Of a stretch of DNA of 40,392 nucleotides, positions 1-40,392 are shown in pieces. A program made the position numbers and the translations under genes. Origin of the DNA: an uncultured Eubacteriales bacterium (GTDB lineage: Bacteria; Bacillota; Clostridia; Peptostreptococcales; Anaerovoracaceae); the NCBI GenBank assembly GCA_902776725.1, contig CACYQX010000016.1, forward strand, positions 23,847 through 64,238, in the 5' to 3' direction. Every line of letters begins with the position of its first letter. The first letter of the stretch is position 1. The notes beneath the pieces were generated by a model. That model made no database searches, was not told the DNA's origin, and was given only the letters and a program-made list of their open reading frames with translations.

Positions 1-259
1 AGAAAAGCGCACCAAGTACATAAAGACCTGCTTCAATCCAGTTGTGAAGGAGAACGCCTATCGCGAGGAAGAGCACGACGATTACTATGATCATAGTTCT
101 GTACTCTCTCTTCAGGAATGCCATCGCACCTTCGTGGATGTATCCTGCAATTTCCTTCATTCTGTCAGTTCCCTCTTCCTGCTTGCCAATCCAGCTTGCA
201 AGTATGAATGCAACAATTAGGCCAATGGCTGCAGCAATGGGGGCTACCCATGTTATCAT
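1..259 (-). CDS. hppA: Membrane-bound proton/sodium-translocating pyrophosphatase, N-terminal part (cut by window edge)
   Basis: The first 86 codons are visible and the gene continues past the left edge. The ATG at 259-257 follows AAGGAGG with about 7 nt spacing. Residues 2-19 form a hydrophobic helix (ITWVAPIAAAIGLIVAFI). They are followed by the stretch GYIHEGAMAFLKREYRTM and a second hydrophobic segment, a pattern typical of the first two helices of V-type (H+/Na+) pyrophosphatases. These enzymes hydrolyse cytoplasmic pyrophosphate to pump ions across the membrane. Ion and potassium specificity cannot be judged because the catalytic loops lie outside the window. It is the last visible gene after secG and may be partly insulated from it by the hairpin at 299-325. 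Confidence 0.85.
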   Translation of the reverse strand, partial: MITWVAPIAAAIGLIVAFILASWIGKQEEGTDRMKEIAGYIHEGAMAFLKREYRTMIIVIVVLFLAIGVLLHNWIEAGLYVLGALF

Positions 260-298
260 GACTGTTACCTCCTTAATTCTCTTGTCATGCATATACAC

Positions 299-325
299 TA
301 AAGAGGCACGAACCGCACCTCTTTA
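299..325 (-). terminator. Hairpin between secG and hppA, possible weak terminator
   Basis: An 8-bp stem (TAAAGAGG with CCTCTTTA) closes an 11-nt loop. Only a short T tract follows on either strand, so termination would be weak. It could equally be an attenuating or mRNA-processing hairpin between secG and hppA. Confidence 0.4.
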
Positions 326-356
326 TGTTTAACAGTTTATTTAGTTTAACAATTCA

Positions 357-590
357 TTATGTGAAAAGCGTTACGATAGCCAACGAAAGAATGATAAAGA
401 GAATAGCGGCAACAACTGTAGCCTTTCTCATGAATTCTTCTATCGGCGTGCTTCTCTTCTTGCCAAAAAGTTGCTCGGCTCCACCGGCAATCGAACCGGA
501 AAGTCCGTCGCTGTTGCTGGACTGCATAAGCACGCTTATTATAAGGAAGACGCTTACTACCAGCAATACTATCATCAAGAATGTTTGCAT
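357..590 (-). CDS. secG: Preprotein translocase subunit SecG
   Basis: A 77-residue protein with two membrane helices (about residues 3-21 and 57-76). The connecting loop contains MQSSNSDGLSGSIAGGAEQLFG, in which the Gly/Ser-rich segment and the QLFG are characteristic of SecG. SecG is the small accessory subunit of the SecYEG channel. The start has AGGAGGT 6-7 nt upstream. It lies 64 nt downstream of tpiA on the same strand, a known Firmicutes arrangement at the end of glycolytic clusters. The enolase and phosphoglycerate mutase genes that often sit between are absent here. Length and topology match the family. Confidence 0.95.
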   Translation of the reverse strand: MQTFLMIVLLVVSVFLIISVLMQSSNSDGLSGSIAGGAEQLFGKKRSTPIEEFMRKATVVAAILFIILSLAIVTLFT

Positions 591-654
591 TTCTTTACCT
601 CCTAGATGGTCAACAGCAAAATTTTATCACAAGAAGATAGGCAAATCAAGGGTT

Positions 655-1443
655 TTAAGCGAATTCCACTATGCCCAAAAACTTCTCTGGTTCAAGGCTT
701 GCGCCGCCCACCAGAGCCCCGTCAATATCCTTCATAGCCATGATTTCAGAGGCATTTTCGGGTTTTACGCTGCCGCCATACTGAATGGTGATTCTGGATG
801 CAGTTTCGCTGTCATATATCTCTGCAACGGTTTCCCTGATCAAAGTGCACATTTCGCCTGCCTGCTCGGGCGTCGCGGTCTTTCCCGTGCCTATGGCCCA
901 GATAGGCTCGTAGGCGATTACCATGGTGGCAACCTTCTCGGCCGTTAAATCAGCGAGATCCTTCTCAAGCTGGTATTTTACTACCTCGGCGGCCCTTCCG
1001 GCCTCCCTTTCCTCAAGGTTCTCTCCAACGCATAGAATTGGCACTATCTCGCTGTCCCAGAAGATATGCTTAAGCTTATTGTTGATACTCTCGTCGGTCT
1101 CATTAAAATACTGGCGCCTCTCGGAGTGTCCGATAATGATGTAATCTACACCTATCTCAAGGAGCATGGATAGAGAGACTTCTCCGGTATAGGCACCCTC
1201 ATCGGCAAAATGCACATTCTGAGCACCTACACCAATATTGGTATCCTTAAATTCCTCAACAAGAGCCTGAAGCTGGGTAAATGGTGCGCAGATTGCAACC
1301 TTTGTTTCCTGCTCGCCTTTGTATATCTTCTTAAAAGCCTCGGCGAACTCCTTTGCTTCGGCGATATTCTTATACATTTTCCAGTTTCCGGCAATTAACG
1401 GGGTTCTTCCGTAAAAATCATGCCTTGCAACTTTATCTGACAT
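655..1443 (-). CDS. tpiA: Triose-phosphate isomerase
   Basis: A 262-residue cytoplasmic glycolytic enzyme that interconverts dihydroxyacetone phosphate and glyceraldehyde 3-phosphate. The active-site set is complete: N20 and K22 in AGNWKM, H106 in IIGHSERR, E179 in AYEPIWAIGTGK, and the phosphate-binding motifs YGGSV and LVGGASL near the end. The N terminus is about nine residues longer than usual before the first beta strand. No internal ATG offers a shorter start, so the extension looks real. The gene follows pgk by 10 nt and is co-transcribed with it. Confidence 0.97.
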   Translation of the reverse strand: MSDKVARHDFYGRTPLIAGNWKMYKNIAEAKEFAEAFKKIYKGEQETKVAICAPFTQLQALVEEFKDTNIGVGAQNVHFADEGAYTGEVSLSMLLEIGVDYIIIGHSERRQYFNETDESINNKLKHIFWDSEIVPILCVGENLEEREAGRAAEVVKYQLEKDLADLTAEKVATMVIAYEPIWAIGTGKTATPEQAGEMCTLIRETVAEIYDSETASRITIQYGGSVKPENASEIMAMKDIDGALVGGASLEPEKFLGIVEFA

Positions 1444-1453
1444 AATTTTTCCT

Positions 1454-2644
1454 CTACTTTTCTGAAATAACGGCTATTCCCGGAAGTTCGATTCCCTCAA
1501 GGAATTCGAGCGAAGCGCCGCCTCCGGTGGAAATATGTGACATCTTATCTGCAAATCCGAGTTGTTCAACCGCCGCTGCGGAATCACCGCCTCCTATGAT
1601 GCTCACCGCATCTGATTCCGAAATCGCACGAGCGACTTCTTCCGTTCCCTTTGCAAAATTGGGCATCTCGAATACGCCCATGGGACCGTTCCAGACTACA
1701 GTCTTGGCATTTAGGATTTCGTTTCTAAACAACTTAATGGATTCGGGACCGATATCCAATCCCATCATATCCTTAGGAACTCTGTCTCTTGGGAAGACCT
1801 CGATATACGCGTCATTTGCGAACTTATCTGCACAGACCGCATCTACGGGAAGAAGCAGCTTTACCCCCTTCTCTTCCGCAAGCGCAATCAGATTACTTGC
1901 GATATCTATGCTTTCTTCGTCGAGAATTGACTTTCCGATTTCAAGACCCATGGCTTTGAAAAAAGTAAACATCATTCCGCCGCCGATTATAAGGGAGTCG
2001 ACCTTTGTAAGGAGATTCTCGATGACCTTGATTTTGTCTCCGACCTTTGCGCCACCCATGATTGCAACAAACGGGCGCTCCGGATTACTGAGAGCATCTC
2101 CAAGATATTTAACTTCCTTCTCGATCAGGAATCCCGAAACCGCAGGAATATAGTCAGCAACACCGGCCGTTGATGCATGAGCTCTGTGAGCCGTACCGAA
2201 TGCTTCCTGAACAAATATGTCTCCCAAGGAAGCGAGTTCCTCGGAGAAAGCAGAATCGTTCTTTTCCTCCTCTTTTCTGAAGCGAACATTCTCAAGAAGT
2301 GCAACCTCGCCCGGCTTGAGCTTTGAAACCGTGTCCTTGACATCCTCATCCACAACCGCATCAGATGCCGCAAATATTATCGGCATCTCAAGAAGGTCCG
2401 TCAGTCTAACGGCAACGGGTGCAAGGGAGAATTCCTCCTTCGGTTCGCCCTTTGGTCTTCCGAGATGAGACATAAGAACCACAGCCGCGCCCTGAGCAAC
2501 CAAATACTCAATCGTCGGGAGTGCAGCGCGTATTCTTGTATCATCCGTTATCAAACCCTCTTTATCCAGCGGTACATTGAAATCGCATCTTACGAGAGCT
2601 CTTTTTCCTGCCCACTCGATATCTCTTATCGTCTTTTTCATCAT
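1454..2644 (-). CDS. pgk: Phosphoglycerate kinase
   Basis: A 396-residue two-domain glycolytic kinase that transfers phosphate from 1,3-bisphosphoglycerate to ADP. Visible motifs are RCDFNVP (19-25), SHLGRPKG (59-66), the hinge and nucleotide region [30 protein letters not shown] (from 351) and [13 protein letters not shown] near the C terminus. Length is normal. Two consecutive ATG codons open the gene, with AGGTG a few bases upstream. It begins five bases after the gap stop codon, so gap, pgk and tpiA form one tight transcription unit. Confidence 0.97.
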
Positions 2645-2649
2645 TTCAC

Positions 2650-3828
2650 CTATTTCTTCGCTTTTCCAACTGTTTTCTTTGCAGTTTTTTTTGCAGCCGT
2701 CTTTGCAGGCTTTTTTGCAGCCGCCTTTGCAGGCTTTTTTGCAGCCGCCTTTGCAGGCTTTTTTGTGGCCGCCTTTACGGGCTTTTTCTCTGTTGTTTTT
2801 GGTGTATCGGATTTTTTATCGACGCTATACATATACTTAATGAGTTCAAGGAGCTTGGATGCATAACCGAACTCGTTATCGTAATATGCTATGAGTTTAA
2901 AGAATTTGTCGTTAAGCTCTATTCCTTCTCTTGCATCAAAGATCGATGTGCAAGGATCGCCGACAAAGTCTCCGGAAACAACTTCATCATCTACATACTC
3001 GATTACGCCCTTCATCGGACCGTCGGCAGCCTTCTTTACCGCTCTGCAGATATCCTGATAGTGAGCGGATTTCCTTAGCATTACATTGAGGTCAATAATT
3101 GAAACGTCCGCAGTAGGAACTCTATACGAGATACCTGTCATCTTTCCTGCGAGAGTCGGAATAACGAGACCTACTGCCTTGGCTGCACCCGTGGTTGAAG
3201 GAATGATGTTTCCGAATACGCTTCTTCCTGTTCTCCAATCCTTCATTGAACGCGCATCTACAACTTTTTGTTTTGCGGTCGCAGCATGAATTGTGGACAT
3301 GAGACCTTGCTCAATTCCAAAATTGTCTTCAAGAACCTTACAGAGCGGTGCCAAGCAGTTTGTCGTGCATGATGCGTTTGAAACTACCTGCATATCGCTC
3401 TCATAGAGTTTATGGTTAACGCCATAGACAAACGTCGGTGTGGTTTTATCCTTTGCGGGAGCTGAAATGATAACCTTCTTCGCCTTTCCGTAATTGATAT
3501 GAGCCATCGAATCCTCGGTGGTTACATATGCACCCGTTGCTTCGATGATGTATTCTGCCCCGCATTTTTCCCAAGGTATATGTCTTGCTTCGCCTTCGCT
3601 AAAAACGGCAACCTTCTTGCCATCGATAATCAGTCCTCCGTCGTATTTCTTAACCGATACCGGAAAACGACCAAAGGTTGTATCGTATTTAAGCATATAT
3701 ACCATATAGTCGAGATCGGCGTTTCTCACGTTGATTCCAACCAGTTTGATTTCGGGCATTGCCAGCGATGCTCTGATTGCAACCGTTGCAATTCTTCCGA
3801 ATCCATTAATTCCAACTTTAATAGACAT
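2650..3828 (-). CDS. gap: Glyceraldehyde-3-phosphate dehydrogenase with Lys/Ala-rich C-terminal tail
   Basis: A 392-residue protein; the core (about 1-337) is a normal phosphorylating GAPDH. Seen: GINGFGRIA at the dinucleotide fold, catalytic C154 in [13 protein letters not shown]181 in [12 protein letters not shown], and YDNEFGYA (316-323). Two features are odd. First, the usual Asp after the second beta strand (IND in most NAD enzymes) is replaced: residues 32-36 read I-N-V-R-N. This may relax NAD over NADP preference. Second, residues 338-392 form a histone-H1-like tail with 22 Lys in 55 residues, including four 8-residue repeats of the type KPAKAAAK. The start has GGAGG six bases upstream. 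It is the first gene of the gap-pgk-tpiA unit. Confidence 0.96.
2687..2782 (-). repeat. Four tandem 24-bp repeats encoding the GAPDH tail
   Basis: Four 24-bp units lie head to tail at 2687-2710, 2711-2734, 2735-2758 and 2759-2782. The two middle units are identical, the first differs at one base, and the last differs at several. On the coding strand each unit gives eight residues of the KPAKAAAK type. The repeat stays in frame, so changes in copy number would lengthen or shorten the tail without a frameshift. Confidence 0.95.
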
Positions 3829-3869
3829 AATAAACCTCCATGACTCCTTGTGAATTAAAGTTATATATC

Positions 3870-3884
3870 AAGGCGAAGCGCCTT
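3870..3884 (-). other. Short hairpin between rpoN and gap
   Basis: AAGGCG and CGCCTT form a 6-bp stem around a 3-nt loop in the 72-nt gap between rpoN and gap. No T tract follows on the minus strand (GATATATAAC), so it is not a convincing terminator. It may be a processing or stabilising element at the 5' end of the gap mRNA. I see no clear separate promoter for gap. Confidence 0.35.
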
Positions 3885-3900
3885 AACGACTGTTTGATGT

Positions 3901-5274
3901 TTAGTATCTTCTCCGTCCGGACGATGGTTGGATACCCATCGCTTCTCTATACTTTGCTATTGTGCGCCGACTTATATCGATGCCGTCTTTTGCGAGCATC
4001 TCCGCAATTCGCTGGTCGCTATACGGATGCGTAGGATTCTCCGCATCTATGATTTCTTTTATCATGGCCTTTATCGAATTTGAAGAAAGGTCTTCGCCTT
4101 TGTCGGCCTTTAGTCCTCCCGAGAAGAAGTATTTTAGTTCAAACACTCCCTGCTCGCACTGCATATATTTTCCGTTAATCGCTCGGCTGACCGTTGACTC
4201 GTGAATCCCCACAGCCTCTCCGACCTGCTTTAGCGTGAGTGGCTTTAGATATTTGGTCCCTTTTCTAAAGAATCCATCCTGAAATTCGAGTATGGCGGAT
4301 GCCACTTTGTAAATAGTACTCTTCCTCTGCTCTATGCTTTTTATGAGCCACATTGCCGAATTCAGCTTTTCATTTAAATATTTCTTGACCGACTCGTCTT
4401 CCTCTCCCGCTGCCTTTATCTCATCGTATAAAGGGCTGATTGCAAGCTGTGGGATTCCGGAATCGTTTGATCTGACCAAGAGCTTTTCGCCGTCCTTTTC
4501 TATATAGACGTCCGGAAAGACATATTTGATGGTAGCGTCGGAAGAAAACAATCTTCCGGGCTTCGGCTCAAGCTTCTTTATCTTATCGGCGATTGCCTGA
4601 ACCTCTGTCACACCCAGCCCCATGTCCTTGGCGATAAGCGCTATTTTGTTATCGCCTATGTCCGCAAGCCTGCTTTTGACTATTTCAAATACGTTTTTGT
4701 CGGTCTCACCCTTATGCTTTAGCTGTATCGCAAGGCATTCTTCAAGATTCCTTGCGCCTACCCCGACAGGATCAAAGGTCTGAATCACGCTTATAACAGA
4801 CTCGACGGTTTCCGGCTCCACGCCAAGAGACTCGGCGATTTCTTCGGTCTTGGCGGTAAGATAACCGTTGTCATCTATACACTGAACAATATACCGTCCA
4901 ATCTGTGACTCTTTTTCATTAAGGCCGGAGAACTCGAGCTGCGACAAAAGATGCTCCACCAGGGAATACCTGAATGCCACAAAACGCTCAAAAGAAAACT
5001 CCTCGCGGTCACCGTCCCAGCCTTCCGAGTAATTCGAGTGCTGCGCTTCTGAATTGATTTCCAAAAGCCGCTCTCTCAGCTCATCAATATCCACCGTCTC
5101 TTCGGATGTATCGTCCTTGAGCGGTTCCAAAACCGGGTTTTCGAGGAGTTCATTTGCTATGTATTCTGTTAATTCCTGATTGTTGAATTGCAATATTTGG
5201 ATGGCCTGAATCAGTTCCTGGGTCATCTGCGGTTTCTGAGTCTGTTCGATTGTCAACTCATATCCCGTATTCAT
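3901..5274 (-). CDS. rpoN: RNA polymerase sigma-54 factor
   Basis: A 457-residue sigma-54 factor, which directs RNA polymerase to -24/-12 promoters and needs an AAA+ enhancer-binding activator. The N-terminal region I is Gln/Leu-rich (about 5-50, including MTQELIQAIQILQF). An acidic linker follows, then the core-binding region, a helix-turn-helix with GIHESTVSRAINGKY, and near the C terminus the RpoN box SRRTIAKYRE (435-444). No activator gene and no convincing -24/-12 promoter is seen in this window. The ATG at 5274 has no Shine-Dalgarno sequence. A TGGTATAAT element ends six bases upstream, so the mRNA is predicted to be leaderless. Confidence 0.97.
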   Translation of the reverse strand: MNTGYELTIEQTQKPQMTQELIQAIQILQFNNQELTEYIANELLENPVLEPLKDDTSEETVDIDELRERLLEINSEAQHSNYSEGWDGDREEFSFERFVAFRYSLVEHLLSQLEFSGLNEKESQIGRYIVQCIDDNGYLTAKTEEIAESLGVEPETVESVISVIQTFDPVGVGARNLEECLAIQLKHKGETDKNVFEIVKSRLADIGDNKIALIAKDMGLGVTEVQAIADKIKKLEPKPGRLFSSDATIKYVFPDVYIEKDGEKLLVRSNDSGIPQLAISPLYDEIKAAGEEDESVKKYLNEKLNSAMWLIKSIEQRKSTIYKVASAILEFQDGFFRKGTKYLKPLTLKQVGEAVGIHESTVSRAINGKYMQCEQGVFELKYFFSGGLKADKGEDLSSNSIKAMIKEIIDAENPTHPYSDQRIAEMLAKDGIDISRRTIAKYREAMGIQPSSGRRRY

Positions 5275-5309
5275 GCAAATATTATACCACTTAGCGCCAA
5301 TCTAGTAAA
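5275..5309 (-). promoter_or_regulatory. rpoN promoter (extended -10, predicted leaderless start)
   Basis: On the minus strand a -35-like TTTACT (5309-5304) is followed by 17 bp and TATAAT (5286-5281), preceded by TG in the extended -10 position (TGGTATAAT). Six bases (ATTTGC) separate the -10 from the ATG, so the predicted first transcribed base is the A of the start codon at 5274. Confidence 0.7.
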
Positions 5310-5327
5310 TCAATTTGCCCCTTTTCC

Positions 5328-5378
5328 TTGAAGAATGGCGCAAATTCCTATATAATCTTCTTTATTCAATGAAGGAGG
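5328..5378 (+). promoter_or_regulatory. hom promoter and ribosome site
   Basis: TTGAAG (5328-5333), a 17-bp spacer and a perfect TATAAT (5351-5356) form a strong sigma-70/SigA promoter, with predicted start near 5363. AAGGAGG at 5372-5378 lies seven bases before the ATG at 5386. It is divergent from the rpoN promoter, with the two -35 elements about 18 bp apart. Confidence 0.85.
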
Positions 5379-5385
5379 AATTATT

Positions 5386-6354
5386 ATGAAAAATGTAAAT
5401 ATTGCCATTCTGGGCCTTGGAACCGTGGGCGGCGGAACCTATGAGATTCTGTCCAAAATGAACCGCGGCCTAATAGAGAATCGCACAGGCATTCAATTTA
5501 CTCTTACAAAGGTACTCGAGCGCGATTTGTCGCGCCTTGAGGCTCTGGGAATAGACCCTGCATGCGCAGTTACAGATCCCGACCTTATAACCGAAGCAGA
5601 CGATGTTGACATCGTAATCGAATCACTCGGCGGAATAGACTTTCCTTCTGCCGTTATGGAAAAAGCTCTTCTCAACGGAAAGAGCGTTGTAACCCCAAAC
5701 AAGGCTGCGGTTGCCGCCAATTTTGATAAATTGACAAAGGCAGCCAAATCTTCGGGCGCCCAATTCAGATTTGAGGCAAGCGTAGGCGGAGGAATCCCTG
5801 CCCTTACCGCTATTCAGGAAGCTCTCTCCGGAAACAAATTCACGGAGGTTATGGGAATAGTTAACGGCACTACCAACTATATTCTCACCAAGATGGGAGA
5901 AGAAGGATGGTCCTACGAAGACGCTCTCAAGGACGCTCAGGCAAGGGGCTTTGCAGAAGCCGATCCGACAGCGGACGTAGAAGGAATAGATGCCGCAAAC
6001 AAGCTTTCAATACTCATGGCTCTCTGCTTTGGCGAATATATACACCCCGATGACATCACAAGAGAAGGAATCACCGGTGTCACCATGGCAGATATCGAGG
6101 AAGCAAAGGCTAAAGGCGGAAAGATCAAGCTGATTGCAGGCGCAAAGAAGCGCGGCGCAATCCTTTCCTACAGCGTAAAGCCGACTTTCATCCCAAACGA
6201 ACACCCTCTCGCAGGTGTATCTAACGAGTTCAACGCCATCTATGTCACCGGAAATGCCGTCGGAGAGCTTATGTTCTACGGAAAAGGCGCCGGAGCCCTT
6301 CCTACAGGAAGCGCTGTAGTCGGTGATATAATAGCTATAGCAAAAACACTGTAA
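5386..6354 (+). CDS. hom: Homoserine dehydrogenase, short form without ACT domain
   Basis: A 322-residue NAD(P)-dependent enzyme reducing aspartate semialdehyde to homoserine on the threonine/methionine branch. Seen: a Rossmann motif GLGTVGGGTY (10-19), TPNKAAVA, FEASVGGGIPAL, the family signature around IVNGTTNYILTKM, GFAEADPTADVEGIDAANKL (substrate and metal region), and a C-terminal GKGAGALPTGSAVVGDI. Most bacterial versions are 400-440 residues with a C-terminal ACT domain for threonine feedback. This one stops right after the catalytic core, so ACT-mediated inhibition is not expected. It is translated from a strong AAGGAGG and is followed 18 nt later by a SEC-C protein gene. Confidence 0.94.
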   Translation: MKNVNIAILGLGTVGGGTYEILSKMNRGLIENRTGIQFTLTKVLERDLSRLEALGIDPACAVTDPDLITEADDVDIVIESLGGIDFPSAVMEKALLNGKSVVTPNKAAVAANFDKLTKAAKSSGAQFRFEASVGGGIPALTAIQEALSGNKFTEVMGIVNGTTNYILTKMGEEGWSYEDALKDAQARGFAEADPTADVEGIDAANKLSILMALCFGEYIHPDDITREGITGVTMADIEEAKAKGGKIKLIAGAKKRGAILSYSVKPTFIPNEHPLAGVSNEFNAIYVTGNAVGELMFYGKGAGALPTGSAVVGDIIAIAKTL

Positions 6355-6372
6355 GACAAAGGAGAATTATCA

Positions 6373-6897
6373 ATGAGTCTTTTTAACGATTGGAACGACA
6401 TGCTGGCCGGAAAGAGCGGAAGAAGCATCGAGGATTTCTGGAACGAGTACTCCGAAACCGAAACAAAAATCTATAAGCATATCCTCTCCCACAAAGACGA
6501 ACACCTCAGGGGAAAGGTAAGCGATCTTGTAGACTTCTTCGGCGTTGACAAGGTTATCTTTGTGGGTTTCCTTGACGGAATTCAGACAAGCCTCAACTCG
6601 GGACAGCTCGACATGAACAAGGTAAAAATGGACACCGAGATTGACCTCGACATCGATTTTGAAAAACTCTATTTCAATATGCACAAAGCCGATGCCGACT
6701 ACCTTTGGAGCCTTGAGGAATGGGATGACGTTCTCTCTGAAGAAAGACGCGAAGAACTCTATACCGAATACAGAAGATCGAGAACGGTTCACGTAGAAAA
6801 ACGTCCGGGCAGGAACGACCCCTGCCACTGCGGAAGCGGCAAGAAATACAAAAACTGCTGCCTCAAAAAAGACCAGGAGGCAGACAGAGCCAATTAA
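6373..6897 (+). CDS. SEC-C motif protein of unknown function
   Basis: 174 residues. The last 30 contain a SEC-C zinc-binding motif ([16 protein letters not shown]), as found at the C terminus of SecA and in many small stand-alone proteins. The first ~145 residues are acidic and helical-looking, with no signal peptide or membrane segment and no motif I recognise beyond SEC-C. AAAGGAG lies upstream of the ATG. It is predicted to share the hom promoter (18-nt gap), but this says little about its job. A role in zinc binding or protein/nucleic-acid interaction is inference only. Confidence 0.85.
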
Positions 6898-6903
6898 TAA
6901 TAA

Positions 6904-6929
6904 AGGGGACGATATCCGTCCCCTCTTTT
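6904..6929 (+). terminator. Terminator after hom/SEC-C unit
   Basis: An 8-bp stem AGGGGACG/CGTCCCCT with a 5-nt loop is followed by CTTTT on the plus strand. On the minus strand TTTATTATT follows, so it could also stop transcripts leaving nth, which converges on it. Confidence 0.85.
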
Positions 6930-6950
6930 AATGGTTTTATAAGGCGTATA

Positions 6951-7577
6951 CTATACACCCGCTTTGGCGCAGAGCTTTTCAATGCAGCAGCCTTCGCAGT
7001 TCGGTTTTCTGGCGTGGCAGCAGTTCCTACCGTGGAAGATAAGACTGTGGTGTGCCTCCGACCATCTGTCATGCGGAATTGCACGCATAAGCCCTTCTTC
7101 GGTCTTCAGAACATCCTTTTCGCTAACGAGCCCTATTCTGTTCGATACGCGAAATACATGGGTATCCACGGCAATTCGCTGTTCTCCAAATCCGACCGAC
7201 AGAACAACATTGGCGGTCTTCCTTCCGACTCCGGGAAGATCAACGAGGGCATCGTAATCCTTAGGCACCTCACCACCGTGTTTTTCTTCCAGCGCCTCGG
7301 CAAGTCCGATAATATTCTTGGACTTTGTCTTATACATCCCTATTCTTCTTATATACGTCTCAACCTCTTCCGGCTTTGCCTTTGCCAGCTTCTTAGGGGT
7401 TGGATATTTCTTGAACAGTGCCGGCGTTGCCTCGTTTACGCTCTTGTCCGTCGTCTGAGCAGAAAGCGCCACCGCGACTATGAGTTCATAAAGATTTCTG
7501 TGGTTAAGCGCACACTCAGCATCCGGATATTCGCTTCTTAGTCCATCAAGGATTTTTATTACTTTATCTTTTCTCAT
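6951..7577 (-). CDS. nth: Endonuclease III (DNA glycosylase/AP lyase)
   Basis: 208 residues from the ATG at 7577; an upstream TTG-initiated reading is less likely. This base-excision repair enzyme removes oxidised pyrimidines and nicks AP sites. Seen: the helix-hairpin-helix DLPGVGRKTANVV with the catalytic Lys, VDTHVFRVSNRIGL with the catalytic Asp, and the C-terminal [4Fe-4S] cysteines spaced C-x6-C-x2-C-x5-C (CHARKPNCEGCCIEKLC). Like rpoN, the start has no Shine-Dalgarno sequence and lies six bases after TGGTATATT, so a leaderless mRNA is predicted. It converges on the SEC-C gene across a bidirectional terminator and is divergent from the GntR regulator. Confidence 0.96.
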   Translation of the reverse strand: MRKDKVIKILDGLRSEYPDAECALNHRNLYELIVAVALSAQTTDKSVNEATPALFKKYPTPKKLAKAKPEEVETYIRRIGMYKTKSKNIIGLAEALEEKHGGEVPKDYDALVDLPGVGRKTANVVLSVGFGEQRIAVDTHVFRVSNRIGLVSEKDVLKTEEGLMRAIPHDRWSEAHHSLIFHGRNCCHARKPNCEGCCIEKLCAKAGV

Positions 7578-7610
7578 ATTTTTAATATACCACAATTTCC
7601 ACGCATTCAA
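7578..7610 (-). promoter_or_regulatory. nth promoter (extended -10, predicted leaderless start)
   Basis: TGGTATATT (7592-7584) ends six bases (AAAAAT) before the ATG at 7577. A TTGAAT at 7610-7605 is a candidate -35 with a short 15-bp spacer. A second GTGGTATAAT element on this strand (7650-7641) could give a longer transcript. Confidence 0.6.
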
Positions 7611-7626
7611 AAATCGTATACGATTT
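7611..7626. promoter_or_regulatory. 16-bp perfect palindrome, likely GntR operator
   Basis: AAATCGTATACGATTT reads identically on both strands. It ends two bases before the -35 of the gntR promoter and touches the putative nth -35. Its TCGTATACGA core resembles operators of FadR/FCD-type GntR regulators, so autoregulation by the adjacent GntR protein is the simplest reading. Confidence 0.75.
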
Positions 7627-7627
7627 C

Positions 7628-7662
7628 TTGACTTGAGACTATTATACCACTATAATTATCCC
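7628..7662 (+). promoter_or_regulatory. gntR promoter
   Basis: TTGACT (7628-7633), a 17-bp spacer and TATAAT (7651-7656). The predicted start is near 7663, three bases before the ATG at 7666, with no Shine-Dalgarno sequence in between. Confidence 0.8.
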
Positions 7663-7665
7663 ATT

Positions 7666-8328
7666 ATGGATGCATTGCAAAGAATCATTAAAGAAAAAAA
7701 CGAAATCAAGTCACTTTCGGACAAGATATACAATCAGCTTCTCAGGGAGATTTTGACGGGAAAGATTCCAAAGGACACTCGCCTAAACGAGGCGAAGCTC
7801 ACCGTCAAATACAAGACCAGCAGAACTCCCTTAAGAGAAGCTTTTAAGCGTCTTCAAGAAGATGGACTCGTGGAATATATAAGCAATCGCGGAGTCTTTG
7901 TTCGCGGTCTTTCGGAGAGTGAAATCGGAGACATGCTCGAAACAAGAGCCTTTCTTGAGATTAAGGCCACCGAGTGGTGCATTTCAAGAATAACCGAAGA
8001 AGAAATTGAGGATATCTCCGCCATCTTCAAGCATATGGAGTTTTACACTAAAAAAGGCGATATCCAGAAGATGATCGAAATCAACTATGCCTTCCATCGC
8101 CTCATTTACAAAGCAAGCCATGACCGTCTTTTGGAAAAGACGCTTTTGACCTATCAGAATTACTGCAATTATTGTTGCCCACCGAATTATTTTGCCCGCG
8201 GTTTCCTCAGAAGAACTCTTGAGGAGCACCGCCAGATTTATCGCGCCATCATCAACAAGGATCAGACGGCCGCCGCCAACGCCATGAAGGCGCATATGGA
8301 TGCGACCATAAAGCGTTCTAGTTATTGA
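7666..8328 (+). CDS. GntR-family transcriptional regulator (FadR/FCD subfamily)
   Basis: 220 residues from the ATG at 7666. The N-terminal winged helix-turn-helix is clear: a LREILTGKIPKDTRLNEAKL segment, then KYKTSRTPLREAFKRLQEDG, then a wing ending NRGVFV. The remaining ~130 residues are helical with FCD-type positions (MLETRAFLEIKA, NYAFHRLIYKASHD, EEHRQIYRAI, AMKAHM) that in this family bind a metal and a carboxylate effector. The ligand is not predictable. It is divergent from nth over a palindromic site and probably regulates itself. The 3' end overlaps the tail of the OatA-like gene on the other strand by 11 bp. Confidence 0.92.
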   Translation: MDALQRIIKEKNEIKSLSDKIYNQLLREILTGKIPKDTRLNEAKLTVKYKTSRTPLREAFKRLQEDGLVEYISNRGVFVRGLSESEIGDMLETRAFLEIKATEWCISRITEEEIEDISAIFKHMEFYTKKGDIQKMIEINYAFHRLIYKASHDRLLEKTLLTYQNYCNYCCPPNYFARGFLRRTLEEHRQIYRAIINKDQTAAANAMKAHMDATIKRSSY

Positions 8329-10138
8329 GAACGGCCTCTACGGTAATCTTAACGAGATCCGCATATTGAGCGGCACCTTCCTGAGACAATCCACCAACCT
8401 CTGTATCGAAGTATTCCGGATGATTCTCGCTGGCACCATACCAATCTATTGCGTAGGTGTTATCGTTTGAATTTACAAATTCACTTATCGTCGAATTGTT
8501 CGACTGTTCCCAGTCGGAGCCTCTATCGTTAACTATAAAGAGCAGTTGACTTTCCCTCATTCTTCCCCTTATATCATCAAGCGAATCATAGAGCTCACCT
8601 GCATGCGACAAAGAAAGAATTACGATATCGCCTTCCCAGCCCCCGTTTGAATAAGCCTCAAAAATCGGACCTGCCGATGTGCTGTATCTGGAAGCCGCAA
8701 TATCCGCGGTTATATTCGGAATATTGTCTATGAGCGCAGCCTGTGCGTTTAGCGCAAACTCATCCCCGATAAAAAGTGTATTGGTATCGTTAAAGCTCTT
8801 TGGAAGCGTATAAGCCTCCTCGCCCCCACCCTCGTTATTCTCGCCTTGCGCGCCCGAATTACCGCCTTGGTTTGAAGGTGTAATGGCACCGTTTTCTCCG
8901 GCATTATTCGATATCAAGAAAATACTGATGAGCGAAAGCAAAAGCAGCATAAGACCTACTATAAGGGCAATTCTCGTTTTTGCAATCGCCCTCTTATACT
9001 CCTGCTTTTCGTAGGTTGACTTCGGCGTACCGTCGATAATTCTGTATGTATCGGCTATAACACCTCTCCTTATGGGTCCTTCAACAAATCTCGCATTAAC
9101 CGCTGCCATTATTCCCATAAGTATGAGCGCAATCAATATCACCCACCATTTGCCGCCGTTTTCCAATCTCAGCAGCAATATAAACGGCATATGCCATAGA
9201 TAGATACCGTACGAGGCTTTACCGATAAGGCTGAAGGGTGTGAATCCCAAAAATCTTGCGAGAACGCTGCTTGGCCTGAATGCCGACAGGAGAATGCATG
9301 CGGTAAACAAGGACGCCAAGAGATTGAATCCCACTGATAACATTTTGGATTCGCTCGAAAGCACAACCATAAGAACCAGCGCTATCATAGAAACGACTCC
9401 GAGTATATCCATGATGAATACGGGGTACTCCCAGATTCTATCCCTCGGATTTCCCGTATAGCACGCAAGCGCCGCTCCTATAAAGAAAGAGAAGCATCTG
9501 GTATCCGTTCCCAGCAATGCCCTTGCCGGTGTCTCGGAATTGTAAAGCACAGCCATCAGCACAAATGATATGAGAGCCAGTGCTCCGGCCGCTATGAGAG
9601 GCATTCTGTCGTCCTTCAAGAAACTATGGATGCACCAAAGGATAAGTGACCAAACAATGATCATCTGAATCACAGCCGAAAGAGCCCATAGGAAGCCAAG
9701 CGGAGACTCGGCACCCAAATTTCCGTATTTAAATATCTGCCACAAGTTTTCAAAACCTAGAAGTCCGGGAATAAAATCCGCCCTGAACTGCGGCAGGAAC
9801 GATCTTCTAAATATAGCAAGAAGTATACTGAATATGAGCACCATCAAAACGAGCGACGGAAAAATCTTTGATGCTCTGTTTTTGTAGAACTTAACCAGGT
9901 CCAGTTTGTTTTCTTTTTCTATCCTCCTCATCATCGATTCCGTAATAAGATATCCGGAAACCACGAAGAGTATGGAATAACCCAAGCTTCCGCCTTTGAT
10001 AAATGGAATGTTTAGCGCTTTCAATACCACCACAATTATTCCTATCGCCCTTATTCCATAGACGGCAGGAAACAGAAGTGTCGAATTATTTGATTTTGGA
10101 AAAAGATAGTCAACTATCCTACTATGAAACTGTAACAT
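8318..10138 (-). CDS. OatA-like acyltransferase-3/SGNH two-domain membrane protein, probably degenerate
   Basis: 606 residues. About 1-410 form a polytopic acyltransferase-3 domain. A Gly/Asn/Glu linker (about 411-445) and an extracellular SGNH-like domain (about 450-606) follow. This is the architecture of peptidoglycan O-acetyltransferase OatA and relatives. Conserved positions look changed. The usual LYHL near residue 40 is LKAL, so its His is Ala41. The following G-V-D-x-F-F-V is G-Y-S-I-L-F-V. The SGNH nucleophile motif GDS is GDE (458-460), and the C-terminal DGxH is E-V-G-G (580-583). A catalytically inactive or divergent role is possible. It overlaps the upstream M50 peptidase gene by 25 bp and ends the long valS-led run. 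Confidence 0.85.
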   Translation of the reverse strand: MLQFHSRIVDYLFPKSNNSTLLFPAVYGIRAIGIIVVVLKALNIPFIKGGSLGYSILFVVSGYLITESMMRRIEKENKLDLVKFYKNRASKIFPSLVLMVLIFSILLAIFRRSFLPQFRADFIPGLLGFENLWQIFKYGNLGAESPLGFLWALSAVIQMIIVWSLILWCIHSFLKDDRMPLIAAGALALISFVLMAVLYNSETPARALLGTDTRCFSFFIGAALACYTGNPRDRIWEYPVFIMDILGVVSMIALVLMVVLSSESKMLSVGFNLLASLFTACILLSAFRPSSVLARFLGFTPFSLIGKASYGIYLWHMPFILLLRLENGGKWWVILIALILMGIMAAVNARFVEGPIRRGVIADTYRIIDGTPKSTYEKQEYKRAIAKTRIALIVGLMLLLLSLISIFLISNNAGENGAITPSNQGGNSGAQGENNEGGGEEAYTLPKSFNDTNTLFIGDEFALNAQAALIDNIPNITADIAASRYSTSAGPIFEAYSNGGWEGDIVILSLSHAGELYDSLDDIRGRMRESQLLFIVNDRGSDWEQSNNSTISEFVNSNDNTYAIDWYGASENHPEYFDTEVGGLSQEGAAQYADLVKITVEAVLNN

Positions 10139-10842
10139 ATTTTAAAAACTCCGCTAACCAAGGGGTTTAGCAAAACCCCCGTAATATTAAACATTATAAG
10201 CATTATCAGTATCAGGAAGCCATTGCTGTATAGTGGCCTATACCACGAATACTTTGAAAGATCAAATATCTGCGTGACGAGATTGAATCCGTCAAGCGGT
10301 GGCACGGGCAAAAGATTAAAGAACATCAGCACGATATTTATTATGATTATGTTCTCAAGAATCTCAAACAGCACGCTGCCCACGCTACTTCCCAAAAACC
10401 TCATCGGGGCCAAATGAACTATGAACCTTAATGCGACGGTTGTCAATACCACTATCAAAAGGTTCATACACACACCGGCTACGGCGACGAGCGCCTCATC
10501 ACGCCTTCGATGCTTGTAATAGCTCGGGTTGATCTGTACAGGTACGCCCCATCCAAATCCGGCAAAGAATAGCGCCAGCATCCCCAGCGGATCTATATGC
10601 GCAAGCGGATTTATGGTTACCCTGCCTTGACTCTTTGGCGTGGGGTCTCCGAGCTTGGTCGAGACGATAGCATGTCCAAACTCGTGGAGCGATAGTCCTA
10701 TCACTATTCCGGGAAGCATCAGGAGTTTGTCGATTACCCATGCAATAGGATCGGATATTCCGCCACGCACAAACCTCATGGCAACCATGAGTATGATAAC
10801 CAGAATCATTGGATTTAGTTTTCCGTCTCTAGATTTATTCAT
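10114..10842 (-). CDS. Site-2-protease-type M50 zinc metallopeptidase, membrane protein
   Basis: 242 residues with several membrane helices. The zinc site HEFGH sits in GLSLHEFGHAIVSTKLGD. The second motif NLLPVPPLDGFNLV supplies the Asp ligand of the NPDG-type signature. This is the short, PDZ-less M50 subfamily common in Firmicutes. These are intramembrane proteases, but the substrate is unknown. The gene overlaps miaB by 4 bp (ATGA), and its 3' end overlaps the OatA-like gene by 25 bp, so the three are translationally coupled. Confidence 0.93.
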   Translation of the reverse strand: MNKSRDGKLNPMILVIILMVAMRFVRGGISDPIAWVIDKLLMLPGIVIGLSLHEFGHAIVSTKLGDPTPKSQGRVTINPLAHIDPLGMLALFFAGFGWGVPVQINPSYYKHRRRDEALVAVAGVCMNLLIVVLTTVALRFIVHLAPMRFLGSSVGSVLFEILENIIIINIVLMFFNLLPVPPLDGFNLVTQIFDLSKYSWYRPLYSNGFLILIMLIMFNITGVLLNPLVSGVFKICYSFIVG

Positions 10843-12167
10843 TCAACAATTCTTCCCATCAGGCTAAATGTCTTTGCGTCTGTTATTTCCACTTTTACTA
10901 TACTTCCTATGAGAGCTGCGTCGCCCGGGAAGTTTACGAGTTTAAAACCGTCCGTTCTTCCCGTAAGAGTATTCTCGTCTGTTTTACTTGTTCCTTCCAC
11001 GAGGACTTCCTCTACGCGTCCCAAATAAGCCTTATTCTTTCTCTCGCTTATCTCGTTAACCGCTTCCACGAGTCTGTTGAACCGCGCATGCTTTGTTTCC
11101 TCAGGGATTTGGTCTTCAAACTTTTCCGCAGGCGTTCCCTTTCTTATCGAGTAAAGGAATGTAAAGGCCGAATCGTATTCAACCTCCCTGACCAGAGAGA
11201 GCGTATCCTCAAAGTCCTCCTCCGTCTCGCCCGGAAAACCCACTATTATATCCGTGGAAATCGTTATCTCCGGAACCGCCGCCCTAATTTTCCTGACAAG
11301 CTCCAAATAATGCGCCCTGTCATAATGCCTATTCATTCTCTTAAGCACAATATCCGATCCGGCCTGTACCGGTAGGTGAATATTTTTGCAGAGCTTTTTG
11401 CAATCAACAAATGCTTCGATAAGCTCATCCGATAGATCCTTTGGATGTGAAGTCATAAATCTGATTCTTTCGATCCCCGGAATATCGTTAATCCGCCTGA
11501 TTAGAGAAGCAAAATTCATTTCGCTCCCGTCTTCCGCGAGACCTTTATACGAGTTCACATTCTGCCCGAGAAGCATAACCTCCCTAACACCGTCCGCAGC
11601 CAAGTTTTCTATCTCGGAGATGATTGCTTTGGGCGTTCTGCTTTTTTCTCTTCCTCTCGTATATGGCACTATGCAGTAGGTGCAGAAGTTGTTGCACCCA
11701 AAGGTTATGTTTACTAGAGCCTTATGCTTAAAAAGCCTCTCTGCAGGGAGTCCCTCCACGATCGTATCCGTATCCGGCCAAACCTCTATTAGTTTGGATT
11801 TCTCCTCGCTTACCTTTTGGATAAGCTCAGGAAGCATATGTATATTATGAGTTCCTATGACTATGTCTACCCAGGGGTATTTTGCTTTGAGAGTATCTAT
11901 TACCGTCTGCTGCTGCATCATGCATCCCGAGACGCAAATTAAAAACTCCGGGTTATCTTCTTTTCTATGTTTCAGCTGCCCCAAAGTGCCAAAAAAATGC
12001 TTGTCCGCATTTTCTCGCACGCTGCATGTATTCATTATCTCTATATCGGCATCGTCGCGGTTCTCCAAGCGGGTCATCCCCATCTCAAGAAGAAGTCCCG
12101 CCATGGTCTCGGAATCATGCTCATTCATCTGACAGCCAAATGTTGTTATATGAAATGTTTTATTCAT
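10839..12167 (-). CDS. miaB: tRNA-2-methylthio-N6-dimethylallyladenosine synthase
   Basis: A 442-residue radical SAM methylthiotransferase that adds a methylthio group to i6A37 of tRNAs reading UNN codons. The N-terminal cluster cysteines are C12 (TFGCQMNE), C48 (NTCSVREN) and C82 (VSGCMMQ). The radical SAM cluster is C158, C162 and C165 in FGCNNFCTYCIVPYTRGRE. A TRAM domain follows at the C terminus. Length is normal. It lies 13 nt after gpsA. The motif set fits MiaB rather than MtaB or RimO. Confidence 0.96.
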   Translation of the reverse strand: MNKTFHITTFGCQMNEHDSETMAGLLLEMGMTRLENRDDADIEIMNTCSVRENADKHFFGTLGQLKHRKEDNPEFLICVSGCMMQQQTVIDTLKAKYPWVDIVIGTHNIHMLPELIQKVSEEKSKLIEVWPDTDTIVEGLPAERLFKHKALVNITFGCNNFCTYCIVPYTRGREKSRTPKAIISEIENLAADGVREVMLLGQNVNSYKGLAEDGSEMNFASLIRRINDIPGIERIRFMTSHPKDLSDELIEAFVDCKKLCKNIHLPVQAGSDIVLKRMNRHYDRAHYLELVRKIRAAVPEITISTDIIVGFPGETEEDFEDTLSLVREVEYDSAFTFLYSIRKGTPAEKFEDQIPEETKHARFNRLVEAVNEISERKNKAYLGRVEEVLVEGTSKTDENTLTGRTDGFKLVNFPGDAALIGSIVKVEITDAKTFSLMGRIVE

Positions 12168-12180
12168 ATCACGCTTGACC

Positions 12181-13206
12181 TTATTCGCTCTTTAGACTTC
12201 TTAACATAAGGTTGTCGATGGCCTCTCCGGGCGTAAGCTTTCCGTCGAGACAGGCTTTGATGCTCTTTGTTATCGGCATGTCAACTCCTAGTTTATCCGC
12301 GAGCTTGCATGCGGCCTCGCATGTGTATACGCCTTCAACAACCATGCCTACTTCTTTCATTGCTTCTTCAACGGGAACTCCCTCCCCAAGCAGAATGCCG
12401 CAACGTCTGTTTCTGGAATGCATGCTGGTGCACGTAACTATCAAATCGCCGACACCGGTGAGCCCCGCAAATGTTTCTTCCTTTGCTCCCATGGCAACGC
12501 CGAGCCTCATTATCTCTGCCATACCTCTCGTCATAAGGGCGGCTTTTGCATTATCACCAAAACCGAGACCGTCAGAGATTCCGGCGCCGAGCGCCATTAT
12601 ATTCTTTAGCGATCCACCGAGCTCGACTCCCACTATGTCGTCATTGGTATAGACTCTGAATCTCTCGGTTGAGAATGCTTCCTGAATAGTCTTTGCCGCT
12701 TCCTTGTCATCCGATGCAACGGCAACCGTGGTAGGAAGTCCAATTCCAACTTCTTCCGCATGCGAAGGGCCGGAAAGCGAAACATACCTCGTCCCCGGTC
12801 TTACTTCTTCGGCAACCTCAGAAAGCCTCTTGAGACTCTCGATTTCTATTCCCTTAGCAACGTCGACCACTATTGCATCCTCCGGAATAAGATCGCTGAT
12901 TCCCGCGAAAGCGGCCCTGAACACCTGTGCAGGCACAGCAAAAACCACAATGTCAGACTCCTCGAGAGCTGCTGCAATTTCTTTTTTATTCTCGGATTCT
13001 TCGATTATATAGTTAATCCCGGAAGGAATCTTTGCTCCCGGAAGATATCTCGAATTCTCACCTGTCTCCCTACAATTCATAAGGAGTTCTTTGTTCATAT
13101 CCGTTACGGATACAGAATGCCCCTTTCCTGCAAGCAGAATGCTTATGGCCGTTCCAAAGCTCCCATATCCTATTATGCATACATTTTTCTTTTCAAAGTC
13201 TGTCAT
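12181..13206 (-). CDS. gpsA: Glycerol-3-phosphate dehydrogenase [NAD(P)+]
   Basis: A 341-residue enzyme reducing dihydroxyacetone phosphate to sn-glycerol 3-phosphate for phospholipid synthesis. Seen: the Rossmann motif IGYGSFGTA, FAVPAQVFR, SGPSHAEEV, the catalytic Lys in VELGGSLKNIMALGAG, and GVGDLIVTCTSMHSRNR. It directly follows plsY, whose product acylates the glycerol 3-phosphate made here, so the pair forms a lipid-precursor module. A GGGGG ribosome site precedes the ATG. Confidence 0.96.
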   Translation of the reverse strand: MTDFEKKNVCIIGYGSFGTAISILLAGKGHSVSVTDMNKELLMNCRETGENSRYLPGAKIPSGINYIIEESENKKEIAAALEESDIVVFAVPAQVFRAAFAGISDLIPEDAIVVDVAKGIEIESLKRLSEVAEEVRPGTRYVSLSGPSHAEEVGIGLPTTVAVASDDKEAAKTIQEAFSTERFRVYTNDDIVGVELGGSLKNIMALGAGISDGLGFGDNAKAALMTRGMAEIMRLGVAMGAKEETFAGLTGVGDLIVTCTSMHSRNRRCGILLGEGVPVEEAMKEVGMVVEGVYTCEAACKLADKLGVDMPITKSIKACLDGKLTPGEAIDNLMLRSLKSE

Positions 13207-13225
13207 AATTTTTCCCCCGTCATTT

Positions 13226-13942
13226 TTACTTTAGATTGTTAGGCTCTTTGCGAAACGATAGCTTATTCTCTTCTCCTTTGATGATTCGCTTTATATTTTC
13301 TCTATGTTTAATCACAAGTATCGCAGCCATGATGATGAGAGGCAAAATTATCGGCATTGCCCTATACACAAAGAGCGCAAAGCTTACTCCTCTCGTAATA
13401 ACTCCTCTCTTCATCAGCCACCATATGTATATAAACGGAAATATAGCCGCTGCGCATATGGATCCCAGGGAGACGATGCGAGTCGCAACCACTATTATCA
13501 CGAATATACCCAGGCATATAAGCGCAATCCTATAATCTGTCGCAAGAAGCACACCGAGTGCAGTTGCAACGCCCTTACCTCCTTTGAATTTAAAAATCAA
13601 AGGCCAGACGTGCCCGATGAATACCGCCAATCCGCACCAAGCGCTCACTGCCATTGCATATGAATCGGCAGGTGTAAAAACCGGATCGAACATCTTCTCG
13701 GCTATCGCATGTGCAGCAAAGAATCCAAGCGCCGTAGCTAAAAAGCCCTTTGCCACGTCTATTACCAGAGTGACTACTGCGGCTTTCGCCCCAAGTACGC
13801 GAAGCACGTTTGTGGCTCCGGCGTTTCCGCTTCCTTCTTTTTTGATATCCTTACCCGCGGCTCTCGCAAGCAGCGTCGCCGGCGATATATTGCCTATAAA
13901 ATATGAAATTGTCATCAGCAATAATGCTATTACGGTTTTCAT
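13226..13942 (-). CDS. plsY: Glycerol-3-phosphate acyltransferase PlsY
   Basis: A 238-residue membrane protein that transfers an acyl group from acyl-phosphate (made by PlsX, encoded upstream in the same run) to glycerol 3-phosphate. The signatures are intact: GSGNAGATNVLR, HVWPLIFKFKGGKGVAT, and KHRENIKRIIKGEE near the C terminus. About six hydrophobic segments are visible. It is some 30-40 residues longer than the typical ~200, mostly in a loop after about residue 75 and at the end. It starts four bases after the der stop codon. Confidence 0.96.
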   Translation of the reverse strand: MKTVIALLLMTISYFIGNISPATLLARAAGKDIKKEGSGNAGATNVLRVLGAKAAVVTLVIDVAKGFLATALGFFAAHAIAEKMFDPVFTPADSYAMAVSAWCGLAVFIGHVWPLIFKFKGGKGVATALGVLLATDYRIALICLGIFVIIVVATRIVSLGSICAAAIFPFIYIWWLMKRGVITRGVSFALFVYRAMPIILPLIIMAAILVIKHRENIKRIIKGEENKLSFRKEPNNLK

Positions 13943-13945
13943 ATC

Positions 13946-15268
13946 CTAATCCTGTTTCTCTCCTCTTTCTCTGAAGACGAATTTTATCGACGTGCCTCTA
14001 AATCCATAGGCATCCCTAATCTTATTCTCCAAATACCTTGAATATGAGAAGTGCATAAGTTCTCTGTCGTTAAGCGAGAAGGAGAATAGCGGCGGCTTAA
14101 TTCCAATCTGCGACGCATAGTAAATCTTGAGCCTTCTGCCCTTGTCTGATGGCGGCGGATTCATAAGCATGGCATCCGCTATCAGACTGTTTAACTGTCC
14201 CGTCGTTACTCTCATCGCTCTTGTCTCGGCAACAGCTTTTACTTCTTCCATTACCGTTTCGAGCCTTTGCTTCTTGAGAGCGGAGATAAATACTATCGGG
14301 GCATATGACATAAAGAGAAGCTCAGCCTCGAGCTTGCGTCTAAAGTCTCTCATAGTATTCGTTTCTTTTTGGACAAGGTCCCATTTGTTTACTACGACTA
14401 CGATTCCTTTTCCTGCTTCGTGAGCCTCACCCGCAATCTTCTTATCCTGTTCGGTAAGACCTTCCGTAGCATCGATCAAAAGAAGACAAACGTCGCAACG
14501 CTCGATGCTCGCTATCGCTCTGATTACGCTGTATTTCTCGATGTCCTCCGTTACCTTGCTCCTTCTTCTTATTCCGGCGGTATCTATGAGAGTGTACTTA
14601 TCTCCCTGCCATTCAAACGGCGTGTCGATAGAGTCCCTGGTCGTTCCCGCAATCGGCGATACTATGACTCTGTTCTCGTCGAGGAAGGCGTTGATGAGGG
14701 ATGATTTTCCCACGTTCGGTTTTCCTATTACGGCAACCTTGATATCCTCATCTTCTTCGACATCGTTTTCAGGAAGAGCCTCAACTATTTCGTCGAGTAT
14801 ATCTCCAAGGTTGAGCATATTTAATGCAGAGACCGGAATCGGGTCTCCGATCCCCAGCGTATAGAAATCGTAGAATCCATCCGGCATCTTTGATGGGTTG
14901 TCTATTTTATTTACCAGCAAAATGACTTTCTTTCCCGTGCGCCTGAGGATATTGGCAACCTCTTCGTCGGCAGAAGTGATTCCTTCTTTTCCGTCAACCA
15001 AAAACAATATGACGTCCGCCATATCTATCGCCATCTGCGCCTGTTCGCGCATCTGAGAAAGGATTACGTCTCTGCTGTCCGGTTCAATTCCGCCGGTATC
15101 GATGATATCAAAATGAACACCGCGCCATTCGGCCTCGGCGTAAATTCTGTCTCTTGTGACACCCGGAGTATCCTCAACTATGGAGACTCTCCTTCCCACT
15201 ATTTTGTTGAAGAAGGTGGACTTACCCACATTTGGTCTTCCCACCACAGCAACTATCGGTTTACTCAC
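13946..15268 (-). CDS. der: Ribosome-assembly GTPase Der (EngA)
   Basis: 440 residues with two tandem GTPase domains and a C-terminal KH-like domain, needed for 50S subunit maturation. The first G1 motif is GRPNVGKST (10-18), with DTPGVTRD, DTGG and NKID. The second is GKPNVGKSS (182-190), with AGTTRDSID, DTAG and NKWD. It begins with GTG (15268) overlapping the ftsY stop by eight bases. GGAGG sits 8 nt upstream of this GTG, which supports the start. Confidence 0.97.
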   Translation of the reverse strand: MSKPIVAVVGRPNVGKSTFFNKIVGRRVSIVEDTPGVTRDRIYAEAEWRGVHFDIIDTGGIEPDSRDVILSQMREQAQMAIDMADVILFLVDGKEGITSADEEVANILRRTGKKVILLVNKIDNPSKMPDGFYDFYTLGIGDPIPVSALNMLNLGDILDEIVEALPENDVEEDEDIKVAVIGKPNVGKSSLINAFLDENRVIVSPIAGTTRDSIDTPFEWQGDKYTLIDTAGIRRRSKVTEDIEKYSVIRAIASIERCDVCLLLIDATEGLTEQDKKIAGEAHEAGKGIVVVVNKWDLVQKETNTMRDFRRKLEAELLFMSYAPIVFISALKKQRLETVMEEVKAVAETRAMRVTTGQLNSLIADAMLMNPPPSDKGRRLKIYYASQIGIKPPLFSFSLNDRELMHFSYSRYLENKIRDAYGFRGTSIKFVFRERGEKQD

Positions 15269-16160
15269 TTATAACGCCTCCGGCAAATGACCTCGGATGG
15301 AATTCCTGAAGGTCTTCCAGTTTCTCTCCTACACCGATAAACTTGATTGGTATATTGAATTCATCCGTAACGGTGATTGCGATACCGCCCTTTGCGGTAC
15401 CGTCGAGCTTTGTCAGAACTATTCCCGTAACATCTGCGACCTCGTTAAACTCCTTTGCCTGCGAAATCGCATTCTTTCCGGTTGTGGCATCAAGAACCAA
15501 AAGCGTTTCCCTCTCCGCTTCCGGATACTCCTTGGAGATTACTTTGTTCATCTTCTCGAGTTCCTGCATGAGGTTCCTCTTGGTCTGAAGCCTTCCCGCG
15601 GTATCGCAGATGAGAACATCTATATTCTTGGCCTTGGCCGACTGAATCGCATCGTAGATTACGGACGAAGGATCCGCACCCTCTTGGTGACGCACGGTAT
15701 TTACACCGATTCTGTCGCCCCAGATCTCAAGTTGTTCACTCGCGGCAGCCCTAAAGGTATCCGCAGCGGCAAGCATTACGGTCTTGCCCTGGTTTTTGAG
15801 TCTGTATCCAAGCTTTGCAATTGTCGTAGTCTTTCCGCCGCCGTTAATTCCTATCATCAGGATTATCAAAGGATATTTGTTGCAGAGTTTATTTCTGTCT
15901 CCCTTGTCAATACTCCAGGTGATAACGCTAACGAGGGAATCCTTTACTCGTTCCGGGTTCTTGATATTGTTAAACTTGATATGATCCCTAAGGTCCTGCA
16001 TTATGCGCATGGTTGTATCCATACCGATATCGCTCGTGATAAGAACCTCCTCGAGTTCATCGTAGAGACTCTCGTCGATTTCGGTATATCCGCCGAGCAC
16101 ATTTCCTATCCTCTCGGACAGCTTGCCAAAGAAACCCTTTTTCTCTTCTAAAACAGCCAT
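15261..16160 (-). CDS. ftsY: Signal recognition particle receptor FtsY
   Basis: A 299-residue SRP GTPase that docks ribosome-nascent chain complexes at the membrane. It has only the NG domain, with no long acidic A domain, as is common in Firmicutes. Seen: the N domain (LYDELEEVLITSDIGMDTT), G1 GINGGGKTTT (from 104), AADTFRAAASEQLE, DTAGRLQTKRNLM, TKLDGTAKGG and GVGEKLEDL. It follows smc by 12 nt. The classic neighbour ffh is not in the window. Confidence 0.97.
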   Translation of the reverse strand: MAVLEEKKGFFGKLSERIGNVLGGYTEIDESLYDELEEVLITSDIGMDTTMRIMQDLRDHIKFNNIKNPERVKDSLVSVITWSIDKGDRNKLCNKYPLIILMIGINGGGKTTTIAKLGYRLKNQGKTVMLAAADTFRAAASEQLEIWGDRIGVNTVRHQEGADPSSVIYDAIQSAKAKNIDVLICDTAGRLQTKRNLMQELEKMNKVISKEYPEAERETLLVLDATTGKNAISQAKEFNEVADVTGIVLTKLDGTAKGGIAITVTDEFNIPIKFIGVGEKLEDLQEFHPRSFAGGVISE

Positions 16161-16172
16161 TATACTTCCTCA

Positions 16173-17459
16173 TTAATCAAGATCAAAGTCATCACCGAGT
16201 CTAAGCGAAAGCATTCTTGAGATTCCCTGCTCCGGCATCGTTACGCCGTAGAGAACATCCGCGTGCTCCATCGTAGCCTTCTGGTGAGTTACGAGCGCAA
16301 ACTGAATCTCTTGGAAGTTCTTGAGATAGTTTGCAAATCTGTCTATATTATTGTCGTCGAGCGCAGCCTCAACCTCGTCGAGGATGCAGAAAGGCGTCGG
16401 CTTGGTCTTGAGAACCGCAAACATTAGCGCTATGGCCGTCATGGTCTTCTCACCACCGCTCATGAGGTTGATATTCTGCAGCTTCTTTCCCGGTGGCTGT
16501 GCGACTATTTCGATTCCGGAGTTAAGCGGATCGTTTTCATCCTCGAGTCTGAGTTCTGCCTGACCGCCACCAAAGAGTTCTTTGAAAATAATCTCAAAGT
16601 TTGCAACAACCTTGTCGAAGTTTTCTTTAAACTTTTCTTTGATTGTTCTATCCATGTCGGAGATGATGCTTCTCAGCTCGTCTCTCGCCTTTGTTATATC
16701 GTCTCTCTGCGCAGTAAAGAATTCGTATCTCTCCGATTCCTTCTCATACTCGGCAATGGCGCCTACGTGGACGTCACCGAGTTCACGAATGCGGCTTCTG
16801 ATTTCTCTCGTTTCCTTGACAGCCTTCGAATAAACAAAGTCATCAACACGTCTGTCGAGAGCCTGCGCGTAAGAAATCTCAAACTCTTCCCAAAGCTTTT
16901 CTTTGAGCGTCTCAAGCTGAGTCTCTCCTTTGGCGGACTTAATCTCAATCTGATACTTCTGATCTCTGAGATCATTGATTCGCTGTGTTGCATCTCCCTG
17001 TGCCAGCTCAAAATCTCTCTGCTCGCTCAAAACAGCTTCCTTTTCGGCAGCAAGATCAACAAGGCTTGCATCCATGGCTTCCTTCTGCTTTAGTTTCTCT
17101 TCTACTGCGCTATCCTCGGAACGCAAAGCGATAAGTTCTTCCTTCTCTGCAAGAAGCGCATTCCCCGCCTCTTCCTTCTCATCAATCTGGCGCTTGTATT
17201 CGTCTATCTGAGCGGCAACTCTGTCCGCAAGGCGTTTTTGAGCATCGACCCTTGTAGAAACTTCATTGAGCGCGATACGAGCGCTTGTTACAGCCTCACT
17301 CTTTTCGTCGGTAACACTCTTTTGAATCTCGCCCTTGGAAACGGCTTCTTCAACAGATTTAGTAACCTCTTCGATTTCTACTTTGATTTCTTCAATTCTC
17401 TTGGCATGTCCCGATTTGAGATCTTCTATTTCAGCAAGTTGTCTCTCTATTCTCGACAT
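16173..17459 (-). CDS. smc: SMC chromosome-condensation ATPase, C-terminal part (separated by frameshift)
   Basis: 428 residues from the first ATG in this frame. It carries the second coiled-coil arm and the C-terminal ATPase lobe, with the ABC signature LMSGGEKTMTAIALMF and the Walker B/D-loop FCILDEVEAALDDNN. In-frame coding continues upstream of this ATG (reading GDSYSKETSSLTRYEEE) to the five-G run at 17511-17507. There it would join the N-terminal part if one base were added. Together the two pieces give about 1190 residues, a full-length SMC. The ATG at 17459 is internal coiled-coil and probably not a genuine start, since an AGGAGG lies only 2 nt before it. Confidence 0.92.
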   Translation of the reverse strand: MSRIERQLAEIEDLKSGHAKRIEEIKVEIEEVTKSVEEAVSKGEIQKSVTDEKSEAVTSARIALNEVSTRVDAQKRLADRVAAQIDEYKRQIDEKEEAGNALLAEKEELIALRSEDSAVEEKLKQKEAMDASLVDLAAEKEAVLSEQRDFELAQGDATQRINDLRDQKYQIEIKSAKGETQLETLKEKLWEEFEISYAQALDRRVDDFVYSKAVKETREIRSRIRELGDVHVGAIAEYEKESERYEFFTAQRDDITKARDELRSIISDMDRTIKEKFKENFDKVVANFEIIFKELFGGGQAELRLEDENDPLNSGIEIVAQPPGKKLQNINLMSGGEKTMTAIALMFAVLKTKPTPFCILDEVEAALDDNNIDRFANYLKNFQEIQFALVTHQKATMEHADVLYGVTMPEQGISRMLSLRLGDDFDLD

Positions 17460-19696
17460 CTCCTCCTCATATCTTGTGAGGCTCGATGTTTCCTTGCTGT
17501 AACTGTCCCCCGCAGCCTTTCCAGGGTTATCTCAATCTGATGCTTCTCATCTCTGGATCGATCGATATTCTCCTCAAGGGTCAGTAGGTTGTTCTTCTGC
17601 GACTGGAGCGCATTTCCGTCCTTAACGATTATGTCTTCGAGCGTCTTTAGCTGAACGGCAAGCTCTGCTATCTCCGCCTTTCTCTCAAGGAAGCTGGCTG
17701 TCCTATTCTTGTAAGCGCCGCCTGTTATTGCACCTGCGGTGTTGACTATTTCGCCTTCCTTTGTAACAAAGCGGAGGCCCGTTCCCTTCTTCGCAAGTCT
17801 AATCGCCGCATCCATATCCTTTGCTACGGCAACTTTTCCGAGAAGGTATTTGTATACATCCTTATACTTATCCTCGCAGCTTATGATATTAACCGCGAGA
17901 TCTATGAATCCGTCGTCATTCTTTACGGCAGAGATATCCCTATCCTTTCCGCGAATTGTTTCGACGGGGAGGAATGTGACACGACCTGCCTTATTGTCCT
18001 TCAGATAGTTTACGCCTCTCTTTGCATCGTCATCCTTTTCGCAGACGATATCCTGGAGATTCTGACCGAGAGCCGTCTCAATTGCAAGTTCATATCCCTT
18101 TGGAACAGTGATGAGCTCAGTAACTACGCCGTGGATACCGCCGAGTCCTGCCTTCATAAGAGCACGTACGCCGGCATTATATCCCTCGTAATTGCTCTCC
18201 ATTTCTTCCATAGTGACTCTTCTGGAACTCAGTTTGCTTACATCCAGTTTGTTTCTCTCAATACCTTCCGTAAGTTCTGAAATCGAAGCCTTTACTTCAT
18301 TCCAAGAAGATATGGAGTTCTCAATTTCCTTTTCGAGAGAAGCCTTCTTCTCCTCGTGTATTTCTATCTCACTCTTCTTGTCCTTGAGGAGCGCTTCCAT
18401 TTCGGCACTTGCCTTACCCGCTTCGCCTGCGAGGCTCTCAAGGTCCTCTTTTCTCTTCACAAGCGTATCCGCAAGGTTTTCGACGCCCTTGATTTCACTG
18501 TCGCATGCGGTTAGTTCTCTGTTGAGTTCAAAGAGTTTTCTTCTTCCTTCATCTGCCGTTTCCGCGTGCTTTCCCTGCTCTGCGGCAGCCTCGTTATACG
18601 CGATAATCTTTTCGCTGAGCACACCTTCTGCATCGGCTATTTCCTTGGAGAGTGAATTCTCTTCTTCGCGGAATTTCGCAAGGCTCTCTTCCTCCTCGGC
18701 CATTCTCTTTCTGAGCATGGAAAGGTCTGCCGAAATCATTTCGGTTTCCTTTTCGATACCCGATAATCTTTCCGCGGAAAGTTTGCTAGCACTTGTCATC
18801 TCGTTAATTTCCTGAACGAGCGCAAGGATCTTATCTCTGGTCTCAGAAGAAAGCTTCTCGACGAGCTCTCTCTTCTCGGAGAGTTCCCCGAGTCGCGTGA
18901 ACACTTCCTGGTGTTCTTTTGTGATTGTTTCTATTTCGTTGGAGATACGAACAAGATCGTCTCTATAAATCTTTCCGTTCTCCTCTATCGTGTCTATGTT
19001 TTTAAGAATTACGTTAATCTCGAGACCCTCGTAACGTTCCTTGAGCTCAAGGTATTCCTTTGCCTTGATGCTGTCCTCACGAAGGGTTCCGATCCTGCTC
19101 TCTATTTCGGTTATGATATCGCTTACTCTGTCGAGATTGGTGCCCGCGGACTCGAGTTTTCGCTCCGCCTCCGCACGCCTATTTTTGTACATTACGATTC
19201 CGGCAGCCTCCTCAAAGATTTCTCTTCTGGACTCCGGCTTTGTACTTACGATATCGGCAATCTTTCCCTGTCCGATTATCGAATATCCGTCAACACCGAT
19301 ACCCGTATCCATAATGAGTTCGCGGATATCTCTCAGACGGCATGGATTGTTGTTGATAAGGTATTCGCTTTCGCCCGAGCGATACATGCGTCTTGTGATT
19401 GCAACCTCGTTATAATCTATGTCAAGGATGCCGGTAGAGTTATCTATTACAAGAACAACCTCGGCCATACCCCTTGACTTTCTGCTTGCGGTACCGGAGA
19501 AGATTACTTCTTCCATCTTTCCGCCACGCAGTGCCTTTGGGCTTTGTTCGCCGAGAACCCATCTTACAGCATCGCTGATATTGCTCTTTCCGCTTCCGTT
19601 AGGTCCAACTATACAGGTTATCCCTTCGTGGAAGTCAATCGTTACCGGGTCCGCAAATGATTTGAACCCTTGCATTTCCAATCTCTTAAAGTACAT
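17447..19696 (-). CDS. smc: SMC chromosome-condensation ATPase, N-terminal part, frameshifted
   Basis: 749 residues: the ATPase N lobe with Walker A GPNGSGKSN (31-39), the first coiled-coil arm, the hinge (roughly 515-670, including GIHGVVTELI and GQNLQDIVCE) and the beginning of the return coil. The reading frame leaves the SMC coil after LERLRG and ends 22 codons later. The following gene part continues in the -1 frame. The break is at a CGG GGG context; a sixth G would restore one open frame. SMC dimers with ScpAB organise chromosomes. The gene lies three bases after rnc, as in many Firmicutes. Confidence 0.93.
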   Translation of the reverse strand: MYFKRLEMQGFKSFADPVTIDFHEGITCIVGPNGSGKSNISDAVRWVLGEQSPKALRGGKMEEVIFSGTASRKSRGMAEVVLVIDNSTGILDIDYNEVAITRRMYRSGESEYLINNNPCRLRDIRELIMDTGIGVDGYSIIGQGKIADIVSTKPESRREIFEEAAGIVMYKNRRAEAERKLESAGTNLDRVSDIITEIESRIGTLREDSIKAKEYLELKERYEGLEINVILKNIDTIEENGKIYRDDLVRISNEIETITKEHQEVFTRLGELSEKRELVEKLSSETRDKILALVQEINEMTSASKLSAERLSGIEKETEMISADLSMLRKRMAEEEESLAKFREEENSLSKEIADAEGVLSEKIIAYNEAAAEQGKHAETADEGRRKLFELNRELTACDSEIKGVENLADTLVKRKEDLESLAGEAGKASAEMEALLKDKKSEIEIHEEKKASLEKEIENSISSWNEVKASISELTEGIERNKLDVSKLSSRRVTMEEMESNYEGYNAGVRALMKAGLGGIHGVVTELITVPKGYELAIETALGQNLQDIVCEKDDDAKRGVNYLKDNKAGRVTFLPVETIRGKDRDISAVKNDDGFIDLAVNIISCEDKYKDVYKYLLGKVAVAKDMDAAIRLAKKGTGLRFVTKEGEIVNTAGAITGGAYKNRTASFLERKAEIAELAVQLKTLEDIIVKDGNALQSQKNNLLTLEENIDRSRDEKHQIEITLERLRGTVTARKHRASQDMRRRCRE

Positions 19697-19699
19697 TCT

Positions 19700-20380
19700 C
19701 TATGCCTTTCCTAAAAAACTTTCAGCGGCATTCTGCTCCGCCTCTTTTTTACTCTTACCTATTCCGTATCCTTTTTCTTTTCCATTTATATTCAGATGAA
19801 CAAAAAACGTTTTGTCGTGATCCGGGCCTTGATCCTCGGTCCTATATTCTATATGCCATCCGTTCTTCTGCGCCATCTCTTGGAGTTTGGTCTTATAGTC
19901 TCTGAAGAGTTTTCCCTCTATCGCTTCATCCACGAGCCCGGAAAAAACTCTTTCGACAAAGGCGCGAGCCTCTTCGTAACCACCATCAAGATAGATGGCT
20001 CCGATTATCGCCTCAACCACGTCCGCTATCACCGAAGGCTTACTCCTGCCGGAACTTCGTTCTTCGCCCTCTCCGATTCTCAGGAAAGCTCCCACCTCAA
20101 GTTCCTGCCCTATGCGATTCAGCGAATCTTCGCATACTATCTGCGCTCTTAGCTTTGTGAGCTCGCCCTCCTTGCTATCGGGAAGCCTCGTATATAATAA
20201 GGCTCCCACTATCGCATCAAGCATGGCGTCTCCAATAAACTCAAGCCGCTCATAATCGAGTCTCTCGCCGCTCGGTCGCAAGTCGCCCTTTGAACTGTGA
20301 GTCAAAGCTTCTTTCAGAAGCGCATCGTTCAAAAAAGCGTATGAAATTTTTCCTTCTAACTCTTTCTGTCTTTCCGGCAT
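19700..20380 (-). CDS. rnc: Ribonuclease III
   Basis: 226 residues. The catalytic signature ERLEFIGDAMLD is at 44-55, the second acidic cluster is in VVEAIIGAIYLDGG, and a double-stranded RNA-binding domain occupies about 155-226 (KTKLQEMAQKNGWHIEYR to KKEAEQNAAESFL). It processes rRNA precursors and structured mRNAs. It lies five bases after plsX. The usual fabD-fabG-acpP genes between plsX and rnc are missing here. Confidence 0.97.
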   Translation of the reverse strand: MPERQKELEGKISYAFLNDALLKEALTHSSKGDLRPSGERLDYERLEFIGDAMLDAIVGALLYTRLPDSKEGELTKLRAQIVCEDSLNRIGQELEVGAFLRIGEGEERSSGRSKPSVIADVVEAIIGAIYLDGGYEEARAFVERVFSGLVDEAIEGKLFRDYKTKLQEMAQKNGWHIEYRTEDQGPDHDKTFFVHLNINGKEKGYGIGKSKKEAEQNAAESFLGKA

Positions 20381-20385
20381 ATCTT

Positions 20386-21396
20386 TTACTCTGAAAGAAG
20401 AATCGTTTCTATATCCGTTGTCGAATCCTGAATGATATCGACTACCTTTCCTTCGACATAAGGTATCGCCTTTAGGATTGATGCCTTAACCGCATTCTCG
20501 TCTGAGCTTCCGTGCATCTTTAGGAGTGCTCCCTTTACGCCGAGAATCGGCGCGCCACCGTATTCCGTATAGTCAAATTCCTTCTTTACGGCCATAAGCT
20601 GTTTACCCGTGAGTACGGCACCAAGCTTTGCAAAGGCACTAGACGTGAAGCACTTCTTGATTTCCTTTAGTATTACAAGTCCCATGCCTTCGGTCGTCTT
20701 GAGAATCGCATTTCCCGTGAATCCATCGGTTACGATTACATCACATGCACCGTTTGGAATATCCCTCGCCTCGACGTTTCCTATGAAATTAAGATTGCTC
20801 TTTTCAAGGAGTTCGTGCGCAGCCTTTGTCAAAGTGGTCCCTTTGTTTTCCTCAACGCCGTTGTTAACGAGACCTACCGTCGGATTTGTTCTACCGATTA
20901 CCTTCTCCATATAGACAGCACCCATCGTGGCGAATTCCAAAAGGTTATTTGGCTTGCACTCAGGATTTGCTCCCGCATCCGTCAAAAGAGACGGTTCACT
21001 TCCCATAACCGGATATATGGACGCAAGCGTAGGTCTATCTATTCCCTGAATTCTTCCGAGAATAAACAGTCCTCCCGCAAGAAGCGCCCCCGTGCTTCCG
21101 GCTGAGATAAAAACATCTCCCTCTCCGTTTTTGACCATATTAAGACCTTTGACAATAGAAGAATCCTTCTTGGTCCTAACCGCCTTTACAGGAGCTTCAT
21201 TATTCTCTATGCACTCTGTGGCATGTATAACAGAGATATTGTCTCCGGCTTTTGCCTTTTTGAGAAGCTTTGCTATCTTCTGCTCGTCGCCGACTATTAT
21301 TATCTCCGCATTTGTTTCCTTGGATGCGAGAACGGCGCCCTTTACTATCGATTCAGGTGCGTTGTCCCCACCCATTCCATCAAGGATTATTTTCAT
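20386..21396 (-). CDS. plsX: Phosphate acyltransferase PlsX
   Basis: A 336-residue enzyme converting acyl-ACP to acyl-phosphate, the substrate of PlsY encoded in the same run. Family marks: DGMGGDNAPESIVKGAV at the N terminus, the SAGSTGALLAGG segment, DAGANPECKP, and DGFTGNAILKTTEG. Length is typical. It follows glyA by 17 nt. Confidence 0.97.
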   Translation of the reverse strand: MKIILDGMGGDNAPESIVKGAVLASKETNAEIIIVGDEQKIAKLLKKAKAGDNISVIHATECIENNEAPVKAVRTKKDSSIVKGLNMVKNGEGDVFISAGSTGALLAGGLFILGRIQGIDRPTLASIYPVMGSEPSLLTDAGANPECKPNNLLEFATMGAVYMEKVIGRTNPTVGLVNNGVEENKGTTLTKAAHELLEKSNLNFIGNVEARDIPNGACDVIVTDGFTGNAILKTTEGMGLVILKEIKKCFTSSAFAKLGAVLTGKQLMAVKKEFDYTEYGGAPILGVKGALLKMHGSSDENAVKASILKAIPYVEGKVVDIIQDSTTDIETILLSE

Positions 21397-21413
21397 ATTC
21401 TTTACTAAAACCT

Positions 21414-22652
21414 TTACTTCATACTCTTGATTACTTCATCTATTCTTCTGGCCACCGCTCTGAAGTCCTCCTCGTCGAATCCTCTCGTGGTCATCGGCGC
21501 GGTACCTATTCTGACACCACTCGTCTCCTTTGGCGGACGCTTGTCTCCCGGAACCGCATTCTTATTCAGGGTTATTCCAACCTCATCAAGCCTGTCCTGA
21601 AGATCCTTTCCTGTAAATGATTCAAATTCCGAAAGATCCAGTAGGAATACATGGTTATCCGTCCCACCGGTAACAACCTTATATCCGAGCTTGATGAATT
21701 CATCTGCAAAGGCCTTACAATTCTTTACTACCTTCTGAGCATATTCCTTGAAGGATGGATCAAGAGCCTCCTCCGCACAGATAGCCTTGGCAGCGATGAT
21801 ATGCTCAAGCGGTCCGCCTTGAGCATATGGGAAAACGGCGCTGTCAATCTTCTTTGCTAAATCCTGACGCGCAAAGATGAGTCCGCCTCTCGGTCCTCTA
21901 AGCGTCTTATGGGTTGTTGTCGTGATAATGTCCGCGTAGCCAAATGGACTTGGATGAGCGCCACCGGCAACAAGACCCGCGATATGGGCCATATCAACCA
22001 TGAAATATGCATCAACCGATTTTGCTATCTCGCTGAAGGTGGGAAAATCGATAGTCCTCGCATAGGCAGAAGCGCCCGCGAGAATAAGCTTTGGCTTAAG
22101 CTCTTCGGCCTTCTTCCTTACATCGTTCATATCGATAATTCCGTTTTCGTCAACATCATAGAAATGAACATCATAGAGCTTTCCACTGAATGAAACCCTT
22201 GAACCGTGAGTTAGATGTCCACCGTTATCGAGGCTCATCGCGAGGATTGTGTCGCCCGGCTCAAGCACAGCCTTATATGCGGCAAAGTTTGCCTGCGATC
22301 CGCTATGAGGCTGAACATTTACGTGATAGTCCGTATTGAATACCTCTCTCCACTTATCGCAAGCATATTCCTCTATAGCATCGACATTTACTGTTCCGCC
22401 ATAATATCTTCCGGTGTTTCCGGATGTTCTTTCGTATGGGTACCCTTCCGCATACTTCCAAGAAAGACAGCTTCCGCAAGCAGCAAGCACGGCCTCGGAG
22501 CAATAATTCTCAGACGCTATAAGTTCGATATTGTTTTTCTGTCTGAGATACTCCTTCTCGATCAAACCACCGACAACGGGTGATTTCTCTTTGATAAAAC
22601 TAAAATTGTCGATGTTGTAGTTGCTGTCGTCTTTTTCGTTTTTGTAGAACAT
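21414..22652 (-). CDS. glyA: Serine hydroxymethyltransferase
   Basis: A 412-residue PLP enzyme interconverting serine and glycine while loading tetrahydrofolate with a one-carbon unit. Seen: ELIASENYCSEAV, YPYERTSGNTGRYYGG, VQPHSGSQAN, the PLP region VDMAHIAGLVAGG, and the PLP lysine K249 in TTTTHKTLRGPRGG. The N-terminal ~25 residues (Asn/Asp-rich) are slightly longer than usual. GAAGGAG precedes the ATG. The upstream gap to the GNAT gene is only 42 nt, too short for a glycine riboswitch. Confidence 0.97.
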   Translation of the reverse strand: MFYKNEKDDSNYNIDNFSFIKEKSPVVGGLIEKEYLRQKNNIELIASENYCSEAVLAACGSCLSWKYAEGYPYERTSGNTGRYYGGTVNVDAIEEYACDKWREVFNTDYHVNVQPHSGSQANFAAYKAVLEPGDTILAMSLDNGGHLTHGSRVSFSGKLYDVHFYDVDENGIIDMNDVRKKAEELKPKLILAGASAYARTIDFPTFSEIAKSVDAYFMVDMAHIAGLVAGGAHPSPFGYADIITTTTHKTLRGPRGGLIFARQDLAKKIDSAVFPYAQGGPLEHIIAAKAICAEEALDPSFKEYAQKVVKNCKAFADEFIKLGYKVVTGGTDNHVFLLDLSEFESFTGKDLQDRLDEVGITLNKNAVPGDKRPPKETSGVRIGTAPMTTRGFDEEDFRAVARRIDEVIKSMK

Positions 22653-22694
22653 TTCTTTCTCCTTCCGTGATCTACTTGCGTAAAAAGTTGAAAT

Positions 22695-23132
22695 TTATAT
22701 ATCGTATTTCATTATTTCCGGATGACATGTCTTTCCGTACTGCGAACAGTATTTGCACTCAAAGAAGTTTGGCGCTTTATCGGGATCGACTTCTTCAAAA
22801 TCATTCTTTCTGAAGAATCCCGGAGCTCTGGCAACGAGATAAATCGCGTCTCCACCGAGTTCCTCCACATCCTCTTTGATCTGGTTAAGAAGAATCTCTC
22901 CGATACCGGAATCGCGATAGTTCTCATCCACGGCAATACCGTCGATTATGTATTTTCCTTCACGCTCCGCCAGAACAACACCGCCAATCAGATTGTCTTC
23001 TTTGTCGGTGAACTTATAGCATCGGATGATATCCGTATCAACTTCTTCGTCGCCATCGAACTCAAGTTGGTTCTCGACAAAGAACTGCACAAGGCGATCG
23101 TATTCATCTGTGAGACTAAGTTTTTGATCCAT
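22695..23132 (-). CDS. GNAT-family N-acetyltransferase with C-terminal cysteine motif
   Basis: 145 residues. The central GNAT fold is recognisable from IIDGIAVDENYRDSGIGEILLNQI, where the R/Q-x-x-G-x-G/A acetyl-CoA loop reads R-D-S-G-I-G, and from the YLVARAPGFFRKNDFEEV strand-helix typical of the fold's end. After the fold comes ECKYCSQYGKTCHPEIM, a C-x2-C-x6-C-H cluster that may bind a metal or be redox-active. Substrate unknown. It starts six bases after the kinase-like gene and is part of the valS-led unit. Confidence 0.85.
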   Translation of the reverse strand: MDQKLSLTDEYDRLVQFFVENQLEFDGDEEVDTDIIRCYKFTDKEDNLIGGVVLAEREGKYIIDGIAVDENYRDSGIGEILLNQIKEDVEELGGDAIYLVARAPGFFRKNDFEEVDPDKAPNFFECKYCSQYGKTCHPEIMKYDI

Positions 23133-23138
23133 GTCAAA

Positions 23139-24077
23139 CTACTCTTTCTTTGCGCTTCTAAGCGGAGACATTACATTCAGTCTGTTATGAAGAACCGAGA
23201 ATGAAAGCGGAAGCTTTTCTCCATGTTCACCGTCTATATCTGTCGGCAAATCCTGATCCGACTCCAAAAGCAACTCGTCGGTTTGGAAATGAAGCACGTG
23301 GTCGCTCTTTAAATGCTTACCCTGGAGAACCCTCACAAAGAAGCTCGGCATCTCGAGAGTCGGTATTTCTCTAAAGAGCATTACATCCAGCTTACCGTCA
23401 TTGATATCGGAATCAGGGGAAACGTTCTTGAATCCTCCGGCCGACCTTCCGTTCATAACGACCATGAAGTACATCTTTTCGTTGTATGTCTTTTCCTTTG
23501 TCGTGAGACGCACCTTTACGGGTTTTAGCGTCGTAAACTCTGAAAGGCCTGTCAAATAATACGCAAGAACCCCCAGTGTATTCTTGAGCGTCGGATCGGT
23601 CTTCTGGCTGACGTCCACAACCTGACCGATTGCGGCAACGTTTATGAAGTATCTGCCGTTTGCCACGCCGACGTCGGCAGGAATCATATATGAACCCGCC
23701 GCAACTTCTATCATCTTCTCGATATCGGTCGGAATCCCAAAATAGTAAGCAAAGTCATTTGCCGTTCCTGCGGGAAGTATTCCCAGCGGAAGATCAATGC
23801 CGTTTTTAATCATAGCGTTGACGCAGAAGTTGATCGTTCCGTCTCCGCCCGCGGCAAGAATTTGGCAATACTCATCCTTATAGGTTTCCTTGTTGAGATC
23901 GGCAAGATAATCGTAGATGCCGGTTTCACCATATGATCTTATAGGCACTACGATTTTGTTGTCCTTTTGATAGCGCGCCAAAATATCGTCGAGATGATTC
24001 TTAAAAAGCCCGTTACCCGCCGTCGGATTATAAAACAGTATTACCTTTTTTACTTTTTCCGCCTTGTCTCCAGCCAT
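23139..24077 (-). CDS. Diacylglycerol kinase-family lipid kinase (YegS/DgkB type)
   Basis: 312 residues with a DAGK catalytic domain: FYNPTAGNG (14-22), the nucleotide motif AAGGDGTINFCVNAMI, and LPLGILPAGTANDFAYYFGIP. The C-terminal beta-sandwich continues to the end (DINDGKLDVMLFRE, TDIDGEHGEKLP). Such enzymes phosphorylate diacylglycerol or related lipids, and in Gram-positives DgkB recycles DAG from lipoteichoic acid synthesis. The exact lipid is not predictable. The ATG comes one base after the valS stop codon, implying coupled translation. Confidence 0.9.
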   Translation of the reverse strand: MAGDKAEKVKKVILFYNPTAGNGLFKNHLDDILARYQKDNKIVVPIRSYGETGIYDYLADLNKETYKDEYCQILAAGGDGTINFCVNAMIKNGIDLPLGILPAGTANDFAYYFGIPTDIEKMIEVAAGSYMIPADVGVANGRYFINVAAIGQVVDVSQKTDPTLKNTLGVLAYYLTGLSEFTTLKPVKVRLTTKEKTYNEKMYFMVVMNGRSAGGFKNVSPDSDINDGKLDVMLFREIPTLEMPSFFVRVLQGKHLKSDHVLHFQTDELLLESDQDLPTDIDGEHGEKLPLSFSVLHNRLNVMSPLRSAKKE

Positions 24078-24078
24078 G

Positions 24079-26760
24079 CTATTTTCCTATCTTCTCCGAA
24101 ATTACAACTAGTCTGTCTTTTACTTTAGCGAGCATTTCTTTATACTCTTCGAGCTTAGCCCTTTCCTCGTCGATAATCTTCTGTGGAGCCTTGCTTACAA
24201 AGCCTTCGTTTGAGAGCTTTCCTTCTCCGCGTTTTACTTCATCCAAAAGGCGCTTCTCTTCTTTGGTCAGTCTCTCATATTCCGCATCAAAGTCGATAAG
24301 ATCTTCCATCGGAACATAGATTTCTGCGCCCGAGATTACTGCTGTCATTGCATCCTTTGGCGCATCCTTCTTGTCGCTGCAATAGGATATGCCGATAAGG
24401 TTTCCTATATCCACAATATGGTTTTCTATATTCGCTATTGAAGCCTGCTTGTCTGCATCCGCAACGATAACTACATCGAGTTTCTTGCTCGGGGCGCATT
24501 CGGATTCAACGCGCATTTCCCTTATTGCCTTGATGGCTTCCATCGCAAATTCTATTTCCGCGCTTTCCTTTTCAAAGCTTATGCCCTCCGGAACGCGAGG
24601 CCACTCTGAATTTATCAGGAAGGTATCGCAGCTCGGCATGAAGCCCCAGATTTCTTCCGTGATAAACGGCATGAACGGATGGAGGAGCTTGAGCGCCGAC
24701 TTGAGTACATATACGAGTACTCCTCTCGCAACCTTTTTGTCGGCTTCGTCTTCACTCCATAGTCTCTTCTTTACGAGCTCGATATACCAATCGCAGAATT
24801 CGTTCCAGATGAGGTCATATACCTTCTGTCCCGCAAGCGCAAGGTCAAATCTTTCCATGGCTTTGTTGACATAGTCAATGCTCTCCCAGAGACGCTCGAT
24901 TATCCATTTATCCTCTTCCCTCAGGTTTGCTGAAAGGATTTCGGATTCATCGGTTATATCCAGGAACTCACCGTCCTCGCCTTTGATGTTCATGATAACG
25001 AAGCGAGATGCGTTCCAAAGTTTGTTTGCAAAGTTTCTTGCCGCCTCGATTTTTTCCGTGGTATAACGCATATCATTACCCGGAGTGATTCCCGTCGAAA
25101 GCATAAACCTAAGCGCATCAGCACCGTACTGCTCGATAACCTCGAGAGGATCGATTCCGTTGTTGAGAGATTTACTCATCTTTCTTCCGAGATGATCTCT
25201 TACGAGTCCGTGATAATAAACGTATTTGAAAGGAGACTCTCCTGTACACTCGATTCCCGCAAATACCATTCTGACTACCCAGAAGAAAATAATATCGTAT
25301 CCGGTTACCAGAACGCTCGTCGGATAGAAGTATTTAAGGTCCTCTGTTTCCTCCGGCCACCCCATTGTCGAGAAAGGCCAAAGCGCTGAGCTAAACCACG
25401 TATCGAGAACATCCTCGTCCTGATTCAGATTCTTGCTTCCGCATTTCGGGCATGTATCGGGGTCTTCCTCTGAGCAAATCATCTCGCCGCAATCCTGACA
25501 GTACCAAACAGGGATTCTATGTCCCCACCAAAGCTGTCTGGAGATACACCAATCCTTTATATCTTCGAGCCAGTGATAATAAACCTTGTCAAATCTCTCA
25601 GGAACAAAAATTGTTTCACCGGATTTGACGGTCTCTATCGCAGGCTTTGCGAGTTCTTCCATCTTTACGAACCACTGGTCCGAAAGCATCGGTTCAATTA
25701 CGGAATGACAGCGATAGCATTCGCCCACAGGAATCGTCATATCCTCTGTCTTAACGAGAAAGCCCGCTTCTTCAAGGTCCGCTACCCATGCCTTACGGCA
25801 TTCGTATCTATCCATTCCGGAATACTTTCCGGCGAGGTCATTCATCGTTGCATCGGGATTGATGCAGGAAAGGCTTTCGAGCCCTGCTCTCTGTCCTACC
25901 TCAAAGTCGTTCGGATCGTGAGCGGGGGTTATCTTAACGGCACCGGTTCCCTTTTCCGGATCCGGGTATTCATCCGCGATAATTGGAATCTCTCTTCCCA
26001 CTATCGGAAGAATTACCTTTGTTCCGATGAGATTCTTATATCTCTCGTCGGAAGGATGTACCGCTATCGCAACATCTCCGAACATTGTCTCAGGTCTCGA
26101 GGTCGCAACAACCATATCCTCTCCGCCTTCCGCGACGGCAGGATATCTGAAGTACCAATACTTACCCTGTTTGTCCTCGTGCTCTACTTCCGCATCGGAA
26201 AGAGATGTTCCGCAGGTCGGACACCAGTTGATAAGTCGGTTGCCTCTGTAGATGAGACCTTTGTTATATAGCTCAACAAAGAAATGTCTGACGGCCTTGT
26301 TACAGCCCTCGTCCATAGTAAATCTTTCTCTCGACCAATCGCAGGAGTCACCGAGCTTGCGGCATTGCTTTGTTATTCTTCCGCCGTACTCCTTCTTCCA
26401 ATCCCAAACTCGCTCGAGGAATTTTTCTCTTCCGAGGTCGTCCTTCTCTATTCCTTCGCTTCTAAGTTGCTCAACGACCTTTACTTCGGTGGCAATACTG
26501 GCGTGGTCGGATCCCGGAAGCCAAAGGGTGGCATATCCGTTTAATCTCTTCCACCTTGTAAGCACATCCTGGAGGGTATGATCAAGGGCGTGTCCCATAT
26601 GAAGCTGCCCTGTAATATTTGGTGGCGGCATCATAATGGTGAAGGGTTCCTTTTCCGGATCTCTTTCTGCTTTAAAGGCACCTTCCTTTTCCCACATTTC
26701 GTATATACGATCTTCAAATTCTTTTGGGTTATAAGTTTTCGCCAAATTCTGTTCCATCAT
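24079..26760 (-). CDS. valS: Valine-tRNA ligase
   Basis: An 893-residue class I synthetase that charges tRNA-Val. Seen: the HIGH-type motif in PPNITGQLHMGHALDHT, the editing (CP1) domain with TSRPETMFGDVA, a zinc-ribbon pair in the middle (CQDCGEM and CPKCGSKN), DVLDTWFSSALWPF, the KMSKS loop in GRKMSKSLNNGIDP, the anticodon-binding domain, and a C-terminal coiled coil (about 820-893). GAGG lies upstream of two consecutive ATGs. The leader is only about 68 nt with one small hairpin, so no T-box is present. It heads the long minus-strand run. Confidence 0.97.
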   Translation of the reverse strand: MMEQNLAKTYNPKEFEDRIYEMWEKEGAFKAERDPEKEPFTIMMPPPNITGQLHMGHALDHTLQDVLTRWKRLNGYATLWLPGSDHASIATEVKVVEQLRSEGIEKDDLGREKFLERVWDWKKEYGGRITKQCRKLGDSCDWSRERFTMDEGCNKAVRHFFVELYNKGLIYRGNRLINWCPTCGTSLSDAEVEHEDKQGKYWYFRYPAVAEGGEDMVVATSRPETMFGDVAIAVHPSDERYKNLIGTKVILPIVGREIPIIADEYPDPEKGTGAVKITPAHDPNDFEVGQRAGLESLSCINPDATMNDLAGKYSGMDRYECRKAWVADLEEAGFLVKTEDMTIPVGECYRCHSVIEPMLSDQWFVKMEELAKPAIETVKSGETIFVPERFDKVYYHWLEDIKDWCISRQLWWGHRIPVWYCQDCGEMICSEEDPDTCPKCGSKNLNQDEDVLDTWFSSALWPFSTMGWPEETEDLKYFYPTSVLVTGYDIIFFWVVRMVFAGIECTGESPFKYVYYHGLVRDHLGRKMSKSLNNGIDPLEVIEQYGADALRFMLSTGITPGNDMRYTTEKIEAARNFANKLWNASRFVIMNIKGEDGEFLDITDESEILSANLREEDKWIIERLWESIDYVNKAMERFDLALAGQKVYDLIWNEFCDWYIELVKKRLWSEDEADKKVARGVLVYVLKSALKLLHPFMPFITEEIWGFMPSCDTFLINSEWPRVPEGISFEKESAEIEFAMEAIKAIREMRVESECAPSKKLDVVIVADADKQASIANIENHIVDIGNLIGISYCSDKKDAPKDAMTAVISGAEIYVPMEDLIDFDAEYERLTKEEKRLLDEVKRGEGKLSNEGFVSKAPQKIIDEERAKLEEYKEMLAKVKDRLVVISEKIGK

Positions 26761-26791
26761 GTTTTTCCTCGCACATTAACTTGTATTTTAT

Positions 26792-26863
26792 GAGGGTATT
26801 TCCCTCTGAAAAATGACATAGATATACAGATACTATAATAGCCTAATTTTCCCTTAATTTCAA
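26792..26863 (-). promoter_or_regulatory. valS promoter and leader hairpin
   Basis: On the minus strand TTGAAA (26863-26858), a 17-bp spacer and TATTAT (26840-26835) form a good SigA-type promoter with start near 26828. A small GAGGG-AAATA-CCCTC hairpin (26806-26792) lies in the leader before the GAGG ribosome site. Confidence 0.75.
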
Positions 26864-26885
26864 GTAAAAGCACCCCTGCTTTTCC

Positions 26886-26914
26886 TTGACATGACCCGCC
26901 ATAAAGGTTAAGAT
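26886..26914 (+). promoter_or_regulatory. ilvE promoter
   Basis: TTGACA (26886-26891), a 17-bp spacer and TAAGAT (26909-26914), with predicted start near 26921. Divergent from valS. Confidence 0.7.
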
Positions 26915-26953
26915 TTATATAGCGTTTTCAATGGTCAACGCGTTATTTTACGT

Positions 26954-26967
26954 AGGCATAAATGCCT
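26954..26967 (+). promoter_or_regulatory. Inverted repeat in ilvE leader
   Basis: AGGCAT-AA-ATGCCT is a perfect inverted repeat about 33 bp after the predicted ilvE transcription start and 27 bp before the start codon. The two-base spacer is too short for a good RNA loop, so a protein-binding site is the likelier reading. Confidence 0.45.
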
Positions 26968-26994
26968 GAAAATTCACATAATGAGGTACTGAAT

Positions 26995-28065
26995 ATGAAA
27001 CACGAATTCCCTGTTACTCTCACGACCAATCCGGGCACCAAACCTGAGTCCAAAGGCCTTAGATTTGGTACCGTATTCACAGACCACATGTTCGTGATGG
27101 AGTATAACGAAGAAAAGGGTTGGCACGACGGAAGAATCGTCCCCTACGGCCCTATTGAGCTTGATCCCGCGGCCTGCTGCCTGCACTATGGTCAGGAGAT
27201 GTTTGAAGGCCTTAAAGCTTATAAGACAGCCGATGGAAGAGTTCAGCTTTTCCGTCCTTATATGAATGCAAAGAGAACAAACAGAACCAACGACAGGCTC
27301 TGCATTCCGGAAATCGACGAGGACCTCTTTGTCGATGCCATCAAGGCTCTCGTAAAGGTCGAGCAGGATTGGATTCCCAGCGGCGAAGGCACTTCCCTTT
27401 ATATCAGACCGTTTATCTTTGCGACCGAGCCTTTCCTAGGCGTAAGAAGAGCGACAGAATATAAATTCATGATTATTCTCTCGCCTGTAGGCCCCTACTT
27501 TGTCAACGGACTCCAGCCGACAAAGATGTATGTTGAGGACGTATATACCAGAGCGGCAAAGGGCGGCACCGGCGAAGCAAAATGCGCAGGAAACTACGGC
27601 GGAAGCCTTAAGGCTCAGGAAATTGCCCATGAGAAAGGTTTTGAACAGATTCTCTGGCTCGATGCAAAGGAGCATAAATACATCGAAGAAATCGGATCCG
27701 CAAACGCATTCTTTGTTATCGGAGACGAAGTTGTAACAAGCCCGCTTAACGGTTCCATCCTTCCGGGAATCACGAGAGATTCCATAATCGCACTCTGCAA
27801 GGAAAAAGGAATCAAGGTAAGCGAAAGACAGATTTCAATCGACGACCTCGAAGCCGCTTACAGAAACGGCGAACTCAAGGAAATGTTCGCTTCCGGAACG
27901 GCAGCAATCGTTTCACCTGTAGGAGAGCTCCTCTATAAGGGCGAAAAGATGGTTATCAACAACAACGAAATCGGCCCTGTTGCGCAAGAAATGTACAATA
28001 CCATTTACGGAATTCAGACCGGCAAGATCGAAGATTTCATGAACTGGACAGTACCTGTAGAATAG
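26995..28065 (+). CDS. ilvE: Branched-chain amino-acid aminotransferase
   Basis: A 356-residue class IV PLP aminotransferase carrying out the last step of valine, leucine and isoleucine synthesis with glutamate as donor. K196 in GTGEAKCAGNYGGSL is the PLP lysine. Other family marks are LHYGQEMFEGLKAY, LYIRPFIFATEP, SANAFFVIGDE and TSPLNGSILPGITRDS. The start at 26995 is chosen because GAGGT lies seven bases upstream. An ATG 33 bases earlier adds 11 unconserved residues and has a poorer site. It stands alone on the plus strand, ended by a strong bidirectional terminator. Confidence 0.96.
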   Translation: MKHEFPVTLTTNPGTKPESKGLRFGTVFTDHMFVMEYNEEKGWHDGRIVPYGPIELDPAACCLHYGQEMFEGLKAYKTADGRVQLFRPYMNAKRTNRTNDRLCIPEIDEDLFVDAIKALVKVEQDWIPSGEGTSLYIRPFIFATEPFLGVRRATEYKFMIILSPVGPYFVNGLQPTKMYVEDVYTRAAKGGTGEAKCAGNYGGSLKAQEIAHEKGFEQILWLDAKEHKYIEEIGSANAFFVIGDEVVTSPLNGSILPGITRDSIIALCKEKGIKVSERQISIDDLEAAYRNGELKEMFASGTAAIVSPVGELLYKGEKMVINNNEIGPVAQEMYNTIYGIQTGKIEDFMNWTVPVE

Positions 28066-28078
28066 AGTTTTTTAAAGC

Positions 28079-28108
28079 AAAAGAGTCGCTCTCGCGAGCG
28101 ACTCTTTT
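28079..28108 (+). terminator. Bidirectional terminator between ilvE and ilvD
   Basis: A 13-bp stem (AAAAGAGTCGCTC-like arms around the tetraloop TCGC) has a T6 tract on the plus strand and TTTT on the minus strand, so it serves both converging genes. Confidence 0.95.
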
Positions 28109-28147
28109 TTATTCTTACACTTTCTTTTTAGTATTTTATAACTCATT

Positions 28148-29815
28148 TTAGAATTTCATTACCGCACCTTTGCTTGCAGGCCCGACGAGCTCCATATATT
28201 TTCCGAGCCAGCCTTTACGCCTTTCTCTCTCGGGCTGAACAAAGGATTTTCGTCTAGACTCCATCTCATCATCGCTTATCAAAAGATTGATGCTGTGATT
28301 CGGGATATCGATTTCAATCATATCGCCTTCTTCTATCAGTGCTATTTCGCCACCCTGTGCGGCCTCCGGAGAAACATGTCCTATCGATGCGCCTCGGCTT
28401 GCGCCGCTGAATCTTCCGTCCGTTATGAGTGCCACTGACTTATCGAGCCCCATACCGGCAAGCGCACTCGTCGGATTGAGCATCTCTCTCATTCCCGGAC
28501 CGCCCTTTGGCCCCTCGTATCTTATAACAACTACATCTCCTGCTTTGATTTTTCCGTCATAGATTGCGGCAATCGCATCGTCCTCGCTGTCAAACACCTT
28601 TGCGGGACCGCTGTGCGAAAGCATTTCCTCCGCCACCGCGCTCCTCTTAACTACGCAACCTTCACGAGCGATATTTCCAAAGAGCGCAGCGAGTCCTCCG
28701 GTTTCGCTATACGGTTCATCGATAGACTTTATGGCATTATTGTCCTTTATAAACTTTCCGTCTATGTTCTCGCCGACCGTCTTTCCATTGACCGTGAACA
28801 GAGAGGTGTCGATAAGCCCCTTCTTATTGAGCTCAGCCATAACCGCAGGCAGTCCCCCCGCTCTATCGAGATCGTGCATATGCGTGGATCCCGCAGGCGC
28901 AAGATGACATAGGTTAGGAGTCTTCTCGCTTACCTCATTGAACAAATTCAAATCGATGGGAATATCCGCCTCGTTTGCAATTGCGAGAAGATGAAGAACC
29001 GTATTGGTGGAACATCCGAGTGCCATATCGCAGGCCAAGGCATTTCTGACAGACTTCTCGGTTATGATGTCCTTCGGCTTTATATCCTTTGCCACCAGAT
29101 TCATGACAGCCATGCCCGCTTCCTTTGCAAGCATCACTCTCTTTCCCACGATTGCAGGTATTGTGCCGTTTCCCGGAAGTGCAATTCCTATAGCCTCACA
29201 AAGGCAGTTCATGGAATTCGCGGTATACATTCCTGAGCACGATCCACAGCCCGGACATACGTTTTCTTCGCACTCTCTCAATCCTTCATCGTCGATGATG
29301 CCGGCTTTTCTTGCACCCACTGCTTCAAAGATTTTTGAAAGCGAAACCTCTTCGCCGTCAACCACACCGCTCATCATAGGACCGCCCGAGCAAACGACCG
29401 TAGGAATATTCACCCTGAGAGCACCCATAAGCATTCCGGGAACAATCTTATCGCAGTTGGGAACGAGGACGAGCCCGTCAAACTGATGCGCGAGAGCCAT
29501 AGTCTCGACGCTGTCTGCAATTAGTTCTCTGCTCGGAAGAGAATATTTCATCCCTTCGTGCCCCATGGCAATGCCGTCGCAGACACCGATAGCGGGAACC
29601 ATAATAGGAGTTCCTCCTGCCATTCTCACCCCTGCCTTTACGGCATCGGCAATCTTGTCGAGATGCATATGCCCCGGAACTATTTCACTATGAGCAGAAA
29701 CAACTCCTATGAGAGGCCTCTCGAGTTCTTCCTTGGTGAATCCCATTGCATAAAAGAGACTCCTCATCGGTGCGCGTTCTATACCCTTTGTTACATTGTC
29801 ACTTATCTTACTCAT
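28148..29815 (-). CDS. ilvD: Dihydroxy-acid dehydratase
   Basis: A 555-residue iron-sulfur dehydratase making 2-oxo acids for Val/Ile (and, via 2-oxoisovalerate, Leu). Cluster cysteines: C121 in [10 protein letters not shown], and C187, C190 and C193 in [18 protein letters not shown]. The early motif reads [11 protein letters not shown], where some relatives have a Cys (PCN). The C-terminal marks [23 protein letters not shown] are intact. It is the last gene of ilvB-N-C-D, 17 nt after ilvC. I see no clear Shine-Dalgarno sequence before its ATG, so translation may depend on coupling. Confidence 0.97.
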
Positions 29816-29832
29816 AATATCTAAAACACACT

Positions 29833-31336
<1,504 letters not shown>

Positions 31337-31348
31337 ATCTATCTCCTA

Positions 31349-33004
31349 TTACAAAATCATATCGCTAATCGTTCCGCCGCCCGGAATCATAGGCAGAACT
31401 TTCTCTTCTCTGTCGACGACGCACTCAATCCAAGCCGCTTTTTTAGAACGTATCGCCTTCCTTAGCGCATCTCTAAACTCTTCACCGGTAGTTGCTCTAT
31501 ATCCCGAAAGACCAAAGCCTTCAGCTACCTTCGCATAATCCGTCTTTCTTTCAAGGACTGTACTCGAATACCTCTTGTCGTAGAAGAACGTCTGCCACTG
31601 GTATACCATTCCGAGAACATTGTTGTTAATTATTACGGTTATTATCGGCAAATCATTTGATGCAACCGTACACGCCTCATTCATATTCATGTGGAACGAT
31701 CCGTCACCCGTTATATGAACAACTCTCGCCTTTGGTTTTCCGAACTGCGCGCCGATTGCTGCGCCGTATCCGTATCCCATCGTTCCGAGACCGCCGCTCG
31801 AAATAAACTTTCGGGCCTTGTCGTGTTGCAGATATTGAGCTGCCCACATCTGATGCTGACCTACGTCCGTTGTATAAATAGTCTCACTGCCGGCTTCCTC
31901 GTTAAGAATATTCATAATCTCAGAAGGATGAAGTGATTTGGATTTAAGCTCATGCACCCTGTCCTTTGCCTTCCAAGAATCGATTTTCTTCTTCCATTCT
32001 TTTCTGGTCTTTTTCTTGACCGCGTCGGTGAGTTCTTTCAGAAAATCTTTTACGTCGCCTACGCATGCCACATCGACCATTACGTTCTTGTTAAGCTCCG
32101 CGATGTCTATATCGACCTGAACGAGTTTGGCGCGCCTTGCAAATTTATTCGGATTAAGCGCAACTCTGTCGCTGAATCTGGCACCGAGCGCAAGAATCAA
32201 ATCCGCCTGATCTACCGCCCTGTTTGCAGAAACAAATCCGTGCATTCCGGCCATTCCGAGATCGTGTTCGTCCTTACCGATTACGCCGGAAGCCATAAGC
32301 GTATGTATAAGCGGAACATCCGCCTTGTTTACAAATTCGCAAAGCTCTTTGCAAGCGTTGGAAGAAATCAATCCTCCGCCCGCATAGATTAGCGGTCTTT
32401 CGCTTTCGTTAACCATCTCTGCGATAAGCGCGATCTGCTTACCGTCGATTTTCTCACTCTTCCCGATCGGCAGAGGTTTTGCCTTCTTGTATTCTGTCGT
32501 CGCTGCGGTTACATCCTTTGTTATGTCCACGAGGACAGGACCTTTTCTTCCCTCGGCCGCAATCTTAAACGCAGACCTCAGGGTATCCGCAAGCTCATCG
32601 ATATCGTTAACAAAGTAATTATGCTTGGTAATTGGCATTGTCACACCGACGATACTGATTTCCTGAAAAGCATCACGTCCGATCATGGAGTCAGGCACGT
32701 TGACGCAAATCGCAACCACGGGGATACTGTCCATCCATGCCGTAGCAAGGCCGGTAACGAGGTTTGTCGCTCCCGGACCGCTTGTGGACATGACGACGCC
32801 CGTCTTACCTGTCGCTCTCGCAAAGCCGTCCGCAGCATGCGCCGCGCCCTGCTCGTGAGCAGTAATTATATGCCTTATCTTGTCCCTATATCTATATAGT
32901 TCGTCGTAGAGGTTAAGTGCAGCTCCGCCGGGGTAGCCAAATACAGTATCTACACCCTGTTCAAGCAAAACTTCCGCTACTATTTGTGATCCCGTTAGTT
33001 TCAT
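31349..33004 (-). CDS. ilvB: Acetolactate synthase large (catalytic) subunit
   Basis: 551 residues from the ATG at 33004 (MKLTGSQ), where family similarity begins. It is TPP- and FAD-dependent and condenses two pyruvates, or pyruvate with 2-oxobutyrate. Seen: FGYPGGAALNLYDEL, the catalytic Glu in ITAHEQGAAHAADGFARATGK, TSGPGATNLVTGLA, the FAD region DLILALGARFSDRVAL, and the TPP motif GDGSFHMNMNEACTVASNDLP. In-frame ATGs also exist at 33025 and 33067. The last lies exactly six bases after the promoter -10 and could be a leaderless start adding 21 residues. Heads the ilvB-N-C-D operon. Confidence 0.96.
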   Translation of the reverse strand: MKLTGSQIVAEVLLEQGVDTVFGYPGGAALNLYDELYRYRDKIRHIITAHEQGAAHAADGFARATGKTGVVMSTSGPGATNLVTGLATAWMDSIPVVAICVNVPDSMIGRDAFQEISIVGVTMPITKHNYFVNDIDELADTLRSAFKIAAEGRKGPVLVDITKDVTAATTEYKKAKPLPIGKSEKIDGKQIALIAEMVNESERPLIYAGGGLISSNACKELCEFVNKADVPLIHTLMASGVIGKDEHDLGMAGMHGFVSANRAVDQADLILALGARFSDRVALNPNKFARRAKLVQVDIDIAELNKNVMVDVACVGDVKDFLKELTDAVKKKTRKEWKKKIDSWKAKDRVHELKSKSLHPSEIMNILNEEAGSETIYTTDVGQHQMWAAQYLQHDKARKFISSGGLGTMGYGYGAAIGAQFGKPKARVVHITGDGSFHMNMNEACTVASNDLPIITVIINNNVLGMVYQWQTFFYDKRYSSTVLERKTDYAKVAEGFGLSGYRATTGEEFRDALRKAIRSKKAAWIECVVDREEKVLPMIPGGGTISDMIL

Positions 33005-33040
33005 AGTTTTTCCGTTCTCGCCCATCTTTGTTCTTATTAT

Positions 33041-33059
33041 AAAAGCTCCCTTTGGGAGC
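33041..33059 (-). promoter_or_regulatory. Hairpin plus T-tract at the very 5' end of the ilvB transcript
   Basis: GCTCCC-AAA-GGGAGC followed by TTTTATAATAA on the minus strand resembles a small intrinsic terminator. It begins only about eight bases after the predicted transcription start, in front of the conserved ilvB start. Confidence 0.45.
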
Positions 33060-33067
33060 AAATGCAT

Positions 33068-33101
33068 AGGTCTATTATATATTGGTGTATACTTTTGTCA
33101 A
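33068..33101 (-). promoter_or_regulatory. ilvB promoter
   Basis: Minus strand: TTGACA (33101-33096), a 16-bp spacer and TATAAT (33079-33074) form a near-consensus SigA promoter with start near 33067. The spacer contains GTATAC. Confidence 0.85.
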
Positions 33102-33165
33102 CAACTTTTTTGTTGTTTTTAACAAAGAATTGTGTATAAAATTTTTGAAAATTAACAAAAAATTC

Positions 33166-33194
33166 TTGACAATATCGATTTAACAAGTTAAATT
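33166..33194 (+). promoter_or_regulatory. leuA promoter with overlapping palindrome
   Basis: TTGACA (33166-33171), a 17-bp spacer and TAAATT (33189-33194), with start near 33201. A perfect inverted repeat ATTTAAC-AA-GTTAAAT (33178-33193) covers the 3' half of the spacer and the -10, a natural repressor position. AAGGAG precedes the ATG by 9 nt. Confidence 0.75.
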
Positions 33195-33232
33195 GGTGGA
33201 GTATATATTTTGACAAGAAGGAGTGCTAGAAA

Positions 33233-34936
33233 ATGCAGAATTGCGCCAAATATAGGCCGGGATACTTCAATCCGCCAAGTTGCGATATGAAGTGGACCAA
33301 GAAGGATCATATAGACAAGGCACCTATCTGGTGCAGCGTTGACCTTAGAGACGGAAACCAAGCTCTTATAGTTCCAATGACTTTGGAAGAAAAGCTGGAC
33401 TTTTTTAAGGTTCTTTGCGATATCGGTTTCAAGGAAATAGAAATCGGCTTCCCTGCCGCTTCCGAAACCGAATACGAGTTTTTGCGTACTCTGATAGAAA
33501 AAAACCTGATACCCGACGACGTCACCGTTCAGGTTCTGACTCAGTCGCGCGACCATATCATAAAGCAGACCTTTGATGCCCTTGCGGGCGTAAAGAAAGC
33601 GATTGTTCATCTCTATAATTCGACCTCCTTTGCTCAGCGTGAGCAGGTTTTTAAGGCTGAAAAAGATGAAATCAAAGCAATAGCCATAGATGGTGCCAAA
33701 CAACTCAAGGAATTTGAATCCATGTATCCCGACTCAGAATTCACATTCGAGTACTCTCCCGAGAGTTTTACTGGAACGGAGCCGGAATTTGCACTCGAGG
33801 TATGTAACGCCGTAATCGATATACTCGAGCCTACCGAAGATCATAAGATGATTATCAACCTTCCGGCAACCGTTGAGATGTCAATGCCACATGTATTCGC
33901 AAATCAAATCGAATATATGAGCGACAATTTACATAGAAGAGAAAGTGTTGTTTTATCCATACATCCTCATAACGACAGAGGAACAGGCGTGGCCGATGCG
34001 GAGCTTGCGCTCCTCGCCGGCGGAGATAGAGTCGAGGGTACCCTGTTTGGAAACGGCGAAAGAACAGGAAACGTAGACATAGTAACCCTTGCCATGAATA
34101 TGTTTACACACGGAATCGATCCGTGCCTCGACTTCTCCAATATGCCTGAAATCGTAGATGCCTACGAAAGAAATACCCGCATGCAGGTAAACCCAAGGCA
34201 GCCGTATAGCGGAGAGCTCGTGTTTGCAGCCTTCTCCGGCTCACACCAGGATGCCATCGCAAAGGGTATGAAGTGGCGCGAGGACATGGCGCCAAACTCC
34301 TGGAGCGTCCCCTATCTTCCAATAGATCCACACGACGTCGGAAGAGAATACGATGGAGACGTAATCAGAATCAACAGCCAGTCCGGCAAGGGCGGCGTTG
34401 CCTATATACTCGAGCAGAACTTCGGTTTCATAATACCGCGCGATATGCGTGCGGAAATCGGATATCTCATGAAAGATGTTTCCGACAAGAACCACGAGGA
34501 ACTTACTCCGAGCGCCATCTTTGATGTATTCGAAAAAGAATATATCAACGACTTCGATATTATCGATATAACAGACGCGGTGTTCAGCCACCTCTCCTCC
34601 ACCAAGGAAGAGGATAATCCGTACAGCGTAGTTATTCGAGTGATAATAGATGGCAATGAATATAATCTCGAGGGCGAAGGAAATGGTCGTTTGGATGCTG
34701 TAAGCAACGCGCTCAGGAAAACCAAATACCATTTTGACTATCAGTTTGTGACCTATTCGGAAAACGCCATAAGCCAAGACTCCAATTCCAAGGCTGCAGC
34801 ATATGTATGCATATCCGATAAAACGGGCAAAAAGTATTGGGGTGTCGGAACCCATGCCGATATCATTCTCGCTTCCGTCAACGCACTTGTAAGCGCAATA
34901 AATAGGATGAACAAGAAAATTCACTTTGTTAAATAG
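33233..34936 (+). CDS. leuA: 2-Isopropylmalate synthase (long, LeuA2-type)
   Basis: A 567-residue enzyme condensing acetyl-CoA with 2-oxoisovalerate, the committed leucine step. It starts with the KYRPGYFNPPSCDMKWTKKD-type leader and APIWCSVDLRDGNQAL of the longer (actinobacterial/type 2) subfamily. The metal-binding HPHNDRGTGVADAELALLAGGDRVEGTLFGNGERTGN is intact. The C-terminal ~130 residues (from about 440) form the LeuA dimer/allosteric domain where leucine binds in relatives. First gene of leuA-C-D-B, divergent from ilvB. Confidence 0.96.
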   Translation: MQNCAKYRPGYFNPPSCDMKWTKKDHIDKAPIWCSVDLRDGNQALIVPMTLEEKLDFFKVLCDIGFKEIEIGFPAASETEYEFLRTLIEKNLIPDDVTVQVLTQSRDHIIKQTFDALAGVKKAIVHLYNSTSFAQREQVFKAEKDEIKAIAIDGAKQLKEFESMYPDSEFTFEYSPESFTGTEPEFALEVCNAVIDILEPTEDHKMIINLPATVEMSMPHVFANQIEYMSDNLHRRESVVLSIHPHNDRGTGVADAELALLAGGDRVEGTLFGNGERTGNVDIVTLAMNMFTHGIDPCLDFSNMPEIVDAYERNTRMQVNPRQPYSGELVFAAFSGSHQDAIAKGMKWREDMAPNSWSVPYLPIDPHDVGREYDGDVIRINSQSGKGGVAYILEQNFGFIIPRDMRAEIGYLMKDVSDKNHEELTPSAIFDVFEKEYINDFDIIDITDAVFSHLSSTKEEDNPYSVVIRVIIDGNEYNLEGEGNGRLDAVSNALRKTKYHFDYQFVTYSENAISQDSNSKAAAYVCISDKTGKKYWGVGTHADIILASVNALVSAINRMNKKIHFVK

Positions 34937-34953
34937 CACCTTGCGAGTATAAT
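34926..34953 (+). promoter_or_regulatory. Possible internal promoter before leuC
   Basis: TTGTTA (34926-34931), a 16-bp spacer and a perfect TATAAT (34948-34953) overlap the leuA stop codon region. They could give extra leuCDB transcription. There is no terminator after leuA. Confidence 0.45.
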
Positions 34954-34993
34954 TATATTAGGATAACGAGTATTTAAGATTGGAGAACTTGCA

Positions 34994-36442
34994 ATGGGAA
35001 TGACTATGACACAAAAGATTCTTGCGGACCACGCCGGCCTCGAATCCGTTTCGGCCGGCGAACTTATTAACGCCAAGCTTGACATGGTTTTGGCGAACGA
35101 TATAACCGGTCCGGTTTCCATAAATGAATTCGAAGAAAACGGTTTCTCTGAAGTCTTCGACAGGAGCAAAATTGCTCTCGTCATGGACCATTTCGTACCA
35201 AACAAAGATATCAAGAGCGCAGAACAATGCAAGCAGTGCAGAACCTTTGCAAAAAAATACGATATCAATAATTTCTACGATGTCGGTGAGATGGGAATTG
35301 AGCATGCCCTTCTTCCGGAAAAAGGCCTCGTGGCACCGGGAGAAGCAATAATTGGAGCAGACTCCCATACCTGCACATACGGAGCACTCGGAGCCTTCTC
35401 TACGGGAGTCGGTTCAACCGACGTGGCTGCGGCCTTTGCTACGGGAGAAGCATGGTTTAAGGTTCCTTCAGCAATCAAATTCCACCTTCGCGGCGAACTC
35501 TCACCCTACGTAAGCGGAAAGGATGTAATCCTTCACATTATCGGTATGATAGGCGTCGATGGCGCCCTGTATAAATCAATGGAGTTTACGGGACCCGGAG
35601 TCGCCTCACTCTCAATCGACGACAGACTTACAATAGCAAATATGGCTATCGAAGCCGGCGCAAAGAACGGCATCTTCCCCGTCGACGACGTAACAAAGAA
35701 ATATCTAAAGAATCGCCTTAACCGCGATTACAAAATATATGAAGCAGACGACGACGCGAACTATGACGCAATATACGACATAGATTTATCGGATATAGTT
35801 CCAACCGTCGCCTTCCCTCATCTTCCGGAAAACACAAAGACGTTTTCGGATATCCCCGAGATAGAAATCGACCAGGTAGTAATCGGCTCCTGCACAAACG
35901 GAAGATTCAGCGATATGAAAGCGGCCTGGGAAATAATCAAGGGACGCCACGTAGCAAAAGGCGTGCGAGCAATAGTTATACCCGCCACCATGCAGGTATA
36001 TAAAGAATGTATGCAAAAAGGTTATATAGAAGACTTTATCGATGCGGGATTCATCGTATCCACCCCAACATGCGGCCCCTGCCTCGGCGGTTATATGGGA
36101 ATTCTCGCTTCGGGCGAGCGTTGCGTATCGACGACCAATAGAAATTTTGTCGGACGCATGGGTCATACGGAATCCGAGGTTTATCTCGCAAGTCCTGCCG
36201 TAGCTGCAGCTTCTGCACTTACCGGTAAGATTTCAGATCCAAGAATCGTCGACAGCAAGGCAGAGGTAAAGGCTGAGAAGAAGGCAGAAAAGAAACTCGG
36301 CAAGGCAGAAAAACTAGCCGGCAAAGCGGAAAGAGCAGCCGCAAAGGCCGAGCTTGCCGCCGAAAAAGCAAAGACTAAAGAAAGCAAGAGCAAGGCAAGG
36401 AAGCCAAAAGCTACAAAGAAAGAAAAAAAGACTAAAAAATAA
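34994..36442 (+). CDS. leuC: 3-Isopropylmalate dehydratase large subunit with Lys/Ala-rich tail
   Basis: 482 residues; the aconitase-type core ends near residue 418 and matches the usual ~420. Seen: the [4Fe-4S] cysteines in [13 protein letters not shown] and [13 protein letters not shown], and [23 protein letters not shown]. It works with LeuD to isomerise 2- to 3-isopropylmalate. Residues 419-482 form an extra low-complexity tail with 23 Lys and 2 Arg against about 9 Glu and 1 Asp. Its first two thirds are Lys/Ala/Glu helix-like, and the end is strongly basic ([16 protein letters not shown]). GGAG lies 8 nt before the ATG. Confidence 0.96.
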
Positions 36443-36460
36443 CGAGTTCAGGAGATCTAT

Positions 36461-36943
36461 ATGGACGCAAAAGGAAAAGTTTTTAAATTTGGAGACAATA
36501 TAGATACCGATGTCATTATCCCTGCCCGCTATCTGAACTCCCAGGATCCGGCGGAGCTTGCTCTTCACTGCATGGAGGATATAGACAAAGGGTTTTCAAA
36601 AAAGGTCAAGGCCGGCGACATCATGGTTGCGGGAGAAAACTTTGGTTGCGGAAGCTCCAGGGAGCACGCACCCATTGCGCTCAAAGCCTCAGGTATCAGC
36701 TGCGTTATAGCAAAATCCTTTGCTCGAATCTTTTATAGGAATTCCATCAATATCGGTTTTCCGATTCTTGAATGTCCCGAGGCTGTCGATGCAATTAACG
36801 AAGGCGATGCCGTCGAAATCGACTTTTCTTCCGGCATCATAAAAAATGCTCGAACAAAGGAAAAATTTCAAGCTTCACCCTTCCCTGATTTCATCAAAAA
36901 CATCATGGAAAGCGGCGGGTTAATTAAAAGTATACGAGGTTAA
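36461..36943 (+). CDS. leuD: 3-Isopropylmalate dehydratase small subunit
   Basis: 160 residues. The swivelling-domain signature [14 protein letters not shown] is clear, with the early [14 protein letters not shown] and the later [19 protein letters not shown]. Partner of LeuC; the short form fits the LeuC/LeuD type with a separate small subunit. AGGAG lies before the ATG, 18 nt after leuC. Confidence 0.97.
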
Positions 36944-36944
36944 T

Positions 36945-38015
36945 ATGAAGTATAATATCACCGTCATCCCAGGAGACGGCATCGGACCCGAAGTGGTCTC
37001 AGAAGGAATAAAGGTATTAAAAAGCGTGGCCGAAAAATTCGGTCACGACTTTGTATTCACGGAGGTACCTGCGGGAGGTGCCGCAATCGATTTAACGGGT
37101 GAATGCCTCCCCCAGTCCACTGTGGAAGTTTGCAAGAACAGCGACGCAGTAATTCTAGGCGCTGTTGGCGGACCGAAATGGGATGGCGAGCCCGGAGAAA
37201 ATCGTCCCGAGAAAGCGCTCCTCGGACTTAGAAAGGCTCTTGGTCTATATGCAAATCTTAGGCCCGCGGTAGTCTTCCCTCAGCTTGCCGACGCTTCACC
37301 GCTTAAGAAGGAAATCATCTCCGGCGGCCTAGATATCCTAATCGTGAGAGAGCTCACGGGCGGAATATATTTTGGTGAACATAAGTCTATAGAAGAAGAT
37401 GGCATAAGAGCCGCATACGACGTCGAATACTATTCCGAGCCTGAGATTGAGCGCATTGCCATAAGCGCCTTTGACCTCGCCATGAAGAGAAACAAAAGCG
37501 TAACCAGCGTGGATAAATCCAATGTGCTTGAGAGTTCAAGGCTTTGGCGCGAAGTCATAGGTCGCGTTTCAAAGGACTATCCCGATGTTTCACTCAACCA
37601 TATGTATGTGGACAATGCCGCAATGCAGCTCGTAAGAAATCCTTCGCAGTTCGACGTAATCCTCACCAGCAATATGTTTGGAGATATTCTTTCAGACGAA
37701 GCGAGCCAAATCACAGGCTCTATCGGGATGCTTCCGTCGGCCAGTTTGGCTGAAGGAAACTTTGGAATGTATGAGCCCGTCCACGGTTCCGCTCCGGATA
37801 TTGCAGGAACGGGAAAAGCAAATCCTATTGCCACAATACTTTCATGCGCAATGATGCTTAGATATACTTTGAATCTGCCGGAGGAAGCCGACGCAATAGA
37901 AAAAGCCGTGGCTAACTTCCTGGATTCCGGAGTCCGCACGGCTGATATAGCTTCTATCGGTCAGGAGGCCGTAAGCACAGAGGTATGCGGAACAGCCATA
38001 GCCAACCTAATCTAA
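36945..38015 (+). CDS. leuB: 3-Isopropylmalate dehydrogenase
   Basis: A 356-residue NAD-dependent oxidative decarboxylase giving 2-oxoisocaproate. Seen: [11 protein letters not shown] (8-18), [47 protein letters not shown], and the signature [26 protein letters not shown]. The start codon follows the leuD stop by one base, with GAGGT inside the leuD end. Its stop lies five bases from the convergent rnhB stop with no visible terminator between. Confidence 0.97.
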
Positions 38016-38020
38016 TAATT

Positions 38021-38692
38021 CTATTTATCTTCAATGTTTTTAAGGAACGTGCGGCGATGTATCGGAGTAAGCCCACGTTCTTTTATTCCTGCGTAATGCG
38101 CGGCAGTTCCATAACCCTTATTGCTTGCGAAATCGTAGCCGGGGTATATGTCGGCGTACTCACGCATCATTCTGTCTCTCTTGACCTTTGCGAGTATCGA
38201 TGCTGCGGCTATCGAAATGCTGTTCGCGTCGCCTTTGATCATTGAAATCTGTTTTGTCTCAATGCCGGGTATTGTAACTGCATCTACGAGAACCAAATCG
38301 ATTCTTTCTCCCTTGCCGTTCTTTATGAGCGATTCCTCCGCTGCTTGAACTGCTTGCTTCATAGCCAGCTTCGTTGCCTCAAGGATATTCACTTTATCAA
38401 TAACATTGTTATCGCAGAGACCAAAGCCATAGCAGATGGCGTTCTCCATGATTTCTGAATAGAGTTCTTCACGTTTCTTTTCGCTGAGTTTCTTGGAGTC
38501 GTCGATACCAAGCCCTTCGTAATCCTCCGGAAGAATAACGCATGCCGTAACAACAGGACCCGCAAGTGGTCCTCTTCCTACTTCGTCTACACCCGCTATA
38601 ATTCTGTGCCCCGCTTCTCGATACTCGTTTTCGAAACCGCGGAGCGCCTTTGCCCTATCCTTTAGTTTTTGGAGGCGTTCTTCCTTTGTCAT
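38021..38692 (-). CDS. rnhB: Ribonuclease HII
   Basis: A 223-residue enzyme removing RNA from RNA-DNA hybrids and single ribonucleotides. The DEDD-type active site begins with IAGVDEVGRGPLAGPV. It continues with IDDSKKLSEKKREEL, DAVTIPG and the KGDANSISIAAASILAKVKRDRMM block. A ~25-residue Lys/Arg-rich helix precedes the catalytic domain, as in B. subtilis RnhB. The ATG overlaps the rbgA stop (ATGA), completing the conserved rplS-rbgA-rnhB order. Confidence 0.96.
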   Translation of the reverse strand: MTKEERLQKLKDRAKALRGFENEYREAGHRIIAGVDEVGRGPLAGPVVTACVILPEDYEGLGIDDSKKLSEKKREELYSEIMENAICYGFGLCDNNVIDKVNILEATKLAMKQAVQAAEESLIKNGKGERIDLVLVDAVTIPGIETKQISMIKGDANSISIAAASILAKVKRDRMMREYADIYPGYDFASNKGYGTAAHYAGIKERGLTPIHRRTFLKNIEDK

Positions 38693-39552
38693 TGGATTTC
38701 CTCTGCTTTCTCTAGCGTTATATTTCCTATTTTTCCGCTTCTGAATTCGTCGAGGACAGTACGTGCGCAGCGCTCATAGTCGATGCGCCCTCCACCGAGA
38801 ATAAAACCTCTCTTCTTGGCGATGAGTTCCATACCTTCGAGTGCTTCTTCGGGAAGCTCTTCTATTTTGTATCTCGCTTTCAATGCCTCCGGATACTCTT
38901 CCATTAACCGCCCTATCAAAGAAAGCGCAAGGGATTCTGTATCAAGAATCTCATCTTTTATTGAGCCACAATATGCCAATGCAAGCGCTACGCTTTGATC
39001 CTCAAACTTTGGCCATAGGATTCCCGGTGTATCAAGGAGCTGCATTCCGTTGGTCATGGTAAGCCATTGCTTGCCCTTGGTTACGCCCGGGCGGTCGCCT
39101 GTCTGAGTCGCCTTTCTTCCCGTAAGTCTGTTTATAAGCGAAGATTTCCCAACGTTTGGAACGCCGACTATCATAAGTCTAATATTTTTCTTTCTCTCGC
39201 GGTCTTGGTTTATCTTGTCTTGATAACTCCCAAGTATGGACAGTAATTCCTTGATGCCTGTGCCATGAAGGCTGTCCACCGACATAACATTTACAATGCT
39301 CTCGTCCGAGGACTTCTTGAGACTCGCCTTCCATGCTTTGTTCTGTTCGGAGTCCGCGAGATCGCTTTTGTTCAATAGAATAACCCTGGGCTTGTTCTGA
39401 ACGAGCTCATCTATGATTGGATTTCTGCTGGAGACGGGAATTCTGGCATCTACCACCTCGATTACCACGTCAACCATCTTTAGATTTTCGCTTATCAGTT
39501 CCCTGGTCTTCTTCATATGACCGGGATACCAGTTGATGTTTTCTATACTCAT
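38689..39552 (-). CDS. rbgA: Ribosome biogenesis GTPase RbgA (YlqF)
   Basis: 287 residues from the ATG at 39552, where conserved sequence starts (INWYPGHMKKTREL). It is a circularly permuted GTPase: G4 (LLNKSDLAD) comes before G1 (GVPNVGKSSLINRL) and G3 (DTPG). It is required for late 50S assembly, which fits its place downstream of rplS. The longer reading from 39594 (14 residues more) lacks family support, while AAGGA lies five bases before this ATG. Confidence 0.95.
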   Translation of the reverse strand: MSIENINWYPGHMKKTRELISENLKMVDVVIEVVDARIPVSSRNPIIDELVQNKPRVILLNKSDLADSEQNKAWKASLKKSSDESIVNVMSVDSLHGTGIKELLSILGSYQDKINQDRERKKNIRLMIVGVPNVGKSSLINRLTGRKATQTGDRPGVTKGKQWLTMTNGMQLLDTPGILWPKFEDQSVALALAYCGSIKDEILDTESLALSLIGRLMEEYPEALKARYKIEELPEEALEGMELIAKKRGFILGGGRIDYERCARTVLDEFRSGKIGNITLEKAEEIQ

Positions 39553-39605
39553 ATCTGTCCTTATGACTATTTCTTCGCCGGCCCGGCTTCTCACGTAGAA
39601 TTATC

Positions 39606-39642
39606 TAAATTATTGTAGCACAACGGAGGCATATTACGCAAA
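39606..39642 (-). promoter_or_regulatory. rbgA-rnhB promoter
   Basis: Minus strand: TTGCGT (39642-39637), an 18-bp spacer and TACAAT (39618-39613) preceded by TGC (extended -10), with start near 39606. It lies after the rplS terminator, so rbgA-rnhB can be transcribed independently. Confidence 0.55.
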
Positions 39643-39673
39643 AGTATTACGACCTCCTATACCGGCGTTGCAT

Positions 39674-39700
39674 AAAAAAAGAGAACCCTTGCGGGTTCTC
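39674..39700 (-). terminator. rplS terminator
   Basis: Minus strand: the 8-bp stem GAGAACCC/GGGTTCTC with a GCAA tetraloop is followed by T7, a textbook intrinsic terminator 11 nt after the rplS stop. Confidence 0.95.
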
Positions 39701-39711
39701 ATGTAAGAGCA

Positions 39712-40251
39712 TTATTCTTCTGTCTTTTCTTCCACTGCTTCTTCTACTGCCTCAGTTGCTTCTTCAACAACTTCTTCAGCTGCTTCTACGGTTTCCACCG
39801 CTTCTTCAGCCGCAGCCTCGGCAGCTTCTTCTGTATTTGCTACAACAGCTTCTTCTACCAATTCTTCGGTAACTTCGGAAGCGTCAGCAATTACGTTCTT
39901 TACAGAAGCTCCGTCCTTAATCTTAATCTTGGCAGCCTTACCTGTTCTCTCACGCATGTAGTTGAGCTTAGCACGTCTTACATCGCCGTGTCTGATAACC
40001 TCAATCTTTTCAATCCATGGTGAGTGGAGCGGGAATGTCTTTTCAACGCCTACTCCGGAAGACATCTTTCTTACGGTAAATGTCTCTGCGATACCGCCGT
40101 TCTGTCTCTTAAGCACAAAGCCTTCGAAGACCTGGACTCTTTCTCTGTTTCCTTCTTTAATTCTAATGTGGACCTTAACCTGGTCGCCAACATTGAACGC
40201 AGGGATGTTGCTCTTCATATAATCTTTTGCAACAGCATCAAGAATGTTCAT
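39712..40251 (-). CDS. rplS: 50S ribosomal protein L19 with Glu/Ala-rich tail
   Basis: 179 residues from the ATG at 40251, preceded by AAGGAGG. Residues 1-120 are a complete L19 ([87 protein letters not shown]). Residues 121-179 are an extra acidic tail with about 23 Glu, one Asp and one Lys among Ala, Val and Thr, rich in EEA and EAVEE patterns. L19 lies at the 30S-50S interface. A longer in-frame reading from 40338 merely translates the leader. Same order as in B. subtilis (rplS-rbgA-rnhB). Confidence 0.96.
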
Positions 40252-40316
40252 CTTTATGTTCCTCCTTCCCTCCAAGGTGTTCGTGCTATCCACCGCAGAG
40301 GACCACCCGTAGTAAC
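40252..40316 (-). promoter_or_regulatory. rplS 5' leader, candidate L19 autoregulatory structure
   Basis: A leader of about 65 nt runs from the predicted start near 40316. It can form GGTG/CACC and related pairs, and UCCUC (40302-40298) is complementary to GAGGA in the ribosome-site region (AAGGAGGAAC), so the site could be masked. L19 leaders are known in Firmicutes; assignment here is by position and pairing only. Confidence 0.45.
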
Positions 40317-40322
40317 CTACGT

Positions 40323-40351
40323 ATTTTAACACGTCCAAAACCTCTTTGCAA
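40323..40351 (-). promoter_or_regulatory. rplS promoter
   Basis: Minus strand: TTGCAA (40351-40346), a 17-bp spacer and TAAAAT (40328-40323), with start near 40316. Confidence 0.75.
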
Positions 40352-40392
40352 GTCCATTTTATTCCCTTTGCTATACGGATTTCAGGATCATT

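Follow-up and report, generated by a model that had tools for sequence, protein, structure and literature searches.

The gap locus and the GAPDH tail

The window, the whole stretch of 40,392 nucleotides that was analysed, carries a gap-pgk-tpi cluster on the minus strand, downstream of an rpoN-like gene (pgk, tpi and rpoN were named by eye). The gap gene (2650..3828, minus strand) encodes a type I glyceraldehyde-3-phosphate dehydrogenase (GAPDH) of 392 amino acids; pgk (1454..2644, minus strand) is the next gene, starting 5 bases past the gap stop, and is followed by tpi (655..1443, minus strand). An HppA-like membrane pyrophosphatase gene was also seen by eye downstream of tpi (window positions 2-298, loci L310 and L308; also in genomes G012 and G010). 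The genome of origin (G000) comprises 1.45 Mb in 32 contigs, was judged 85% complete, and has named relatives that include Emergencia and Eubacterium minutum, so that it probably belongs to Anaerovoracaceae, the family of Emergencia.

The enzyme itself is conventional. It scored 392.7 bits over residues 4-327 against the NCBIfam GAPDH-I model TIGR01534 (curated cut-off 367.2), which places it in that family, and the motif SNASCTTNC with the catalytic cysteine, at residues 150-158, is invariant across 33 aligned rows. The predicted structure has the fold of solved GAPDHs (Foldseek E 3.4e-50). The Pfam C-terminal domain stops at residue 316 and the last helix of the structure model reaches residue 340, whereas residues 342-392 have pLDDT below 50 and no secondary structure. 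This last stretch makes up most of a lysine-rich, predicted disordered tail (codons 338-392; 2653..2817, minus strand), and in tailless relatives the C-terminus lies one or two residues past the point where the tail starts. A preliminary description made from the letters of the window had placed the tail at 2650-2815, right to within one codon, and its account of 55 residues with 22 lysines, two acidic residues and four near-identical 24-bp units is borne out: the tail contains 22 Lys, 15 Ala, 5 Pro, one Asp and one Glu. The four units (2686..2781, minus strand; located by Tandem Repeats Finder and unit alignment) code 32 residues and share 20, 24, 24 and 22 of 24 bases with the second unit; Tandem Repeats Finder itself reported 4.6 copies of 24 bp with 91% matches and a score of 173 at 2677-2787. 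Net charge at pH 7 is +19.7 for the tail and +0.9 for the core, or about +21 for the subunit, and GAPDHs of three tailless congeners have charges of -4 to -11 per subunit. Given the tetramer expected of GAPDH, the assembled enzyme would have a charge of roughly +80.

Distribution of the tail among species

GAPDH was read in all 13 genomes of the genus, one genome per species, with G000 representing the window species. Tails were found in 6 of the 13 species (G000, G001, G003, G012, G002 and G007), and the other seven have the usual ends of the family. The tails extend 12 to 54 residues beyond the core: 40 in G001, 46 in G003, 39 in G012, 17 in G002 and 12 in G007. Those of the sister species G001, G003 and G012 are 34-43% lysine, with a residue order that differs from the window tail, and are written in mixed AAA and AAG codons and three or four alanine codons, by eye without the 24-bp repeat; those of G002 and G007 are short and of KKPAKK type. 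The possibility of an assembly or frameshift artefact, which the preliminary description had named as grounds for abandoning its claim, is ruled out, because in-frame tails that differ in sequence are present in the genomes of three sister species.

In 111 C-termini read from 105 of 111 loci, a lysine tail of the window kind occurred only in the six carrier species, three of which were present twice; of the six loci left out of that reading for want of the motif, five were found tailless when reread with a looser motif and one (L097) is cut off. Weak look-alikes were seen at L107 (EEAEKEAKKAAKK), L100 (ending KKKK) and L012 (KVVPAPLKK). No new carrier came from another 48 loci, among which the window, G012 and G006 recur. 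In one wider search, and in addition to ends read separately, GAPDH ends were read in 50 of at least 171 matching genomes, namely the 30 best loci and 20 more, the latter mostly chosen for alignments that extended into the tail. With a tail-weighted query, which could miss more distant GAPDHs and whose recovery of other carriers was uncontrolled, E 1e-12 was reached in 3 of 391 Clostridia genomes, and of these the window alone aligned over its tail. The four long tails gave no match in Pfam or NCBIfam up to E 10, a result to be read in the light of how often low-complexity tails escape such models. Searching the window's own genome with its tail returned nothing else convincing; of two further matches at E 0.05, one is another frame of the tail locus and the other belongs to a protein rich in Ala, Pro and Glu. 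The literature offered no GAPDH with a comparable tail, as judged on titles and the beginnings of abstracts, most subscription papers excepted.

Origin of the tails

A tree built from 38 GAPDH cores unites the four long-tailed species (100/100) and places the short-tailed G002 and G007 in a separate clade (100/98) beside the tailless G010. A single clade of all six carriers was rejected on the core-only tree (AU test, p 0.0004) and parsimony required 2 changes, so that the lysine tail was probably gained twice in the genus; this is the history of one gene with bootstrap values that are unsettled, and transfer or loss could mimic two gains. The 24-bp units of the window probably arose after the split from the sisters, because they agree even at silent sites, and the window tail probably grew in part by duplication of these units. 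The tail may have been derived by read-through into former intergenic space; gap-pgk spacing varies widely among tailless relatives.

Charge of the folded core

The difference between carriers and other species extends to the folded domain. Net charge over the whole core ranges from -1 to +4 among the six carriers (the loci of G001, L010, and G003, L004, are truncated at the start). After second GAPDH paralogues were dropped and identical cores collapsed, 95 distinct cores remained, and in this post hoc analysis the carriers differed from 89 tailless cores with Mann-Whitney p values of 3.5e-5 (whole core) and 1.6e-4 (shared columns), kinship being ignored. Over the shared columns carriers lie between -4 and 0 against a tailless mean of -6.4, with 16 of the 89 tailless cores at -4 or more. 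These calculated charges indicate that the folded GAPDH core is more basic in tail carriers. Cores of -2 to +3 were also seen at L100, L105, L108 and L109 (the last titled Mogibacterium), which have no long lysine tail.

The substitutions involved were followed in both lineages. From the tailless G010 to G002 and G007 there are 27 and 29 substitutions, and in each case 12 raise the charge and 2 lower it. Changes on the G010 branch may account for part of this contrast: sites 82, 84 and 168 are possibly G010's own changes, because the outgroup G008 already has Lys or Arg there. At sites 27, 139 and 257, acidic residues kept in G010 are missing in both carrier lineages; site 27 is Asp or Glu in 86 of 89 tailless rows. 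The excess is smaller in the long-tailed clade, where each of three comparisons with Emergencia (L035) gave 10 raising and 6 lowering changes. Against the family mean it is modest in both clades (14 up and 9 down in the long-tailed, 17 up and 12 down in the short-tailed), and a few tailless rows match the carrier values.

Four control proteins were considered alongside. PGK and TPI of the carriers show no rise in basicity (TPI of G002 was partly read), the L19 cores of four carriers (G000, G003, G012 and G001) resemble those of seven other species, and LeuC cores of the carriers G000, G003, G002 and G007 overlap with tailless ones. Because none of the four shows a clear rise, the GAPDH shift does not plainly reflect a proteome-wide drift, a statement that rests on these four proteins. 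The LeuC core of G002 is the least acidic of those of full length, at -9 against -15 in G010, which is a hint that part of the charge drift in G002 is not specific to GAPDH.

Selection on tail composition

Among the sisters, 4-7% of core residues differ as against 51-69% of four-fold silent sites. Across the 179 residues of the four long tails there are nevertheless 70 Lys, with 1 Arg and 4 acidic residues, and the other window ORFs, pooled, contain 7.3% Lys and 4.7% Arg. Because this lysine, arginine and acidic make-up was held despite such silent divergence, the comparison indicates that tail composition is under selection, with lysine content kept while the sequence turned over. Neutral change was simulated by substitutions without indels, with the extant tails as ancestors and 2000 runs per long tail; a run passed if it retained an open frame, at least 34% Lys, at most 3 acidic residues and at most 1 Arg. 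At 0.5 changes per site no run passed for any of the four tails (0 of 2000 each). The verdict depends on the silent divergence, since 1 to 35 of 2000 runs passed at 0.25 changes per site and 103 to 655 of 2000 at 0.1.

The alternative that these data address most directly is a nearly neutral outgrowth, in which a tolerant C-terminus was lengthened by slippage of Lys/Ala codons and kept as harmless. C-termini do tolerate additions, the window's 24-bp units look recent, and a range of 12 to 54 residues would suit a loosely constrained extension. However, the sister tails are free of stops and nearly free of acidic residues and Arg despite large silent divergence, their codons are mixed, the same make-up was probably gained twice, and the core is more basic too. 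The simulation also counts against neutrality, but it lacks indels and starts from extant tails, and repeated regrowth by slippage could fit its outcome. On balance a neutral origin is considered unlikely.

Other charged tails in the window and genome

The preliminary description had joined the GAPDH tail to a basic tail on LeuC and an acidic tail on L19, both of which are present in the window, and had proposed a genome-wide habit of adding charged tails to housekeeping proteins, possibly a common polyelectrolyte system. The LeuC extension past residue 420 (36254..36439, plus strand) consists of a K/E-rich helix-like part and then a lysine-rich end; the K/E-rich extension was seen in 7 of the 9 orthologues compared within the genus (the window and L135-L142), and only those of the window and G003 add the lysine-rich end. 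Ribosomal protein L19 has its A/E-rich tail (approximately 39715..39909, minus strand) in 5 of 11 orthologues. With GAPDH at 6 of 13 species, the three tails differ in history.

As to the habit itself, the basic part was not supported. A scan of 680 kb of G000 (47% of the genome) yielded 594 ORFs, of which 4 passed a loose basic-tail cut, and clear long tails were found only in GAPDH and LeuC. The other two are a Lon-like protein (named by eye) whose C-terminus is a short lysine stretch, and an ORF left open at the edge of a scanned stretch, perhaps not a true gene. In part-genome samples the basic cut was passed by 3 of 381 ORFs in G000, 0 of 299 in the sister G012, 0 of 346 in the tailless congener G005 and 1 of 337 in the same-order G037. 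The acidic part fared better: 8 of the 594 ORFs passed an acidic cut, and in the samples acidic low-complexity C-termini numbered 7 of 381 in G000 (L112-L131) and 4 of 299 in G012 (L173-L192), against none in G005 (346 ORFs) or G037 (337 ORFs), some of them looking like ordinary acidic ends, in genomes that differ in G+C. A taste for acidic C-termini in this clade is thus possible; a joint polyelectrolyte system is conjectural. One long ORF (L120, 12282-14378), by eye an IspH-like reductase with S1-type repeats, carries a strongly A/E/P-rich acidic tail at its C-terminus.

Relation to known systems

The closest likeness is to the HupB-type proteins of mycobacteria and other actinobacteria, in which Lys/Ala/Pro repeats likewise follow a folded core at the C-terminus. 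The HupB tail, with PAKK/KAAK motifs, is described as indispensable for nucleoid association (PMC5676037), lysine repeats are reported in actinobacterial TopA, Ku, HupB, HrdB and HupS (PMC7398561), and such tails on HupB and TopA are described as stabilising DNA contact (PMC5676037, PMC7398561). Prokaryotic lysine-rich low-complexity regions are more generally reported to associate with DNA and RNA binding (PMC6821194). The window tail has the Lys/Ala/Pro composition and the predicted disorder expected of a tail of this type. However, the HupB-type core is a DNA protein, whereas here it is a glycolytic enzyme for which DNA binding is putative, and the window tail has PAK three times and KAAAK twice but neither PAKK nor KAAK literally; PAKK occurs in the tails of G001, G002 and G007.

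Disordered C-terminal extensions on GAPDH have a precedent in GapB of photosynthetic GAPDH. That extension is CP12-like, about 30 residues long, and uses two redox cysteines to put the C-terminus into the active site (PMC4436894), whereas none of the six tails of the genus contains Cys, which sets them apart from GapB-type extensions. Charged low-complexity sequence on housekeeping proteins is also familiar from the A/E- and K-rich regions of L19, L21 and other ribosomal proteins, and 24 of 32 bacterial L19 low-complexity regions are reported to be mostly Ala and Glu (PMC6821194); the word glyceraldehyde is absent from the main text of that paper. The A/E tails of L19 are therefore already described; the tail on GAPDH is a variant of the known lysine-repeat type in an unexpected place.

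Proposed function

The preliminary description had suggested that the tail could bind nucleic acid or acidic partners, for which its polycationic make-up would make it fit; such tails do recur in related genomes (6 of the 13 species). The reading favoured here, at somewhat short of an even chance, is a cationic GAPDH kept by selection and bound to a polyanion, RNA or DNA being the likeliest. Four flexible Lys/Ala tails per tetramer, together with a more positive core surface, would provide a non-specific electrostatic hold, and the anchor would be an anionic polymer, most likely RNA and ribosomes or the nucleoid, by analogy with the lysine repeats of HupB and TopA. RNA and DNA are the most abundant polyanions of the cell. 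Against this reading, the genus's own HU proteins (PF00216; found in 10 of 13 genomes, with open frames of 98-107 aa) have no tail, so lysine tails do not typify its nucleoid proteins. An HU-family gene was not found in G000, G001 and G007, which may reflect assembly gaps.

As the chief specific alternative, the cationic GAPDH could pair with acidic glycolytic partners, chiefly the PGK encoded by the adjacent gene, so that 1,3-bisphosphoglycerate would be handed on in a loose electrostatic complex. The window PGK is strongly acidic (-21.1 at pH 7) and TPI, the control protein, is at about -18. Over the compared stretch PGK of the six carriers is at -15 to -23 against a mean of -12.2 in 65 tailless rows (p 0.001, uncorrected and post hoc; species present in two collections were counted once by dropping L032, L033, L044, L045, L047, L052 and L062). 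However, in a separate comparison the most acidic PGK (-26) belongs to the tailless G008 and the tailless G010 and G011 (-20 and -21) fall among the carriers; charges of GAPDH core and PGK are uncorrelated in a set of 69 rows (Spearman -0.17, p 0.18), and TPI has no charge shift. A charge-matched GAPDH-PGK pair is a weak lead, and as an explanation of the tail it is judged distinctly unlikely. PGKs of -17 to -22 were also noted at L105, L108 and L109.

Moonlighting at the surface, with exported GAPDH held on anionic cell-wall teichoic acids or binding host plasminogen through lysine, is improbable: GAPDH at the cell surface and plasminogen binding that depends on lysine are familiar from other bacteria, but no signal or anchor was seen by eye in the window GAPDH. 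A polyphosphate-binding site is disfavoured and considered very unlikely, for although lysine-rich sequences, including the similarly disordered stretches of PASK and lysine-polyphosphate targets, are reported to bind polyphosphate in bacteria (PMC12077175, PMC12345225), PPK1 (PF02503) was found in none of the 13 genus genomes, several of them incomplete (control positive in 7 of 14), and the PASK pattern of at least 15 D/E/S/K in 20 residues is absent from all six tails (maximum 10 in the window tail and 12 in that of G012).

Polyanion binding by a selected cationic GAPDH thus remains the preferred reading. A broader proposal, tentative and on the whole doubtful, is that the genus rebuilt GAPDH twice, in tail and core and with acidic losses at some shared core sites, into a polycationic enzyme that works while anchored on RNA, on the nucleoid or on an acidic partner from glycolysis, its location being set by charge alone.

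Charged tails on neighbouring genes, as the window illustrates, need not share a cause. What the GAPDH tails do suggest is that a small group of gut-type bacteria has placed a histone-like tail on an ordinary sugar-burning enzyme, apparently twice. For the question of whether glycolytic enzymes have fixed places in bacteria, and what anchors them, two apparent natural gains, with the tailless sister G010 beside G002 and G007 as a control, would make a charge-based tether directly testable.
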